Assembly: GCF_000800805.1 (NCBI RefSeq)
Contig: NZ_CP010070.1
Coordinates: forward strand, 186,001 to 250,000
Source of the DNA: Candidatus Methanoplasma termitum
GTDB lineage: Archaea; Thermoplasmatota; Thermoplasmata; Methanomassiliicoccales; Methanomethylophilaceae
Length of the DNA: 64,000 nucleotides
Direction of reading: 5' to 3'
The translations under genes were made by a program, and so were the position numbers. This document shows positions 1-64,000 of the stretch, piece by piece (positions within the stretch are counted from its first letter, which is position 1; each line of letters starts with the position of its first letter). Below the pieces are notes generated by a model. It was not told the DNA's origin and made no database searches. It worked only from the letters and a program-made list of their open reading frames with translations.

Positions 1-287
1 TTCTTTTGGCTCAGCGAGGTCCATGTACGCTTGTCGGTGAGTACGACAACTCCACCTCTGACATCCACTATGACGGAATTAGTGGAAGCGGCAAGCGTCT
101 CCGCGATCTCTTTTGTATCGCTCTCTGCGTTGCTCAGGACCTTGACCTTGATCAAACGCGCTTTCTTCAGTTGCGCAATGATCTCATTTGTCAATCCCTC
201 GTCTATTCCTTCTTTTCCCACGTGCACGGTGGGGCTGAGGTCGTTCGCACGCCTCATCAGTTCTTTTCTCGCTTCCTTTTCCGTCAT
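1..287 (-). CDS. YhbY/CRM-domain RNA-binding protein (3' end cut off by window)
   Basis: The frame is open from an ATG at 287 to the window edge, so the C-terminus is missing. The product begins MTEKEARKELMRRAND and continues with the CRM core: VHVGKEGIDEGL near residues 22-33, an AQLKKARLIKVKV strand-helix stretch and a GGVVVLTDK end strand. Single-domain archaeal CRM proteins bind structured RNA and are linked to ribosome assembly in bacteria; the archaeal role is less certain. Its ATG overlaps the TGA of the upstream RNase P gene (ATGA), so the two are translationally coupled, an arrangement that fits an RNA-processing job. Confidence 0.85.
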   Translation of the reverse strand, partial: MTEKEARKELMRRANDLSPTVHVGKEGIDEGLTNEIIAQLKKARLIKVKVLSNAESDTKEIAETLAASTNSVIVDVRGGVVVLTDKRTWTSLSQK

Positions 288-604
288 TTCTTTCTCTCCT
301 TCGTGTACGGCTTTCTTTTCAGGCCGCCGCAGTTCTGACACGTTGTCACTACCTTTCCGGCCGTCAGCCTTACCGTGCAGTTGACACCGGGGACCAGAGG
401 CATAAGACACTTCTTACAGTATCTGAAACCCTCCGGCATCTTCGTCCTGGTCTTACGTCCGATGGCTCTTGCCAATGAAACATATCTTACCGCAAGATCT
501 GGTCGGTCATCGGCCAGAGCCTCTTTCGATAACTCTGTGAGCTTCGAAATACGCTCCACGCCTATTTCTGCGACCGCATTCTTGGAGATACGCTTTTTAG
601 ACAT
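284..604 (-). CDS. rnp4: Ribonuclease P protein component 4 (Rpp21/Rpr2 family)
   Basis: This 106-residue basic protein has an N-terminal helical half and a C-terminal zinc ribbon: CKKC near residues 63-66 and CQNC near 89-92, the four-cysteine pattern of archaeal Rpp21. It is a protein subunit of archaeal RNase P, which trims tRNA 5' leaders. The length matches the family (about 100-120 residues). A TATA-like element (TTTATATCAG on this strand, near 631-640) lies about 30 bases before the ATG at 604, suggesting a very short leader. It is co-transcribed with the YhbY-like gene. Confidence 0.93.
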   Translation of the reverse strand: MSKKRISKNAVAEIGVERISKLTELSKEALADDRPDLAVRYVSLARAIGRKTRTKMPEGFRYCKKCLMPLVPGVNCTVRLTAGKVVTTCQNCGGLKRKPYTKERKK

Positions 605-737
605 GTTCCGTGATGTGAGTTAAGATACTGATATAAAGATTATCGGTTCGGACCCATATCCAAGGGACGGTCCATGGAAAGTGTTATATTCGCTGTCTTA
701 TTGGGTTGTGATAATAAAAAGAATGGAAGAGTAACAG

Positions 738-746
738 TCTTTAAAT
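738..746 (+). promoter_or_regulatory. TATA box for rpl10e-dph2
   Basis: CTTTAAATA is a good archaeal TATA box. It predicts transcription starting near 770, giving a short leader before rpl10e. The 605-785 gap otherwise holds the divergent rnp4 promoter. Confidence 0.55.
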
Positions 747-794
747 AGAAATTCGAGATTGTCGCTCTATCGCGTTTAATAACAGGTGGCGCAA

Positions 795-1313
795 ATGGTA
801 AGAAAGCCAGCATCAATGTACAGAAGGATCACAGGACAAGCGTACACACGCCGTGAATACATGGGAGGAGTTCCCGCAAGCAGATTGTCACAGTTTGACA
901 TGGGGAGCCCGAGTGAAGATTTCCCGGTGGTACTCACGCTGAAGGTGAAGGATCGTGTGCAGGTAAGACACACCGCATTGGAGGCCGGACGTATCGCAGC
1001 CAACAAGATGCTTTCCTCTCAGGCCGGAACAGCAAATTACCACCTTAAAGTAAGAGCATATCCACATGTTGTTCTCAGAGAGAACAAACTTGCCACCGGC
1101 GCAGGAGCGGACCGTGTGTCATCCGGTATGAGGAACGGTTTTGGGAAGGCAGTAGGAACAGCCGCAAGGCTTGAGAGAGACCAGGCGATCATGACGGTCA
1201 GCGTCTCCGCCGATAAAGTCAATGTGGCAAAAACAGCGCTCTGGAAAGCATCCATGAAATTCCCGTCCCCCTGCTACGTAGATGTAGAGAAAGGACAGGA
1301 ATACATGAAATAA
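795..1313 (+). CDS. rpl10e: Ribosomal protein L10e / uL16 (large subunit)
   Basis: The product begins MVRKPASMYRRITGQAYTRR and carries YMGGVPASRLSQFDMG, typical of archaeal L10e (uL16). This protein sits at the A-site finger and central protuberance of the 50S subunit. ATG 795 is preferred because it gives the usual basic N-terminus; an in-frame GTG at 786 would add three residues (MAQ). Total length is about 172 residues, as expected. Its TAA is directly followed by the dph2 ATG with no gap, so the two are one operon. Confidence 0.96.
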   Translation: MVRKPASMYRRITGQAYTRREYMGGVPASRLSQFDMGSPSEDFPVVLTLKVKDRVQVRHTALEAGRIAANKMLSSQAGTANYHLKVRAYPHVVLRENKLATGAGADRVSSGMRNGFGKAVGTAARLERDQAIMTVSVSADKVNVAKTALWKASMKFPSPCYVDVEKGQEYMK

Positions 1314-2303
1314 ATGTTCGAACTGCGTCTGGATTCGATAGCCTCCTGGATACAGGATAGAGGCTATAGGTCCGTGGCGGTCCAGCTTCCCGAGGGCGTC
1401 AAGATCGATGCCCTCGGGATATCTGATTTTTTATCAAGTAATACGAAAGCCGACATCACCATTCTCGGCGACCCTTGTTACGGCGCATGCGACCTATTTT
1501 CTGATTACAAGAAGATCGCTGACGCACTTGTGCATTTCGGGCATTCTCCTATTCATCCCCAGGAGAATGACACGGACATTCTTTTTGTCGAGATCCGAGC
1601 CGATCCCGATATCGAGAATGCTATAATCGCCGTTTCCGAAAAGCTTCCTAAAAAAGTGGGACTTCTGGCAACAGTCCAATATATCGGGCTGATGCAAAAA
1701 ACAAAAGACATACTTGAGAGCAGAGGGAAAGAGGTTTTTATCGGTAAGGGGGACTGCAGGATATTCCATCCGGGCCAGGTTCTGGGATGCAATTACAGCT
1801 CCGCCGTATCTGTCAACGACAGTGTGGAGGCTTTTTTATATCTGGGGGAGGGTGATTTCCACCCACTTGCGGCCGCCTTCGGTGTCAAAAAGGAAATGTT
1901 CGTTCTTAATCCGTTATCCGGTGAGATAAGAAAAGTGGATGAGGAAAGGGACAGGCTTCTCAGGAAAAGGTTCGCCGCAATAGAGAAAGCAAGGACCGCC
2001 GAAAGTTTCCTGGTGATAGTTTGCACAAAGTCCGGACAGGATAGGTCCGCGACGGCAGACTTCCTCATAAAAAAGGTAAAAGAGCGGGGGAAGAAAGCTT
2101 ACAAGATCGTAATGAACGAGATCGGCCCGAACGCTTTGCTTCCTTACAAAGTGGATGCCTACATCAACACGGCCTGTCCGAGGATCGCGATCGATGACTC
2201 GGCAAGATATTCGAGACCCATGCTCACAGTAACAGAAGCGGAGATCGTGCTCGGACTCAGAGAGTGGGAAGGGTATGAGTTCGATTCTATCACAAATCCT
2301 TAA
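1314..2303 (+). CDS. dph2: Diphthamide synthase Dph2 (3-amino-3-carboxypropyl transfer, radical SAM-like 4Fe-4S enzyme)
   Basis: This is archaeal Dph2, which catalyses the first step of diphthamide formation on EF-2 by moving the aminocarboxypropyl group of SAM to a histidine. The three cluster cysteines are visible in the three homologous domains: GDPCYGAC near residue 53-60, VLGCNY near 158, and TACPRIAIDD near 285. The length of 329 residues fits archaeal Dph2 homodimers. It starts immediately after rpl10e. The next enzyme of the pathway, diphthine synthase, is also in this window at 42243. Confidence 0.95.
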   Translation: MFELRLDSIASWIQDRGYRSVAVQLPEGVKIDALGISDFLSSNTKADITILGDPCYGACDLFSDYKKIADALVHFGHSPIHPQENDTDILFVEIRADPDIENAIIAVSEKLPKKVGLLATVQYIGLMQKTKDILESRGKEVFIGKGDCRIFHPGQVLGCNYSSAVSVNDSVEAFLYLGEGDFHPLAAAFGVKKEMFVLNPLSGEIRKVDEERDRLLRKRFAAIEKARTAESFLVIVCTKSGQDRSATADFLIKKVKERGKKAYKIVMNEIGPNALLPYKVDAYINTACPRIAIDDSARYSRPMLTVTEAEIVLGLREWEGYEFDSITNP

Positions 2304-2327
2304 TATTAACGATATTATGAACATCCG

Positions 2328-3077
2328 ATGTTCACAGTAAAGAACCTTCTTCAGAGAGACCTTCCCGACGTCAAAGTGGGGATAGGAAGCGGCACCGACT
2401 CCGGACACGTAGAGAAAAGCGTTCGTGCAATGAACAATAAGAACGTGAGGATCTACAAAGACCCCGTTAAGCTGGTCGATGATCTCTTCACCGGAAAGAT
2501 CGATGCCGCCGTAAGAGGGGATATGTCCTCCTCGAAGCTTCTCCATATCCTCAAGGAAAGAGCGGGGGTCGATCAGATAGAGAGGGTTGTGATCATGGAA
2601 CCTCCCGGCGGCCATGCCTTCTTCATGGTGCCGGTTGGCATCGACGAAGGTTCAACCGTCAAAGAGAAACACGTAATGGCTGTCAGAGCGATAGAACTGA
2701 TGAAGAGCTTAGGCTCGGGGACAAGGATCGCGGTCATGTCAGGCGGCAGGAAGGACGACAAGGGAAGGAACCAATTTGTCGATATGACGCTCAGGGAAGC
2801 CGAAGAACTTACCGTCTTACTAAAAAAAGAGGGATATGACGCATACAACGCCGAGATCCTGATCGAATCGGCCGTCGAAGAGGCCGATCTCATCATCGCA
2901 CCCGACGGAATAGCCGGCAATCTCATTTTCAGAACGTTGCACTTCATCGGCGGGGCGGTAGCGATGGGCGCACCCGTCCTGAATATCGATAAAGTATTTG
3001 TGGATACGTCGAGAGTAAAGACCGATTATATCGATTCAATAATATTAGCGATGATCCTGGCTGAGGAGAAGAAATGA
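2328..3077 (+). CDS. mtxX: Methanogenesis marker protein 4 (MtxX)
   Basis: The 249-residue sequence (VGIGSGTDSGHVEKS at the start, PDGIAGNLIFRTLHFIGG near residue 205) matches the MtxX/Mmp4 family, a methanogen marker related in fold to phosphate acetyl/butyryl transferases and PlsX. The biochemical role is not established; the old name methyltransferase is not supported by known chemistry. Here it is the first gene of a run with queD, queC and queE, and its TGA overlaps the queD ATG, so it is translationally coupled to preQ0 synthesis genes. Confidence 0.88.
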   Translation: MFTVKNLLQRDLPDVKVGIGSGTDSGHVEKSVRAMNNKNVRIYKDPVKLVDDLFTGKIDAAVRGDMSSSKLLHILKERAGVDQIERVVIMEPPGGHAFFMVPVGIDEGSTVKEKHVMAVRAIELMKSLGSGTRIAVMSGGRKDDKGRNQFVDMTLREAEELTVLLKKEGYDAYNAEILIESAVEEADLIIAPDGIAGNLIFRTLHFIGGAVAMGAPVLNIDKVFVDTSRVKTDYIDSIILAMILAEEKK

Positions 3078-3547
3078 TAATAGAGATCGACGGCGGACAT
3101 ACCGGGATATCATTCTCGTCATGCCATTTCATCCCCATGCACGATAAATGTTCCAGACTCCACGGCCACAGTTACATCGTAAGGATAAGGCTTGAAGGGG
3201 AGCAGAACGAAAGCGGTATGGTGATGGATTTCGTCATTCTCAAGAAAAAGCTCCGTTCGATGATATCAGAGATGGATCACAAGGTCCTCCTCCCGGCACG
3301 TTCAAGGATCGTCAAGATCGTTGAAAAAAACGGCTCCGTTGAAGTGACATCCTGTAACAAGAGGTATGTCTTCCCCGCAGAGGACGTTCTGATGCTGGAT
3401 GTCACCACCACAACGGCAGAGGAAATGGCCAGGATGATGACCGAGATGATAATCAAGGACATCGATTTCCCGAAGACGGTAAAGAGCGTCGCTATAGGTC
3501 TGGACGAAGAACGCGGCCAGACGGCATGGTACACAAAGGTGTTATGA
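3074..3547 (+). CDS. queD: 6-carboxytetrahydropterin synthase QueD-like
   Basis: This is a PTPS-fold enzyme for the second step of preQ0 synthesis (7,8-dihydroneopterin triphosphate to carboxytetrahydropterin). Zinc histidines are visible in SSCHF near residue 18 and in the CSRLHGHSY block near residues 26-34, where Cys26 is the catalytic thiol position. A DHKVLLPAR segment follows near residue 71. The length of 157 residues is normal for archaeal QueD. It overlaps mtxX by four bases and queC by four bases (ATGA). Confidence 0.92.
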   Translation: MIIEIDGGHTGISFSSCHFIPMHDKCSRLHGHSYIVRIRLEGEQNESGMVMDFVILKKKLRSMISEMDHKVLLPARSRIVKIVEKNGSVEVTSCNKRYVFPAEDVLMLDVTTTTAEEMARMMTEMIIKDIDFPKTVKSVAIGLDEERGQTAWYTKVL

Positions 3548-4218
3548 TGCCCAAGGCGGTTGTGCTGTTATCGGGGGGATTGGACTCCACGGTAACATTG
3601 GCAGCCGCCATTGATGAAGGGAACGAGCCTACCGCATTAAGTTTCAGGTACGGACAGAGGCATACGAAAGAGCTCGGGTCCGCAGAGGCGGTCTGTAAGC
3701 ACTATGAGATAGAGCACCTGATAATCGACATAGATCTTTCTTCTTTCAGGTCTGCTCTCACGGATGAGAGTTTGGAGGTCCCTTCCGACAGAGAAGGGAA
3801 ACCGGATGAGAACATCCCGATAACTTATGTGCCGTCAAGAAATATAATCTTCCTGAGTATCGCCGCCGGTGTGTGTGAATCCATCGGCGCGGAAGCGATA
3901 TACATAGGTGCGAACGCTGTTGATTATTCAGGATACCCGGACTGCCGCTATGACTTCTTCGAAGCGTTCAGGAAGATGCTTACCGTCGGTACGAAGGCAG
4001 GTGTAGAAGGCAATCCCATCGATATAAGAACGCCGATATTGGAACTCTCGAAGGCGGACATTGTAAGGAAAGGCAAAGAGCTGAATGCTCCGTTGCATCT
4101 GACCTGGTCATGTTACAACGGCGGCGGAAAGGCATGCGGACACTGTGATTCGTGCAGACTGAGGCTTAAAGGTTTTAGAGAAGCAGGATATACGGATGAA
4201 ATAGAATACGAGGGATAA
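3544..4218 (+). CDS. queC: 7-cyano-7-deazaguanine synthase QueC
   Basis: QueC makes preQ0 from carboxydeazaguanine using ATP and ammonia; in archaea preQ0 is inserted into tRNA position 15 as the archaeosine precursor. The PP-loop motif LSGGLDST lies near the N-terminus and a C-terminal zinc site reads CYNGGGKACGHCDSC. ATG 3544, overlapping the queD stop, is the natural start; an in-frame ATG at 3526 inside queD would add six residues. About 224 residues, as in the family. Confidence 0.96.
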   Translation: MMPKAVVLLSGGLDSTVTLAAAIDEGNEPTALSFRYGQRHTKELGSAEAVCKHYEIEHLIIDIDLSSFRSALTDESLEVPSDREGKPDENIPITYVPSRNIIFLSIAAGVCESIGAEAIYIGANAVDYSGYPDCRYDFFEAFRKMLTVGTKAGVEGNPIDIRTPILELSKADIVRKGKELNAPLHLTWSCYNGGGKACGHCDSCRLRLKGFREAGYTDEIEYEG

Positions 4219-4221
4219 AAA

Positions 4222-4845
4222 ATGAAGATATGTGAGTATTTCGGTTCCATTCAGGGCGAAGGGATCACTATCGGTATTCCGACATATTTCATACGCACCG
4301 CAGGCTGCAATCTGAGGTGCGAATGGTGCGATACGGCCTATGCTTGGGAGGGCGGAATGGAGACATCCGTCGACGAGATCATGGAGATCGTGGATGACAC
4401 CGAGAACGTATGCGTCACGGGAGGGGAACCTCTGCTGCAGAAGGATATGCCGGAACTTATCGACAGGCTTCTGGAAGCAGGCAAAAGGATAGTGATCGAG
4501 ACCAACGGTTCAAAGGATATCTCAGTCATACCAAAGAATGATAATATCATCATCAGTATGGATGTAAAATGTCCGTCGTCGGGTATGTCAGATAAGAATC
4601 TTTCCTCTAATCTTCGATATCTCGGCAAAAAAGATCAGATCAAGTTCGTGATAGGTAATCATGTGGATTTGAATTATGCGATCCGTTTCATCAGAGAGAA
4701 TCCTGTGGATGCGAACATAATCTTCGGTGCGGTAGGCGGAATGGACCTTCTTCACATCGCTGAAGAGGTCATCAACAGGAAACTGAACGTAAGGGTCCTG
4801 CCGCAGCTCCACAAGATAATATGGGGAGATAAAGGATCAGTTTGA
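4222..4845 (+). CDS. queE: 7-carboxy-7-deazaguanine synthase QueE (radical SAM)
   Basis: QueE is the radical SAM ring-contraction step that makes the deazapurine core. The cluster motif is CNLRCEWC (residues 29-36), with QGEG near residue 11 contacting substrate and GGEPLLQ near residue 67 contacting SAM. At 207 residues it is a compact archaeal QueE. It starts three bases after queC. With queD and queC this completes preQ0 synthesis after GTP cyclohydrolase; the archaeosine transglycosylase is not in the window. Its 3' end overlaps the convergent NifX-like gene by nine bases. Confidence 0.95.
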   Translation: MKICEYFGSIQGEGITIGIPTYFIRTAGCNLRCEWCDTAYAWEGGMETSVDEIMEIVDDTENVCVTGGEPLLQKDMPELIDRLLEAGKRIVIETNGSKDISVIPKNDNIIISMDVKCPSSGMSDKNLSSNLRYLGKKDQIKFVIGNHVDLNYAIRFIRENPVDANIIFGAVGGMDLLHIAEEVINRKLNVRVLPQLHKIIWGDKGSV

Positions 4846-5184
4846 TTTATTCTCGAACTTCTTTTTCAACTCATATCTTCTTTTGAAATCTTTGACGCAC
4901 TGTTCAACGGTACCGTCCTCGTCGTATGATACCTGTATCTCGGCTTTATTGAGTATCTGGAGGCCGTGGGACCCTATCCCCCCCACAATGACCGCATCGA
5001 CCTTCAGACCTACTATTGCGTCTGCGACCTTGAATCCCGCACCGTTCGAATTAGCGAATTCGTTCTTCACTACGGTATAGTCAAGCGTATCCATGTCGAC
5101 GATCAAAAAGAACGGGGCGTGGCCGAAATCCTCCGCAACGTATGACTCAAGCGTATCCCCTTCAGCGATAACGCCTATCTTCAT
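4837..5184 (-). CDS. NifX/NifB-type dinitrogenase iron-molybdenum cofactor-binding domain protein
   Basis: This single-domain protein of 115 residues (MKIGVIAEGDTLESYVAEDFGHAPFF split over residues 1-26, VGGIGSHGLQILNKA near 67-81) belongs to the NifX/MTH1175 family. These small proteins bind Fe-S clusters or cofactors. In archaea they often sit beside Mrp/NBP35 ATPases, as here, and need not be involved in nitrogen fixation. It overlaps the upstream Mrp gene by four bases. Inferred role: Fe-S cluster carrier or partner. Confidence 0.85.
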   Translation of the reverse strand: MKIGVIAEGDTLESYVAEDFGHAPFFLIVDMDTLDYTVVKNEFANSNGAGFKVADAIVGLKVDAVIVGGIGSHGLQILNKAEIQVSYDEDGTVEQCVKDFKRRYELKKKFENKSN

Positions 5185-6014
5185 TTCTTCTCCACGGTCC
5201 TTATGATCCTTTCTACGATCTTATTGAACGCTATCGCAGATCTTGATTCGGGTTCGGATATCACCACAGGCATTCCTGAATCTCCGGACCTTGCGACGCC
5301 CGGTTCCATGGGGATTCTCCCCAGGAATTGTATATCCAGACTCTCTGCGGCTTTCTCTCCGCCGCCAGATCCGAATATCTCCGTCAATTTGCCGCAGTGG
5401 GGGCAGATGAAACCGCTCATATTCTCAACGATCCCTATTATCGGTATATTCGTCTCCGCCGCAAAAGTGATGGATTTCCGGCTGTCAAGCACCGCAACAT
5501 CCTGAGGGGTGGTCACAATGACCGCACCGTCAGCCTTCGGTATGAGCTGTGCGATCGACATCGCCTCGTCCCCTGTTCCCGGCGGCATATCGATGATCAG
5601 ATAGTCAAGGTCCCCCCAGTCGACATCTTCAATGAATTGTCTTATCGCACTGGACTTCATCGGACCTCTCCACATTATCGCCGAATCTTTGCTGGGAAGC
5701 AGGAACGCCATCGACATTATGCTGAGCGATGGCGGCACGGAAATGGGGATAAGCATATTCTTTTCGTTCGCATAAAGCTTCTCATCCTCTATGTGGAACA
5801 TTTTCGGTATGTTGGGTCCCGTGATATCTACATCCATCAGGCCGGTCTGGTATCCCTTCATTGAAAGGGCCTGAGCAAGATTCGATGAGACAGTACTTTT
5901 TCCCACGCCGCCCTTCCCGCTCATCACAATGATCACATGTTTGATCCTGGAAAGGCTGTCATGCAGTTTGGTCTCGTTCTCGATATCCTCTCCGCTCATC
6001 ATTGGTTTAGGCAT
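5181..6014 (-). CDS. mrp: Mrp/NBP35-family Fe-S cluster carrier ATPase
   Basis: A deviant Walker A motif SGKGGVGKS lies near residues 32-40, DMPPGTGDE is near residue 142, and the CPHC pair (ICPHCGK near 203) can bridge a 4Fe-4S cluster in the dimer. Members transfer Fe-S clusters to apo-proteins. The bacterial MIP18-like N-terminal domain is absent, as usual in archaea; only about 25 residues precede the P-loop. It is translated with the downstream NifX-like gene. Confidence 0.93.
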   Translation of the reverse strand: MPKPMMSGEDIENETKLHDSLSRIKHVIIVMSGKGGVGKSTVSSNLAQALSMKGYQTGLMDVDITGPNIPKMFHIEDEKLYANEKNMLIPISVPPSLSIMSMAFLLPSKDSAIMWRGPMKSSAIRQFIEDVDWGDLDYLIIDMPPGTGDEAMSIAQLIPKADGAVIVTTPQDVAVLDSRKSITFAAETNIPIIGIVENMSGFICPHCGKLTEIFGSGGGEKAAESLDIQFLGRIPMEPGVARSGDSGMPVVISEPESRSAIAFNKIVERIIRTVEKK

Positions 6015-6100
6015 TTGAATTTCTCCGCACCACCTAAATGTTCAGTTCCGATATAAGGGTTATCGGAATCGATATATTCAAAAAAGTTATGGTACGGTGC

Positions 6101-6502
6101 ATGCCGATAGGGGATCCGGGCGGAGGAAATTTCGAATATACGGTAGAGGGTCTCCCGAAATCCATCTACATGTCGGTTGTCCCTTGCAGTGACATAGGGC
6201 GCGGGATATCATTTTACAATGGGATTCTGGGCATGAATATCGTCTACAAAAAAGAGAAAGAGGCGGTTGTCAGACGGGACGGTGCAACGCTTCTTCTGAA
6301 GGCCTCCGGGTCGGTGGGAATAGATACCGGTATCTTCCTCGGAGTGGAGAACCCATATGATCTTCACAGACGTTTGGTCGATGAAGGCGTGATCTTTGTA
6401 AAAGATCCGGTCAGAGCGCCAATGGGGGTATACACGTCATTCAAGGACTATGACGGTAACATCATTCATGCTATTGAAACGAATGCGAGAGTTAAACTGT
6501 AA
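6101..6502 (+). CDS. Glyoxalase/VOC-superfamily protein
   Basis: The main body (PCSDIGRGISFYNGILGMN, later DYDGNIIHAIE) is one VOC module of the glyoxalase/bleomycin-resistance fold; the substrate is unknown. ATG 6101 was chosen because a TATA box (GATATATTC, 6071-6079) lies 25 bases upstream, making the gene leaderless; in-frame ATGs at 6089 and 6038 would extend it. The three-residue metal set of glyoxalase I is not obvious, so the name should stay general. Confidence 0.75.
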   Translation: MPIGDPGGGNFEYTVEGLPKSIYMSVVPCSDIGRGISFYNGILGMNIVYKKEKEAVVRRDGATLLLKASGSVGIDTGIFLGVENPYDLHRRLVDEGVIFVKDPVRAPMGVYTSFKDYDGNIIHAIETNARVKL

Positions 6503-6540
6503 GCAACAAATGTTTTATCCGAACTATGTATCCTTGTTGT

Positions 6541-7116
6541 ATGAAGGTCATAGCCCTCAACGGAAGCCCAAGGCTGATCGGGAACACAAGCAACATTCTT
6601 CACGATGTTGCTGATGAATTTGAGAAAGAGGGCATCGAGACCGAACATGTACAACTGTATTCTTACAACCTCGAGAAGTGCAACGACTGCAGATCCTGCG
6701 AGATCAGAGGAGATGGGAGATGCATCCTCGAGGATGATGAACTCAACGACATCGTGGATGCGATGAGGGAGGCTGACGGAATAATTCTGGCGTCCCCATG
6801 TTATTACGGGGCATGCTCTGCCCAGATGAAGATATTCTTAGAGAGAGCGGGTCTGATCTTGGAAAAAGGCGATAAAGGATTGAAAAGGAAGGTCGGAGGG
6901 GCCATTGTCGTGAACGCCCACGACGGAGGCTCCATGGTATATTATCAGCTTGTCAATTGGATGCTGAGGAATCAAATGATAGTATGCGGAGGAGCGCCTG
7001 CGCCTATTGTTACGGCACTCAATTCTCCGCAGTATCAGAATGATAAAGACGGTATGAAAGGGGTCATCGGCCTCGCAAAGGAGATGGCGTGGGCGATCTC
7101 CAAGCTCAGTCAATGA
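6541..7116 (+). CDS. NADPH-dependent FMN reductase family iron-sulfur flavoprotein
   Basis: The product starts MKVIALNGSPRLIGNTS, the flavodoxin-like FMN phosphate loop, and has the cysteine set CNDCRSCEIRGDGRC (residues 48-62) of archaeal iron-sulfur flavoproteins, which binds a 4Fe-4S cluster next to FMN. SPCYYGACSAQMKIF near residue 89 contacts the flavin. It probably moves electrons from ferredoxin to small acceptors; the physiological acceptor is unknown. ATG 6541 is chosen over the in-frame ATG at 6526 because the protein family starts directly at the first strand. Confidence 0.88.
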   Translation: MKVIALNGSPRLIGNTSNILHDVADEFEKEGIETEHVQLYSYNLEKCNDCRSCEIRGDGRCILEDDELNDIVDAMREADGIILASPCYYGACSAQMKIFLERAGLILEKGDKGLKRKVGGAIVVNAHDGGSMVYYQLVNWMLRNQMIVCGGAPAPIVTALNSPQYQNDKDGMKGVIGLAKEMAWAISKLSQ

Positions 7117-7839
7117 TCAGAAGAAATAGAACCCACAACCCTCGCTTACCGAGATGTTCGCTACTGCGTTCAAACGTTCCAGTGTTCCGCCGTAACGTCT
7201 GACCATCATCTTTCCTTCTTCAGGTAGTGCTGCTGTCAATATCTCGATCTCTTTGAGAAGTTCCTTTGCCTCGTTTGGAGTGTAGACTCTGCCGCTCTTT
7301 GCTCCGTCAGGCACAGAGGCGATGATCTTACATCCTTTTTTCTCGGCAATGCTCGGAAGAAGACTGTCGTTAGGCCCGAACGTCCCGATGCATCCTCTGC
7401 CTTTGTCCCAAGAGATTTTGCATTTTTGGCACATCTCGGTCATTTCTTCAAAAGAGAGCATATCCCATCCCGTAAGGCGGTTCTCTTTTTTCGATGCGGC
7501 AAGAACTTTGTCTTTTTTTGCGCCGCTTACTTTTTCCATTTCGATCCATCCGGTGCTGGTCCTGACCGCCTTGGGTTTGAGGAGTTTGATATCATCTTCA
7601 TTCTTCAGCTTATCCATATAGATCGCATCTGTTTCCGCGTTGACACGGTTCCTCTTCAGGAATGCTTCCCAATCGCCTACTTGGGATTTTGCATCATCAA
7701 GTGAGACTATGTCATCATATCCCACAAGGTCTTCCATTCCGGAGATATCATCGACCCTGACCCGGATAACATTCATTCTCAGTTCTCTGCACAGGGCGCT
7801 TTTTGCTTCCGTTTCTTTAATTCCGATGCTGATTCCCAT
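7117..7839 (-). CDS. Conserved-looking protein of unknown function with cysteine-rich centre
   Basis: I do not recognise this 240-residue soluble protein. No signal peptide or membrane segment is visible. A central cluster CQKCKISWDKGRGC (about residues 137-150) offers three cysteines that could bind metal or an Fe-S cluster, with further cysteines near residues 17, 170 and 235. The end is rich in aromatic residues (CGFYFF). The base composition and codon use resemble the neighbours, so it is likely a resident gene. It lies tail to tail with the flavoprotein gene and ends directly beside it. Confidence 0.7.
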   Translation of the reverse strand: MGISIGIKETEAKSALCRELRMNVIRVRVDDISGMEDLVGYDDIVSLDDAKSQVGDWEAFLKRNRVNAETDAIYMDKLKNEDDIKLLKPKAVRTSTGWIEMEKVSGAKKDKVLAASKKENRLTGWDMLSFEEMTEMCQKCKISWDKGRGCIGTFGPNDSLLPSIAEKKGCKIIASVPDGAKSGRVYTPNEAKELLKEIEILTAALPEEGKMMVRRYGGTLERLNAVANISVSEGCGFYFF

Positions 7840-7904
7840 TTTTGATGCCCTCTTTTTGTTCTTTACGTTGGTATAGGCAACATATTTTACATTTAATACA
7901 TTCT

Positions 7905-8205
7905 TCTAAGGTGCGGAATGCGCTTTGCGGCAAAGTATTATGTTGTTGTGAAATCCTATTACGGATAGGATAGTGGTTTAACGTCCTCTCCCCGAAGGGA
8001 GAAGACGGACCCATAAGGAGGAGTCATTCCTGCTTCCGTTTTACGGTGGTTCGAGAATGATCTCGATCACCAAAGGATCGAAACAGGCCCTGATACGGAT
8101 AAACCGGAATCGCTTGGTGATGATTGCCGCCTCCTGACCCGGACGGTCCGGACATACCGCGCCTTGAGAGTTTGTACCTCCGACTCCCCATCCGCGGTCA
8201 TCTTA
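7905..8205. ncRNA. Candidate structured non-coding RNA (strand and identity unknown)
   Basis: The 495-base gap between the unknown protein gene and the PUA gene holds no convincing reading frame but is dense in strong hairpins: CCTAT/ATAGG near 7955-7969, CTCCC/GGGAG with a CGAA tetraloop near 7989-8002, GGTG-TCGAG/CTCGA-CACC near 8046-8072, and a CCGGAC-g-GTCCGG palindrome near 8139-8151. Its G+C looks higher than in other gaps. TATA-like elements exist on both sides. I could not find the conserved blocks of RNase P RNA, SRP RNA or 5S rRNA. Confidence 0.4.
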
Positions 8206-8334
8206 CATTATACGTTCATATATGATATAGCCAGCAGTAGAAATACTCCATTTGGTAGTGATCGGACAAGTTAATGTATTTAGATTTTTTTCAAGCAAAA
8301 GTATGAAAACCGTAAAAGAGATGCTGGAGACGAT

Positions 8335-8826
8335 ATGGCCGATATCAGAATAAGAAAAAGAAAGAGGATGAGAGAGAAAGAGATCAAGGTTCTTTCATCA
8401 GAATTGGAAGGATTATTGGGAGTTCCGGTGTTCACGGAAAAAGATACAGTCGATATCGCCGAAAGCACCGACTTCGATCTTTTATTCGTAGGAAGCGATA
8501 TTATCGGACTGATCAAGGAAGGAAAGCCGTTCCTGACCGTCCGCGGCATCATCAAATACAAACCCATCAAAAGATATGTGACCGTAGATATGGGCGCCGT
8601 CCCCTTCATTACGAACGGCGCAGACTGTATGGGACCGGGTATCGTCGAAGCGGACAAAACAATAGCCGTCGGCGATTTTGTGTGGATCAGGGACGAAAAG
8701 AATAAAGTTCCGCTGGCAATAGGAATATCCGAAAGAAGCGGAGAAGAGCTCTCCCAAAAAAGATCCGGAAAGGCAATAAAAACCATCCACAACGTCGGAG
8801 ATAAACTTTGGAAGACCGGGGAATAA
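8335..8826 (+). CDS. PUA-domain RNA-binding protein (archaeal Tma20/MCT-1-like)
   Basis: The protein has a basic N-terminus (IRIRKRKRMREK) then a small pre-PUA domain and a C-terminal PUA domain from about residue 75 (VTVDMGAVPFITNGADCMGPGI, AVGDFVWI). Its architecture resembles archaeal relatives of Tma20/MCT-1, which bind tRNA or ribosomes in translation. Length 163 fits. It overlaps the following sepF-like gene and is the first gene of a three-gene operon with sepF and an HD-domain gene. Confidence 0.85.
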   Translation: MADIRIRKRKRMREKEIKVLSSELEGLLGVPVFTEKDTVDIAESTDFDLLFVGSDIIGLIKEGKPFLTVRGIIKYKPIKRYVTVDMGAVPFITNGADCMGPGIVEADKTIAVGDFVWIRDEKNKVPLAIGISERSGEELSQKRSGKAIKTIHNVGDKLWKTGE

Positions 8827-9182
8827 GATTGTTTGGAAGAAAGGAAAAGGCGAAGAAGAAAAGCGAGAAGAAGTTCGTCGATCTCAATGACTATCAGGCG
8901 CCTATGTATGCGCCGTCTGATGCCAGAGTAAAGGTGGTCGAAGTGACATCTTACCGCGATCTGAAACCTTTGACCGACATGGCCTACCGCGGTAACATCC
9001 TGGTCCTTGACTTTTCCAGGTTTGCCGAGGAGGACAGCGTCAAAAGGGAGATCGCAAAGAATCTCATGGAGGTCGCAAAGGATATCAGCGGGGCTTTCCT
9101 TGAAGTTTCGGACAGGCTGATGGTCCTCAGTCCGAGCGGTCTCAATATCGACAGAAGCAAGATCAACTACAGGGAGAAATGA
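8808..9182 (+). CDS. sepF: Archaeal SepF-like cell division protein
   Basis: The core from about residue 35 (DARVKVVEVTSYRDLKPLTDMA split across the strand and helix, then GNILVLDFSRF) is the SepF fold. In archaea SepF anchors FtsZ to the membrane. The N-terminus is short and basic (GRKEKAKKKSEKK) and may contact lipid or form the amphipathic anchor. The ATG at 8808 overlaps the PUA gene by 19 bases; a TTG at 8829, just after the PUA stop, is an alternative start giving LFGRKEKAKK. The stop overlaps the next ATG (ATGA). Confidence 0.82.
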   Translation: MEDRGIRLFGRKEKAKKKSEKKFVDLNDYQAPMYAPSDARVKVVEVTSYRDLKPLTDMAYRGNILVLDFSRFAEEDSVKREIAKNLMEVAKDISGAFLEVSDRLMVLSPSGLNIDRSKINYREK

Positions 9183-10495
9183 ACATGTCCGAAGGATACA
9201 AAGTGATCTATGATCCGGTGCACGGAAGTGTCCTCGTCGATGAGCCGTTCCTTTCGATTCTCGACAGGCACGAGATGCAGCGCCTCAGGGCCGTGAAGCA
9301 GCTGGGTCTCGGATATATGGTGTTCCCCGGAGCCAACCACTCGCGGTTCGAGCATTCGCTCGGAACATATCATCTTGCGGGAAGGATGGCCGATTCGATC
9401 GGACTCTCCGAAGACGATGCATCGGCCGTAAGGATGGCGGGCCTGATGCATGATATTTGCCACACGCCTTTTTCACACACAACCGAAGAGATAGTGGAGA
9501 ATGCCACCGGAATGGACCATATGGAAGCGGCGAAGAAGCTGATCAAGGGGGAGATCAGAACAAATCAGGAAAGGGATGACGATCTATTTGCTGGAATGCC
9601 TCCAATCTCAGAGATGATCGAGGAGCACGGGATATCTTCTGATGAGGTCTGCAGCCTGATAATGCATCCCGAGTCTGTCGACGGTCTCGATGCCTTCAGC
9701 CAAGGGAAGAAGGCCGCACATTTCTCATCAAAGGATTTCATTCACCAGATAATACATGGGCCGATCGACGCCGATCAGATAGATTATCTTGTCAGAGATG
9801 CACACTATACCGGAGTGATCCACGGAAAGGTCGACATTGACAGACTGATAGGTACGATGAGAGTATACAACGACAGGATAGTGATCGAAAAAGGCGGTAC
9901 CGCGGCCGCAGAAGGCCTGATGGTCGCCCGATCGCTGATGTATTCCTCGGTCTACTTCCACCGGGCTGTCAGGATAGTCAAGATGATGCTTATGAAGTCG
10001 ATCGAAGCCTCTTCAATAGATGTAAGCGGCATTTATCTCTGGAACGACGAAGAGTTGATGGGAAATCTTATTCAGGAAGGAGGCACACCGTCCCGAATAG
10101 CCAGATCTGTGCGGAACAGGATCCTCTATAAGAATGTGGCCACCGTTTTCAGCGAGGATGCTTCCGAAGAACTTTTGGAACATCTTTCGGAGTTCACGGG
10201 ATATCGCAAGAGGAAGCAGCTGGAAGCGGACATTGCGGAGCGTGCCGGGATCGACGTATCTGACGTTATCGTGGATATTCCTCCGAGGTCGATATTGCTC
10301 TCGAATCAAAGCATAGGAAAGACCGATGTTTCGATCCTCGATCCGGAGGGGAAGGTCAAAGCGCTGACAAGATTATCTCCGTTAGCAAAATCGTTGCAGT
10401 CAAGGGATACGTTCGGCTGGTCGCTTCTGATCGCTTCTCCCGAAGAACATAAAGATGCTGTTCTTAAAGCCTCAAAGAAGCTACTCAACCTTTGA
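9179..10495 (+). CDS. HD-domain phosphohydrolase (SAMHD1/dGTPase-like)
   Basis: An HD-superfamily hydrolase of 438 residues. The motifs are in order: HSRFEHSLGTYHL near residues 57-69, MHDICHTPFSH near 93-103 (HD metal pair), and DADQIDYLVRDAHYTG near 197-212, the pattern of the dNTP triphosphohydrolase branch. The substrate cannot be read from sequence; dNTPs or other nucleotides are likely. The ATG is coupled to the sepF-like stop. The 3' end overlaps the convergent rtcB by 11 bases. Confidence 0.88.
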   Translation: MNMSEGYKVIYDPVHGSVLVDEPFLSILDRHEMQRLRAVKQLGLGYMVFPGANHSRFEHSLGTYHLAGRMADSIGLSEDDASAVRMAGLMHDICHTPFSHTTEEIVENATGMDHMEAAKKLIKGEIRTNQERDDDLFAGMPPISEMIEEHGISSDEVCSLIMHPESVDGLDAFSQGKKAAHFSSKDFIHQIIHGPIDADQIDYLVRDAHYTGVIHGKVDIDRLIGTMRVYNDRIVIEKGGTAAAEGLMVARSLMYSSVYFHRAVRIVKMMLMKSIEASSIDVSGIYLWNDEELMGNLIQEGGTPSRIARSVRNRILYKNVATVFSEDASEELLEHLSEFTGYRKRKQLEADIAERAGIDVSDVIVDIPPRSILLSNQSIGKTDVSILDPEGKVKALTRLSPLAKSLQSRDTFGWSLLIASPEEHKDAVLKASKKLLNL

Positions 10496-11945
10496 CGACG
10501 CCGATCGGTGTTAATTTTGCCACTTTGTCGGTCAATCCCGCGGCGCAGACCACTTTGATCACTTCGTCAACATCTTTGTATGCGGCCGGAGCTTCTTCCA
10601 GCAGACCTTCGTCGGAGCCGCTTCTGAGATAGATGTTGTTCTTTCTCATCTCGTTCTTTACATCGGATGCCTTGAGTTTGCTTAAAGCGGCATTCCTCGA
10701 CATCTTACGCCCGGCGCCGTGGCAGGTCGAACCGAAGGTCTCCTTCATGGCGCCCTTCTTCCCGACCAGCACATATGTTCCGACCTTCATGTCTCCCGGT
10801 ATGATGACCGGCTGCCCGACGTCCCTGTACATTTGGGCTATCTCGGTGCGTCCGGCGGCGAATGCGCGCGTTGCGCCTTTCCTATGTACCAGCACATTCT
10901 CGGAATGTCCCTCCACATCATGACGCTCTTTCTTTGCGATGTTGTGAGCCACATCGTACACGACATCCATTCCCATATCCTCGGCGCTTCCTTCCAGGAT
11001 GTTCTCGAAAGACTCCCTTACCCAGTGGGTGATCATCTGTCTGTTGGCCCAGGCATAATTGGCGCCGCAGCACATGGCTTTGTAGTAATCGTCGCCAAGC
11101 TTTGAGTCGAGCGGGGCGCATGCCAATTGTCTGTCCGGAAGATCGATGTTATTGTTTTTGATGTACCTTTCCATTTCCTGAAGGTATTCGGTCGCTATCT
11201 GATGGCCGCAGCCTCTGGAACCGCAGTGTACTGTGACCGTAACGGTCCCCTCTTTTAACCCGAACTTCTTTGCGACATCTTTATCGAACACATCATCTAC
11301 CACATCCAGCTCCAGGAAGTGGTTGCCGGATCCGAGAGAGCCGATCTGAGGTATCCCTCTCTTGCGTGCCTTGTCGCTTACCGCGGACGGGTCCGCATCT
11401 TTCATGCGCCCCTTTTCCTCTGTGGCCTCCAGGTCGCGTTCCCACCCATATCCGTTCTCGACGGCCCACTTCGAACCGTTCTTCAGAATGTCGTCCAGCT
11501 CTCTGTTGCCTATTTTTGTCAATCCCTTTGAACCGAGTCCGGAAGGCACATTTTTGTACAATTCGTCAACAAGGACGCCGACCTTCCCGCCCAGATCATC
11601 TACGGTAAGGTCCGTTTTTATCAAACGGACGCCGCAGTTGATGTCGAAACCGATCCCCCCCGGGGAGATGGACCCGCTGTCCGCATTGACGGCCGCAACT
11701 CCTCCGATGGGAAAGCCGTAGCCCCAATGTATGTCAGGCATTGCCATCGAACTCCCCACGATCCCCGGAAGGCTGGCGACGTTCGCCGCCTGCAGCGGAG
11801 CGTTGTCCGATCTGATCTGTCCGATCATGTTCTCGCTGGCATAGATCACGGCGTTGGTCCTCATAAAGGGAAATTCATCCTTTGGTATCTCCCATCTGTT
11901 CTCATCGATCTTCTTCAGTTTTCCGTTCCATGCCATTTGAATCAT
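10485..11945 (-). CDS. rtcB: RNA-splicing ligase RtcB
   Basis: RtcB joins 2',3'-cyclic phosphate and 5'-OH ends in tRNA splicing, using GTP and Mn2+. Metal and active-site motifs are visible: GFDINCGVRL near residue 98, HCGSRGCGHQ near 214-223, and CHGAGRKMSR near 405-414, which contains the histidine guanylylated in known RtcB. Length 486 matches. ATG 11945 sits about 26 bases from a TATA box (TTTAAATTTAAC on this strand, near 11966-11977), so a leaderless start is likely; the ATG at 11936 is the alternative. Confidence 0.96.
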   Translation of the reverse strand: MIQMAWNGKLKKIDENRWEIPKDEFPFMRTNAVIYASENMIGQIRSDNAPLQAANVASLPGIVGSSMAMPDIHWGYGFPIGGVAAVNADSGSISPGGIGFDINCGVRLIKTDLTVDDLGGKVGVLVDELYKNVPSGLGSKGLTKIGNRELDDILKNGSKWAVENGYGWERDLEATEEKGRMKDADPSAVSDKARKRGIPQIGSLGSGNHFLELDVVDDVFDKDVAKKFGLKEGTVTVTVHCGSRGCGHQIATEYLQEMERYIKNNNIDLPDRQLACAPLDSKLGDDYYKAMCCGANYAWANRQMITHWVRESFENILEGSAEDMGMDVVYDVAHNIAKKERHDVEGHSENVLVHRKGATRAFAAGRTEIAQMYRDVGQPVIIPGDMKVGTYVLVGKKGAMKETFGSTCHGAGRKMSRNAALSKLKASDVKNEMRKNNIYLRSGSDEGLLEEAPAAYKDVDEVIKVVCAAGLTDKVAKLTPIGVVKG

Positions 11946-11982
11946 TCCCGTATCGATTTGTAAAAGTTAAATTTAAAGGTGG

Positions 11983-12057
11983 GGCCGGGACCGAGATTTG
12001 AACACGAGTCAAGGGATCCACAGTCCCCTAGGATAACCAAGCTACCCCATCCCGGCC
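11983..12057 (-). tRNA. tRNA-His (GUG)
   Basis: A full cloverleaf folds on this strand: acceptor GCCGGGA paired with TCCCGGC, a D arm with GGTT, an anticodon stem GGGGA/TCCCT around the loop CTGTGGA (anticodon GTG), and a T loop TTCAAAT. A G precedes position 1 and pairs with discriminator C73, the identity mark of tRNA-His. CCA appears to be encoded (down to 11980). One T:T mismatch sits in the T stem. Confidence 0.95.
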
Positions 12058-12150
12058 ATATGAGTGTCTGCTGATTATACCTGCTCTTAATAAAACTTTG
12101 CGTTAAATTATCGAGATAGGGCGGAAAATGCCGCCAACAGAATGATTAGT

Positions 12151-12160
12151 TTTAATATAT
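12151..12160 (+). promoter_or_regulatory. TATA box of the surface-protein gene
   Basis: TTTAATATAT is centred about 26 bases before the GTG at 12182, so transcript and coding sequence would start together (leaderless GTG). Confidence 0.5.
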
Positions 12161-12181
12161 GCCATCTGATTTCTGTATACA

Positions 12182-15100
12182 GTGTTCGCCTCAAGGAATA
12201 AAGCCGTTATCTTTGCGATTTGTTTGGTGATGATAGCATCGCTTTCATTCATTCTGATCGACAACAACGACTCGTCCGCTACCACAGTCGAAGTGAACGA
12301 CTATGTCTCATTAATGGCGGCGGTCAATGACCCAAGCGTCACCGAGTGCGTGGTCACAGCTACCATATACCTGCCCCATACGACGGGGCCCACAGGCATA
12401 ATAACAATTGACGGCAACAATGGAACAAGGGTCGGGCTGTCCATCACAGCTGACTATAACTACGGCTCATTTAGCAGTAGCAGCACAGTATTCATCGTTC
12501 CCGGCAGCAGCAGCGGCAAGTACAATTTTAAGAATCTGTCAATGAACGCAACAGACCTATTCATGGTCGATATCGGAGCGTGCAGCAGCACCGTCACATT
12601 CGACAACATTAAGTTCACAGGTTCATTCTATGAAGCAGTACATTCAGATCCATCTAATAATGCCAATGTTACGGTGAACGATTGTTATTTTAGAAATAAC
12701 GCCGACTCTTTAGGGATAGGCATATCCATGGAGGGCGGAACGCTCACATTGAGCAATTCATTTTTCTCCATGGCGGGCGATAATTGTGTTAATGTTTATA
12801 CGCCTGATCCCGTTTCAATTACGAACTGCTATATGGAAGTATACCCGGATACAATATATGGTTATTCGGGCAGTGCGGTGGTTAACAATGTAGATCTGGG
12901 AGGCAGAGTACAACTGTCGATAGACGGTTGCACATTTGTCGGCACAGACGGTACGGACCGGCCTCTGGTCATGTCCAGCATATTTGGGAGCACCTCGCAA
13001 AGTTCGGTAAAGGTCGTAAATTCCATATTCAAAGCCCCTCCGTCAGCCGTAAGCAGCGCTTCGGGCATCGATATTTGGGGAGAGACTCCTGGAAATATAC
13101 TGATCGACAAATGTCTGTTCTCCGGTCTGCGCCCTTCGGGATCGGTAGTGCAGTTATCTTCGGACACAAGCAAAAACGTCACTTTCATTATATCAAACAC
13201 AACGTTCGAATCTAATTCAACTGTAAGTCCATACTTGTATATGGAGACGCCCGTATTATCTGTGGTCGGTATGGATGGCGTGATAGTCAATTCTTCTTTC
13301 CTTTATAATACAGTGACTTTTTCCGGTCAGGCGACGGGATGTGTATTCTTGGACGGTGTGAACGTTGACCTCTTCAATAATACTTTCCGCAATAATGTTA
13401 CGCACGACGGCACCTCTGCCGACATACCCGCATCCCTGCAGATCGCTTCACTGGGCGAGTCTACAGTATCTTTAGAAAGCAGCGTGAACATGATCAATAA
13501 TTTATTCGCTCTGATCCTTCCCGCAGGGAACGAACCCAGCAGCTATCTGAATCCCACCATAAGCATCCCCGGGGTCGAAATGAATTATAACGGGTCCATA
13601 TTGAGCGGCAGCGTGGGGATAAAAGACTCCGGCAAGAACAACATAGATAAATTCTATGTCGGCACAACGGATCCCATGAAAACATCGGGGCCGTTCGTCA
13701 ACAACATCATAGACGGCGGATATGAGGCCGGATGCGATCTGGGGGCCGTTTGGGCGATCTGGGGGATGTCATACACAGGACCATCTACCTCCGGAACTAT
13801 ACCGACCGAAATGATTGCGCCGTTCGGAGATGCCGACGGGAAGGGCGCAATGTATGCGGGTTCACCCGCTTACGATCAGCGGGGACAGGGAAGAACAGGA
13901 CTTCAGGACATAGGAGCGGTAAGCACGCCTTCTGCCGGATTTGATGCCAACGGAGGGTACTGGAACCCGACATACAGCGGATACAGTTCGCAATATCCGT
14001 ATCAATTCTATGACGCGGTCACAGGCGGTTTTTCATTCATGGGTGCGGCGGCGAACAGCAGCGGTGAGTTCTTACTCCCGGACTTCGCAGAACTGAAAAA
14101 CACGAACAGTGCGGTGAATTTATTGGGGTGGAGCACAGTAGCGGGTGCGACCGTGGCGGATCTCATTCCGTCCCTGACATATACGAATGGCACGCTGCAG
14201 GGAAGTTTTGCACAGGACAAAACATATTATGCTGTGTGGAGTACGGTACAGGTTGTTGTATTCTCTCCCGGGAACGGTTATAGTGATGTGGTGGTGACAG
14301 TAGGCTCAAGCGGAATGGTCGCATCTTCGGAGGTTCCTTCCGGCTATGCTACAGCGAATGGCATGAAATGGGTGGGATGGAGCTACATTAAGATCCTGGA
14401 TAATTCAACGGCACCATGGTACCCAAGTATACCGATCGGGGAAACAACAGGTGTGATAAGCGGAAATTGGGAAGTAATATCTTCTCAGCCAAAGGCATAT
14501 AAGGTCACATTTTCGAACGGAGGGCAATCAAACTCCGTCACCGTTAACTCGGGGGACACCGTAAGCAGGCCGGCTGACCCGATACAAGACGGCTACGAAT
14601 TCAAAGGATGGTTCACCTCGGCGACAGGCGGTTCCCAGTGGGATTTCGGCACGCCCATATATAGCAACATAATTCTTTATGCACAGTGGGAAGAGACACC
14701 TCCTGTGACGTTCAATGTTACATTCGATCCCATGAACGGCAACGGACCGACGGTCACCGAAGCGATGCCCGGCGGAGCGGCATCGATACCCGGGACCCCG
14801 GTGCGGGACGGCTTCACCTTTGACGGATGGTACACATCACCGTCCGGCGGTACGAAATGGGATGCCGGTACACCCATAACAGGAAACGTCACACTGTATG
14901 CTCATTGGGTCGCAGGCGGCATCGACGAAAACAACAAAGGGTCCGATGCAGGGAATATTGTCGACGACACATGGTTCTGGGTAGCGGCGGTCGTCGCCTC
15001 GACAATAGCGACGTTAGGATTGGTTCCCGTTGTCATCATGGGATTCTCATCCCTGTCGGCGATCTCAGGGGACTTCTTCCAGAACTATGGTCAAGGAGAA

Positions 15101-15337
15101 GATGAAGAGAAGAACAGGCGTACTGTTGTTTTCGACCCGAGGAACGGCGGGACAATGTGGTCCACCACCGTTATCAGCGGGCGCAAGGTCAGCAAGCCAT
15201 CAAGCACATGGGTCCATCCAAGAGGGATGAAGTTCTCGCACTGGTCCGAAATCGAAGGAGGTCCGCCCTTCGATTTCAACAAGCCCATCACGAAGACAAC
15301 AAACATTCATGCCGAGTACGTAAAAAAGAACAAGTAA
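12182..15337 (+). CDS. Large adhesin-like surface protein: beta-helix, InlB-type repeats, one membrane anchor
   Basis: A 1051-residue protein. Residues 1-30 are a signal or anchor helix (AVIFAICLVMIASLSFILI). Residues about 35-560 resemble right-handed parallel beta-helix passenger domains (many short N- and T-rich strands). Listeria-Bacteroides (InlB B-type) repeats follow near 587, 693, 775-840 and 846-912, each ending in patterns such as GYEFKGWFTS and LYAQW. A membrane helix lies near 930-955 (FWVAAVVASTIATLGL). Unusually, a further repeat (GMKFSHWSEIEGG, about 981-1047) follows the helix. Such proteins mediate contact with host or bacteria in gut methanogens; the ligand is unknown. The GTG start is supported by the TATA spacing. 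Confidence 0.85.
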   Translation: MFASRNKAVIFAICLVMIASLSFILIDNNDSSATTVEVNDYVSLMAAVNDPSVTECVVTATIYLPHTTGPTGIITIDGNNGTRVGLSITADYNYGSFSSSSTVFIVPGSSSGKYNFKNLSMNATDLFMVDIGACSSTVTFDNIKFTGSFYEAVHSDPSNNANVTVNDCYFRNNADSLGIGISMEGGTLTLSNSFFSMAGDNCVNVYTPDPVSITNCYMEVYPDTIYGYSGSAVVNNVDLGGRVQLSIDGCTFVGTDGTDRPLVMSSIFGSTSQSSVKVVNSIFKAPPSAVSSASGIDIWGETPGNILIDKCLFSGLRPSGSVVQLSSDTSKNVTFIISNTTFESNSTVSPYLYMETPVLSVVGMDGVIVNSSFLYNTVTFSGQATGCVFLDGVNVDLFNNTFRNNVTHDGTSADIPASLQIASLGESTVSLESSVNMINNLFALILPAGNEPSSYLNPTISIPGVEMNYNGSILSGSVGIKDSGKNNIDKFYVGTTDPMKTSGPFVNNIIDGGYEAGCDLGAVWAIWGMSYTGPSTSGTIPTEMIAPFGDADGKGAMYAGSPAYDQRGQGRTGLQDIGAVSTPSAGFDANGGYWNPTYSGYSSQYPYQFYDAVTGGFSFMGAAANSSGEFLLPDFAELKNTNSAVNLLGWSTVAGATVADLIPSLTYTNGTLQGSFAQDKTYYAVWSTVQVVVFSPGNGYSDVVVTVGSSGMVASSEVPSGYATANGMKWVGWSYIKILDNSTAPWYPSIPIGETTGVISGNWEVISSQPKAYKVTFSNGGQSNSVTVNSGDTVSRPADPIQDGYEFKGWFTSATGGSQWDFGTPIYSNIILYAQWEETPPVTFNVTFDPMNGNGPTVTEAMPGGAASIPGTPVRDGFTFDGWYTSPSGGTKWDAGTPITGNVTLYAHWVAGGIDENNKGSDAGNIVDDTWFWVAAVVASTIATLGLVPVVIMGFSSLSAISGDFFQNYGQGEDEEKNRRTVVFDPRNGGTMWSTTVISGRKVSKPSSTWVHPRGMKFSHWSEIEGGPPFDFNKPITKTTNIHAEYVKKNK

Positions 15338-15351
15338 CGCGGCCGATCCCG

Positions 15352-15900
15352 TCAATTATCCGAGAACATCTTTCGTATATGTTCCATCTCTTCTTTTGAG
15401 ATATGGCAGTAACCGTCGGGATTCTTATCTAAATAATCCTGGTGGTAGGGCTCCGCGTCGAAGAAATTCTCCAAAGGACCGATCTCGGTATAGAATTCTT
15501 CATGTTTCTTTCTCTCACTTTCAACGTAGGATGTAACGATCTTCTCCGCCCCATCATCTACCCAATATATCCCCGTCCTGTATTGTATACCTCGGTCGTT
15601 CCCCTGGCGGTTCAACAATGTCGGATCGATCACCAAAAAGAAAACATCCAGGATGCGTTCCAACTTTACTAACGCCGGGTCATAGCAGACCCTTACCGCT
15701 TCGCAATATCCGAACTTGCCTGAGCACACCGTCATGTAATCGGGGATGAAAAGAGGGTATCCGTTCGCATACCCGCATTCGGTATCGATCACACCGGGTA
15801 TCATAGATAGTACTTTTTCCAGGCCCCAAAAGCATCCGCCTGCGAGATATATCGCCGACCCGTCGCAAGGAGCGGTATTTTTTGCGTGAGACACGAGCAC
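15352..15900 (-). CDS. msrA: Peptide-methionine (S)-S-oxide reductase MsrA
   Basis: The catalytic motif GCFWGLEKV lies near residues 22-30, followed by CGYANGYP and the C-terminal EPYHQDYLDKNP substrate loop. The enzyme repairs oxidised methionine using thioredoxin-type reductants. Length 182 is typical. It is a stand-alone gene, convergent with the surface-protein gene. MsrA is widespread in bacteria and patchy in strictly anaerobic archaea, so an old transfer is possible, but nothing in its composition proves it. Confidence 0.96.
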   Translation of the reverse strand: MLVSHAKNTAPCDGSAIYLAGGCFWGLEKVLSMIPGVIDTECGYANGYPLFIPDYMTVCSGKFGYCEAVRVCYDPALVKLERILDVFFLVIDPTLLNRQGNDRGIQYRTGIYWVDDGAEKIVTSYVESERKKHEEFYTEIGPLENFFDAEPYHQDYLDKNPDGYCHISKEEMEHIRKMFSDN

Positions 15901-15976
15901 ATTACCGAACTGCCGCTATAAAAAAAGCGGCTTGGGCTTGTGTATGTTTATATAGATAAAACGCACATTAGAATAT

Positions 15977-16606
15977 GTGGAAATCTACAGAAAGCACCAT
16001 TTGAAGATCATGATGATCGTCCTAGGACTCATTGTATTGCTGACCACGCTGTGGTCAAGCTTGGATTCAGTGGATTTCCAGAACAGATCCCTCCAGAATC
16101 TCGGCGGCATAGCGTTTGGTGTTATGGTGCTGACGTTCGGATTGAAGGTCGATGACACCCACAGATCAAAAGCGGCTCAAGTATCGGGGTTCATCCTCGT
16201 TATCGGTACGGCGTTCGCGACACGTGAGTTCTGCAACCTTGCGGGTCAATGGAGTGCGGAAGGATTGAACTTTACCGCCAACGTTCTTCTTCCCGCGATC
16301 GGTGTGATCATGGGTTTCGTGCTATCCGGTTCTTCGGACTATGTCACCGGAAGGAAAAAGAGCAGGAGCAACAAGATAATATGGATGCTGGTCGTATTCT
16401 CTTTTGCTGCGATATGCGCATTGATGCTGTACCGCACGGTGGACATCATGCAGTACTTTGGCACAACGCTTGCTTTCTATGCAGTATTCATCGAGTACAT
16501 ATGTTACATTATCATCTTCGCATACGGTCTGTATTCCATGTTCTCTGATGAGATCAGATATAACATGACCATCGGGGTCACGCCCCCCGATGATGCCGAG
16601 GCCTAA
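15977..16606 (+). CDS. Membrane protein of unknown function, about six helices
   Basis: About six hydrophobic segments (IMMIVLGLIVLLTTLW, LGGIAFGVMVLTFGL, VSGFILVIGTAFA, NVLLPAIGVIMGFVL, IIWMLVVFSFAAICALML, FAVFIEYICYIIIFAYGLY-like end) are separated by short loops, with a positively charged loop GRKKSRSNK near residue 125. No family motif was recognised. The start is a GTG at 15977; an ATG at 16010 is also possible. It stands alone between msrA (divergent) and argF. Confidence 0.68.
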   Translation: MEIYRKHHLKIMMIVLGLIVLLTTLWSSLDSVDFQNRSLQNLGGIAFGVMVLTFGLKVDDTHRSKAAQVSGFILVIGTAFATREFCNLAGQWSAEGLNFTANVLLPAIGVIMGFVLSGSSDYVTGRKKSRSNKIIWMLVVFSFAAICALMLYRTVDIMQYFGTTLAFYAVFIEYICYIIIFAYGLYSMFSDEIRYNMTIGVTPPDDAEA

Positions 16607-16678
16607 ACTATCCGGTGAAGCCTCAATATATGCGGTTTTTAACATTTTAGGGTACATTTGTCCATTTTTGAGCATAAG

Positions 16679-16688
16679 TGTTAATAAG
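16679..16688 (+). promoter_or_regulatory. TATA box of argF
   Basis: TGTTAATAAG is centred 27 bases before the argF ATG at 16711. This predicts a leaderless transcript and supports that start over the upstream GTG at 16678. Confidence 0.45.
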
Positions 16689-16710
16689 AAGCCAAATCAA
16701 TCCGTGCTCT

Positions 16711-17625
16711 ATGGCAAAAAAGGACCTTATCTCAGTAGTGGATATGAAGGAGGAGTGGCCGGGCCTTATAGATCTGTCCATCAAACTCAAAAAAGAACGC
16801 GGTAAGCATAATGCGCCGCTGAAGGGCAAAACGCTGATAATGATATTCGAGAAACCCAGCACGAGAACGAGGATATCCTTCGATGTTGCCATAACCGAGC
16901 TCGGCGGCCATGCGCTGTACATCGACGCATCAAAACTGCACATGGGGCACGGGGAAACGGTCGAAGATACCGCAAAGGTGATGAGCCGCATGGCGCACGG
17001 GATAATGTACCGCGCCTACGACTACAAAGTGATGGACAAATTTGGCGAGATCGCAACGATACCGGTCATAAGCGGACTCGACAACCTGGAACACCCCTGT
17101 CAGGCATTGGCGGATATGGTCACTATCAGAGAGAAGCTCGGCTCCTTCCGCGGTAAAAAAATGGTCTATCTGGGGGACGGTAACAACGTCTGCAACTCTC
17201 TGCTCTACGCAAGCGCGATAATGGGGTTGGACATGGTGGCATGCTGCCCGGCGACAAGAATGCCCAACGCGGAGATCATGCTGGGGGCGGCCCGCATAGC
17301 CGATGCCAATGGAAGCAAGATCCTGGCCTCGCACGACCCGAAAGAGGCCTGCAAAGATGCGGATGTGCTCTATACAGACACTTGGATCTCAATGGGGGAC
17401 GAAACCCCCGTGGAGAAAGCGGTCAAGATATTCAGCATGTATCAGATCAACAGCGAACTTCTTTCGATCGCGAATCCCGGCTGCATAGTGATGCACTGTC
17501 TGCCGGCGCACAGAGGTTTCGAGATAACGGCAGAGGTCATGGACGGGCCGCAAAGCGTGGTGTTCGATCAGGCGGAGAACCGTCTGCACGCACAGAAAGC
17601 GGTGCTCTATACTCTGCTCAAATGA
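16711..17625 (+). CDS. argF: Ornithine carbamoyltransferase
   Basis: ArgF makes citrulline from ornithine and carbamoyl phosphate. Signature motifs: KPSTRTR near residue 49-55 (carbamoyl phosphate), HPCQALAD near 129-136, DTWISMGDE near 226, and HCLPAHRG near 261-268 (ornithine side). About 304 residues from ATG 16711, the usual length. The last eight bases overlap the convergent DHH gene. Confidence 0.95.
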   Translation: MAKKDLISVVDMKEEWPGLIDLSIKLKKERGKHNAPLKGKTLIMIFEKPSTRTRISFDVAITELGGHALYIDASKLHMGHGETVEDTAKVMSRMAHGIMYRAYDYKVMDKFGEIATIPVISGLDNLEHPCQALADMVTIREKLGSFRGKKMVYLGDGNNVCNSLLYASAIMGLDMVACCPATRMPNAEIMLGAARIADANGSKILASHDPKEACKDADVLYTDTWISMGDETPVEKAVKIFSMYQINSELLSIANPGCIVMHCLPAHRGFEITAEVMDGPQSVVFDQAENRLHAQKAVLYTLLK

Positions 17626-19057
17626 TCTGAGAAGATACAAGGTCCTCCACGATATCGAGGAATTCCTCTTCTTTACCGGCAGGTATGGTGGCTCCCGCAG
17701 CGACCTTATGGCCGCCGCCGTACCCGCCCACCATTTCGGATGCGGTCTTCATTATGAAGGAGAGATCGAGCCCGCGGTCGGTAAGTATCCGACTTGCTCT
17801 CGCCGATACCTTCGTGCCGTCTTCCGCATCCGCAAAAGCAAAGATCGGAAGCCCTTTGTTCGCCTCTCCGGAATTAAGAAGCATCCCGGCGACGATCCCC
17901 ACCACCGTCTCCCTGACATCGGAACCGGCATCAAAATATTGTACGAACCTGCGTTCTCTCAGGAGACGATTCTCTTTTATGTAACTTATAGCGGTCGAGA
18001 TGTGCTTTCTGTGATCGGAGCGGTTCTTTTCCGCATCCTCTAGTGCCGTCAGGTCCCCGCGACATATCCTGAGGCCGGTAACAGCATCGTCATATCTTCC
18101 GCAGGAGTTCAGGACCGTCGCGAACTCCTTCGCATCCCTGAGCCCGGGGCAGTTGCTGTACCTTGATAACGTATAGATCTCTCCGAACAGTCTTTTTCTT
18201 GTCTCATCGTCTCCTGCCAATGAAAGCAATCTGTCGGAGGCAGATCTCCTTTCTTCGGGGGAGAGGTCCCTCCAAGTTCTCTGCACATTTCCCCTTTTCA
18301 GAGGTATGTTCAGGTCGGAAAAGAACGCATTGCAGCCGTGACCGTTCTCGCTGATACCCGGTATCGGGGGATCGCTGCTGTATTGAAGGAACTGCACCAG
18401 CGGCCTGTAATCACGTCCGAAGTATCGTATGTCCTCTTCCACAACTACATCTCCTGCGGATACGGCTTCGTCAAGAATGGCTTTGTTGTATCCGATGAGT
18501 TTTGATTCTCTCCCGTCTTGAATGTCCCCGATCGCCCCTATCACGGCAAGATATGCGAGATCCGTGTTTCTTGGGTCCGCTGTTTTGGAAAGGAGATAGG
18601 TCATGCCTGCGCCGCACACCTCGTACGACCCCGACACCCCGTATGTGTGCGGGTTCAGATGATACATCCTTTCGAAGCCGTCAATGGTCGTCTGACGGCT
18701 TTTCCATTTTGGATCGGGAATATGGTGGTCGGTCACAATTATCCCGGGTCTTTTGAATTCTGAAAGGTAAGCGCTACCGAGATCACATATCCAAACGATA
18801 TCTTCGCTCGATCCGTTGATCAATGCGATGGTGTCCTCGGAGATCTTCTTCTCAAAAAGGATCCTGTATCCTTTGCCCAACCTGTCCAGAGTGATGGAAG
18901 CTATCCCCCCGGATGCGATCCCGTCGGCATCGATATGTGTGACCACGAGAACGTCTTTTGCTGATGTCAATGCACCGGCCGCTCTCTCAAGATCATTGAT
19001 CAGCCTGTTGCAATAAACACCATCCGCACCCATTTTCTCCGACCGGTTCCCCATCAC
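17618..19057 (-). CDS. DHH-family phosphoesterase, archaeal RecJ-like nuclease
   Basis: Motifs of the RecJ/DHH family in order: THIDADGIASGG near residue 41-52, WICDLGSAYL near 92, VTDHHIPD near 107-114, and the DHHA1 motif GYGGGHKVAAGA near 448-459. The 479-residue two-domain layout fits archaeal RecJ-like proteins (GAN type), which act with GINS/MCM or degrade single strands. The start is uncertain among GTG 19057, ATG 19054 and ATG 19033. It is divergent from the phosphoesterase gene at 19105. Confidence 0.88.
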   Translation of the reverse strand: MMGNRSEKMGADGVYCNRLINDLERAAGALTSAKDVLVVTHIDADGIASGGIASITLDRLGKGYRILFEKKISEDTIALINGSSEDIVWICDLGSAYLSEFKRPGIIVTDHHIPDPKWKSRQTTIDGFERMYHLNPHTYGVSGSYEVCGAGMTYLLSKTADPRNTDLAYLAVIGAIGDIQDGRESKLIGYNKAILDEAVSAGDVVVEEDIRYFGRDYRPLVQFLQYSSDPPIPGISENGHGCNAFFSDLNIPLKRGNVQRTWRDLSPEERRSASDRLLSLAGDDETRKRLFGEIYTLSRYSNCPGLRDAKEFATVLNSCGRYDDAVTGLRICRGDLTALEDAEKNRSDHRKHISTAISYIKENRLLRERRFVQYFDAGSDVRETVVGIVAGMLLNSGEANKGLPIFAFADAEDGTKVSARASRILTDRGLDLSFIMKTASEMVGGYGGGHKVAAGATIPAGKEEEFLDIVEDLVSSQII

Positions 19058-19104
19058 CGAACAATAAGAAATACTATTGCATGAGACCCGATTAATACAG
19101 GCAT

Positions 19105-19842
19105 ATGCATTTGGGGGATATGCGGTCGTGCGAGATACTTCCCGGCGTAAAGGTGACCAACGACAGGTGTCTTATACTTGACGAGGGACCGACCGCCGTC
19201 CTGGGGGACTTGCATCTGGGTTACGAGAGCGCTCTTGAGGAAGAAGGGATGTACATCCCGAGGATCAACACCGAGTCCATCAGGGATGCGATGAACGATA
19301 TGCTCTCCAGATACGAGCCGAAGAGGGTCGTCCTTTTAGGGGATATAAAGCACGACTTCAAGAGGTCCAAATGGGAGGCCAAAGCGGAGGTGAAGAGGAT
19401 CATGGAGCTTCTGACGGAGGCCTCAGACGTCATCGTGGTCAAAGGCAATCACGACAACTTCCTGCAGAACATACTTTCGGACATCGGTCTTTTGGCAGTA
19501 GACTACGTCGACATCTACGGATTCAGAATGGAACACGGTCATGTGGATTCCGGCGTAAGGCCGGTGATAATAGGGCACGAGCACCCATCCGTCAGGATAC
19601 CGGGCGTTATGAGCGGCGGTATGAAGATGCAGTGTTTCGTCCACCAAAAGGAAGATGGGATAATCGTGCTCCCTCCGTTCAGTCCTTTTTCGTCGGGTAA
19701 CGATCTGGTCATTGACGGGAAGTGCGTCATGGCACCGGCGCTTTGCAACTCCGATTACTCCGAAGCCGACATCTACGGGATTTCGGAAGTGGGGATAATG
19801 AAGCTGGGGAAGCTGAGAGAAGTGATGGAGATCAACCTGTGA
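19105..19842 (+). CDS. Archaeal metallophosphoesterase
   Basis: A calcineurin-like phosphoesterase with all metal motifs: GDLHLGYE near 34-41, LGDIKHDF near 72-79 (GD), GNHDN near 112-116, GHEHPSV near 153-159. It belongs to the archaeal MJ0037-like subgroup related to helicase- and ligase-associated phosphoesterases, so a role in nucleic-acid repair is plausible, helped by the divergent RecJ-like neighbour. The substrate is unproven. An in-frame ATG at 19120 is an alternative start. Confidence 0.87.
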   Translation: MHLGDMRSCEILPGVKVTNDRCLILDEGPTAVLGDLHLGYESALEEEGMYIPRINTESIRDAMNDMLSRYEPKRVVLLGDIKHDFKRSKWEAKAEVKRIMELLTEASDVIVVKGNHDNFLQNILSDIGLLAVDYVDIYGFRMEHGHVDSGVRPVIIGHEHPSVRIPGVMSGGMKMQCFVHQKEDGIIVLPPFSPFSSGNDLVIDGKCVMAPALCNSDYSEADIYGISEVGIMKLGKLREVMEINL

Positions 19843-19930
19843 TACTATTCCCGAAAAGGATGATAGGATACAAGTGGAACCTACCCAATTAAATAACAGT
19901 ATTTTCTTTATGGTTTCAGGAGAATAATTT

Positions 19931-20971
19931 ATGTCAATGACTCCAAGAGACAGAGTAATCGCAGCGATGAAAAAAGAGTCGCTCGACAGGCCCCCGGTGG
20001 CAATTTTCACCCAGGCCGCAACGACTTCACAGATGGACAAGGTCGGCGCAGCCTGGCCAGAGGCGCACAAAAAAGCAGAACTTATGGCGAAGCTCGGAAC
20101 CGCACAGGCAGACGTCTTCGGATTCGAGTGCGTAAGGGCACCGTTCTGCCTCACCGCTGAGGCAGAGAGGCTCGGATGCAAAGTGCAGGTCGAAAAGAAA
20201 GACGCGGCACCGATGATAAAAGAGCACCCCTTCCACTTCGACCCGATGGCGGGAGAGTTCGACAGCCCGTCTGGACTCATGTCGCCAGAAGAATTCCTGA
20301 AAGGCGGAAGAGTTGCAGAAGCGATCAAAGCGATCGGCCTTATGAAGAAATCCCACGGAAAGGAATATGCAATTGTTGCCGGTAACACAGGTCCGTTCAC
20401 ACTTGCAGGACACATGGTCAACACAGAGAATGTGGTATTCGGTATGATGATGGCTCCGGAAGAGGTCGCGAATTGGGTAAAGAGCATAAACCCCATCGTA
20501 AAAAAATACACACAGGCACTTGCGGACGCAGGCGCAGACGCCATCCAGATGTCCGAGCCTTCTGCATCCACAGATATGATCGCACCTGATATGTTCGACG
20601 ATGCATCCGGTAAATACTTGAAGGAAAGCCTCGCCAAAGTAAAGAACGCATTCTCGGTGCTCCACATATGCGGAGACACATACCCGATCCTTGACGGAAT
20701 GATCGGGACAGGCGTCAGCGGCCTCTCGATCGAGGAGAAGGTCGACCCCGCCAAAGCAGTGGCAAAGGTTGCCAAGAGAGCAGCACTCATAGGAAACGTC
20801 GGATCGGTCAGACCCATGTTCCAAGGAACCCCCGCAGAGGTCAAAGCGGCGGCAGCGAACTGTGTGAAGGCAGGATTCAACGTCATATCTTCCGGCTGCG
20901 GTATCGTCACGGCGACTCCCGATGCCAACATGAAGATGCTTGTCGACACGGTCAAGGCGTCCAAAAAATAA
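19931..20971 (+). CDS. Methylcobamide:coenzyme M methyltransferase (MtaA/MtbA family)
   Basis: A UroD-fold zinc methyltransferase of 346 residues. The zinc ligands of MtaA/MtbA are present: His245 and Cys247 in LHICGDT, and Cys323 in SSGCGIV. The enzyme moves the methyl group from a methylated corrinoid protein to coenzyme M, making the substrate of Mcr. Sequence alone does not tell the methanol (MtaA) from the methylamine (MtbA) form, so no symbol is given. It lies one gene upstream of the mcr operon, with a GGAG ribosome-binding site. No corrinoid protein or substrate methyltransferase is next to it. Confidence 0.9.
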   Translation: MSMTPRDRVIAAMKKESLDRPPVAIFTQAATTSQMDKVGAAWPEAHKKAELMAKLGTAQADVFGFECVRAPFCLTAEAERLGCKVQVEKKDAAPMIKEHPFHFDPMAGEFDSPSGLMSPEEFLKGGRVAEAIKAIGLMKKSHGKEYAIVAGNTGPFTLAGHMVNTENVVFGMMMAPEEVANWVKSINPIVKKYTQALADAGADAIQMSEPSASTDMIAPDMFDDASGKYLKESLAKVKNAFSVLHICGDTYPILDGMIGTGVSGLSIEEKVDPAKAVAKVAKRAALIGNVGSVRPMFQGTPAEVKAAAANCVKAGFNVISSGCGIVTATPDANMKMLVDTVKASKK

Positions 20972-21071
20972 ATTCGAACAACAAACTTCTTCCAAACCTC
21001 TTTAAACTTCTATTACAAGATTTGATGTTGTCACATAATGTATTTCACTTCACACAGTGATACACCGCCCC

Positions 21072-21782
21072 ATGTCCGACGTTTTGAAAGCAAATGCAGA
21101 GTACGCCGAGAAGATGAGATCAATACTCAAGCTGAGGCATGAACCGGTCGCTGTGAAGCTGATACGAGAAGGAGAGAAGTACCCCAATGGTACAACACCG
21201 CCGCTGCTGCAGCTGAGTCACTGCCAAGCAGTCTTCCGCGCCAAAGAAGGGGAATGCCTCAGTGTTCCGCTGGCAATGAATAACTGCCACGTCGGTGCTG
21301 CGGTACTCGGAATGACGGAGACCCCTGAAAAAGTCGCTAACGGGGAGTTCCACGGAGGTACAGGCATACACGATTCTGTCGCCGCCGCTAAGCACATGAT
21401 TGACCACAGGATAATGATACCCTATAAAACGGTCGGAGAGGCGGTCTGCCCCCTCGGGAAGGCCGATTTCGTACCCGATGCCATTGTTTTTGTGGATATT
21501 CCTGAGAGGATATATTGGATAGCGGCAATGTCCACAGCGGAGAAAGGCAACCGTGTGGTATTCAGTACAGCTCCGTTCCAATGCGCCTGCGAAGACGTGG
21601 TCGCTATGCCGATCGTTGAGGGCAAACCGAATCTATCTTTGGGATGTTTCGGATGCAGGAAAAAGACCGACATGGAAGCGGACGAATTGGCTTGCGGGGT
21701 CCCGTATAAGCTGATACCGGGATACGTCGCAAGACTCGAAAGATACTCTTCCGGACCGATCGCAAAGGCAAAAAGAGATTGA
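21072..21782 (+). CDS. DUF169-family protein
   Basis: The protein (about 236 residues from ATG 21072; an in-frame ATG lies at 21057) matches the DUF169 family: RHEPVAVKLI near residue 25, then LSVPLAMNNCHVGAAVLGM, FSTAPFQCACEDV and a C-terminal GCFGCRKKTDM. The function is not established. Several conserved cysteines (about 8) suggest metal or redox cofactor binding. It sits between the CoM methyltransferase and the mcr operon, which suggests a link to methanogenesis, but its orientation alone does not prove it. Confidence 0.85.
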   Translation: MSDVLKANAEYAEKMRSILKLRHEPVAVKLIREGEKYPNGTTPPLLQLSHCQAVFRAKEGECLSVPLAMNNCHVGAAVLGMTETPEKVANGEFHGGTGIHDSVAAAKHMIDHRIMIPYKTVGEAVCPLGKADFVPDAIVFVDIPERIYWIAAMSTAEKGNRVVFSTAPFQCACEDVVAMPIVEGKPNLSLGCFGCRKKTDMEADELACGVPYKLIPGYVARLERYSSGPIAKAKRD

Positions 21783-21965
21783 AACCACTTCTCACAATTT
21801 TTTCCGACATAATGAAAATAAGTTATTATTCCTGCATTAAAAAAATATTTCTTGATAGAAATCTATTAATATTGATGGCTGAACATATGTTGTTACCAGC
21901 AGGTTATATCCAACTAAAAACTGGTGAAAACGTGTTATTTTTTTCTAAAAATCAGTCTTTCCTAT

Positions 21966-21982
21966 AGTTTTATATTATATTA
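21966..21982 (+). promoter_or_regulatory. Promoter (TATA box) of the mcr operon
   Basis: An AT-rich run with TTTTATATTATATTAA lies 77-91 bases before the mcrB ATG. It predicts transcription starting near 21998 and a leader of about 60 bases. The whole 21783-22058 gap is very AT-rich, as expected for a strong archaeal promoter region. Confidence 0.6.
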
Positions 21983-22008
21983 AGAGATACTCAGATTTGC
22001 AAGGGGTA

Positions 22009-22033
22009 TGCGAAAAACCCACAATTTTTCGCA
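22009..22033 (+). promoter_or_regulatory. Stem-loop in the mcr leader
   Basis: TGCGAAAAA (22009-22017) and TTTTTCGCA (22025-22033) are perfect inverted repeats around a 7-base loop, between the predicted transcription start and the ribosome-binding site GGAGGT at 22048-22053. Confidence 0.6.
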
Positions 22034-22058
22034 AGTTTATTGAATAAGGAGGTATAAA

Positions 22059-23387
22059 ATGCCAAAATACAAGGACGTAGTAGACCTGTATGACGACAAC
22101 GGAAAACGCATCGCAAAAGATGTGCCGTTGGAAGCCATCAGTCCATTGCGCAACAATGCGATCAAAAAGATTGCATCTCTCACCAAGAGAACAGTTGCGG
22201 TCAGCCTTGCCGGAATCGAGAAGGGCTTGAAATCCGGAGCAGTAGGCGGCTCAATGATCAAAGGAAAAGAGATCGACATCGAATTGGTCAAAAACGCAAA
22301 GAAGATCGCAGCAGCAGTAAAGGACAAAGTCCAAGTGACAGCTGACGACGGCACAGTCGTTACCATCAAAGGAGACGGAAAGAGCCTGGTCGTCATCGTG
22401 CCGGCAGCTAGGACGGACGCCGGTGTAGAATACACAACCGGATTCACAGCCGTCGCAGCCGCAGTCACAGAAGCGATCATCGATGAGTTCAAAGTCCCGA
22501 TGTACAAAGCCAACATGGTCAAGGCCGCAGTCTGGGGAAGGTACCCGCAGACAGTCGGTTTCGACGGTGCCAATGTGAAATCGATCCTTGAGATCCCCCA
22601 GAACAATGAGGGAGCAGGATTCGCACTCAGGAACATCATGGCTAACCACGTCGTCGCACTCGTAGGCAAGAACGCAATGCAGGGTGCAGCACTCTCGGCA
22701 ATATTCGAGCAGTGCGCCGCATTCGAAATGGGAGACGCGATAGGTAACTTCGAGAGAAGCCACCTTCTCGACCTCGCATACGTCGGACTCAACGCTAACA
22801 ACCTGGTTTACAGCACAGTCAAAAAGAACGGAAAGACGGGAACGGTCGGTTCAGTCGTCGAGACCCTCGTAGGAAGGGCACTAGAAGACGGAGTCATACG
22901 CGTAAAAGAGACGCTCCCCTCTGGATACAAGGTCTATACAACAAAAGACCTCCCGCTCTGGAACTCATATGCAGCAGCCGGTCAGGTTGCAGCTGTAATG
23001 GTAAACATCGGTGCGGCAAGAGCGGCACAGGGTGTCCCCGGAACAGTTCTGTACTACAACGACCTGCTTGAGCACGAGACCGGACTGCCCGGAACCGACT
23101 TCGGAAGATCCGCAGGTGTCGGTGTAGGTATGTCATTCTTCTCACACTCCATCTATGGAGGAGGAGGCCCCGGTCTGTTCCACGGAAACCACGTCGTTAC
23201 GAGGCAGTCCAAAGGAGTACTTATCCCCGCAGTTACGGCAGCAAACTGTCTGGACGGCGGAACGCAGACGTTCTCCCCCGAGGCAACATCCGGACTCATC
23301 AAAGAAGTGTTCGGTGACATGAGCGAATTCAACTCACCTATGCAGTATGTAGGTGCCGAGGCGAAGAAGATCGCAAAGAAGGTCTGA
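22059..23387 (+). CDS. mcrB: Methyl-coenzyme M reductase subunit beta
   Basis: McrB is a structural subunit of the (abg)2 reductase that releases methane from methyl-CoM and coenzyme B. The start [18 protein letters not shown] is typical, and the C-terminal half has the cofactor and CoB-binding region around [19 protein letters not shown] (about residues 353-371), where the conserved histidine contacts CoB phosphate. Length 442 is normal. A strong GGAGGT site precedes it. It is first in mcrB-mcrD-mcrG-mcrA; mcrC is not in the cluster, the arrangement seen in Methanomassiliicoccales. Confidence 0.99.
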
Positions 23388-23395
23388 GGTCTTTT

Positions 23396-23818
23396 ATGAC
23401 GAGTGAACCAACTGTAGAATATGCGGGAATACCGCTCCCCGAAGTGGAGGTCTTCTCCAACGTTCTGCTGAGCCACGGCACGACTGAAAAAGTGCTCAAT
23501 GCGCTCGATCCTATCAAGCACATAAGGCAGATCAACATGACCGGCGAAAGCTTACCGAAGAATCTGAACAGCGGGCCAGCCAAAGGGCTTCCCAACGACC
23601 ACTCCGAACGCAAGGTGATAAAGGTCGGCGGACGTGACGTAGAGCTCAGATTCTTGGTGGGGGCGTTCTACATCGAACTCGATGTGGAGAACGAAGCGAT
23701 GCTTGATGAAGCAGTTAAGAAGATCAAGGCTGCGTGCGATGCAACATTGCCTCGCGGATTCAGCCTCACAGTGGGAAGATACTCGAAATACAGAAAGACA
23801 CTCAGAGATTACAGATGA
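23396..23818 (+). CDS. mcrD: Methyl-coenzyme M reductase operon protein D
   Basis: McrD (140 residues) is not part of the mature enzyme; it helps assembly or activation of Mcr. The sequence has the family hallmarks [20 protein letters not shown] (residues 9-28 region) and the C-terminal [15 protein letters not shown]. It starts eight bases after mcrB and ends 11 bases before mcrG. Confidence 0.97.
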
Positions 23819-23829
23819 AGGTGAAAAAT

Positions 23830-24606
23830 ATGACAGCATACAAAAGACAGTTCTACCCCGGAGCATCCTCCCCTGCAAAAAACAGAAGGAGATACATGGA
23901 TCCGAAGGTCAAACTGAAGAAAATTCGCGATGTATCAATGGATGACGTCGTAAGACTCATGGGACACCGCAACCCCGGAGAGGACTACAAGTCTATCCAC
24001 CCCCCGATACAAGAGGGCAAAGAGCCGAACTGCCCGATAAGGAAACTTGTCGAGCCGATCGACGGAGCAAAACACGGAGACAGGATCAGATACATTCAGT
24101 TCACTGACTCGGTCTACTTCGCACCCATATCCCCCTACCAGAGGGCATGGATGTACCTTTCGAGAGAGAGGGGAGTGGACACCGGAACCCTGTCCGGAAG
24201 GCAGATCATCGAAGTAAGGGAGAGAGACCTCGAGAGGATGGCAAAAGAGCTCATCGACAACGAGACATTCGACCCCGCCCTGACCGGTATCAGAGGAGCC
24301 ACCGTTCACGGACACGCATGCCGTCTCGACGAGAATGGCCTGATGTTCGACGCATGGCAGAGATACGTCTGGGATGACAAGAAGAAAGAAGTAGTGTACG
24401 TCAAAGACCAGGTCGCAGTACCCCTTGACAGGAAGATCTATGTCGGAAAACCGGCATCGATGGCTGACCTGAAAAAGAGGACAACGATCTTCAGAGCAGA
24501 CGGCGTAGACATGAGGGATGACAAAGAGGTCACAGCTTACGGTCTCAGGATCCACAAGCTCAGGACACTCGGCGGTTACCAGCCCTTCAACGTAAAGGAT
24601 GTGTAA
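23830..24606 (+). CDS. mcrG: Methyl-coenzyme M reductase subunit gamma
   Basis: McrG of 258 residues starts [30 protein letters not shown] near residue 55, [19 protein letters not shown] near 98-116 and [15 protein letters not shown] near 155-169 are conserved contact regions to F430 and the other subunits. ATG 23830 is chosen because the open frame upstream runs inside mcrD. It is followed by mcrA with a two-base gap. Confidence 0.99.
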
Positions 24607-24608
24607 AT

Positions 24609-26273
24609 ATGGCAGCCAAACAGAAAGACAAATTATTCATGGACGCGGTCAAGAAGAAATTCAAAGAAGACCCGACCGACATGGAGACAAAATATTACTG
24701 CTACGGAGGCTGGCGCCAGTCAAAGAGCAAAGTGGAGTTCCAGAAAGCCGCTCAGGCTATCGCCAAGAAACGTGGCTTCCCGATGATGAATGAGGACATC
24801 GGTGTCCCGCTCGGACAGAGAGCGTGGATGCCCTACCAACTGTCGCACACCGACATCTACGTAGAGGTAGATGACCTTCACTGCATCAACAACCCCGCTA
24901 TTCAGCAGGCATGGGATGACATAAGGAGGACTATACTTGTAGGACTCAACTCCCCGCACGAGACCATCGAAAAGAGGCTCGGAAAGGAAGTTACTCCCGA
25001 GACGATCAACAACTATCTGGAAGCAGTTAACCACACAATGCCCGGCGGAGCGATCGTTCAGGAGCACATGGCAGAGTGCAACCCCGCACTTGTTTCCGAC
25101 TCATATGTCAAAGTGTACTCCGGGGACGACGAGCTTATCGACGAGATCGACAAAAGATTCGTCATCGACATCAACAAGCTCTTCCCCAAGGCACAGGCAG
25201 ACCAACTGAAGAAAGCGATCGGAAAGAACCTGATGCAGGCAGTACGTGTACCCACCATGGTCGGAAGGCTCATGGATGGTGCAACAGTATCGAGGCACGC
25301 GGCAATGCAGATCTCAATGGCTTTCATCTCCTCCTACAAACTCGCAGCAGGAGAGGCAGCCATCGCAGACTTCGCGTACTCCGCGAAGCACCTGTCGATC
25401 AACATGGGAACCATGATGCCCGCAAGGCGTGCAAGGGGACCCAACGAACCCGGCGGAATACCCTTCGGATTCTTTGCAGATATGCTCCAGTCTGACCGTG
25501 TATACCCGAACGACCCCGCAAGAGCAGTCCTCGAGACCGTCGGTCTCGGAGCGGCGATCTTCGACCAGGTCTACCTCGGCGGATACATGTCCGGCGGTGT
25601 AGGATTCACCCAGTACGCATCGGCCACATACACCGACAACATCCTTGAGGACTACGTCTACCACGCAGTCGACGTAATAAAGGACAAGTACGGTGGCCTC
25701 TGCAAGCTTGACCCGTCGAAATACGACGAGCTCATGAAACTCGGTGACGATGTCAACGCATACGCGTTGGAGATGTACGAGAAATACCCGGCCATCATGG
25801 AGACCCACTTCGGCGGATCCCAGAGGGCGACAGTCGCAGCAGCAACGACCGGTATCGCAGGATCAATGGCGACCGGTATCGCAGACTGCGGTCTGAACAT
25901 GTGGTACCTCTCGATGCTCCAGCACAAGGAGAGGACAGGAAGGCTCGGATTCTACGGATACGACTTGCAGGACCAGTGCGGTTCCGCGAACTCGTTCTCC
26001 TACAGGTCCGATGAGGGTCTCCCCGCAGAGCTCAGGGGTCCCAACTACCCCAACTACGCAATGAACGTAGGTCACCTCTCCGGATACTCCGGTATCGCAA
26101 AGGCATCCCACGTCGCACGCGGAGACGCATTCACTGCCAACCCCTACATCCGTGTCGCTTTCGCTGACCCCAGCCTGGTCTTTGACTTCGCTAACGTCAC
26201 GAAAGAGATCGGAAGAGGCGGCCTCAGAGAGTTCGTCCCGGCCGGCGAGAGAACCGCGGTCATCAAAGGCTGA
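24609..26273 (+). CDS. mcrA: Methyl-coenzyme M reductase subunit alpha
   Basis: McrA, the catalytic subunit of methane formation, is 554 residues. Residues aligned with known modification sites are present: Lys260-His261 (N-methyl-His site) in SAKHLSIN, Arg274-Arg275 (methyl-Arg site) in [14 protein letters not shown], Gln405 in GGSQRAT, Gly450 (thioglycine site) in [11 protein letters not shown], and Cys457. This fits a canonical methane-producing Mcr rather than an alkane-type one; the modifications themselves cannot be seen from DNA. It is followed directly by a DUF2098 gene. Confidence 0.99.
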
Positions 26274-26278
26274 TCCCG

Positions 26279-26569
26279 ATGATGGCAGGGGACATACTCA
26301 AGTACATCCCGACGTCGACCGTCGGAAAGGTAGTGGATACCAAAGAGAAGGACGGAATAGTCTGGGTGAAACTGGACAACACCGGCCTCTACTATGACTC
26401 CGCTTACCTCAAACCGGCAGACAGATCGGAGTATAGAGAGGTGTCTTTCAAAGAGCGCGAGAGGAGATCCGCCGGCAACAAGGAGGAGGCCCAGACCATA
26501 CTCAACGAGATGCAGAAAGCAGAGGAAGAGGTGGATATAAAGGACTATACTCCGAGCGGCGGAGGATAA
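26279..26569 (+). CDS. DUF2098 methanogen-associated protein
   Basis: A 96-residue protein with an N-terminal small beta domain (YIPTSTVGKVVDTKEKDG, WVKLDNTGLYYDSAYLKP) typical of DUF2098, a family found mainly in methanogens and without known function. The C-terminal third is charged and helical (RERRSAGNKEEAQTILNEMQ). It begins five bases after mcrA and precedes the operon terminator, so it is very likely co-transcribed with mcrBDGA. Confidence 0.85.
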   Translation: MMAGDILKYIPTSTVGKVVDTKEKDGIVWVKLDNTGLYYDSAYLKPADRSEYREVSFKERERRSAGNKEEAQTILNEMQKAEEEVDIKDYTPSGGG

Positions 26570-26587
26570 ACTTTTTATTTATTTTCA

Positions 26588-26616
26588 TTCCCTCCTTCGG
26601 GAGGGGTGCTTTTTCT
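26588..26616 (+). terminator. Terminator of the mcr operon
   Basis: CCCTCC-TTCG-GGAGGG hairpin followed by GGTGCTTTTTC, just after the DUF2098 stop. Confidence 0.65.
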
Positions 26617-26676
26617 TATTACAATATATCAAAAGAAATTGCCCCGCATTATCCTTACGTATGGGGGCCGGCCGAT

Positions 26677-26688
26677 ATTTATATAAAA
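26677..26688 (+). promoter_or_regulatory. Promoter of a small separate transcript after mcr
   Basis: TTTATATAAAA is a near-ideal archaeal TATA box. It predicts a start near 26708, downstream of the mcr terminator. A second AT-rich element TTATTTAAAT (26727-26736) lies further in. Confidence 0.5.
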
Positions 26689-26744
26689 ATGTGGTAGAAT
26701 CATAAAGACTATATATGCTGTCTGCGTTATTTAAATCATTCTAG

Positions 26745-26882
26745 ATGGCGCAAAGTGATGCCAAGCTAGTAGGGGGGACTGACTTGAAACACAATGTACT
26801 ACCATCCGCATTTGTGGAAGCTGATATGGAAATAGGGGCCATGCTGGCTTTCAACAGACCTCCCGACGCCGTATTTACATAG
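26745..26882 (+). CDS. Possible 45-residue small protein ending in TAG (or part of a small RNA)
   Basis: The frame starts MAQSDAKLVGGTDLKHN and ends NRPPDAVFT with TAG at 26880-26882; four more sense codons and TAA follow. It lies inside a unit with its own promoter (26677) and terminator (26952-26973). No ribosome-binding site is clear and no family is recognised. The TAG is notable because intact genes here avoid it; if read as pyrrolysine the protein would gain five residues. The transcript may instead act as RNA. The 26570-26982 gap holds nothing else. Confidence 0.3.
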   Translation: MAQSDAKLVGGTDLKHNVLPSAFVEADMEIGAMLAFNRPPDAVFT

Positions 26883-26951
26883 GGCCGGCGGGAATAACCG
26901 AATCAAGGTGATCCGATGTCCATGTTTTTTGAAACATTTTATTCCTCCTTT

Positions 26952-26973
26952 GGGGCAGCGTCCCCTCTTTTTT
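26952..26973 (+). terminator. Terminator of the small transcript
   Basis: GGGG-CAGCGT-CCCC followed by TCTTTTTT. The T-run is on the + strand, so it serves the 26.7 kb transcript and not the convergent radical SAM gene. Confidence 0.6.
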
Positions 26974-26982
26974 ATAATGTGC

Positions 26983-27684
26983 TTAAAAAACATTTTTCAC
27001 GATAAGGCCCGAATCCACTGCCAGTTTTCGTATGTTCTCTTTCGCTTCTTCCGAACCCCTGATGTTCATGCGGTTCAATCTTTCCATAAGCTGGGGGCGA
27101 AGGTTCAAAGAATCGATGAACACCCTTTTAACGCCTGTCGATACGACCGCATCGACAAAGTCCTTTTCATTGCCTTCCAGGTGGTTCAATATAGGACCTA
27201 TGAGCGCATAAGTGTCGATGCCTCGGGATGTAAGCTGTTCGAGAGCATAAAGCCTTTTTACGGGCAACGGAGCGCCCGGCTCTGTGATCTTTGAGTATTT
27301 TTCGTCGATGCCCGTGATCGTTACTCCGACCTCTCCTCTCATAGAGGCAAGAAGATCCGCATCTCTCAAAACAAGGTCCGATTTGGTATGAAGATGGATG
27401 CGAAAATCCCTTTCTTTCAATATTTTGAGGCACCTCTGTGTAAGTTTGAATCTTTTTTCTGCGTATTGGTAAGGGTCGGTGACTGTCCCGATACCTATCG
27501 TTCCGTCAAGTCCGGACAACTCCTTTGAAAGTCGGTCAGGTATGTTCGATCGCACTTTCACTACGCGCCAATCCTTCCAATCTGTATGAAGGACCTCGGG
27601 CGCATAGCAGTAGACGCACCCGTGCTCGCAGCCGCCGTATGGATTCAGGGCGTAATCTATGCCCGGAAGGCCGGATGGGGACAA
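26983..27684 (-). CDS. SplB-like radical SAM protein (start uncertain, probably longer)
   Basis: The 4Fe-4S motif CEHGCVYCYA follows the family block GIDYALNPYGG; TVTDPYQYAEKRFKLT and HLHTKSDLVLRD are typical of the archaeal SPL-like radical SAM group. Substrate unknown. The listed TTG start cuts off residues that belong to the family (FYRIIEAKRALSPSG): the coding pattern continues in frame to about 27759, just behind the stop of nreA, with an AAGGAGG element near 27770-27776 and an ATT at 27759 but no ATG, GTG or TTG. Coupled to nreA. Confidence 0.82.
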   Translation of the reverse strand: MSPSGLPGIDYALNPYGGCEHGCVYCYAPEVLHTDWKDWRVVKVRSNIPDRLSKELSGLDGTIGIGTVTDPYQYAEKRFKLTQRCLKILKERDFRIHLHTKSDLVLRDADLLASMRGEVGVTITGIDEKYSKITEPGAPLPVKRLYALEQLTSRGIDTYALIGPILNHLEGNEKDFVDAVVSTGVKRVFIDSLNLRPQLMERLNRMNIRGSEEAKENIRKLAVDSGLIVKNVF

Positions 27685-27751
27685 AGCCCTCTTTGCCTCA
27701 ATTATCCTGTAGAATCCCCCCCATTCGGAGGCGTCTTCGAATTCGATAAGG

Positions 27752-29026
27752 TCAGTAATAGTCCTCGATCCTCCTTTGCGTCAGGTAATCCCTCAATATG
27801 CCGGAGTTCCGGATCCAGGTGTCCTTCTTGATATCCATCACCCCATCCACATGTGCCAGGGCTCTATCTAATGTTTCGAACTTGAACGGTTTTGTCGTCA
27901 GCGCCGCTCTGACATTCTCTCTTACATTCCACACTCCGACAGGCATGATGTACCCAGGATGCGCTTCCCTCATTATGACAACACCGGCCGTTCTCCGCTG
28001 TTCCAGCAATAACTCGTTCACAGCCATCCTTGCCGCATAGTAGCAGCCGCCTATCTCTGCATATTCGGACCTTCCCTCAAAGAGTTCATGGCTTGAGATT
28101 ATGTCTATATCCTTGCCGAGGGGGTTCCATGTTGTGTTGGGGTACCAAGCTTCGATAAGCTCATATCTCCACGTACACGGCATCATCAGGATGCACCATC
28201 TGTTGTCCAGCTGTTCCCACTGGTAGATCCTGAATTCATCTATCGTCGGGTTGTACTTTGTCGTTTTCAGCAGGTTCTTTCCGATAATGTCATCAACGGC
28301 GGTTATGCTCCACCTTGTCGGAACGAAGCGTCTTCTTTTCTCCACTCCCATCGTGCCGACAGAGAAAGCCTTCTGGATCTCCGATATCAAGGTACCGTTC
28401 TCGTATGCATTCACAACGCCGAGTGTGGCGTTAAGGTCGGTGTCATAGAAATTCTTCTCAAGATTCCTTTCGAACCGGCCGTTCCCGATGGTCATGCCGT
28501 CCATTCTCGCCGAGGGGCCGAACGGCTGCACTTCATCATCCAGAACCACTCTGCCCCGAGGTTTTTGTCTGAAGTTGGCCTCAACTTCCAGAGGTCTTTC
28601 TGTCAGCGCCAATTCTTGAACGTTATCCACTATCCTGCCGGCGGCCTTGAAGTTCGTAGCGTCGATCCTGTATTTCCCCCGGACGAGCCTGAACCTCATA
28701 TCAACGATCTCATCAATGGATTTTCCGACCCAGTATTCAGGTTTGTCCATGATCGAAGTGTCGCCGAACTCCGGAGGCAAAAGGGGGCCGATATCCACCT
28801 TCGGGTATCCGTATCTTCCCACGAACACAGCCGGAGGGCTGCAGCCGGCCAGATCCTTTATGTTCATCAGGGGCATTGTCTTCTGCTGGGAGTAGAACTT
28901 CACCATCAGAGGGCAGCGGTCCTTCCCGCAGAGTCTTCTGGAACCTTTGCAGATTGAGCAAAGACCTGACTTGACCGGAGCCTGATTTGCCTCCGCCATC
29001 TTATCAAAGAACTCTGAGCCGGACAT
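27752..29026 (-). CDS. nreA: Archaeal DNA repair protein NreA
   Basis: A 424-residue NreA-family protein. The N-terminus has a cysteine cluster CSICKGSRRLCGKDRC (residues 23-38) likely to bind zinc; the body has the family blocks GRYGYPKVDIGPL near 69 and HPGYIMPVGVWNVRE near 365. The C-terminus QRRIEDYY fits a PCNA-interacting (PIP-like) motif, as known for NreA, which acts in repair of crosslinks/alkylation damage. The radical SAM gene follows directly. Confidence 0.93.
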   Translation of the reverse strand: MSGSEFFDKMAEANQAPVKSGLCSICKGSRRLCGKDRCPLMVKFYSQQKTMPLMNIKDLAGCSPPAVFVGRYGYPKVDIGPLLPPEFGDTSIMDKPEYWVGKSIDEIVDMRFRLVRGKYRIDATNFKAAGRIVDNVQELALTERPLEVEANFRQKPRGRVVLDDEVQPFGPSARMDGMTIGNGRFERNLEKNFYDTDLNATLGVVNAYENGTLISEIQKAFSVGTMGVEKRRRFVPTRWSITAVDDIIGKNLLKTTKYNPTIDEFRIYQWEQLDNRWCILMMPCTWRYELIEAWYPNTTWNPLGKDIDIISSHELFEGRSEYAEIGGCYYAARMAVNELLLEQRRTAGVVIMREAHPGYIMPVGVWNVRENVRAALTTKPFKFETLDRALAHVDGVMDIKKDTWIRNSGILRDYLTQRRIEDYY

Positions 29027-29149
29027 CTATCTTTACTATATGGGGTTCTCAGAGAAAAACCTTCACGGACGAAGCATCATGCAGATCATTTTTTGATGCC
29101 GTTCATTGCGATAATTATCCTCTTAAAATTAGAAATGGCAAATTTTAAT

Positions 29150-29269
29150 ATGAGGGGCGGAGGAAAACTTGTCCTGATATCAATTGATGATATGGAAACT
29201 TGTCGTTATCAGTACGCCGGCTGTGTAAAGGATGATAAGGTTTTCTTCAATGGGGACCATATAACATGA
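29150..29269 (+). CDS. Small 39-residue reading frame coupled to the Sufu pseudogene
   Basis: The frame runs from ATG 29150 (MRGGGKLVLISIDDMETC at the start) to TGA 29267-29269, whose bases overlap the ATG of the Sufu-like remnant (ATGA). A TATA-like TCTTAAAATT near 29119-29128 would make it leaderless. No family recognised. It may be a short gene, or the remnant of a larger immunity-type gene. The rest of the 29027-29265 gap shows nothing else. Confidence 0.38.
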   Translation: MRGGGKLVLISIDDMETCRYQYAGCVKDDKVFFNGDHIT

Positions 29270-29878
29270 ACAATGAATTTACAAACATAAAAGACACGGA
29301 GGAAGACCTATCAACTCAAGGCTGGGATGTGATCACCGCTGCCTTATAGGCAATGTATCCCGATCAACCAGATCCTTTGCATTATGGGACGCTGATAAGC
29401 TGGCGGCTGGGTGGTGAAGACCTGCTTGACGGCATCAGCATTTATGATGGAGGAGACTTCCGGCATTCCTTGGCATACGGTTTTTCTGAACTTTATGAAA
29501 AAGAAACGGAGCGGTTATGGGTTCGAACTTACTATGAAACTCAAGAAACTGCCAGGCGTGGATGATAAGGAGTTCGGGTGAATTGCGGAGTTCTGCAGTC
29601 GCTGGCACGGTATTCCTTCGGCAATGGGGCGATCTTCAAGCCATATGAATATATCTACGCTCAACAGAAAAGCGGTTTTGACGCAAAAGGCACATCAAAG
29701 TTGACCGGCTTTGGTACTTTGCCGGTGCTGCGGGAATGATAGAAACACCTAACGGCAAAGTGGAATTTGTTTGCCTTGTGAGGCTGACAGACAAGGAGTT
29801 GCGGAATATATATATGAGAAAAAGCATACAACAAAAGAGATCCTCGAACTGCGGCCGATTATTCGCGGAGCGATGTGA
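29266..29878 (+). pseudogene. Suppressor-of-fused (Sufu) domain protein, degenerate
   Basis: Translation pieces in three frames line up in order with one Sufu-family protein: STQGWDVITAAL, then TAG (codon 28, 29347-29349), then YPDQPDPLHYGTLISWRLGG and YGFSELYEKE, a frameshift near 29510, GYGFELTMKLKKLPGV, a shift near 29578, GVLQSLARYSFGNGAIF and YIYAQQKSGFD, a shift near 29736, PNGKVEFVCLVRLTDKEL, a shift near 29815, HTTKEILELRPIIRGAM and TGA. One in-frame TAG plus four shifts make it a pseudogene. Bacterial Sufu proteins are often immunity proteins of polymorphic toxin systems, suggesting transfer from gut bacteria. Confidence 0.88.
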
Positions 29879-29897
29879 TTTAACAAGAGGAATATAA

Positions 29898-31310
29898 ATG
29901 CCGAACAAAGACATCGCGTCATTTTTGTCAAGGAAGGTCGATCTGCCTTACGACAGCGATCTGGCCGACACGTTGTTGGAACTCCGTGCCGCATGGGGTG
30001 AAGCCATCCCGTCACTGAACGAAGCGGTATTCGACGAGCTTGCCGAGAACTACGGCGGCGAGGATTATTACGAAGACGCCCTTACAGCCTTTGCACAGGA
30101 GCTGACGACCAAGGGCTATCAGCTGTTCTTGATTTCAGAGGACGTGGACACTTTCATCTACGCCGCAGAGGATGAGATCCAACCGCTTGAGAAACTGTTG
30201 AAAGGAAATAAGGAACGTTATAAAAAACTAAAGCAACAGGGGTGTAAATTCGGAATGCCCGCGAAACGCAATGATACCGCCGGGCGTATGATGGGAACAA
30301 AATTCCCGCAGAGTAACGAGCCAATTGCGTTCAAGTCTATTGCAGGCGACCGCGTCTATGGTATAGGGTATGAGGATGGCCGTGCCGTCAATGGCTTTGC
30401 GATCGATCTGTCACAAAGCGAATGGAAATATCACTATTATGAGAAGTACCATTTGAATGTGGTATATGATCCCAAGTCACAAACCTTCGCAGGCTGGGAT
30501 TCTGTCAGCAATCGTGTTGTGATCGGAAAAGAACCGAACGATCCGCATCATTGGAAGGCGGTCTCGCCGCCTGCTCTGAACAAGGTCCAGAGACTTTTTT
30601 GGTGTGGCGGCGACCTGTTCTTCGGGTACGGTGAAAATATATTCGTTGTGCAGAACGGTCAATGCGTTCAGCTTTCAAGCAGCAAGATAGAATATAGTTC
30701 TCTTGACTTCTTGCAGACAGGGGATGGGAAGATATATGCTTCTAATAATGCTTGGGCACTATTTTGTATCACCAAAGATCAGTCCGGCAGATATGTTGCA
30801 AGACCTCATACTTTCAAGTTCATGCAGAATGGGTTCTTACTGCACGGATGCGCGAACGGCAATAATGTCCTTTACTGCCAGCCATTAGTAGAAAAGGGGA
30901 AAATAATCCCGGCGCTAATACAAGTTAATATGGACAGCGGCCGATATTCATACGCAAAACTGAAGCACATGACCGGCAGTGCGAACATAAAGGACTGGGA
31001 TAATGAATTCTGGTACGTGGATGGGATGTTGGATCCTCTGAAAAAAAGCTATGACATGGCACAGTTCATAAGCAAAAAGACAGGCGAAATATACCGCATA
31101 AGATCGGGTGCACTGGGTAAATATCGTTTATCAAATGCCGTACGTCTATCAGATGGGAAAATAGTCTTCATAATCAGCGTTTCAGGCTCGAACAAGCTGT
31201 TCAAGCCCGATGATTTCTGGGGATATCTTAAGGAGATGAACCCCAACCCGGAGAAATTGGAATGGAATGAGTCAGAGGTGTTATTCCCGAATCAGCCGAA
31301 ATTGGAATAA
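29898..31310 (+). CDS. Accessory protein with DUF6630-like N-terminus and beta-rich C-terminus
   Basis: A 470-residue soluble protein. Residues about 10-95 (ELAENYGGEDYYEDALTAF, TKGYQLFLISEDVDTFIYA) resemble DUF6630-type small domains found among bacterial immunity/accessory proteins. The remainder is strand-rich with repeated W/G/Y patterns (FWCGGDLFFGYGENIFVV, KIYASNNAWALF, EFWYVDGMLDPL) that could form a propeller-like fold; that is inference. GAGG ribosome-binding site. It follows the Sufu remnant and forms with it a patch foreign to the surrounding housekeeping genes. Confidence 0.6.
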   Translation: MPNKDIASFLSRKVDLPYDSDLADTLLELRAAWGEAIPSLNEAVFDELAENYGGEDYYEDALTAFAQELTTKGYQLFLISEDVDTFIYAAEDEIQPLEKLLKGNKERYKKLKQQGCKFGMPAKRNDTAGRMMGTKFPQSNEPIAFKSIAGDRVYGIGYEDGRAVNGFAIDLSQSEWKYHYYEKYHLNVVYDPKSQTFAGWDSVSNRVVIGKEPNDPHHWKAVSPPALNKVQRLFWCGGDLFFGYGENIFVVQNGQCVQLSSSKIEYSSLDFLQTGDGKIYASNNAWALFCITKDQSGRYVARPHTFKFMQNGFLLHGCANGNNVLYCQPLVEKGKIIPALIQVNMDSGRYSYAKLKHMTGSANIKDWDNEFWYVDGMLDPLKKSYDMAQFISKKTGEIYRIRSGALGKYRLSNAVRLSDGKIVFIISVSGSNKLFKPDDFWGYLKEMNPNPEKLEWNESEVLFPNQPKLE

Positions 31311-31345
31311 GAATGAAGTTTTGAACAAAAGGAGATGTGCAGTGA

Positions 31346-31411
31346 GTGAATAATAATGATATCTCCGCCGAGGCCGCAGCAGGATCGATTGCCGGCAGTG
31401 TTCCGGCATAG
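31346..31411 (+). other. Mini reading frame ending in TAG in the accessory gap
   Basis: GTG 31346 opens MNNNDISAEAAAGSIAGSVPA and stops at TAG 31409-31411. It follows the DUF6630-type gene closely. Probably a remnant of the accessory island; the remaining bases to 31575 show no gene. Confidence 0.2.
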
Positions 31412-31575
31412 ATGTATTCCGTTCATCAAATAGCAGTATTCTAAAGGACTCAGATTGTTCTATAAGTTTTCATTAGAACAGTATGTGGTCACCCTGAAGC
31501 TGCTGGATATGATAACGCCTTAACATTGCCAAAAGTTATTTATTCTGGGCAAACGGTAGTTAATCTGGTAATACC

Positions 31576-31725
31576 ATGGCTGAACAAAAAGGCAAAACCG
31601 AGAAGGCAGTGGACAAATCTGTTGATGTAGGCAAAGATGTCGGCAAAGGTGCGTGGAATGTCACGAAGAAGGTCGGCAAAGGCGTAGGGGATGGCGTCAA
31701 GAAAGCCGCCAAAGATGATAAGTAA
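31576..31725 (+). CDS. Small lysine/glycine-rich protein (49 residues), LEA-like or nucleic-acid-binding
   Basis: The frame MAEQKGKTEKAVDKSVDVG onward repeats V-G-K units (VGKDVGKG, KKVGKGVGDGVKKA) with no aromatic residue except one Trp. Such charged, low-complexity amphipathic repeats occur in LEA-like stress proteins and in histone H1-like tails. A TATA box TTATTTATTC (31536-31545) lies about 33 bases ahead, giving a short leader. No membrane segment or signal peptide. Function unknown. Confidence 0.6.
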   Translation: MAEQKGKTEKAVDKSVDVGKDVGKGAWNVTKKVGKGVGDGVKKAAKDDK

Positions 31726-31876
31726 GGCATCATCTCCGACAGGCAGAATTTTGCTTTAAAAACAGATTGCAAAAAACATATTTTCGGGATCGAATGATCC
31801 CGCATCCACTTTTTAATGAGATTTGAATGTTATTCAAGTCAAGAATCTGTGCAAAACACCAACGTGGGAAAGTGTG

Positions 31877-31923
31877 AGCAAGAGATAACTGGTCGAAACC
31901 GGTGCAAGGGGTTATCTCTTGCT
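31877..31923. repeat. Long inverted repeat / stem-loop
   Basis: AGCAAGAGATAAC (31877-31889) and GTTATCTCTTGCT (31911-31923) are perfect 13-base inverted repeats. The loop region can form an alternative inner hairpin ACTGGT-CGAA-ACCGGT (31888-31903). It lies in the 330-base gap between the small lysine-rich gene and the CDGSH gene, where no coding frame is seen. Confidence 0.7.
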
Positions 31924-32055
31924 ATGATTTGTGCATGATTGTTTGAATATTTGAAACATTGTAGAAATGTTACGGATATTGCCTAATTGGGTAATACAAC
32001 AATAATATTACATCAGTAATTATTTTTACAACAAAGACAATCCAACGGTGATAAT

Positions 32056-32697
32056 ATGGGCGACGGTATGAAGATAAAGATCACAACGAACGGGCCCTTA
32101 ATGGTTATCGGGGGTGTACCGTTAAAGGGAGAAGTAATCAAAAGGGATTCTATGGGACGTTCCGAGAAGTGGGAAGAAGTGAAAAGTTACTACCGTAACG
32201 GCACTTATCCGCTTTGCAGATGCGGGAAATCCACAGATAAGCCATTCTGTACCGGAGATCACATCGGTTGGGACGGTACCGAGACCGCAAAAAGGAATAC
32301 GTTCGAAGAGAGGGCAAAGGCCTATCCCGAATCGGACGGAATAGTACTTCTTCAGGACCCGGCCCTTTGCGACGGTTCTGGGTTCTGTCACGGAATACAC
32401 AATATAAATCAGACGGCCAAGAACAAAAAGACCCTGGAAACTGCAAAACAGCAGGTCCACGACTGCGCAAGCGGAAGCATCGTAATGAAGGTGGACGGTC
32501 AGGTCTGGGAACCCAAATTTGAGAAGAGCATATCTGTCACAGGTACGCCGGGGAAGAAGGGCCCGTTCTGGGTAAAGGGCGGTGTACCTCTCGAATCTGC
32601 CGACGGCTACACATACGAGGTCAGGAACCGCATGACATTGTGCGGTTGCGGAAAGTCAAAGAATAAACCATTCTGCGACGGTGCGCATAAAAATTAA
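32056..32697 (+). CDS. Tandem CDGSH iron-sulfur domain protein
   Basis: Two CDGSH-type 2Fe-2S sites: CRCGKSTDKPFCTGDH (about residues 54-69) and CGCGKSKNKPFCDGAH (about 196-211), each with the 3-Cys/1-His ligand set. A middle region has extra cysteines (CDGSGFCHG near 105). The N-terminal segment (ITTNGPLMVIGGVPLKGE) and the matching later segment (FWVKGGVPLESADG) are internal duplicates. Relatives are archaeal/bacterial mitoNEET-like redox proteins of unknown partner. The start may be the second ATG at 32068. Convergent with ppx, overlapping four bases. Confidence 0.92.
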   Translation: MGDGMKIKITTNGPLMVIGGVPLKGEVIKRDSMGRSEKWEEVKSYYRNGTYPLCRCGKSTDKPFCTGDHIGWDGTETAKRNTFEERAKAYPESDGIVLLQDPALCDGSGFCHGIHNINQTAKNKKTLETAKQQVHDCASGSIVMKVDGQVWEPKFEKSISVTGTPGKKGPFWVKGGVPLESADGYTYEVRNRMTLCGCGKSKNKPFCDGAHKN

Positions 32698-34211
32698 GCC
32701 AGCTTTACTTTAAGGCCGAGGCCGAAAACCGTTTCAAACTCCTCATTTAGCGTTTTTAATTTCCACATTTCCATATTGATGTCCGACTCGGAGCCGATAT
32801 TGAGGACCACATCGTGCTCCGAAATACACATCTCTATCCAATCTATAGCAGAGTTGCGGCGCCTGTCCAATATGTCCGAGATCTTCAGGATCATGGCGCA
32901 TTTAAGAAGATCGGAGGTCTCTTTCTTATCCATGTCTTTGAATTGTTTCGAACCCTTTGAAGGAAAGTTCCCATGGTGGAACTTTGTCATCAATGCCATC
33001 AGTTTAAGTTCCTCGTTATCGAACCCGAGAAGATATGAGTTGAGGATGATGATGTAAGAATGGAGATGGTGTTTCGGATAACTTATGAATTCTCCGATAT
33101 CATGGAGGGTTGCGGCATACGAAAGGAGCATCCTCATCTCATTGTCCATGTTGTGGATTCCCTCTTCTTTCATTTTATCGAACAGCAGCAGAGCATTCCT
33201 CTGCACGGTCTCCGCATGGGCCTGATCATATTGGCACCTTTTTGCCAGATTCAGGACGGACGATTCTTTCACATCGAAGTTAGTGTAACCATTGCTGAGC
33301 ATGTAGTCTATCTCCATGCCCTGTTTCATCCCCTTGTCGGTTATCTCGATCCTGTCTATCCCGAGGAGATACATCAGTTCCTCTGCGATCGCTCCTCCGG
33401 AAACGATGATGTCCGCTCTCGAGGGGGTCATGCCCAGCACATCTTTTCTTTCTTCAACACCTTTGGTGTACAGTTCTTTCATGACCTCCACAAGCTCATA
33501 ATACATCATGTAGGAGTCGTCCCCGTCCCTTTTTGCGGCACAGATCTTGGCCAATGCGATCATTGTGCCGGATGAGCCGTATGCCCGCTCAAAACCGATC
33601 TCTCTGATCTTGCGGCATGTGCGATAGGACATCATATCAACGTGCCGTCTGAGATAATCGTATTCCGAGAATGTTATTGCTTTGTTGTGATCCTGATCGA
33701 ACCCGTTGGCAAGCCTTATGCATCCGAGGCTCAGCGAATCGGAGAACAAACATTCCTTTCCTTTGCACAGTACTATCTCGGTGCTGCCCCCTCCGATATC
33801 GATCTCTAAACTCTTCTGGAACGGGCCGTCCGGGCCGAACACCCCCAGCCGGATCAGCCTCGCTTCTTCGAACCCCGAGATGATCTTTACGTCCACTCCT
33901 TCGACCTTCATCGCATCCAGCAGCTCTTTTCTGTTCGATGTTTCTCTTGCGGCGCATGTTGCATACGCGATTATCTTCTTGGCGCCAAGGTTCTTTGATA
34001 TCTTTACGAAATTTGAAACAACAATGCGCGTCTTCTCTATCGTTTCCTTATCAATATTGCCGTGTTTGAATAGATTTTGACCGAGTCTTACATTCTCTTT
34101 GTCCTGAAATATGGGTGTACCCATCGAATCCTTAAAGAAACGTACAACTAAGATGTGTATCGAGCTTGTACCGATATCAATGAAACTGACAACCTCCGAA
34201 TCATCATCCAT
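32694..34211 (-). CDS. ppx: Exopolyphosphatase / guanosine pentaphosphatase (Ppx/GppA)
   Basis: An ASKHA-fold phosphatase: FIDIGTSSIHILVV at the N-terminus (phosphate 1), YATCAARETSNR near residue 100, EIDIGGGSTEIVL near 138-150 (phosphate 2). A C-terminal HD-like domain follows (AATLHDIGEFISYPKHHLHSY). It breaks down polyphosphate. ATG 34211 overlaps the ppk1 stop by eight bases; an ATG at 34232 inside ppk1 is less likely. It is the last gene of hisD-ppk1-ppx, so synthesis and breakdown of polyphosphate are encoded together. Confidence 0.93.
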   Translation of the reverse strand: MDDDSEVVSFIDIGTSSIHILVVRFFKDSMGTPIFQDKENVRLGQNLFKHGNIDKETIEKTRIVVSNFVKISKNLGAKKIIAYATCAARETSNRKELLDAMKVEGVDVKIISGFEEARLIRLGVFGPDGPFQKSLEIDIGGGSTEIVLCKGKECLFSDSLSLGCIRLANGFDQDHNKAITFSEYDYLRRHVDMMSYRTCRKIREIGFERAYGSSGTMIALAKICAAKRDGDDSYMMYYELVEVMKELYTKGVEERKDVLGMTPSRADIIVSGGAIAEELMYLLGIDRIEITDKGMKQGMEIDYMLSNGYTNFDVKESSVLNLAKRCQYDQAHAETVQRNALLLFDKMKEEGIHNMDNEMRMLLSYAATLHDIGEFISYPKHHLHSYIIILNSYLLGFDNEELKLMALMTKFHHGNFPSKGSKQFKDMDKKETSDLLKCAMILKISDILDRRRNSAIDWIEMCISEHDVVLNIGSESDINMEMWKLKTLNEEFETVFGLGLKVKLA

Positions 34212-36267
34212 GCCATATGCCCCTATGATCAATGAACCATTTTTGCGAGCGGAACTTCCTGCCCTTTTTGTTTATGGGGATGTAATTGCCTTCCGGAGTG
34301 AGCATCTTCGCTTTAGCTGTATCTTTTAAATGAACATCGAGAATATTATTTTTTATGTGGTAAAGGATATTTTTGTCCAGTACCGGGAACAGGACCTCCA
34401 CTCTTGCGATAAGGTTCCTCGGCATTACGTCCGAGGATCCCAAATATATCTCCGGGTCCCCGTCATTTTCGAAATAGTATATTCTGGAGTGTTCAAGGAA
34501 CCTGTCGACTATGCTTATCACTCTGATGTTCTCGGAGATCCCTTTGACACCCGGCCTTAAGCAGCATATCCCCCTTATGTTGAGGTCTATCTTCACTCCA
34601 GCCATCGACGCTTTGTAAAGCTCTGCGATAATGTCGGAATCCACGAGGCCGTTCGCTTTGATCGCAATATATGCTTTCTTCCCCTGCTTCTGATTCTCCC
34701 GTTCTCTGCCGATCTTTTCGATGAGGGCTTTCTTAAGTGCGGCGGGGGCGACAAGGAGGTGCCTATATTCCCTCGGCCCGAACACTCCCGTCAGAGCGTT
34801 GAACAATTCTCCGACATCTTTTCCGATCTCCTCATTCGCCGTAAGGAAAGAGATGTCCCCGTACTGCCTTGCCGTGCTCATGTTGTAGTTGCCTGAGCTT
34901 ATGTGGGTATATTTCACAAGCTTGTCCTTTTCCAGCCTCACTACCTGAAGCAGCTTCGAATGCACTTTGAGCTCTATCGGCCCGTAAACGACATGCACTC
35001 CCATTTTATCAAGTTCTTTTGCCAGATAGATGTTGTTCGTTTCGTCGAACTTCGCGCGGAGCTCCATCAGGACGGTGACAGCCTTCCCTTTTTCTTTGGC
35101 TCTTTTCAGCGCATTGATTATGGAGCGGTCCTTTCCTATCCTGTAAAGGCATATCTTGATGCTTTGGACGTTCGGATCGTCTGCCGCGTCCCTCAAGAAT
35201 CTAACGATTATGTCGAACGGTTCGTACGGATGGAATATTATCCAGTCCTTTTCCTTTATGGTCTTGAATATATTGTGGCCTTCTCCGAATTCCGGCGGTA
35301 CGTACGGAACGAACGATTCGTCCTTTAATTGCGGCGCATCGATGGAGGCGATCTGCCATAGATCGGTAAGAAGCATCCCCCCAAGCGTCGCGGTGTGTAT
35401 CTGGTTCTCGCCCAGCTTCAGATTGGTTCCGAAAAGAGAGAGCATCTCCGGAGGCATTCCCTCTTCCGCAAGCATCCTGACCGGGAAACCGATGTCTCTC
35501 GAGTCCAGGGACGTTTCGATCGCGGACATCAGGTCGTATGCCTCGTCTATCGTTACTTTGATGTCGGCGTTCCTGGTCACTCTGAAAAGGTATGCTTCAG
35601 ATATCATTCCCGGGAAAAGCGCCTCGATATGCGATTCGATTATGTCCTCCAGCTGAACGAAGTCCATCCCTGCGGTCTCCGACGGCACCCTTACAAATCT
35701 AGGCAGTATCCCGATCGGAACTTTCACTCTGGCATATTTGTCTTGGCCATTGTGGTCGATCTTCACTGCCACGTTAAGTGAATTGTTTGAAATGAACGGG
35801 AACGGATGAGACACATCCAAGGCAAGAGGAGTAAGCAAAGGATGCACTCTCTCCTTGTAGTAGTCTGCGACCCAAGCCCTCTGGCTTTCCGATAATGAGT
35901 CCACATCATGGATCCTGATCCCATTTTTGAACAACTCGCCTCTCAGCATCCCCCAGCATATCTCATAACCTATGACCAGATTATCTACCGAGGCTTTGAT
36001 CTCATGCATGAGTGCCTTGGCATCCAGGTAGATGTCGGGACCTATATTGGTCATGTTGTTGCTTTCCGCTCTCTGCAGAAGCCCCGGGACCCTGATCATA
36101 AAGAATTCATCCATGTTGCCGTAGGCAATAGCAAGGAACTTCACTCTCTCAAGCAGCGGGACCGATCCGTCTCCGGCTTCAGCTAAACATCTGCGGTTGA
36201 ACTCTAACCACGATAACTCGCGGTTGACATAGAGACTGTGGTCGAAAAGGTTGATGTTCTCTTTCAT
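34204..36267 (-). CDS. ppk1: Polyphosphate kinase 1
   Basis: PPK1 polymerises ATP gamma-phosphate into polyphosphate. The N-terminal block LYVNRELSWLEFNRR, the catalytic region with His436 in LKVHSKLLQVV (the autophosphorylated histidine position, E. coli 435) and THISSGNYN are present. The true start is ATG 36267, whose bases overlap the hisD stop (ATGA), giving 687 residues as expected; the frame stays open for another 170 codons inside hisD, but that extension is antisense-like sequence and not part of the protein. Confidence 0.96.
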   Translation of the reverse strand: MKENINLFDHSLYVNRELSWLEFNRRCLAEAGDGSVPLLERVKFLAIAYGNMDEFFMIRVPGLLQRAESNNMTNIGPDIYLDAKALMHEIKASVDNLVIGYEICWGMLRGELFKNGIRIHDVDSLSESQRAWVADYYKERVHPLLTPLALDVSHPFPFISNNSLNVAVKIDHNGQDKYARVKVPIGILPRFVRVPSETAGMDFVQLEDIIESHIEALFPGMISEAYLFRVTRNADIKVTIDEAYDLMSAIETSLDSRDIGFPVRMLAEEGMPPEMLSLFGTNLKLGENQIHTATLGGMLLTDLWQIASIDAPQLKDESFVPYVPPEFGEGHNIFKTIKEKDWIIFHPYEPFDIIVRFLRDAADDPNVQSIKICLYRIGKDRSIINALKRAKEKGKAVTVLMELRAKFDETNNIYLAKELDKMGVHVVYGPIELKVHSKLLQVVRLEKDKLVKYTHISSGNYNMSTARQYGDISFLTANEEIGKDVGELFNALTGVFGPREYRHLLVAPAALKKALIEKIGRERENQKQGKKAYIAIKANGLVDSDIIAELYKASMAGVKIDLNIRGICCLRPGVKGISENIRVISIVDRFLEHSRIYYFENDGDPEIYLGSSDVMPRNLIARVEVLFPVLDKNILYHIKNNILDVHLKDTAKAKMLTPEGNYIPINKKGRKFRSQKWFIDHRGIWHG

Positions 36268-37520
36268 TCCTTTTTCCTTTCCCTTATTTTTACAGACGCG
36301 GAGTGTGCGTGCAGTCCTTCCGCTTTGGCTATGGCCATTATGGTGGGCGCTAAAGTAGCAAGCCCATCCTGAGATATGATCTGGACGGTGGACGTCTTCC
36401 TGAAGTGTGCAACATTCAACCCGCTCACAACCGAAGAGTGTCCCGCAGTGGGCAGGACGTGGTTGGTCCCGGAGGCGTAGTCCCCCGCGGCCACAGGCGT
36501 ATATGGTCCGACGAATATCGATCCGGCGTTGGTGACCTTTGAGAGGACATCTAACGGGTCTTTGACCTGAATGGAGAGGTGTTCCGGAGCAATGCCGTTC
36601 ATTATCTCCACTGCTATGTCCATGTTCTTTTCCACAATGTACCCGGAGTTTTCCAGCGCCTTTACTATTATCTCTTTTCTCTGAGCCTTGCTCGTCTGTT
36701 CCTCTATGAATTTCCAGACCTTTGCCGGAAGTTTCGGGTCGGTAGTGACAAGGAGGCACGCAGAGGACGGATCGTGTTCGCACTGTGCTACAAGATCGGC
36801 GGCAATGAACTCTGCATTTGCTGTCTCGTCTGCAAGAACGCCTATCTCGCTCGGCCCCGCCGGGAAGTCTATCTCCACATTCTTTCTAAGCATTGTTTTT
36901 GCCGCTGTGACATACACGTTGCCGGGACCGACTATCTTCTGTACGGGCTCTATGGACTCGGTACCGAGTGCCATCGCGGCTATGGCTTGCGCACCGCCGA
37001 CCTTGAAGATCTCGTCAACGCCTGCGATATCCATCGCAACCAGTGTCAATGGATTTATCGGGGCGGGGGTGCAACATATGACCTCTTCCACTCCCGCGAC
37101 CCTTGCCGCAATGATACACATAAGCGCTGTGGAAGGATATGACGCTCTTCCTCCCGGAATATAGCAGCCCACTCTCTCCAGCGGCGTGCTCTTCACGCCC
37201 AAAGTAATGCCGGGTTCGATCTCCTTCAGCCAGAGGTCCTGAGGGATTTGAAGTTCATGGAATCTCTGTATGAACTCAGCTGCGTTCTCAAGTTCGTCGA
37301 CCAGGATAGGATCCACCGTCTCGTAAGCTTCTTCGATCTCGTCCCGTGTGACCTCAAGGTCCTCCAATACGATCTTGTCGAATTTCAATGTCAGGTCGAT
37401 CAGTGCTTTGTCCCCCTCGAACCTGACAAGGTCGATAATATCTTGTACGGTATCGGTAACCTCATCAACTTTTGACTCACGGTTCTCTTTCCAAAAGCTC
37501 TCGTCCACCTGCTTCCACAT
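36264..37520 (-). CDS. hisD: Histidinol dehydrogenase
   Basis: HisD oxidises histidinol to histidine in two NAD steps. Motifs: GCYIPGGRASYPSTALM near residue 118-134, GGAQAIAAMALGTE near 174, GPGNVYVTAAK near 198 and the zinc/histidine region APEHLSIQ near 316 and LPTAGHSSV near 357. 418 residues. A TATA box (ATAATATAAA on this strand, centred near 37548) lies about 27 bases before the ATG, so it is leaderless. It heads an operon with ppk1 and ppx, away from the other his genes at 62-64 kb. Confidence 0.96.
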   Translation of the reverse strand: MWKQVDESFWKENRESKVDEVTDTVQDIIDLVRFEGDKALIDLTLKFDKIVLEDLEVTRDEIEEAYETVDPILVDELENAAEFIQRFHELQIPQDLWLKEIEPGITLGVKSTPLERVGCYIPGGRASYPSTALMCIIAARVAGVEEVICCTPAPINPLTLVAMDIAGVDEIFKVGGAQAIAAMALGTESIEPVQKIVGPGNVYVTAAKTMLRKNVEIDFPAGPSEIGVLADETANAEFIAADLVAQCEHDPSSACLLVTTDPKLPAKVWKFIEEQTSKAQRKEIIVKALENSGYIVEKNMDIAVEIMNGIAPEHLSIQVKDPLDVLSKVTNAGSIFVGPYTPVAAGDYASGTNHVLPTAGHSSVVSGLNVAHFRKTSTVQIISQDGLATLAPTIMAIAKAEGLHAHSASVKIRERKKE

Positions 37521-37660
37521 GGTTCAAGCAATCTGTTGGAAGGATTTATATTATGCGCAAAATAAAGACATTGTTTATTAAGAGTAAAACTGATGATGTG
37601 GCGGCCGGATGAAGAAAGAATCGAGCTGATCAGTGATGAGCCCTATGAGTGCTGACGGCC

Positions 37661-38230
37661 TTATTCCTCATATATCTCTCCGGTGTCCGCAGGTGCGGAA
37701 AATATGTGGCCTCTCGACATGAATGAAATGAGATCGCAGAGTTTCATACCCTCATTCCATCTCATTATGTAGTTGCCGTTGCCGGTGACCTCCATACAAG
37801 GGATCATTTGCCTGAGGTTCTCGTTCTTACCTTTAATCTCTTCTCCGGTCGGTATCGTGAAGATCCTCCACGGATCCCCCCTTACGCTCTTCAGCCTGAA
37901 CGCATAAATCGGAAGAAGATTGGATCTGTGGCATGCGTTCTTCATCTTTGCCGCCTGCTGGGTGAGTCTAGGGTTCCTGCTGAAGTGCATTATTTCTTCC
38001 GCAGAGCTCTTTACTTCGATCGGGAAGGAGTAGTCCCACCTCATTGCGACAAGGTCGACCCCTAGAGAACCCGCCGCCCTTACGACAAGGAACGGCTCCT
38101 CCAACATGATCTTGTATGAGATGCTTTCATCCTCATCACATGTCTTGATCATCTGGGTAATCGTTTTCTTGTCTCCGCTAAGGACGTATTTCAATTCTCT
38201 TTCGTATATGCTTCCGGTCGATGAGGGCAT
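37661..38230 (-). CDS. hjc: Holliday junction resolvase Hjc-like
   Basis: The nuclease core reads YERELKYVLSG near residue 9, then AAGSLGVDLVAMRWDYSFPIEVKSS (as AGSLGVDLVA, FPIEVKSS), matching the catalytic E, D and ExK residues of archaeal Hjc. About 20 extra residues (TQMIKTCDEDESISYK) sit between the first helix and the core, and the C-terminus is extended by a domain ending in FMSRGHIFS; both are longer than the minimal 120-140-residue Hjc. It resolves four-way junctions in recombination repair. Confidence 0.85.
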   Translation of the reverse strand: MPSSTGSIYERELKYVLSGDKKTITQMIKTCDEDESISYKIMLEEPFLVVRAAGSLGVDLVAMRWDYSFPIEVKSSAEEIMHFSRNPRLTQQAAKMKNACHRSNLLPIYAFRLKSVRGDPWRIFTIPTGEEIKGKNENLRQMIPCMEVTGNGNYIMRWNEGMKLCDLISFMSRGHIFSAPADTGEIYEE

Positions 38231-38305
38231 TCTTATCAGTGATTCATTGTCGAAATGGTATTAAAAGAAAACACCCAGGTCCCCGAAAGTACCCGAAAGT
38301 ACGAC

Positions 38306-38632
38306 TTAGTGGCAACCGCCGCCGCAAGACGAGCAACCGCTGAAGTTCGGATCGCGGATCGTCAGACCCGTACCGAAGTTCGGATCGTCTATGAACTCTA
38401 TGACGCAGCCCTCAAGGGCGTCCTTGGTCTCGTCATCGTAATAGATCGCGAATCCGGAAGCGCTGTTGTCCACTATGTCCCCATCGGCGGCGTCTTTCTG
38501 GAAGGACATTCCGAACTGGGGCCCGGAACAGGCAATCCCCGAAAGATAGACCTTGATGCCGTACCCGGCCTTCTGATTCTTTTCCAGAAGTTCGTTGATG
38601 AACTTCTCCGCATTAGCCGTAATCGTTACCAT
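38306..38632 (-). CDS. A-type Fe-S carrier-like protein (IscA/HesB family)
   Basis: 108 residues with the HesB/IscA fold: ITANAEKFINELLEKN, VYLSGIACSGPQFGMSF (first ligand cysteine near residue 35) and the C-terminal CSSCGGGCH ligand cluster. The tail differs from the classical CGCG ending by extra cysteine and glycine. It probably carries Fe-S clusters. A TATA box (TTATTTATATAAC on this strand near 38655-38667) supports the start. Confidence 0.88.
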   Translation of the reverse strand: MVTITANAEKFINELLEKNQKAGYGIKVYLSGIACSGPQFGMSFQKDAADGDIVDNSASGFAIYYDDETKDALEGCVIEFIDDPNFGTGLTIRDPNFSGCSSCGGGCH

Positions 38633-38770
38633 GATTATCGAATCCGAATTGATAACGTTATATAAATAAGCGATTAAGGGAAGGAATAATCGGTTGATAG
38701 GAAAAAATGGAAACGTAGTATAACTGTACTATGCCCGGTTTATATGAAAATCCCAACAGTCTAGCTCTAC

Positions 38771-38784
38771 ACGAGTAAACTCGT
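38771..38784. promoter_or_regulatory. Small palindrome before the metalloprotease gene
   Basis: ACGAG-TAAA-CTCGT lies just upstream of the ribosome-binding site GGGAG (38786-38790) of the next gene. It may be an operator or a leader hairpin. Confidence 0.35.
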
Positions 38785-38798
38785 CGGGAGAAAAAGAA

Positions 38799-39476
38799 AT
38801 GGAAACAGAAGACGTCCTCAGGACAAAGTTCAAGGAAATTGGGAAAGAGTATGGATTTGATAGGGTCGAAGCGGAATTTGTCCCATTCAAAGAATTCAAG
38901 GTAAGATGGCAGAGAAGCTATAAGTGGGCGGACTTCAAAGTGTCCGACTATCTTGCCGATGCACCACCGGAAGTTATCGAAGGGTTGTGCACTTCCCTGT
39001 TCTCAAAGATAACAGGCGATGACGAAGGATATTCGGATGATATGTGCAAGTGGATAACCGCTCCGGAGTTCTCGCGGTATAAGCAGCCGGTGTACCTCAA
39101 GAGAAGCAGGAACATAACAAGGACCACGAAGGGAGACGCCAGAGATCTGGACGAGTCGTACGAGAGGCTGATCGGGCTGGGGCTGGTCGAGAGGGATCCG
39201 TCGATAAATCTGACGTGGACGAGAGAGCCGAATATTCGAAAGGTCGGGCATTGTTCCGTACTGATGAAGGTGATCCAGATATCCAGTGCTCTGGATACGG
39301 AGCTGATACCGGAATTCGTTCTGGATTTCTGCCTTTATCATGAGCTGTGCCACATCCTGATCGGATTCGATCCTTCCGAAAAAGCGCACAGCGAGCATTT
39401 CTCGGCGCTTGAGGAGAAGTATCCGAAGAAGGATGAAGCAAAAGAATGGCTGAAAAGGCTTTGTTTATATTTGTGA
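38799..39476 (+). CDS. SprT/WLM-like zinc metalloprotease family protein
   Basis: The zinc motif HELCHILIGFD (about residues 187-197) is the HExxH signature, followed by a downstream HSEHFSALEEKYP that supplies further ligands, as in SprT and DUF45 metallopeptidases. The N-terminal two-thirds include a helical domain with FKVSDYLADAPPEVIEGL, typical of archaeal SprT-like proteins. 225 residues. Substrate unknown; SprT relatives clear DNA-protein crosslinks, and the hjc neighbourhood is compatible with that, as inference. Confidence 0.8.
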   Translation: METEDVLRTKFKEIGKEYGFDRVEAEFVPFKEFKVRWQRSYKWADFKVSDYLADAPPEVIEGLCTSLFSKITGDDEGYSDDMCKWITAPEFSRYKQPVYLKRSRNITRTTKGDARDLDESYERLIGLGLVERDPSINLTWTREPNIRKVGHCSVLMKVIQISSALDTELIPEFVLDFCLYHELCHILIGFDPSEKAHSEHFSALEEKYPKKDEAKEWLKRLCLYL

Positions 39477-39500
39477 GCGCATGCTCACATCTTTATTTTT

Positions 39501-39701
39501 TTACAGATCTATCCTTTCAAATGCGCCCTTAGGACAAAAGTCCTCGCACGCCCCGCACAATACGCACAGAGCGGGATCCACCTCCGGCAGGGAGTAAATG
39601 GTCTTTTGAGATATGGCGCCGTTGGGACAGACCTTGATTGCAGGGCATTTGTGATCCTGCGGACATTTTGCTTTATTTACTGTCATTATCATGATGATCA
39701 A
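39501..39701 (-). CDS. Small 4Fe-4S ferredoxin-like protein
   Basis: 66 residues with a complete CVLCGACEDFCPKGA motif (C-terminal half) and a CPQDHKCPAIKVCPNGA block in the N-terminal half, enough for one cluster and probably two. It likely serves as a small soluble electron carrier. The ATG at 39701 gives MIIMIMTVNKAKC; a start at the third ATG (39686) is also possible. Confidence 0.85.
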   Translation of the reverse strand: MIIMIMTVNKAKCPQDHKCPAIKVCPNGAISQKTIYSLPEVDPALCVLCGACEDFCPKGAFERIDL

Positions 39702-39787
39702 GATGGTGAACGGATTATAATTAAAGGTGTCTGTCGGAGCTAATTGATTTTTTGTAGCATTCGCCGAACATCAAGTGTCTCCGCGGC

Positions 39788-40039
39788 GTTAACACACTTT
39801 TTCACGGTCCGATGATGACACCGGTCTCGAAGCACTGACTTACGCCGGGAGTATGTGTCGGACCCTGCGTTGGCTTCCGGTCACGGCTGCGATGACTCAT
39901 CGCTGCTACCGCAAGAGCCCCTTTTCAGGGACAGGGTCGCTGTCAGCCGCCGCGTGCACATGGCAATCACCGATCATGCCCCTACGCCGTTACGGCTGTC
40001 ATGGGATAGTGTGATCACCGTTCTTAAAGTGTGTGCAAC
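39788..40039. ncRNA. Candidate structured non-coding RNA of about 250 bases
   Basis: The 39702-40148 gap has no credible gene but folds strongly. The ends pair: CACACTTT (39793-39800) with AAAGTGTG (40026-40033), extended by GTT/AAC. Inside, GACCCTG (39861-39867) pairs with CAGGGTC (39932-39938) around a long hairpin built on GGCT/AGCC, CGGT/ACCG and GCGATGA/TCATCGC, and around CCCT/AGGG. GCCG-TTA-CGGC is a further hairpin. A TATA-like TTATAATTAA (39715-39724) lies upstream on the + strand. RNase P, SRP and 5S signatures were not found. The strand is undecided. Confidence 0.55.
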
Positions 40040-40082
40040 ATCATATCTAATACGTCGATTGCCGTACGTGGAGTACGCACCC

Positions 40083-40092
40083 TTAATATATG
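40083..40092 (+). promoter_or_regulatory. Promoter of acs
   Basis: TTAATATATG is a TATA box that predicts a start near 40113, after the structured-RNA candidate, giving acs its own promoter and a leader of about 35 bases. Confidence 0.5.
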
Positions 40093-40112
40093 ATGACGTA
40101 TTCAAACGCTCA

Positions 40113-40129
40113 GAACATTCCCGATGTTC
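40113..40129. promoter_or_regulatory. Inverted repeat at the acs transcription start
   Basis: GAACAT-TCCCG-ATGTTC. It falls right at the predicted transcription start, so it could be an operator or the first hairpin of the leader. Confidence 0.4.
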
Positions 40130-40148
40130 TTCGACAAAGAGGGAGAAA

Positions 40149-42101
40149 ATGAACCCAGAAAATTCGAAAGGACAGTATCCGCCATCGAGCGAATATCGAA
40201 AGAGCGCTTACTTTAAGAGTTTCGACGAATACAAAAAAGTATATGACGAATCGGTAAAGGATCCTGTCGCATATTGGGTGAAGCAAGCAGACAACATTGA
40301 TTGGTATTCAAAGGGTTGGAAGGATGCTTTCACTTGGGATAAGACTGAGAATAAGTTCACATGGTTCAAGGGAGGCAAACTGAACGTATCGTACAACTGC
40401 CTCGACAGACATGTGAATGCCGGAAAAAAGAACACCGCGGCATTGATCTTCCAGGGTGAGGACGATTCGGATGTGAAGATATACACATACGGCGGGTTGT
40501 TGCGCCAGGTGAAAAAGTTCGCCAATGTCCTTAAGAGCAAGGGCGTGAAGAAGGGCGACAGGGTCGCGATCTATCTGCCTATGATCCCGGAGCTGCCGAT
40601 AAGCGTCCTTGCATGCGCAAGGATAGGTGCGATCCACAGCGTCATGTTCGCAGGACTCGGTACCGACTCTGTATACAACCGTATAATGGACTGTACCCCC
40701 AAGGTGGTCATCACCTCCGACGGAAGCTTCCGCGGAGGAAAGATCATCGACATAAAGGGTAAGGTCAACGAGGTCCTGGAAAGGGAGAACCCCGTTAAGC
40801 ACGTCATCACCGTCAAGCGTACCGGCACCAACGTCGCAATGAAGTACGGAAGGGATGTATGGTGGCATGAGGAGATGGCGGAAGCCTCAACTGTATGCGA
40901 ACCGGAAGTGATGGATGCAGAGGATCCTCTGTTCCTGCTTTACACAAGCGGGACCACCGGAAAGCCGAAAGGATTGGTACACACCAACGGAGGATATATC
41001 GTAGGTGCATACACCTCGTTCAGGAATGTGTTCAACTATAATCCAGGACAGATCTACTGGTGCACAGCCGATATCGGATGGATCACCGGACACTCATACA
41101 TAGTGTACGGTCCGCTTTCATTCGGTGCGACGGCCTTGATGTTCGAAGGAGTCCCCAACTTCCCCGACAATGACAGATACTGGCAGGTCGTGGAAAAGTG
41201 GGAAGTGGATATATTCTACACCGCGCCGACATCGATCAGAATGATCAGGAAGACCGGGGACGAGCACATATTGAAGCACGACCTCACATCACTCAAGATG
41301 CTCGGGAGTGTCGGTGAGCCGATAGATGCCGACGTTTGGAAGTGGTACCACCGCCTGATAGGCGGAGGAAGATGCCCGATCGCCGACACATGGTGGCAGA
41401 CCGAGACGGGAAGCATATTGATATCTCCGATGACGGGAGCCATGGACCTAAAGCCCGGCTCGGCCATGAGGCCTCTCCCAGGTGTAGAACCATCCATATA
41501 CACCGAGGAAAAGAAGCCTTGCGGCCCCGGGGAGAGCGGAAATCTCTACATCGACAAGCCGGTCCCATCGCTCGCAAGAACGATATGGAACGACCACAAC
41601 AAGTATGTTGAGACCTATTGGGCCGCTTTCCCCGGCCACTACCTGACCGGAGACGGAGCAAGGAAGGACAATGACGGCGACATCTGGCTGTTGGGACGTG
41701 TCGACGATGTGATAGGCGTTGCGGGCCACAGGATAGGTGCCGCCGAGGTCGAGGCTGCGATGATAACGCACCCTGCGGTCGCAGAGGCGGCAGCCGTGCC
41801 GGTGCCCGATGACATCAAAGGTGAGGCGATATACGTGTACGCCACACTGAAGGACGGCTACAAAGACTCCGATGCCCTGAAGAGGGAAATGATCAACCAA
41901 GTACGCCACTCGATGGGACCGTGGGCGACCCCGAAGACGATCCAGATCGTCAGCGGACTGCCGAAGACCAGAAGCGGAAAGATCATGCGCCGTATCTGCA
42001 GGAAGATCGCTTGGGGAAGCGGCCGCGAAGAGCTCGGTGACGTCACAACGCTGACCGACCCAGCCGTCGTCGACGAGATGATCAAAGGCAGAATAACTTA
42101 A
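40149..42101 (+). CDS. acs: Acetyl-CoA synthetase (AMP-forming)
   Basis: Acs activates acetate to acetyl-CoA through acetyl-AMP. Motifs: TSGTTGKPKG near residue 265 (P-loop-like), WWQTETGS near 415, YLTGDGARKD near 500 and the C-terminal catalytic lysine in PKTRSGKIMRR. That lysine is the residue acetylated and reactivated by sirtuins in bacteria; a Sir2 gene is in this window. The start is ATG 40149 after GGGAG, giving 650 residues; the frame upstream to 39855 is open but crosses the structured-RNA candidate and is not coding. In this methanogen it most likely assimilates acetate. Confidence 0.96.
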   Translation: MNPENSKGQYPPSSEYRKSAYFKSFDEYKKVYDESVKDPVAYWVKQADNIDWYSKGWKDAFTWDKTENKFTWFKGGKLNVSYNCLDRHVNAGKKNTAALIFQGEDDSDVKIYTYGGLLRQVKKFANVLKSKGVKKGDRVAIYLPMIPELPISVLACARIGAIHSVMFAGLGTDSVYNRIMDCTPKVVITSDGSFRGGKIIDIKGKVNEVLERENPVKHVITVKRTGTNVAMKYGRDVWWHEEMAEASTVCEPEVMDAEDPLFLLYTSGTTGKPKGLVHTNGGYIVGAYTSFRNVFNYNPGQIYWCTADIGWITGHSYIVYGPLSFGATALMFEGVPNFPDNDRYWQVVEKWEVDIFYTAPTSIRMIRKTGDEHILKHDLTSLKMLGSVGEPIDADVWKWYHRLIGGGRCPIADTWWQTETGSILISPMTGAMDLKPGSAMRPLPGVEPSIYTEEKKPCGPGESGNLYIDKPVPSLARTIWNDHNKYVETYWAAFPGHYLTGDGARKDNDGDIWLLGRVDDVIGVAGHRIGAAEVEAAMITHPAVAEAAAVPVPDDIKGEAIYVYATLKDGYKDSDALKREMINQVRHSMGPWATPKTIQIVSGLPKTRSGKIMRRICRKIAWGSGREELGDVTTLTDPAVVDEMIKGRIT

Positions 42102-42106
42102 AACAA

Positions 42107-42136
42107 GAGAGGAGCAAAGCTCCTCTCATCTTTTTT
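42107..42136 (+). terminator. Terminator of acs
   Basis: GAGAGGAGC-AAA-GCTCCTCTC hairpin followed by ATC and a run of six T, six bases after the acs stop. Further T-runs follow to 42170. Confidence 0.8.
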
Positions 42137-42242
42137 CCTCCTTTTTTTATTTTCTTTTTTATTAGAACGTTGCCTGCATGGTAACGTTCGGCCTCTTTCT
42201 CTCGGCATAATCGTTTAATCTCATGATTCCTTCTGACGTTCC

Positions 42243-43046
42243 ATGAGATCGGGCATCGTCTTCGTCGGACTGGGGCTCAGCGGCACTGACGGAATGACAG
42301 TCAAAGGACTGAACGCATTGAAAGAATGCGACAAGATATACGCCGAGTTCTACACTTCCACGTTGATAGGGGCGGCGATAGGCGATATTGAATCCGCCAT
42401 CGGAAAGAAGATCAACATGGTTCACAGGACACAGGTCGAGGAAGAGGAATTCATTATCTCCGACGCAAAGACGATGGTCGTGGGGTTCGTAACCGCCGGC
42501 GATACGATGCTGGCGACCACCCATGTCGATCTCAGGATCCAGGCGGAAGAGGAAGGGATACCTGTGAAAGTGATACACGGCGTGTCCATATTCGGGGCGT
42601 GCCCGTCATCGCTGGGTCTTCAGCCGTATAAGTTCGGAAGGACCGTAACGCTGCCCTTCCTGGAGTCCGGTTACCAACCGAAATCTCCGTATGATAACAT
42701 TAAACAGAACAAGGACAGAGGTCTCCACACGATGATCCTCTTGGACATAAGGGCCGATGAGCTGAGGTACATGACGGCCCATCAGGCCATCGAATGGTTA
42801 ATAGAGGGAGAGAAGAAATGGAACGAAGGCCTGATAACGGACAGGACAGTCATATGTGTAGTATCCAACGCCGGTTCCGAGAATGAAAAGCTGTTCGCCG
42901 GATACCCTCAGGACCTTTTGAAGAAAGATCTCGGGGCCCCGCTGCAGACGTTGGTCATTCCGGGAAATCTGCATTTCATGGAATCTTATGCGTTAGTGGA
43001 TTTTGCGGGCGCACCCAAAGAGATAATAGAAAACGAGGATGAATGA
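42243..43046 (+). CDS. dphB: Diphthine synthase (Dph5/DphB)
   Basis: A SAM-dependent tetrapyrrole-methylase-fold enzyme that methylates the EF-2 histidine side chain, the second step of diphthamide formation. GLGLSGTDGMTVKGLNAL at the N-terminus, VAGDTMLATTH-like block (TAGDTMLATTH near residue 80), VIHGVSIFGACPSSLGLQ near 108-125 and PFLESGYQPKSPYDNI are family blocks. 267 residues. The stop overlaps the trm5 start. dph2 is at 1314. Confidence 0.96.
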   Translation: MRSGIVFVGLGLSGTDGMTVKGLNALKECDKIYAEFYTSTLIGAAIGDIESAIGKKINMVHRTQVEEEEFIISDAKTMVVGFVTAGDTMLATTHVDLRIQAEEEGIPVKVIHGVSIFGACPSSLGLQPYKFGRTVTLPFLESGYQPKSPYDNIKQNKDRGLHTMILLDIRADELRYMTAHQAIEWLIEGEKKWNEGLITDRTVICVVSNAGSENEKLFAGYPQDLLKKDLGAPLQTLVIPGNLHFMESYALVDFAGAPKEIIENEDE

Positions 43047-44050
43047 CGCGTAAATGCATACTTGTTCCGAAGAGAGACGGGGAACGCGTCAGGGCCGAGC
43101 TGATATCAAAAGGCATACTCGATGCGGGAAGGAAGATCGGTTCCGATGACAGACTCCTTTTTATACCTATTTTGACAGACAAGTATGAGGGCTATGAAGT
43201 AACAGAGGCCGATCTGGAACATCAAGAACACATTCCCACGGACTACAGGGAATTGTTGGATATCCAGGAAGAATTCAAGCAAGAACTGCCGACATCTTTC
43301 GATGTGATCGGCGATGTCGCGATAATAAAATTACCGGACGAGGTGATGCGGTTCAAACATCAGATCGGCGAGGCGATGATGTCCGTCAACAGGTCGTTGC
43401 GGACCGTAATGATGGATTCCGGGGTCAAAGGAGACTTCAGGATAAGGGAGCTCGAGCGGATAGCCGGGGAAGGAGGCTCCGAAACGATACATAAAGAATT
43501 CGGAGTAAGGATGATAACAGACCCTTCGAAAGTATACTTCAACCCAAGGCTGGCGACCGAAAGGTCGAGAATAGCGTCCCTGGTGAAGGAGGGGGAGATA
43601 ATAATCGATATGTTCGCAGGGGTCTCTCCCTTCGGCCTTGTTATAAGCAAGACATCAAGACCCGGAGTAGTTTATTCTATCGATCTCAATCCCGACGCAG
43701 AAGGTTTTGTGCGAAGGAACATGGAACTCAACCACATCGAGAACATCGTACCCATCACGGGGAACGCGAGGGAAATGATCAAGGTCCTTCCCGAAGCAGA
43801 TAGGGTCATAATGAATCTGCCTCAGATTGCAGACGAATTCCTGACCGATGCGTTATCCGGAACGAAGATAAACGGCATGATACATCTTCATAAGGTCATT
43901 GAAAGGTCCGAGCTCGATCACTTCGAAGAAAAAATGATGAAAGACGCCGTTTCTTTGGGGTATGAAATATCGATAGACAATATCACAGAATTGAAAACAT
44001 ATTCGCCCACAATGAGCGTTTATGTCTTCGATATAAGAAAAGTGAAGTGA
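43043..44050 (+). CDS. trm5: tRNA (guanine-37-N1)-methyltransferase Trm5
   Basis: The N-terminal D1/D2 region ends in DVIGDVAIIKLPDE (near residue 92). The Rossmann part has DMFAGVSPFGLV near 192-203 (SAM loop), YSIDLNPDAEGFVRRN near 215 and the catalytic-site RVIMNLP near 254. It makes m1G37, which prevents frameshifting, and in archaea the related wyosine precursors. 335 residues. Co-translated with dphB, so two translation-fidelity modifications are linked. Confidence 0.94.
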   Translation: MTRKCILVPKRDGERVRAELISKGILDAGRKIGSDDRLLFIPILTDKYEGYEVTEADLEHQEHIPTDYRELLDIQEEFKQELPTSFDVIGDVAIIKLPDEVMRFKHQIGEAMMSVNRSLRTVMMDSGVKGDFRIRELERIAGEGGSETIHKEFGVRMITDPSKVYFNPRLATERSRIASLVKEGEIIIDMFAGVSPFGLVISKTSRPGVVYSIDLNPDAEGFVRRNMELNHIENIVPITGNAREMIKVLPEADRVIMNLPQIADEFLTDALSGTKINGMIHLHKVIERSELDHFEEKMMKDAVSLGYEISIDNITELKTYSPTMSVYVFDIRKVK

Positions 44051-44051
44051 A

Positions 44052-44540
44052 TCACTTCTTCTTGGGTTCCAACGTAACTCCCGTCTGTCCCTGATAGTTG
44101 CCGCTTCTCTGTGCATAGTCCTTGTCCGATGCGGTCGTAAGGGTCTCGAAAATCATCTGGCAGAATCTTTCGCCGATCGGTATCTCAACGAAATCGTCGG
44201 TTGCGTTGTATGCTCCGAGCGTGAGCGTGCCTTCGAATCCCGCATCTATTTTCCCGAATGCGCCGATGCACCCCTTTCTGATCCAGGTTGTCCTCATCCA
44301 CAGCTGGGCACAGACATCTTTCGGCATGCGTACTCTTTCTATCGTTGAGACGTAGAACATGGTTCTCGGAGGTATTTTGACAACACCTTCTTTTTTGAGT
44401 TCCGGATCGCCTCTGATCGATATCTCGGAGATCCTGAGGTCGTAACCGTTCGGGGTCAGTCCCCTCTCATGATAATTTGTTATTCCTATGTAGCCGGTTC
44501 TCATTCCTTCCAAGATGTCTTTGTCTGAAAGTATAGCCAT
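44052..44540 (-). CDS. dcd: dCTP deaminase
   Basis: Dcd makes dUTP for thymidylate synthesis; some archaeal forms also have dUTPase activity. Motifs: LTPNGYDLRI near residue 28, RTTWIRKGCIGAFGKIDAGFEG (RTTWIRKGC and DAGFEGTLTLG) near 82-105, and GNYQGQTG at the end. The start ATG 44540 is chosen because a TATA box (CATTATAAAC on this strand) lies about 25 bases upstream; the frame is open to 44576. 162 residues. Confidence 0.93.
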   Translation of the reverse strand: MAILSDKDILEGMRTGYIGITNYHERGLTPNGYDLRISEISIRGDPELKKEGVVKIPPRTMFYVSTIERVRMPKDVCAQLWMRTTWIRKGCIGAFGKIDAGFEGTLTLGAYNATDDFVEIPIGERFCQMIFETLTTASDKDYAQRSGNYQGQTGVTLEPKKK

Positions 44541-44606
44541 GGTGTTGCATACATCATATTGTTTATAATGTTTCATGGAAAAGCAGTCGAATGCCTATAT
44601 ACAAGT

Positions 44607-44650
44607 ATATAAAATAGATTGAGTTGGATGTATAAGACAACTTATATACC
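44607..44650 (+). promoter_or_regulatory. Double promoter of the corrinoid-uptake genes
   Basis: Two TATA boxes: TATATAAAA (44607-44615) and the strong CTTATATACC (44641-44650), predicting starts near 44636 and 44672. The short second leader contains CAGG-TCG-CCTG (44678-44688), which abuts the ribosome-binding site GAGGTGA (44688-44694). No cobalamin riboswitch box was seen. Confidence 0.5.
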
Positions 44651-44699
44651 AGACACTGCACTCTTGTTAGCACAATGCAGGTCGCCTGAGGTGATTAAA

Positions 44700-45197
44700 A
44701 TGGCGTTAGGAAAAAAACTATTGATTGCCATCGTAGCTATCGTGATCATTGTGATCATTTGTATAGCGGCCGGAATTATTGTTCTCAACAAGGACAAAGA
44801 TAACAAAAATGAAAACACAACAACTTATTGGTATTACATTAACTATAGTGATGATGCAACAAGCACCGGTAACTGGTTCACCGGAACCGGAAACAATGCT
44901 TCAGAAGCACTCATTCATACATTGGATGCTAGTGGAATCGAAAACAGCATTAGCGGTGCATGGATAACATCAATCAACGGTGTCGAACCGAGCTTTGACG
45001 TGGATAGCAAAAGCTGGTATACATGGGTTTGGGACGAAACAGGTTCGGAGTGGACACTAGGAGAAGGTGAATTGGGACTCGAAGAGCCAGGTGCAACAAT
45101 ATTCTACCTGGGGGTAACAACCATTGATGCGATCCCACCCACATTCACACCAAACTTAATCTCGGACAGTCTGGTCGGAGGGCCCTTCGCAGCATAA
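44700..45197 (+). CDS. Membrane-tethered DUF4430-like (transcobalamin C-terminal-like) protein
   Basis: 165 residues. Residues 1-32 are a single N-terminal membrane helix (LLIAIVAIVIIVIICIAAG), then a charged linker (NKDKDNKNENT) and one extracellular domain: strand YWYYINYS, ASEALIHTLDASGI, SINGVEP, W-rich WYTWVWDETGSEW. The same pattern (helix with AL, then ING, then W...W) recurs in the next two genes. This resembles DUF4430, which is related to the cobalamin-binding C-terminal domain of transcobalamin. Inferred role: surface corrinoid capture. ATG 44700 follows GAGGTGA; the upstream frame to 44619 is not needed. A terminator follows. Confidence 0.72.
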   Translation: MALGKKLLIAIVAIVIIVIICIAAGIIVLNKDKDNKNENTTTYWYYINYSDDATSTGNWFTGTGNNASEALIHTLDASGIENSISGAWITSINGVEPSFDVDSKSWYTWVWDETGSEWTLGEGELGLEEPGATIFYLGVTTIDAIPPTFTPNLISDSLVGGPFAA

Positions 45198-45204
45198 ACA
45201 CTAC

Positions 45205-45225
45205 GGCCGCTCCTGCGGCCTTTTT
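45205..45225 (+). terminator. Intergenic terminator after the first capture protein
   Basis: GGCCGC-TCCT-GCGGCC followed by TTTTTC. It sits between two genes of the same strand and function and may work as a partial terminator or RNA-stabilising hairpin. Confidence 0.75.
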
Positions 45226-45246
45226 CTTTAATTCGGAGGACAGATA

Positions 45247-46608
45247 TTGAAAGCTCAAAAACTGAAACTGGCACTTTCTCTTGTTTTGATAGTGTTTGGT
45301 GCGGTATCCGTCCCATTTTTTATTTCTGATACGAACACAGCGCAACCTCAGGCATCCGGGTTCCTTATCGACTTTGGGGATTGGAATGTAACTTGGACCG
45401 AAATGGACATGCAGACCAATCAAAACCCTTTCGATGCGTTGAGCACAGCGTGCAAAGAAAACAATTTCACATCATCGATAGAGGACGGAACAGTGAAAGA
45501 GATCAACGGAGTATCCTCGGATGGCACATACAGCTGGAACTTGTGGACGATATCCAAGAACAGCCTGACCTGGGTGAAGGAATCGAGCCCTCAAAACATT
45601 GATCTTTCGAAATATACGATTGCGGCATGGGCTTATACAGACGGAAGCGGCACCCCGACCGTGGCTGTCGATAACTCAGGAAGATCAATATATGGTTACC
45701 CCCAGGCTCAGAGAACGGTGACCCTTGCTCCCGCCATCACGGAAATGATAGCGGCTCTCAGGGCGGTAGAGACCCTGGTGGGCACCGACATGTACAGCAC
45801 TTATCCCGCCTCCGTGGTCGCCGGGCAGAATAACGGCACCATAAAGATACTCGGTGATTACCTGAACCCGAGTTTCGAGCAGATCGTTGCGGCGGCACCG
45901 GATATGGTGTTCTGCGACGGTTCGATATACACACACCACATCGCAACCGATAAGCTCAGGAATGTGGGAATAAACACGGTTTTGTTGTATTGGGGGGCTG
46001 ACGTTCAGGAAATAATGGACAACATATACATCGTGGGAGTGGCGATCGGGTATGGGATGCGCGCACTCGAAGTGATAAGCACGATCGAGCATGCTATGGA
46101 TGGGGTCACAGGCGCGATATCCGAACACGTGAACGCACAGAGCGTCAGAGTGATGCTCGCATTGACACCCGACAAATCTCCGTGGGTATCAGGTTCCGAC
46201 ACGTATGTCAGCGATCTTACGTCGATCGTGAACGGAGATAACGTATTCTCATTTCTGTCGGGATGGTCGCAGGTCAACTCGGAGCAGGTGATCTCACAAA
46301 ACCCGTCTGTCATAATACTTCTGACGACCAACTACATGTCGAATCAGAGCGACTATGATTCTATGATCAACTCGCTCTCTGCGGAGTGGAGGACAACAGA
46401 TGCGTACAAGAACGGGAACATATATCTGGTGACCGGAGCGGCAGGGAATATGTCAACGCTTCCGGGACCGAGGTTCATACAGCTGATGGAGCTGACAGCC
46501 CGTATATTGAACCCCGACATCTTCAATGACATCAAAATGCCAAAATATATCGGGGACAACTACGAAGATTTCCTCTCATTCACAAAAGACCTTGATTTCA
46601 AAAACTGA
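45247..46608 (+). CDS. Corrinoid-binding protein: DUF4430-like domain fused to BtuF-like periplasmic-binding domain
   Basis: 453 residues starting at TTG behind GGAGG (45236-45240). Residues 1-38 are a signal peptide or anchor (LKLALSLVLIVFGAVSVPFF). Residues about 39-140 are a DUF4430-like domain (IDFGDWNVTW, FDALSTACKENNF, KEINGVSS, WNLWTISKN). Residues about 155-450 are a BtuF/FepB-type binding domain: RTVTLAPAITEMIAAL, GDYLNPSFEQIVAAAPDMVF, ADVQEIMDNIYIVG and SVIILLTTNYM. It would deliver the ligand to the next permease. Cobalamin rather than iron-siderophore cargo is inferred from the genes downstream. Confidence 0.85.
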   Translation: MKAQKLKLALSLVLIVFGAVSVPFFISDTNTAQPQASGFLIDFGDWNVTWTEMDMQTNQNPFDALSTACKENNFTSSIEDGTVKEINGVSSDGTYSWNLWTISKNSLTWVKESSPQNIDLSKYTIAAWAYTDGSGTPTVAVDNSGRSIYGYPQAQRTVTLAPAITEMIAALRAVETLVGTDMYSTYPASVVAGQNNGTIKILGDYLNPSFEQIVAAAPDMVFCDGSIYTHHIATDKLRNVGINTVLLYWGADVQEIMDNIYIVGVAIGYGMRALEVISTIEHAMDGVTGAISEHVNAQSVRVMLALTPDKSPWVSGSDTYVSDLTSIVNGDNVFSFLSGWSQVNSEQVISQNPSVIILLTTNYMSNQSDYDSMINSLSAEWRTTDAYKNGNIYLVTGAAGNMSTLPGPRFIQLMELTARILNPDIFNDIKMPKYIGDNYEDFLSFTKDLDFKN

Positions 46609-46611
46609 GGG

Positions 46612-49599
46612 ATGAACATTAGAAATAACATTCGAAAAGCCGTGTTGTTCGCCGTTTCGGCGCTGCTTGTGATAACGCCGCTGCTGGTATTCGCGCACAA
46701 CGCAAGCGCAGACGGTTCCGGGGGAGAGGGGGTCCTTTTTGACATGGGGAACGGAGACACAAAGTGGTCAGATATCAATTCCGGCGGGAGTATCAACGAT
46801 GTTTTATACAAAACCGCATCGGACGCGGGATTTTCATACAGTTACAGTTCCTCTTCAAAAGCAATAACCATAAACGGAGTGACGGAAACAACTATCGGTT
46901 CGAAATCAACAGGCGGAAGCATGATCCGATCCGGAACCACAGGCGTAACGGTAACATCAAAATGGATAGCTTATCAATGGGACGGCAGTGCGAAAGCATG
47001 GAATGTCATTTCTGACATCTCGGCACCTTACACAGGCGGATATCTGGCGCTCGGATTCTACCCAAACGGTCAGACACCCGTTGAGACCCCCGATAATCCG
47101 TCGGCATGGACCATGATCAGAGGCGATTCTTTGCAAACCGGAGCACAAGATACGACCGAGTCGGATCGGCAGGCCGAATTCAAATGGACTGACACAAGGC
47201 CGAGTTCCGGGGTCCAGGCATCGGTCCTATCGGCGAACGGCTGCATTTTTGTGAAGTACAATCCGTCAAAACTGATACCTCCCGCAACATCCGCCATAGG
47301 ATATTTGGTGTGTTATACAATGGATGGTAAGGAACAATGGGAGTTCTCATACCCCACCATGCCTGTTTACGATCTGTCCACACCGTTGATCGTTGGGAAC
47401 AACATCTACATTCCGACCTCTTACGGTTACATATTCAAGGTCCCTCTGACGGGGCCGGGCGATAATAACGAGAATGTTACAACATTCGGCGGCAAAACAT
47501 ATGCGAGTTTGGACATCGGGAGTCAACAGGGGGCGATATCCTCTTCGACAGGCGCAACGCTTACCGGAACAGTATACAACAACGGCCCTGGCTCCTTGGT
47601 ATTCGATTCGGGTGCGATATATTTCAGTTCGACCAACGGCATGATGTACTGTTTTGACGTGAGCTTGAATCTTATATGGTCAAGTCAAATGGGCGGTTCC
47701 GCATATTTCATATCTCAGACCGTCACCGACAAGTATGTTTTCGCAGGGGCGCTGAACGGGGGGCTTTATGCTATCGACAAGAAGAACGGCTCGATAGTCG
47801 ATCAAACGATCGTTTACACCAGGACAGTGAACGGAAAGGATTACGGTTCGGTGTTAGCGGTGGCGGCATTCGAGAATAACGGAATATACACTCTGGCATT
47901 CGGGGTGTCGGACGGAAGGGGATTGAATGTATTGGTAGGGGGTGTTGCAATATACACTTTCGACGGCAGTAAACTTTCTAAGAGATCCCTCAACACAAGC
48001 GCATTCGGAGTGGTCGCGAATTATGTATTGCCTGTGACGACAGAAAGTTTCGAAGGAATTTATGTTTCAGCTTCGAACGGCATATTCAGCGTTGACCTGG
48101 ACGGTAACTATGTATTGCTGAATGATAAGATCACAACGATAAGAGCGCCGATGGTACTTGTCAACGGGGATTCGATATATGTCCAAGGCTATTCCATAAA
48201 CGAACCGTTGTATGTGTTGTCGCTTGACGGCACGATCCGAAGCACATTCGTAGCACCCAAGGAAGGCGCGGCGAACTTCAGCATGGCTCCGGCCCTTTCA
48301 ATGGACGGATGGGTGTTCTTAGGCAATGACTCCGGGGTCAATGCGGCATACGGAACATTCCAAGTATATCAGGGTCAAAACGGATCCTCGGGGCTCCCGC
48401 TGATATACATCGTCGCAGCGATACTCGCAGCGATAATTCTGATACTCATTGCGGTGTATGTTGTCCTTAAGTACGTTAAGAAAGAGGATAAACCGTTCAA
48501 TTATATATCTCGGAGAATAAAGCATTATTTGGGTGGAGAGGACCTCAGACATAACAAGCGCAGCAAACATCGCCTCTGGGTAGTGCTGGCAATAGGGATA
48601 ATCCTGTCTGTTGTGGTATTCTTCGCGTCGCTTTGTATCGGATATCACGCTACAATGTCTTTCGGGGATATGTTACATGCGCTCTTCGGCGCAATTTCCA
48701 ACGGCGGTGCGGACCCATCTAATTTAGATCAGATACGTGTGTTCGAATCGAGGCTGCCGAGAGCGCTCGCCGCTCTCGGAGTAGGTATCGGATTGTCCGT
48801 CGCAGGTTCAATGTATCAGGCCGTGATAAGGAACCCCCTCGTCGATCCGTATATAATGGGAGTATCTTCAGGGGCGGGTACGGCGGCGGTAGCTGTAATA
48901 GCGTTCCACTTCACATTCTTCGGATTATTTGCGGCGAACTCGATATTCACCACGGCCATCGTGGCAATGATCGGAGGTCTGATTGCATTTGCGGTAACGA
49001 TGTTCATTGCCGAAAAGGCAGGCGGAACATCCATCAATTTTGTTCTCGCGGGAGTGGTGGTCGGTCTGGCGTTCAGTTCGATACAAACTCTGATGATGTC
49101 AATGGCAGGGCACGAGGTCAGCAATGCTTTGTCCTGGCTGTTCGGCTCGTTTGCCAACATATCATGGAACCAGGTCTGGATCATATTGTTGCCCGGTCTT
49201 GCGATGTCGTTGGTCCCGCTGTTATGGGCCAAAGAACTTAATCTAGTTCTACTGGGAGAGGATCAGGCCCAACAAATGGGTCTGAACGTCCGCAGGTTCA
49301 ACAGGCTGATCCTGATCCTGGCATCGGTCTTAACGTCTCTCTGCGTCGCGTTCGTGGGAATAATCGGATTTGTGGGTCTTGTGATCCCGCACCTGTGCCG
49401 TATGATGTTGGGCGGGGACCACAGGCTTGTGCTCCCCGCATCTATCGCTTTCGGAGGGGCCCTTATGATGTTCGCGGATCTGGCGTCAAGGACGCTGTAT
49501 CTCGGACTGGAACTGCCCGTCGGGGCGATAACAACAATAATCGGTGTGCCTGTGTTCGCATATCTGTTGATAAGAAGGGGGAAGATGTATGACGGATGA
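46612..49599 (+). CDS. BtuC-like permease fused to extracellular DUF4430-like domain and PQQ-like beta-propeller
   Basis: 995 residues. Order: signal helix 1-34 (AVLFAVSALLVITPLLVFA); DUF4430-like domain about 36-150 (LFDMGNGDTKW, VLYKTASDAGF, ITINGVTE, WIAYQWDGSAKAWNV); PQQ/Trp-docking-like beta-propeller about 160-590 (repeats such as GYLVCYTMDGKEQWEFSYP, YSFSSTNGMMYCF-type blades); membrane helix 597-620; a charged cytoplasmic linker; FecCD/BtuC permease about 653-993 with RLPRALAALGVGIGLSVAGS, NPLVDPYIMGVSSGAG and GFVGLVIPHLCRMMLGGDHR. Uninterrupted frame, so a true fusion. Four bases after the binding protein, overlapping btuD. Confidence 0.88.
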   Translation: MNIRNNIRKAVLFAVSALLVITPLLVFAHNASADGSGGEGVLFDMGNGDTKWSDINSGGSINDVLYKTASDAGFSYSYSSSSKAITINGVTETTIGSKSTGGSMIRSGTTGVTVTSKWIAYQWDGSAKAWNVISDISAPYTGGYLALGFYPNGQTPVETPDNPSAWTMIRGDSLQTGAQDTTESDRQAEFKWTDTRPSSGVQASVLSANGCIFVKYNPSKLIPPATSAIGYLVCYTMDGKEQWEFSYPTMPVYDLSTPLIVGNNIYIPTSYGYIFKVPLTGPGDNNENVTTFGGKTYASLDIGSQQGAISSSTGATLTGTVYNNGPGSLVFDSGAIYFSSTNGMMYCFDVSLNLIWSSQMGGSAYFISQTVTDKYVFAGALNGGLYAIDKKNGSIVDQTIVYTRTVNGKDYGSVLAVAAFENNGIYTLAFGVSDGRGLNVLVGGVAIYTFDGSKLSKRSLNTSAFGVVANYVLPVTTESFEGIYVSASNGIFSVDLDGNYVLLNDKITTIRAPMVLVNGDSIYVQGYSINEPLYVLSLDGTIRSTFVAPKEGAANFSMAPALSMDGWVFLGNDSGVNAAYGTFQVYQGQNGSSGLPLIYIVAAILAAIILILIAVYVVLKYVKKEDKPFNYISRRIKHYLGGEDLRHNKRSKHRLWVVLAIGIILSVVVFFASLCIGYHATMSFGDMLHALFGAISNGGADPSNLDQIRVFESRLPRALAALGVGIGLSVAGSMYQAVIRNPLVDPYIMGVSSGAGTAAVAVIAFHFTFFGLFAANSIFTTAIVAMIGGLIAFAVTMFIAEKAGGTSINFVLAGVVVGLAFSSIQTLMMSMAGHEVSNALSWLFGSFANISWNQVWIILLPGLAMSLVPLLWAKELNLVLLGEDQAQQMGLNVRRFNRLILILASVLTSLCVAFVGIIGFVGLVIPHLCRMMLGGDHRLVLPASIAFGGALMMFADLASRTLYLGLELPVGAITTIIGVPVFAYLLIRRGKMYDG

Positions 49600-50395
49600 A
49601 CCGCCGCTTTTGGAACTATCGGGATTGAACAAGATCTACGAGAACGGATTCCATGCAGTGAAAAATGTTTCATTCACGATCGAGTCCGGTCTGCTCGTCG
49701 GCCTGATAGGGCCGAACGGATGCGGTAAGACGTCAATGATGAGATGCATAAATCAGATGCACAAGATATCATCCGGGGATGTCCTCATCGACGGGGAATC
49801 GGTCCTCGGAAAGACCCCCGCGGACATAGCGAGGAAGGTCTCCAATGTCCCCGCCGAATTGAAAGCGAGCTTCGGCCTCACCGTTTATGAGACGGTCATG
49901 CTCGGCCGTTATCCGTATCTGCAGAATGTATGGTGGGAAACAGATGAGGATGAGGACCTGGTCGAGGATGTTATGAAGAAATTCGGAGTGTATGAGCTCA
50001 GGGACAGGCCGCTGAACATGCTCTCGTCCGGAGAGAGGCAGCGTGCGCTGATCGCAAAAGCATATGTTCAGGAGCCGAGACTCATGCTTGTTGATGAGCC
50101 GACCGCACATCTGGATATGAAATACAAGCTGGAAGTGATGGAATACCTCAACGCAATGGTCAAAAAGGACATGTCCATACTTGTCGCGGAACACGACATC
50201 TCTCTTATGGCAAGATACTGCAAGAAATGCATAATCATGAAACGCGGCGAGATATATGCCATAGGCGATCCGAAAGAAGTGATCACGGAACAGCTCATAC
50301 AAGACGTGTATGAAGTGAGTGCGTCGGTAGGGTTCGATAAGGACGGGGAGCTCTTCGTGCTTCCGAAGAGATATACGGGGAACTACCATCTCTGA
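49589..50395 (+). CDS. ABC transporter ATPase, BtuD-like
   Basis: 268 residues. Walker A GPNGCGKTSM near residue 37-46, signature LSSGERQRALIAKA near 146, Walker B RLMLVDEPTAHLD near 167-179, H-loop AEHDISLMA near 196. It belongs to the FecE/BtuD group of importer ATPases and overlaps the permease gene by 11 bases, so it powers that permease. The signature lacks the final glutamine-rich LSGGQ form, reading LSSGE as in FecE/BtuD. Confidence 0.93.
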   Translation: MTDEPPLLELSGLNKIYENGFHAVKNVSFTIESGLLVGLIGPNGCGKTSMMRCINQMHKISSGDVLIDGESVLGKTPADIARKVSNVPAELKASFGLTVYETVMLGRYPYLQNVWWETDEDEDLVEDVMKKFGVYELRDRPLNMLSSGERQRALIAKAYVQEPRLMLVDEPTAHLDMKYKLEVMEYLNAMVKKDMSILVAEHDISLMARYCKKCIIMKRGEIYAIGDPKEVITEQLIQDVYEVSASVGFDKDGELFVLPKRYTGNYHL

Positions 50396-50412
50396 TAGAT
50401 CGGAGAAAAAAA

Positions 50413-51129
50413 ATGAAAGAAAAGATCGACACGCTGAGGTCAATGATCGACGGTTCAGATAACATCGTGTTCTTCGGCGGCGCCGGTGTCTCGACGGAAA
50501 GCGGGATCCCCGACTTCAGAAGCACATCCGGACTGTACAATCAAGAGTACAAGTATCCGCCAGAAGAGATAATCTCACATTCATTCTTCATGAGGGACCC
50601 GGAAGAGTTCTATCGGTTCTACCGGAACAAGATGGTCTGTTTGGACGCAAAGCCCAATGCCGCGCATTTCAAACTGGCGGAATTGGAATCAAAAGGCAAG
50701 CTGAGGGCGGTTGTCACGCAGAACATAGACAACCTGCACCAGCTGGCGGGGAGCAAATGCGTCCACGAGCTTCACGGTTCTGTTTTCCGTAACTATTGCA
50801 CAAGATGCGGGAAATTCTACACTGCCGAATACATAATGCAAAGCGCCGGAATCCCGAGATGCGATTGCGGAGGGACGATCAAACCGGACGTGGTCCTTTA
50901 CGAGGAGGTTCTGGACCAGCTTGTGCTAAGGAAGTCGATACAGGCGATACAGGAGGCCGATGTCCTGATCATCGGAGGCACATCGCTGGTCGTTTATCCC
51001 GCTGCCGGTCTGCTGCAGTATTACTTGGGGAACAAACTGATACTGATAAACAAGACAGAGCTCCCTCAGGAAAGCCGGGCCGCATTGGTCATTCACGGTA
51101 AGATCGGAGAGATAATGTCCCAAATATGA
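50413..51129 (+). CDS. cobB: Sir2-family NAD-dependent protein deacylase (CobB)
   Basis: A 238-residue sirtuin. FFGGAGVSTESGIPDFRS (residues 18-35) binds NAD, TQNIDNLHQLAG near 99-110 has the NID motif, HELHGSVF near 117-124 contains the catalytic His, and two zinc cysteine pairs are CTRC and CDC (second pair CDCGG). The gene follows btuD by 17 bases with a GGAGA site. Bacterial CobB was named for replacing CobT function in cobalamin synthesis and it also deacetylates Acs; both targets are encoded in this window. Which one matters here is open. Confidence 0.92.
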   Translation: MKEKIDTLRSMIDGSDNIVFFGGAGVSTESGIPDFRSTSGLYNQEYKYPPEEIISHSFFMRDPEEFYRFYRNKMVCLDAKPNAAHFKLAELESKGKLRAVVTQNIDNLHQLAGSKCVHELHGSVFRNYCTRCGKFYTAEYIMQSAGIPRCDCGGTIKPDVVLYEEVLDQLVLRKSIQAIQEADVLIIGGTSLVVYPAAGLLQYYLGNKLILINKTELPQESRAALVIHGKIGEIMSQI

Positions 51130-51155
51130 TTTTGGTACTTTTTTGAGGCGTTGGG

Positions 51156-51164
51156 TTTATTATG
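51156..51164 (+). promoter_or_regulatory. TATA box of the cobD operon
   Basis: TTTATTATG; predicted transcription start near 51186, inside the palindrome at 51184-51200. Confidence 0.4.
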
Positions 51165-51183
51165 TTTCACAATATTACATCAT

Positions 51184-51200
51184 ATGGATTAATAATCCAT
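51184..51200. promoter_or_regulatory. Palindromic operator candidate before cobD
   Basis: ATGGATTA-A-TAATCCAT, 8-base perfect arms with one base between, placed on the predicted transcription start of the cobD-cbiB-cbiZ run. Confidence 0.5.
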
Positions 51201-51223
51201 CCATGTTGTAAAAGTGAGATCGG

Positions 51224-52333
51224 ATGAAGTACGGAAGAAAGGTCTTGACAGGGATCCCAAAGACCGTCCACGGCGGACAGGCTTGGAAAATGAAAGGCAT
51301 AGAAGATTACAGCCACAATCTGAATCCCTTCGGACCTCCGGAGTTCCTTCATGAAATAGTCTCGACCGCCATGGAGGATGTCGGCCACTACCCCGATGAC
51401 AACTGTACGGAGCTCAAAGCAACTCTTTCGAAGATTTTCTCTCTTAAAGAAGAGAACATCGCCATCGGTTCCGGCTCTTCGGAGATAATAAGGAATTTCC
51501 CCAACGCTTTCATAGAGAGCGGCGAGAAAGCGGTCATCAACAGACCTTCTTTCGCCGAATACTCCCAGCAGTGCAGACTGGTCGGAGCGAAGATAGAGTA
51601 CAACGAGCTGTCTGAGGAAGGCGACTTCAGGATCGATCCGAAAGGTCTTTCTTCCGCTTTGAAAAAGGACGTCAAAGCGTTATACATCTGCAACCCCAAC
51701 AATCCCACCGGCAGGATAGAACACCGGAGCAAGATACTCGAAATCGTGAAAGAGTGTCAGGATAAGGGAATATTGGTATTCTTGGACGAGACCCTTTTGG
51801 AACTTGTTCCAAACCACGAAGAGATATCATGTGCCGGATTCGTAAAGAAATATGACAATCTGGTAATCGCCGGATCCCTGACAAAATCCTTTGCGATACC
51901 CGGCATAAGGATAGGATACGGTATGGCCTCGCAGCATCTCATCGAGGAGATGGACAAAGTGAGGATGACATGGAACGTCGGGCAGATAGAGCAGAATGTT
52001 GCCAGGATACTGATGTCTGAGCATATGGATTATGTTCACAAAGCGGCCGCCGTCATGGCAAAGGAGTCAAAGACGATGCATTCTCAACTGAAGGCGTTGG
52101 GGTTCCCGATAGGGAACGTGACCGATTCCTTCTTCTATTTCTGCTCTTTGAAAGAGATAGGCATCAAGTGCGCCGAATTCCAAAAACTCATGTTAAAAGA
52201 GAAGATAATGGTCAGGGACTGTTCGTCCTTCGGCGAAAGATTCGATTCATTCGTCAGATTCAGCGTGAAGGACAGGGAGAGGAACGAAATGTTCGTTAAA
52301 GCGGTCGAGAGAACAATGGAACGGCTGGGGTGA
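51224..52333 (+). CDS. cobD: L-threonine-O-3-phosphate decarboxylase (CobD-type aminotransferase fold)
   Basis: A fold-type I PLP enzyme related to HisC. SHNLNPFGPPEFL near residue 30 is typical for CobD (N-P-x-G-P-P). NPNNPTGRIEH near 146-156, DETLLELVP near 179 and the PLP lysine in GSLTKSFAIPGIRIGY (near 207-222) are present. It makes (R)-1-aminopropan-2-ol phosphate for the nucleotide loop. HisC is the alternative, but the adjacent cbiB and other cobamide genes decide for CobD. 369 residues. Confidence 0.9.
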   Translation: MKYGRKVLTGIPKTVHGGQAWKMKGIEDYSHNLNPFGPPEFLHEIVSTAMEDVGHYPDDNCTELKATLSKIFSLKEENIAIGSGSSEIIRNFPNAFIESGEKAVINRPSFAEYSQQCRLVGAKIEYNELSEEGDFRIDPKGLSSALKKDVKALYICNPNNPTGRIEHRSKILEIVKECQDKGILVFLDETLLELVPNHEEISCAGFVKKYDNLVIAGSLTKSFAIPGIRIGYGMASQHLIEEMDKVRMTWNVGQIEQNVARILMSEHMDYVHKAAAVMAKESKTMHSQLKALGFPIGNVTDSFFYFCSLKEIGIKCAEFQKLMLKEKIMVRDCSSFGERFDSFVRFSVKDRERNEMFVKAVERTMERLG

Positions 52334-52337
52334 TAAA

Positions 52338-53375
52338 GTGGAGCTTTGGATCGACGCAATCCTGATCGTTATCGTCGCGCTGCTCATAGACAGGTTCATC
52401 GGCGAACTACCCAACAAATATCACCTTCTGAGGTGGATAGGCAACATCGTAGGTTTCCTCGATAAAAAAATAGAGAACAGATCGTCAAAGAAGACAAAAG
52501 TCTTGGGATTCTTATCTTACATGTTCGTTCTCTTGGTGTTCTGGTTCCTGATGATGCTGATATGCAGCCTTATACGCAACGGCCTTGACGGGTATCACTG
52601 GGACATCGCAGGCATGTCCGTGACGCTCGGCGAGATAATATGGATAATCGTGACCGCATTCATGTTCAAGCTCACCTACGCGATATTCTCCTTCCGCCAC
52701 CACTGCAATCCGATACAGGATGATCTGAGGAACGGCAATGTTGCGGAAGCAAGAAAAAAGGTGCAAATGATAGTCAGCAGAGATACGAGCAGCCTCGACG
52801 AGGAGCACATAACCTCGGCATGCTGCGAGACGATATCCGAGAATCTGGTGGACAGCGTGGTCTCCCCGACATTCTATTTCGGATGGCTGGGTATGACAGG
52901 TGCGATAATGTTCAGGTGTGCCAATCTTATGGATGCTATGTGGGGATACCTTAACGAAAAATATGGGAATCTGGGATTCTTCGTTGCAAAATTCGACGAT
53001 GTGCTGGGATTCGTAACATCAAGGATATCGCCGGTCTTTGTTGCATTGACTGCGTGGATCTTCGGTTATGAACATAAAGGGGTGATCGCCGCGGCGAAAG
53101 AGGAGCACAGAAAGACCCCCAGTCCGAACAGCGGATGGCCTATGACAGCCGTTGCGAGGGCGATGAGGATAAGGATGGAGAAGATAGGCGTATACGTCAT
53201 GGGAAAGGGCGAGATGCCCTCCATCGATGATGTGACAAGGTGTTACAAATTGGTAGAGCGAACATCGTTGATATTCGTAATTCTGATAACACTGCCGCTC
53301 TTCATTTTTATCGGAATTCATATACAAGTGTTCATCGAGGATAGGATATTCGACCTCCTGGGGATGATAATGTGA
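52338..53375 (+). CDS. cbiB: Adenosylcobinamide-phosphate synthase CbiB
   Basis: A polytopic membrane enzyme that attaches aminopropanol (phosphate) to adenosylcobyric acid. ALLIDRFIGELPNKYHLLRWIG near the N-terminus (as LIDRFIGELP, HLLRWIG), CCETISENLVDSVVSPTFYF near residue 156 and PSPNSGWPMTAVARAM near 259 are family motifs. About five membrane segments. Starts with GTG 52338 four bases after cobD, stop overlapping the next GTG. 345 residues. Confidence 0.95.
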   Translation: MELWIDAILIVIVALLIDRFIGELPNKYHLLRWIGNIVGFLDKKIENRSSKKTKVLGFLSYMFVLLVFWFLMMLICSLIRNGLDGYHWDIAGMSVTLGEIIWIIVTAFMFKLTYAIFSFRHHCNPIQDDLRNGNVAEARKKVQMIVSRDTSSLDEEHITSACCETISENLVDSVVSPTFYFGWLGMTGAIMFRCANLMDAMWGYLNEKYGNLGFFVAKFDDVLGFVTSRISPVFVALTAWIFGYEHKGVIAAAKEEHRKTPSPNSGWPMTAVARAMRIRMEKIGVYVMGKGEMPSIDDVTRCYKLVERTSLIFVILITLPLFIFIGIHIQVFIEDRIFDLLGMIM

Positions 53376-54523
53376 GATATATCAGGGACATCAAGATAAT
53401 GGAGGACGGGGAGATGGCAACAGCGGTCATCTATCTCAGCGAAAAGATGGAGGTCCTCAGCAGTGCGATGAAGAACGGCGGGCACACGATATCCGATGTA
53501 CTTTTCATAATGCAGGTCCCCCACGACTGCAGCATGGAGGACCCATACTGCGACATGGAGAGAACAATGGAAAAGCATAGGATCCCCGGGCACGCGGTAG
53601 GATTCATGACCGCGGCCGAAGTAAAGTACGTTTTCTCGACGGTGGAAACAGACTATGAGGGGATGAACACCATCGCCGCCGTAACAGCGGGGCTCAGCAA
53701 CCATGTTGTCGCAGGGGAACTGTTGGAGAATTGGGAAGAGAGGCACAAGATCTCCATGGAAAGGTATAGGATGCTCGTCGGAGGGACGATAAACATAATC
53801 GGAGTATCTTCGGTACCGCTGACAGATGCAGCTAAGGTCAACATAATGATGCCGATCATCGAAGCGAAGTCCGCCGCTTTGAGCATACTCGGGTACAGGG
53901 AGACCGGGACCACCTCAGATGCATTGGCTATAGTTTCCCCAATAGGGGAGGACAGAACAGATTATTCGGGAACAGGAACGGCGCTGGGTATATCGATGGC
54001 GAGATCGGTCAAAGCGGCGGTCATAAGCAACCTCGTAAAAAGAGGGGACCTTCCTAACATGGGAACGATCATTGATGTTCTGAAAGGGAAAGGGATAACG
54101 GAAAAGGATATGTGGGATGCCGCCTTCGAACTGTACCTTCCCGCACCCGAGTGGGACACCAATGACATAAAAAGAAGGTTCGAGACCAAGCTCAGGGTCC
54201 TGTCCGATGATATCAACATCTCCTCATTGGTGCAAGGCGCCGTCGCTTTGGAGGAGATAGGGAACAAGGACTGCATCTGTGCGATGCCCAGAGGGATGTT
54301 CGCAAAGGACCCCATCCACCTGATCGCAGATGAGATAATAGGGATGCAGATAGCGCAGTATATTGCCGGCACAAGAGGGATATTCGAGTTTCACAGGTTC
54401 GACAGACACAAGCCCGGGATAATCTCTAAGTTGGGTCCGTTCATGGACGATATGCTGTGCGGACTCATCGGAGGGGTGATGTCATCGATATATACTGACC
54501 TCTTTGACGAACAGCTCCGATAA
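53372..54523 (+). CDS. CbiZ-CobZ fusion: adenosylcobinamide amidohydrolase plus alpha-ribazole-phosphate phosphatase-like domain
   Basis: 383 residues from GTG 53372 (GTGA overlap with cbiB). Residues 1-215 are CbiZ: AAVTAGLSNHVVAGE near 108, GTINIIGVSSVPLTDAAKVN near 137-156, IEAKSAALSILGY and TGTTSDALAIVSP. Residues about 270-383 match the PgpA/CobZ fold: HLIADEIIGMQIAQYIAG, FHRFDRHKPGII, GPFMDDMLCGLIGG. CbiZ cuts the amide bond of imported (adenosyl)cobamides so they can be rebuilt; CobZ removes the phosphate at the end of nucleotide-loop assembly. The fusion puts first and last remodelling steps in one chain. It could be just PgpA-like, but the context favours CobZ. Confidence 0.87.
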   Translation: MRYIRDIKIMEDGEMATAVIYLSEKMEVLSSAMKNGGHTISDVLFIMQVPHDCSMEDPYCDMERTMEKHRIPGHAVGFMTAAEVKYVFSTVETDYEGMNTIAAVTAGLSNHVVAGELLENWEERHKISMERYRMLVGGTINIIGVSSVPLTDAAKVNIMMPIIEAKSAALSILGYRETGTTSDALAIVSPIGEDRTDYSGTGTALGISMARSVKAAVISNLVKRGDLPNMGTIIDVLKGKGITEKDMWDAAFELYLPAPEWDTNDIKRRFETKLRVLSDDINISSLVQGAVALEEIGNKDCICAMPRGMFAKDPIHLIADEIIGMQIAQYIAGTRGIFEFHRFDRHKPGIISKLGPFMDDMLCGLIGGVMSSIYTDLFDEQLR

Positions 54524-54527
54524 GAGG

Positions 54528-54538
54528 TATTATATTTT
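54528..54538 (+). promoter_or_regulatory. TATA box of cobS-cobY
   Basis: TATTATATTTT is centred about 32 bases before the cobS ATG, so cobS-cobY can be transcribed separately with almost no leader. Confidence 0.4.
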
Positions 54539-54564
54539 CTATTGCTGGTACAAGCGCTGGTAAT

Positions 54565-56004
54565 ATGCCAAACGAAACTAATGACCGAGTCGGAAAAGAG
54601 GAGGCTCTGAACAGATCCTCCGATCGACAGAAGGATGGGAGTGTTTCGACGGGTGCAGATGCGAATAACAAATCGAATGCAGGAGCAGCTACACCGCCTG
54701 AGGACGAATCGATAGATTCGAACAGGTCGGAACAAAGGCCCATTAGGAAAATGAGCGCAGCGGATTTCAAGGTCAAATCAGAACCAAAACCCGAACCGAG
54801 ACCGGAACCGAGACCGGAGGTCAAGGAGCCGGTACAACCACCAGCACCACACAAAGAGACGAAACCGGTACAGCCAAGCTCGGGGATCCCCTCGTCAAGA
54901 CCGGCTGGAACGGCTCAGGAGAAGCCAGTTCAGAAGCCAGTCGAAGCGACACCAATGAAGGAGCATCCAAAGGCCGCACCGGCACCGGAGCCGGCGCCTG
55001 TGTACCGCGAACCGGTTTATGAACAACCCAAATACGAGTACAGTGAGCCTGCTAAAGAGCCCAAGTACGAGCGCAGCGAACCGGTCAAAGAGTCCAAGCG
55101 CAAGGAAGAAGAACCGCCGGCGTCCGAGCCGAAAGGCACAAGTCCAGGCGGAATATTGGGTGCATTGAAAGCGGCGTTCTCCTTCTTCACGATCCTTCCT
55201 ATAAAGGCAAGCGGAGAAGAGATCAATGCGATGACCAAAAACATGTATGTTATCCCGATCGTGGGAGCATTCATAGGTATGATCGCATCGATAATGGGAA
55301 TAATCTTTGCCAGAGTAGATGCCGGAGCAATGGCGGGGATCGCAATTTTGGCTACTTCATACATTATCTCCAAGTTCCTCCATTTGGACGGACTCGCCGA
55401 CTTCGGCGATGGGATGATATGCAGCGGCGACAGGGAAAGGAGCATCAAGGCCCTGAAAGACACGGGAATAGGCGCAGGCGGTCTCGGGATCGTACTGATA
55501 GTCATCCTGGCGATATATGCAGGGATCAGCGGGGTCGCAGTGGTCTTCACGACGTGGATCCCCGGATTCTTCCTGTTCGCAATGGCGATAGTCATAATGG
55601 AAGCGTTCGCAAAGAATACGATGGTGGTCGCAGCGGCGTTCGGAGAACCCGGGAACGGCATGGCCTCGGAACAGGTAAGGAACACAAATACCCAGACGAT
55701 GCTGTTCGCAACACTCATAGCGGTCTGTTCGGCTTTCGTAGGATATCTGTTGATGGCCGTCATAACCGGTGGCTTCTGGGCCAGCTTCCAGGGAATATGG
55801 TCTGCAAGAGTGATGATCACGGCTCTGCTTATGATCGTCGGAGGCGTGGTATCTTCGTTCGTCATCGGATGGCTTATAGCTTATCTATCGAACAGGAAGT
55901 TCGGCTTCCTGAACGGGGACGGACTTGGCGCTGCCAACGAAATATCGAAGGTCATGTTCCTCTTCATCGCATTGATGGTCTTGGGATTCTACACGCTACA
56001 CTGA
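54565..56004 (+). CDS. cobS: Adenosylcobinamide-GDP ribazoletransferase CobS with long disordered N-terminus
   Basis: 479 residues. Residues 1 to about 190 are hydrophilic low-complexity sequence rich in Pro, Glu and Lys, with repeats such as KPEPRPEPRPE and near-repeats KYEYSEPAKEP / KYERSEPVKES. The CobS domain fills 195-479: AFSFFTILPIKA, HLDGLADFGDG starting at His273 (active-site motif), DTGIGAGGLGIV and about seven membrane helices. It joins alpha-ribazole (phosphate) to AdoCbi-GDP. The usual CobS is about 250 residues, so the extension is an unusual addition; the frame is continuous and codon use is similar. Confidence 0.92.
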   Translation: MPNETNDRVGKEEALNRSSDRQKDGSVSTGADANNKSNAGAATPPEDESIDSNRSEQRPIRKMSAADFKVKSEPKPEPRPEPRPEVKEPVQPPAPHKETKPVQPSSGIPSSRPAGTAQEKPVQKPVEATPMKEHPKAAPAPEPAPVYREPVYEQPKYEYSEPAKEPKYERSEPVKESKRKEEEPPASEPKGTSPGGILGALKAAFSFFTILPIKASGEEINAMTKNMYVIPIVGAFIGMIASIMGIIFARVDAGAMAGIAILATSYIISKFLHLDGLADFGDGMICSGDRERSIKALKDTGIGAGGLGIVLIVILAIYAGISGVAVVFTTWIPGFFLFAMAIVIMEAFAKNTMVVAAAFGEPGNGMASEQVRNTNTQTMLFATLIAVCSAFVGYLLMAVITGGFWASFQGIWSARVMITALLMIVGGVVSSFVIGWLIAYLSNRKFGFLNGDGLGAANEISKVMFLFIALMVLGFYTLH

Positions 56005-56018
56005 ATGTCTGAGGCCGA

Positions 56019-56642
56019 ATGCAAGCACTGATCAATGCGGGAGGGAAAGGCACCCGGATGGGAGCATGCGGCACAGAGAAACCCATGCAGACCATCGGGG
56101 GCAAACCTGTTATCAAAAGAGTAGTGGATGCGCTGTCCGGTTCCGCGAGCATCGATGAGATCGCGGTATCGGTAAGCGAACACACTCTTGAAACGGAGAA
56201 GTATCTGAAGAGCATCGGCGTGAGGACGATAAGGACATCCGGAGAGAACTTCATGGAGGATCTGCACGAATCCTTCGAGGCCCTCGACGGAGAATTCGTT
56301 CTCACATGCCCTTCGGACCTGCCCTTCATCTCCACTATTGAATTGGATAAATTCATTTCGGAATTCGATCCCGGGAAGATGGAATCGATGATCGCGATCG
56401 TCGACAAAAAAGCTTTTGACAAACTTGATATAAAACCTTCTTACACCAGAGACTACTACGGTTCGGAATGGGTGGTCTCCGGTGTTTCCATTATGGACAG
56501 AGAGAAGACCCTTCGCGGTGTTTATCTTCAGGAATCATTCTATGAGACGGACAGCTTGGATTTCGCCGTAAATGTTAATACCCAGGAAGAGCTGGAACAG
56601 GCGAGGAAGATAATCGATAGGAAGGGATGCACAAAAGCATAA
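56019..56642 (+). CDS. cobY: Adenosylcobinamide-phosphate guanylyltransferase CobY
   Basis: A nucleotidyltransferase-fold protein that makes AdoCbi-GDP in archaea, replacing bacterial CobU. INAGGKGTRMG near residues 5-15, EKPMQTIGGKPVIKR near 20, and TCPSDLPFIS near 95-104 (metal aspartate) are present. 207 residues. It starts 14 bases after cobS and supplies the CobS substrate. Other sugar-nucleotide transferases share the fold; the context fixes the role. Confidence 0.93.
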   Translation: MQALINAGGKGTRMGACGTEKPMQTIGGKPVIKRVVDALSGSASIDEIAVSVSEHTLETEKYLKSIGVRTIRTSGENFMEDLHESFEALDGEFVLTCPSDLPFISTIELDKFISEFDPGKMESMIAIVDKKAFDKLDIKPSYTRDYYGSEWVVSGVSIMDREKTLRGVYLQESFYETDSLDFAVNVNTQEELEQARKIIDRKGCTKA

Positions 56643-56644
56643 CT

Positions 56645-57757
56645 TCAATCGAAGTTCATTATCTTCTTGTATATCTCGTGTACCTTTTCGAGAAGTTCGT
56701 CGCATGTGACCTTGCCCGAGCTTTGTATTATTGCGGCAACAGACGATCCCCCGCAGCCGACGCCTTCTTTGATATATCCCCATTCGTAGGCTTGAAGCCC
56801 CTCATAAGGACTTGAAGAGTAATCCATGTTCACATAGACGATCGGAATGTCCGGCGAGATGGAATCCATTATCTTAGCCATGTTGGAGTTCGGATCCCCC
56901 ATAAGCCATCTCGTCGTACCTTGGAAGATATTTCCGACGATGCTCGGGTCGATCTTCACCGCAGCCGCGATGACCGCGGCCATCTGGGTCCCTCCTCCCA
57001 CTATGACCGGAACATGTTTGGCGGCACCGATGATGATGCCGATATTTGCGGGCATCATCGGGTCTCCGACGCACCCTATAGCTTTAAGTGGATCATTCGC
57101 AAGGTCCCCAATCCCGATGCCTGCGGCCTTGAGTCCTTCCATTACTGTCTTTGTTTTAAGTTCGCGCGGATTGTTCGGAGAACTGCTGCTTACAAGATTC
57201 TCTTTTATGATGCCCATAGCCATGAGGACGGCGAGTGCCGTGGTCGTTCCGCCGGCGCAGCTTTCGCTTATCACAACAAAATCATGCCCATGAGCCAGCA
57301 TCTTGCCGAGGATTACCCCGTTCTCAAATACTTTCTTAACATTCGATACCGCCTTACCGGATGTGACATAATTTCCGTATTCCCCTCCCATCTCAATGCA
57401 CGGGAGGTTCGGTTTTACCTTGCACCCGCCGTTCACGATGAAGAAAGGCATATTCGATATCTCCAATGCGGCCTGTGTAAGTGTCGCCGGGGTCGGTATC
57501 CCTCCGGGATTGATCGGGATCCCCTTCATGCAAACTGTTTTCCCGAGGACCAAGAGCTCCGCATCTGCGGCGGGAGTGAACAAGGTCAGTTCCGGTGTGT
57601 CCCCGGCATCGGATATTCCCGGAATGGTGGAGGTCAGCGTATTTGCGACCGTACATGTGAAGACGCCCTTCTTTCCCCAGATCCTTGAAAGGATATCTTT
57701 AGCGATTTTTTCATTACCGTGTATGCTGAGCGATGGCGGCAGTTTGAAGTTCGACAT
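56645..57757 (-). CDS. cobT: Archaeal CobT-family nicotinate-nucleotide:base phosphoribosyltransferase
   Basis: 370 residues of the archaeal CobT-like family: TSTIPGISDAGDTPELTLF near 42, ESCAGGTTTALAVLMAMG near 165-182, PANIGIIIGAAKHVPVIVGGGTQM (as GAAKHVPVIVGGGTQM) near 242-257. It activates the lower base as alpha-riboside phosphate. The bacterial catalytic Glu region differs, as known for this branch. It faces cobY tail to tail (two-base gap) and is the last gene of mtnP-hypF-phosphomutase-like-cobT. Confidence 0.9.
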   Translation of the reverse strand: MSNFKLPPSLSIHGNEKIAKDILSRIWGKKGVFTCTVANTLTSTIPGISDAGDTPELTLFTPAADAELLVLGKTVCMKGIPINPGGIPTPATLTQAALEISNMPFFIVNGGCKVKPNLPCIEMGGEYGNYVTSGKAVSNVKKVFENGVILGKMLAHGHDFVVISESCAGGTTTALAVLMAMGIIKENLVSSSSPNNPRELKTKTVMEGLKAAGIGIGDLANDPLKAIGCVGDPMMPANIGIIIGAAKHVPVIVGGGTQMAAVIAAAVKIDPSIVGNIFQGTTRWLMGDPNSNMAKIMDSISPDIPIVYVNMDYSSSPYEGLQAYEWGYIKEGVGCGGSSVAAIIQSSGKVTCDELLEKVHEIYKKIMNFD

Positions 57758-57766
57758 GGTTCACCT

Positions 57767-58759
57767 TTATCTCATCAGATTCGGAATGACCTTATCGAGA
57801 GGTATCAGCTCTCCGTCGGACATATCCGTCTCAATATTTGTCCAGAAAGGCACATCCATAATTATGTGTTCGCCCGTGACGCACGATGTTCCGTGATCGA
57901 CGAAGTAAACGATGCGTTCGGCATCATGGAAATATTCCTTCATCAGGCGGTCCGTCCTTTCCAGTATCTCGATCTTTTTGTATGCGTCCTTTTGGTGGCT
58001 GTACTCATCCACTTCATCTATGTGAAGGAACACATTTCCTTTTCTCAGGGCCTTTTTCGCTACCGGGAACCTGTCCTCGACCGCATCGATAAGATGGATC
58101 TTGTGGCCCAAAGAAGCCGCGACCCCGAGTGCGGTGGGGCTGTCCGATATCGCCGTCATGTTCTTTATGCAGTCGAACGGAGGGTATTGTTTGGTATATT
58201 TTCCGCATCCCCAGGGATAATCGGTGATCCCATGCATATCATCCGCCACTTTCATTATGAATTTCCCAAGATCTCCCGGAATCTCTTTGAACGGTGCATC
58301 GACCGGCGGCGCGGGAAGATCGGGGATATCATCACATTCCATTGTGAGGACGGCCCTCCCGTTAAGGAAGAATTTGATCTGGGGGTTGTATTTCTGCAGA
58401 ATGCACAGATTATTGTTCATTATTCTCATCAGTTCATCACAGAACAGGTGCGCATGATATGACCAATGGATCATTCCGTCCTTCAGTTCGGCGGGGCTGA
58501 GCCGGTATGCCGTTCTTTTCTCCGAGATGTCCAGTCCCAAAGCGATGGCTTCCAGCACCGCTCTCGGCAGCTCGGGAGGATGTCCGGTGAAGAATTCGTT
58601 CAAGAACAGCTGAGTGTAGCCTCTTCCGGTGGTCATGAACTTATGCTTCGCTTTCCGATACATGAAAGGCATTTTTGCGACCTCATACGGTTTCTTCCCG
58701 CCGAGGAGGGGATTGGGATCGTCTTCCATCCCGTCAAGAAGTACGAATAGTGTGTTCAT
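57767..58759 (-). CDS. Alkaline-phosphatase superfamily protein related to archaeal phosphoglycerate mutase (ApgM)
   Basis: 330 residues; archaeal ApgM has about 400. The N-terminus MNTLFVLLDGMEDDPNPLLGG matches in LLDGMEDDPNP and GGKKPYEVAKMP. The catalytic segment that normally reads PGSDVANLSLLGY is changed: TGRGYTQLFLNEFFTG, with Thr49 where the nucleophilic Ser is expected. Metal-site blocks near the end (HIDEVDEYSHQKD, YFVDHGTS) remain. It may be a phosphatase or transferase rather than a mutase. It lies between hypF (ATGA overlap) and cobT (nine-base gap), so a cofactor-related role is possible. Confidence 0.72.
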   Translation of the reverse strand: MNTLFVLLDGMEDDPNPLLGGKKPYEVAKMPFMYRKAKHKFMTTGRGYTQLFLNEFFTGHPPELPRAVLEAIALGLDISEKRTAYRLSPAELKDGMIHWSYHAHLFCDELMRIMNNNLCILQKYNPQIKFFLNGRAVLTMECDDIPDLPAPPVDAPFKEIPGDLGKFIMKVADDMHGITDYPWGCGKYTKQYPPFDCIKNMTAISDSPTALGVAASLGHKIHLIDAVEDRFPVAKKALRKGNVFLHIDEVDEYSHQKDAYKKIEILERTDRLMKEYFHDAERIVYFVDHGTSCVTGEHIIMDVPFWTNIETDMSDGELIPLDKVIPNLMR

Positions 58760-60918
58760 TGTATCATCTTTAAAGCGATCGCGGCCTGCCCGACAGACAC
58801 TCCCCCGTCGCCGTTGGGAATCGTGTTGTGGAATATTAACCCATGTCCGGAACCTTTCGCTATTTCGGAGAACATCCTGCAGACAGAGGAATTATACGAC
58901 ACCCCGCCGGTTATTCCGACACTCTCGATCCCCTTTGAATCCGCTGTTTCTATCGCTGCCTCTGTGAGGCATTTCATCACATTGAAAACGATCGAGTATG
59001 CCGTGTCGGCCGGTTTGCGGGACCCGTCTATTTTCGAGAAAAGATGGGCGGTCAGGACCTTTCCATTCACTATTTCCGTTTCGAAACCCGGAATAAGTCT
59101 TCCGGAAGCGAGGAGAGGCTCAAGCTTCATCGCCGGTTCGCCGTCGTAGGTCCTTACTGAACAAATGCCCAAAGAATAGGATAGAGCGTCCATCAGCCGT
59201 CCCATCGATGAGCATTTCACACTTTTCGGCATCATTTTTGTCAGAATATCGGATTCTTTATCAGAAAATGAGCTGTTCTCCCGACCGTTCATTTTATCGA
59301 CCGCAAATCTCAGTCTTCGGAGATCGTACAGGGCCTTCTCCGAGCCGAGCAGAGGGATACCTTCGAGACTTGCGTTCCTCTCGAAAGAAGAAAGGTCCGC
59401 AGAGAGGACCTCGCCGCCCCATACGGTGCCGTCTGTACCGTGGCCGCTGCCGTCCAGCGTCAATGCGACCGTGCTATCCACGTTATTGTCGATCATCAGC
59501 GATGCCGCATGCGCCCAGTGGTGCTGTACCTCGACTATCTGAGAATCAAACTCCTCGGAAAGCCTCTTTGCGAAGCCTCTGTTGGTGTATCCGGGGTGGA
59601 TATCCATAGCAACCGCTTGCGGTCTGCATCCGAGCAGCTTCATTTGCTCCCGTACGGCATCTTCAAGGTAATCTACAACGCCGATGCCTTCGCCGTCGCC
59701 GATGTGCTGCGTAGGATGTATCCGTCCGTCAACGGCTATCGAACCGGTAAGATTCTCCTGCGCCCCAACCGCAACAGCGGATCCTTTCAGAGGTATAGGA
59801 ATGTACGAGGGTACATGACCTCTCGACCTTCTTATGAAGAATGTTCTTTCATCGAACAACCTCAGTACGCTGTCATCTGCACGATTCAATATTTTTTGAT
59901 TGTGAATCAAATACATATCCGCGCCGAGCCCCAGTATCTCTTTGTCCTCTATGATCATCGGCTCACCCGGAACATTGGCGGAGGTCATTATCAACGCATC
60001 ATGTGCCAGATGTTCGAAGACGAGATGCTGGGCACCTGTGTACGGCAGAAATATCCCGATGTTGTCAAGTCCTGGGGATATAAGTTCGGTCACGGCGGAG
60101 TGCTTCTTTTCGATCAGAACGATCGGACGGTGGGGAGATGTGAGGTTCTCCAGTTCTTTATCGGTGGGATCGCCGTATTTGCGGACGGCTTTCACGTCCT
60201 TTACCATGATTGCAAAGGGTTTTTGATCCCTACCGTACCATTCTCTCATCTTTTTGATGTGATCTAAAGTACAGCAGATGTGCATGCCGCCCCATCCCTT
60301 GATGATGCCGATCTTCCCCTCAGACAGCATATTTGAAAAATTCGATATCGGATCCCCCCGAATTTCCTTGCCTTCTTTATCTATGAGTCGGTACGACGGT
60401 CCGCACTTCGGACAGCTTGATGTCTGATGATGGAACCTTCTGTCCGCAGGATCGTCATATTCTTTCTGACAATCTCTGCACAAAGGGAAATCCCGCATTG
60501 CAGTCGAAGACCGATCGTATGGGAGCCCGCTTAGAAGTGTGAATCTCGGTCCGCACTTTGTGCAAGTTGTGAATGGGTACCCCATCCTTCTCCCGGCCTT
60601 CATATCGCTGAGGCAATCATCGCATACAGCGGTATCCGCGGGAATGGACATCCCCGATGAACCTGTCCGAGAGCTGATAATTTTGAACCCACCCGTGTGC
60701 GCAACAGGCTGTTCGATCCTGACAACATCTTCCAGACGTGCCAGGGGAGGAAGGTCGGCTAAGAAGTGTTCGAGGAACCGCTCTCCGTCCTCTACTTCCA
60801 CGACGACATCCGAACCGTCATTCCACACTTTTCCGGAGAGCCCGAGATCTGTAGCTGTTCTGTAAACGGCGGGTCTGAAACCGACCCCTTGGACCACTCC
60901 TTTGAATATTATTCTCAT
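58756..60918 (-). CDS. hypF: [NiFe]-hydrogenase maturation carbamoyltransferase HypF
   Basis: HypF makes the carbamoyl group that becomes the cyanide ligands of [NiFe] hydrogenases. Domains: acylphosphatase (VVQGVGFRPAVYRTA, residues 8-22), two zinc fingers (CDDC...CTKCGP and CRDCQ...CPKCGP, about 98-175), YrdC-like (ILNRADDSVLRLFDERTFFIRRS region, 190-375), and a C-terminal Kae1-like domain (VEVQHHWAHAASLM, TLDGSGHGTDGTVWGGE). 720 residues. Implies hydrogenases elsewhere in the genome. Confidence 0.96.
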   Translation of the reverse strand: MRIIFKGVVQGVGFRPAVYRTATDLGLSGKVWNDGSDVVVEVEDGERFLEHFLADLPPLARLEDVVRIEQPVAHTGGFKIISSRTGSSGMSIPADTAVCDDCLSDMKAGRRMGYPFTTCTKCGPRFTLLSGLPYDRSSTAMRDFPLCRDCQKEYDDPADRRFHHQTSSCPKCGPSYRLIDKEGKEIRGDPISNFSNMLSEGKIGIIKGWGGMHICCTLDHIKKMREWYGRDQKPFAIMVKDVKAVRKYGDPTDKELENLTSPHRPIVLIEKKHSAVTELISPGLDNIGIFLPYTGAQHLVFEHLAHDALIMTSANVPGEPMIIEDKEILGLGADMYLIHNQKILNRADDSVLRLFDERTFFIRRSRGHVPSYIPIPLKGSAVAVGAQENLTGSIAVDGRIHPTQHIGDGEGIGVVDYLEDAVREQMKLLGCRPQAVAMDIHPGYTNRGFAKRLSEEFDSQIVEVQHHWAHAASLMIDNNVDSTVALTLDGSGHGTDGTVWGGEVLSADLSSFERNASLEGIPLLGSEKALYDLRRLRFAVDKMNGRENSSFSDKESDILTKMMPKSVKCSSMGRLMDALSYSLGICSVRTYDGEPAMKLEPLLASGRLIPGFETEIVNGKVLTAHLFSKIDGSRKPADTAYSIVFNVMKCLTEAAIETADSKGIESVGITGGVSYNSSVCRMFSEIAKGSGHGLIFHNTIPNGDGGVSVGQAAIALKMIQ

Positions 60919-61706
60919 GGGAGTTTTGCAGAGAGGGCGCCGCTTATCTCGGCCGCTTCAATACATTTGCAATCTGACGTTTTGATCTTTGGGATACCCA
61001 GCTCAAGCAGCTTCAAGACCCTAGAAATGGATTCTTTCATTGTTTTTCTGACCATATCCGTGCTGACATCCTCTTCGTGCCATACGTCATAGTCCGTCAC
61101 CATCGCAAGGCTGCAGTAGCACATACCCAGTTCACGGGCGAGCTGGCACTCCGGAACAAGGGTCATTCCGATTATATCACCGTATTGTTTGAACATCCTG
61201 CTTTCCGCTCTCGTCGAGAACCTCGGCCCTTCGATACAGATGTATGTTCCGCCGAGGTGGTGTCTGATCTTCATTTCCCTTGCGGTGTCGTTGAATATCT
61301 TGTTCAGATAGCCGCAGAACGGATCGGGCATCGAGATGTGGACTATCTCTTTATCAAAGTACGAATATTCCCTGTATTTTGTGAAATCTATGAATTGATC
61401 CGGAATGACAAGATCTCCGGGAGCAAGCCCCATCTGGAGGGATCCGACCGCGCATGCCGAAATGACGTATTCGCAGCCGAGTTTTTTGAGGGCCCACATA
61501 TTTGCTCTGTAAGGAACGGTCGACGGGGGGTAATGGTGGGATTGTCCGTGTCTGAAAATGAACGCAACCTCAACGCCCGAGATCTTACCGATCATTATCT
61601 CGCCGGAAGGTTTGCCGTATGGCGTATCGGGGAAAACTGTCTTGATCGTTTTGAAGGAATCCGGATTGTATACGCCGGTACCTCCGATGATGGCTATCTT
61701 TGGCAT
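60915..61706 (-). CDS. mtnP: S-methyl-5'-thioadenosine phosphorylase family enzyme
   Basis: A nucleoside phosphorylase: GGTGVYNPDSF near residues 8-18 (phosphate), FIFRHGQSHHYPPSTVPYRAN (as RHGQSHHYPPSTVPYRAN) near 52-69, EGPRFSTRAESRMFKQYG near 158-175, and MTLVPECQLARELGM. It cleaves methylthioadenosine (or methylthioinosine, as in some archaea). 263 residues. It overlaps the hypF start by four bases and is the head of the four-gene operon ending in cobT. Confidence 0.92.
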   Translation of the reverse strand: MPKIAIIGGTGVYNPDSFKTIKTVFPDTPYGKPSGEIMIGKISGVEVAFIFRHGQSHHYPPSTVPYRANMWALKKLGCEYVISACAVGSLQMGLAPGDLVIPDQFIDFTKYREYSYFDKEIVHISMPDPFCGYLNKIFNDTAREMKIRHHLGGTYICIEGPRFSTRAESRMFKQYGDIIGMTLVPECQLARELGMCYCSLAMVTDYDVWHEEDVSTDMVRKTMKESISRVLKLLELGIPKIKTSDCKCIEAAEISGALSAKLP

Positions 61707-61906
61707 ATTTCAGGGATTCTTGTAAGAATATAAAAGAACAATGTTCAAATTTCACTTTCATACACTCCTGGCTTTACTCTTATGTTGGAATAATTCCCTA
61801 TAAAAACGTGATAAAAACGGACTGAATACTTTAGGAAAGTCTCTGCCGGAGATAGGCAGAGGAATGTTTATATTCTCTTATGACACATTATTGATCAGCA
61901 TTTCAT

Positions 61907-62008
61907 GAAATATTCCGCCATAGGGGGAGGCTGGCGGCCCTCCTGTGAAATGTGTCTGTCGGCGAAATATTCCGCCATAGGGGGAGGCTGGCGGCCCCCC
62001 GCCGACAG
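61907..62008. repeat. Two copies of a 34-base palindromic repeat, second copy in a large hairpin
   Basis: The 34 bases at 61907-61940 recur exactly at 61964-61997 (57-base period); each contains CCGCC and GGCGG as inverted arms. The second copy is enclosed by CTGTCGGCG (61957-61965) and CGCCGACAG (62000-62008). The repeats lie in the 358-base gap between mtnP and the small gene at 62065; nothing else was seen there. Confidence 0.8.
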
Positions 62009-62064
62009 AATTCGCTTCTCTGAATGATGGATGAGCGTAATCATTTTGTTTGTAATGACATATG

Positions 62065-62241
62065 ATGTCTGTCCGAGGTGTATCGTTGCCGGAAGAAAAA
62101 GGGTTCGAGACCTTCTCGAAAAGGGAGATGTACGCCATGCTCCTGAAAGATTACGAGGAATGTAAAGATGAGGGCAGAGAATGCTATCTCAAAGAGATCC
62201 TCGAAGAACTCAGAAGGGACCTGGAATCCGATCGATCTTAA
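62065..62241 (+). CDS. Small charged helical protein (58 residues), unknown
   Basis: The frame from ATG 62065 (another ATG at 62062) encodes a mostly helical, charged protein: FETFSKREMYAMLLKDYEE (as KREMYAMLLKDYEEC) then ECYLKEILEELRRDLESD, consistent with a short coiled coil. Codon use looks normal. It overlaps the convergent PHP gene by four bases. No family recognised; possibly a small regulatory or scaffold protein. Confidence 0.5.
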   Translation: MSVRGVSLPEEKGFETFSKREMYAMLLKDYEECKDEGRECYLKEILEELRRDLESDRS

Positions 62242-62894
62242 TTTTTGATCAGATGTTTGATCAGATCGTACGGCGTATCGTTAAGTGCCAGTTTGATCTC
62301 TTCGTCGGTAAGCCCCGCGCCCTTTGCGACGACAGTTGCCCTTGCCTCATCCATCAGATTGCCGACCGTGTGTGCGTCGGAATTGACGACCATCTTGGCA
62401 CCTGCTTTCCTTGCGATGTTGGCAACGTGTCCGTTCGTGATGTTGTGGCCCGAACGGCCTGTGATCTCAAGAGCGACACCGTTCTTTACGGCGATCTCAG
62501 CCTCTTCCAAAGTTATGAGCCCCGGATGTGCCAGCACGTCCACGTTCTTGCTCATCACCGATCTGAGGTTCGTACCGGGAGGCACCGGCTCGACGACGGT
62601 CTCTCCGTGCACAACTACGATCTGCGCGCCGAGTGCTTTAGCTTTCTTTGCCATCATATCTATCTTTGACGGGGGAACATAAGTAAGCTCCACTCCGGGC
62701 ACAACTGTAATGTAATCTCTGCTCAGTTCCGCTGCCTTTACAAGGGCCGGAACTACGAAATCGATGTTCGTAACGTCAACGTGATCGGTCAGCGCGATGG
62801 CTGTGTGTCTAAGATCCATCGCGCGGCGCGTCAGTTCGGACGGAGTAAGATCCCCGTCGCTGAATATAGTGTGGGTATGAAGGTCGATCCTCAT
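62238..62894 (-). CDS. PHP-domain phosphoesterase, likely histidinol-phosphatase
   Basis: 218 residues with PHP metal motifs: [11 protein letters not shown] near residue 4-14, LTDHVD near 35-40, GVELTY near 67, VHGET near 94, HPGLI near 122 and NSDAHT near 194. Such proteins form a trinuclear metal site. Location directly after hisIE (ATGA overlap) and hisF suggests the missing histidinol-phosphate phosphatase step; PHP enzymes have other roles as well, so the substrate is inferred. Confidence 0.82.
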
Positions 62895-63493
62895 TTCATT
62901 CTCTCCCTGAGTTTTTCATATACTTTTTCCATCGGAAGCCCGGTTTTTGTGACCGCGACCATTGTGTGATAGATCAGGTCGGCAAGCTCCCAGGCCATTT
63001 CTTCTTCTTTCTCGTCTTTAAGGGCAAGGACGAACTCACCCGCTTCTTCGATGACCTTCTTGCACATCTTGTTCTCATCCGAGTACAGAAGGCAGGTGTA
63101 GCTCCCGGGTTTCGGATTCTCGAGCCTGTCTTTCAGTATCCTCCACAGTTCCGGGAGGACATCCATTGTTTCCTCAACGGAACCGTAGATCACTTCCTCG
63201 AAGCATGACGGATTTCCCGTGTGGCAGGCCGGACCCGTCTGTTTTACCCTTACGAGAATGGTATCCGAATCGCAGTCCAGCTGTATCGAGATTATCTCCT
63301 GCACATGGCCGGATTCTTCTCCCTTTTTCCAAAGCTTTTTTCTGCTCCTTGACCAGAAGTGGGTGTAGCCTGTGCTCTTCATCAGTTCGAAGGCTTCTTC
63401 ATTGACCCAAGCGACCATCAGGACCTCGTTCGTCACATGATCCTGGACGACAGCGGGGATCAGCCCGTCCTTATCGTATTTCAGAGAGGTCAT
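62891..63493 (-). CDS. hisI: Bifunctional phosphoribosyl-AMP cyclohydrolase / phosphoribosyl-ATP diphosphatase HisIE
   Basis: Residues 1-110 are HisI ([24 protein letters not shown] as [10 protein letters not shown] and [18 protein letters not shown]; metal cysteines LDCDSDT and [10 protein letters not shown]). Residues about 115-200 are HisE ([28 protein letters not shown]). The enzyme carries out steps 2 and 3 of histidine synthesis. 200 residues, the usual fused length. It overlaps hisF and the PHP gene by four bases each. Confidence 0.96.
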
Positions 63494-64000
63494 CTGACCG
63501 GGACTCCTCTGTCCTTCAGGTATTCCTTGACCTCTCGGACAGTGACCTGTTTGTAGTGGAATACGGACGCCGCCAATGCGGCGGACACGTTCGTTTGGCT
63601 GAACACCTCATAGAAATCCTCTATTTTACCGCAGCCGCCGGATGCAATGACCGGAATGCTAACCTCGTCCGCTATTACTTCGGTCAGAGGTATGTCGTAG
63701 CCCTGTTTCACTCCGTCCGCGTCGATGGAGGTTAAGAGTATCTCTCCCGCGCCGAGGTCTTCCGCTTTCTTTGCCCAATCTATGGCGTCGAGGCCGGAAG
63801 GCTTCATACCGCCGTGGGTGAAGACCTCCCAGTGTCTGCCTACTTTCTTTGCGTCTATTGCTACGACCACGCACTGTCTGCCGAACCTTTCCGCGGATTC
63901 GGAGATCACGTTGGGGTTGCTTATAGCCGCTGAGTTGACCGATACTTTGTCGGCGCCTGCTTTGAGGGCGTCATGCATGTCGTTGGCGGTCCTTATGCCG
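63490..64000 (-). CDS. hisF: Imidazole glycerol phosphate synthase cyclase subunit HisF (5' end beyond window)
   Basis: The frame is open to the window edge; visible residues run from [20 protein letters not shown] to the natural end [46 protein letters not shown] (catalytic Asp in TSIDADG) and [18 protein letters not shown] are typical of HisF. The N-terminal about 80 residues, with the first catalytic Asp, lie outside the window. Followed by hisIE and PHP genes. Confidence 0.96.

Follow-up and report, generated by a model that had tools for sequence, protein, structure and literature searches.

A probable H/ACA guide sRNA with three hairpins, diverged from its relative HgcG, on the minus strand beside acs in Candidatus Methanoplasma termitum

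We have analysed a conserved block of DNA between a ferredoxin-like ORF and acs in the 1.49 Mb genome of Candidatus Methanoplasma termitum; the window referred to below is the whole stretch of 64,000 nucleotides that contains it. Our principal conclusion, to which we assign a probability of about 95%, is that the minus strand of this block encodes an H/ACA guide sRNA with three hairpins, related to HgcG (Pab40/Pf7/Afu-4) but diverged from it, for which we propose guiding to 23S U1951 and to the 23S A-loop. Such an RNA almost certainly directs the conversion of rRNA uridines to pseudouridine. Housekeeping RNAs of this kind are known, but this one has diverged too far for recognition by Rfam, where the block found no match at the gathering threshold or at E 10. 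A preliminary description of this DNA had suggested a housekeeping RNA that has gone unrecognised in this divergent lineage, and had asked for this covariance search. That suggestion was right, and the RNA is indeed structured, conserved and covarying. The alternative suggestion of a new RNA class or family is not sustained, as intermediate homologues link the RNA to HgcG/Pab40. The features of the gene are as follows, in the order of minus-strand transcription.

40023..40028, minus strand: TATA-like box TTTAAG, position kept in 28/28 homologues
39773..40000, minus strand: gene of the probable three-hairpin H/ACA guide sRNA (conserved block, covariation, covariance model; ends inferred)
39945..39997, minus strand: hairpin 1 (5' hairpin; helices 1–3), K-loop-like UGA...UGA apex, pocket not conserved
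39941..39943, minus strand: ACA box 1 (from the alignment)
39861..39938, minus strand: hairpin 2 (helices 4–6), lower stem 39861–39867 with 39932–39938
39917..39921, minus strand: candidate 5' guide strand of hairpin 2, GGGGC (AAUGGGU in distant homologues)
39869..39872, minus strand: candidate 3' guide strand of hairpin 2, CAAC (ACAACCC in distant homologues), to the 23S A-loop
39856..39858, minus strand: ACA box 2 (from the alignment; ANA in some relatives)
39779..39851, minus strand: hairpin 3 (3' hairpin; helices 7–10), UGA at 39802–39804 and GAG at 39826–39828
39836..39839, minus strand: candidate 5' guide strand of hairpin 3, GUCA, to UGAC after 23S U1951
39790..39793, minus strand: candidate 3' guide strand of hairpin 3, GUUA, to UAAC before 23S U1951
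39776..39778, minus strand: ACA box 3, near the 3' end (from the alignment)

Structure, strand and extent of the RNA gene

The consensus fold of 28 homologues, aligned by sequence alone (MAFFT), consists of three hairpins. Standard pairs occupy 97.6% of its pair cells against 30–45% when partners are slid by one to three columns, a control that is somewhat biased in favour of the fold because the structure was predicted on the same alignment. Of the 54 pairs, 33 have changed on both sides, a number exceeding that of all 500 shuffles, so that the check for compensatory changes in relatives, proposed in the preliminary description, was passed decisively, albeit for the strand opposite to the one claimed there. 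Folding of the single sequence was unremarkable on the minus strand (z −1.53), as it was on the plus strand (z −1.72, with 11 of 200 shuffles as good). The previously noted stem GACCCTG (39861–39867) with CAGGGTC (39932–39938) is real and covaries, serving hairpin 2 as its lower stem. The hairpin GCCG-TTA-CGGC at 39986–39996 is likewise present as letters, but it amounts to local self-complementarity, the conserved pairs assigning this stretch to hairpin 1.

Each hairpin is followed by an ACA, with boxes 1 and 2 reading ANA in some relatives, and the stem–internal loop–stem form of hairpins so marked is that of archaeal H/ACA sRNAs. The kink-turn letters UGA and GAG are invariant in the alignment while the stems around them vary, and the conserved UGA and GA/GAG letters are consistent with the upper-stem K-turn or K-loop expected of an L7Ae site. 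Rules set out for archaeal H/ACA RNAs comprise a K-turn or K-loop, an ANA box in which the middle letter may vary, and a distance of 14–16 nt from the ANA to the pair closing the pocket (PMC4652768). Hairpin 3 satisfies them in every family and order homologue scored, the distance being 14–16 nt in 28/28 family and 20/20 order homologues, and the spacing in hairpin 2 is compatible with the same rule.

RNA tolerates G-U pairs but not A-C pairs, and the strand can therefore be read from the consensus fold of 29 homologues: folded as the minus strand it contains 200 G-U and 27 A-C cells, whereas the plus-strand fold contains 31 G-U and 74 A-C cells. The plus strand favoured in the preliminary description is contradicted by these counts. 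All 28 family homologues carry a TATA-like box whose start precedes the minus-strand 5' end by 22–28 nt, in a bin that is 93% A+T, and most of 20 order-level homologues have one in the same position. The gene would have its 5' end near 40000 and its 3' end near 39773. Compared with the limits given previously (39788–40039), the conserved block reaches 15 bases further on the left, so that the earlier edge had excluded the last ACA box, and stops about 39 bases short on the right.

These observations bear on two readings that differ from that of a minus-strand guide RNA. The terminal pairing of CACACTTT (39793–39800) with AAAGTGTG (40026–40033) is present in the window sequence, as are the other pairings described at first, and the failure of any Rfam family to match the block would suit a plus-strand RNA of a new class closed by these arms upstream of acs. 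We nevertheless consider such an RNA exceedingly improbable. Relatives do not keep the pairing: their homology stops at about 39999, the 3' arm falls beyond the conserved block in the AT-rich minus-strand promoter, where the TTTAAG box overlaps it, and the terminal pairing is thus no part of the conserved RNA. Furthermore, A-C cells outnumber G-U cells in the plus-strand fold and the z-score of that fold is modest. An equally implausible proposal is that the block regulates acs, as a cis-acting leader or a divergent element, a role suggested by its position between the ferredoxin-like ORF and acs. The orientation of acs is opposite to that of the RNA gene, whose transcription would run away from acs, and the flanks are not conserved among relatives in which the RNA itself is. 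On present evidence the adjacency to acs is incidental, and the minus-strand guide sRNA is the reading retained.

The absence of a protein-coding gene and of RNase P or SRP signatures at the block, reported previously, was confirmed. A coding gene was rejected since the alignment contains indels that are not multiples of three, with no common frame apparent. The Rfam search detected no RNase P or SRP signature at the block, and identity with either RNA was rejected because both are encoded elsewhere in the genome, above cut-off. As to the surroundings, the ferredoxin-like small ORF (39501–39701, minus strand), with two CxxCxxC-type clusters, immediately follows the RNA gene and shares its strand. 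At 37605–37657 on the plus strand, 2 kb from the H/ACA gene, a match to the C/D-box RNA sR41 (56.7 bits, just above the gathering score of 54) represents a second kind of rRNA-modification guide. A recurring inverted motif resembling TACGAA...TTCGTA lies about 100 nt beyond the RNA 5' end in several relatives (L003, L005–L008, L010–L012), where it adjoins a gene other than acs.

Distribution and relation to HgcG

Matches to the block by blastn came from 30 of 61 genomes, every one belonging to the family of the window, and the named genomes with close copies are mostly Candidatus Methanoplasma together with other Methanomassiliicoccales. With a covariance model the RNA was recovered from 133 of the order's 147 genomes, among them 72 of the 74 good genomes, nearly always in single copy, and from 68 of 245 in a sample of the whole phylum, other classes included. 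Many of the distant copies are shortened, and their hairpin 1 is either reduced or absent. Two genomes of the order that are more than 90% complete gave no match (G017 and G127); both are fragmented assemblies, from which loss of the RNA cannot be read.

The link to HgcG comes from 40 distant homologues (L098–L137) collected with the model of the window RNA, of which 20 belong to the order but not to the blastn set and 20 come from elsewhere in the phylum. Rfam HgcG (RF00064, Pab40, H/ACA box) was matched by 29 of the 40, with E-values from 1.9e-16 to 0.023, always on the strand of the window-model match, and was the only Rfam family listed for them at the thresholds used. All of these matches score below the gathering score of 77 bits, and in this phylum the family is therefore concealed by the curated cut-off. 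The window copy itself had no match to the HgcG model at E 10, searched as the block or as the genome, and its membership is consequently transitive, through the intermediate homologues.

In addition to the match of the whole HgcG model to distant homologues on the same strand, the known members resemble the window RNA in architecture. HgcG, known as Pab40 in P. abyssi and Pf7 in P. furiosus, is likewise an H/ACA-box RNA with three hairpins, and Afu-4 of Archaeoglobus fulgidus has three H/ACA motifs. In contrast, the HP1/HP2 H/ACA motifs of Haloferax volcanii are two hairpins set apart by a long spacer, with HP1 proposed for the equivalent of 2586; HP2 has been described as a homologue of Pf7 stem III and proposed for the equivalents of 1915 and 1917. 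The open-access literature searched contained nothing specific on H/ACA RNAs in Methanomassiliicoccales or Thermoplasma.

Predicted targets of the three hairpins

We infer a pathway of sRNA transcription, RNP assembly (L7Ae, Cbf5-Nop10-Gar1) and pseudouridylation, and a gene for the pseudouridine synthase Cbf5 is present in the genome above the curated cut-off. Transcription of the minus-strand gene would yield the three-hairpin sRNA, to which L7Ae would bind at the kink-turn or K-loop of each hairpin and Cbf5-Nop10-Gar1 at each ANA box; a stretch of rRNA held in the internal loop would then present a single uridine for conversion to pseudouridine by Cbf5.

Hairpin 3 would guide pseudouridylation of 23S U1951, which aligns to E. 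coli U1915 in helix 69. Watson–Crick pairing of 4+4 with GUCA/GUUA is possible at only one uridine in the 16S and 23S rRNAs of the window genome, and this is U1951; among 400 random guides a 4+4 site was found for 6 and a 6+4 site for none. The hairpin 3 pocket elsewhere reads GGGUCA/GUUA. Scored against the rRNA of the window genome rather than each genome's own, the 5' guide forms 6–7 pairs with UGACCC in 28 of 48 homologues (8/28 of the family and 20/20 of the order). Nine distant rows of the guide table did not pass the spacing filter, and their guides were taken from the sequences by visual inspection. With the window-family guides alone, and a null of shuffled columns, U1951 was again the best site (p 0.043). 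An unrestricted guide scan gave 16S 756, 16S 394 and 23S 291, which scored better than the rule-based sites and were misleading: the two 16S positions were rejected for pocket offsets outside the 14–16 nt rule (PMC4652768), and 23S 291 has no E. coli uridine aligned with it. The preferred site coincides with that of known relatives, for Pab40, Pf7 and Afu-4 have been reported to guide the 1915 equivalent. In Pab40 this is the task of the third hairpin and in Afu-4 the third motif can guide L1970, the 1915 equivalent, and by complementarity hairpin 3 of the window RNA is predicted to act at this same site. The yeast snoRNA snR191, which guides Psi2258/2260 in helix 69, is comparable in target site, although it and snR10 are eukaryotic snoRNAs from separate genes.

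Hairpin 2 would direct pseudouridylation of U2584 or U2585 (E. coli 2554/2555) in the A-loop, and its guide sequences fit this assignment. The order-consensus guides pair 6+6 at one site only, 23S U2584, the equivalent of E. coli 2554, and the same site was best for the window-family guides, at a level that was not significant (shuffle p 0.18). A yeast pseudouridine at E. coli 2554 has been mentioned, and Thermoplasmatota have uridines at 2554–2555 (PMC9976906). The yeast Psi2923 guided by snR10, adjoining Um2921/Gm2922, is comparable in position. This target differs from those of hairpins 1 and 2 of Pab40 (L2588 and L1932) and from the other targets of Afu-4 (S1167 and L2601), an RNA likened to ours by description only, and the literature examined gave no A-loop 2554/2555 target for this RNA family in archaea. 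In four phylum homologues of one family (L127, L130, L132, L136) the hairpin 2 pocket strand is CCAGAGG/CCAGAAG instead of ACAACCC, which suggests that the middle hairpin has been retargeted in that lineage.

Hairpin 1 has no conserved target, and its pocket is variable. Its best match, 16S U990, was rejected (shuffle p 0.16, guide not kept in all lineages). A hairpin 1 pocket strand, UUGGCAAU, is common to L119, L120, L125 and L126, from another lineage, in which this hairpin may be a working guide. Taken across Thermoplasmatota, we give an even chance to the proposal that the middle hairpin of the HgcG-related RNA guides an A-loop (2554/2555) pseudouridine while the hairpin 1 guide has been lost or changed from lineage to lineage.

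The variable pocket of hairpin 1 and the short guide duplexes of Methanoplasma, 4+4 in hairpin 3, could also be taken to mean that the guides are relics in an H/ACA sRNA which, in Methanoplasma, serves other RNAs or has a structural role, and it has been suggested that archaeal H/ACA RNAs have targets outside the ribosome (PMC4652768). We regard this reading as very unlikely. The letters of the U1915 pocket are kept in all family homologues while the stems vary, and in other lineages the guide is longer, both of which argue for an RNA that guides at U1951.

Implications for rRNA modification in these archaea

The window RNA is thus diverged and unannotated but not categorically new, and the HgcG model with its cut-off misses whole orders, leaving this housekeeping RNA unannotated there. 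Our analysis provides archaeal orders with an H/ACA guide RNA where the literature searched had none, names for those orders the likely maker of the widely conserved Psi1915 of helix 69, and predicts a pseudouridine in the A-loop that is directly testable.
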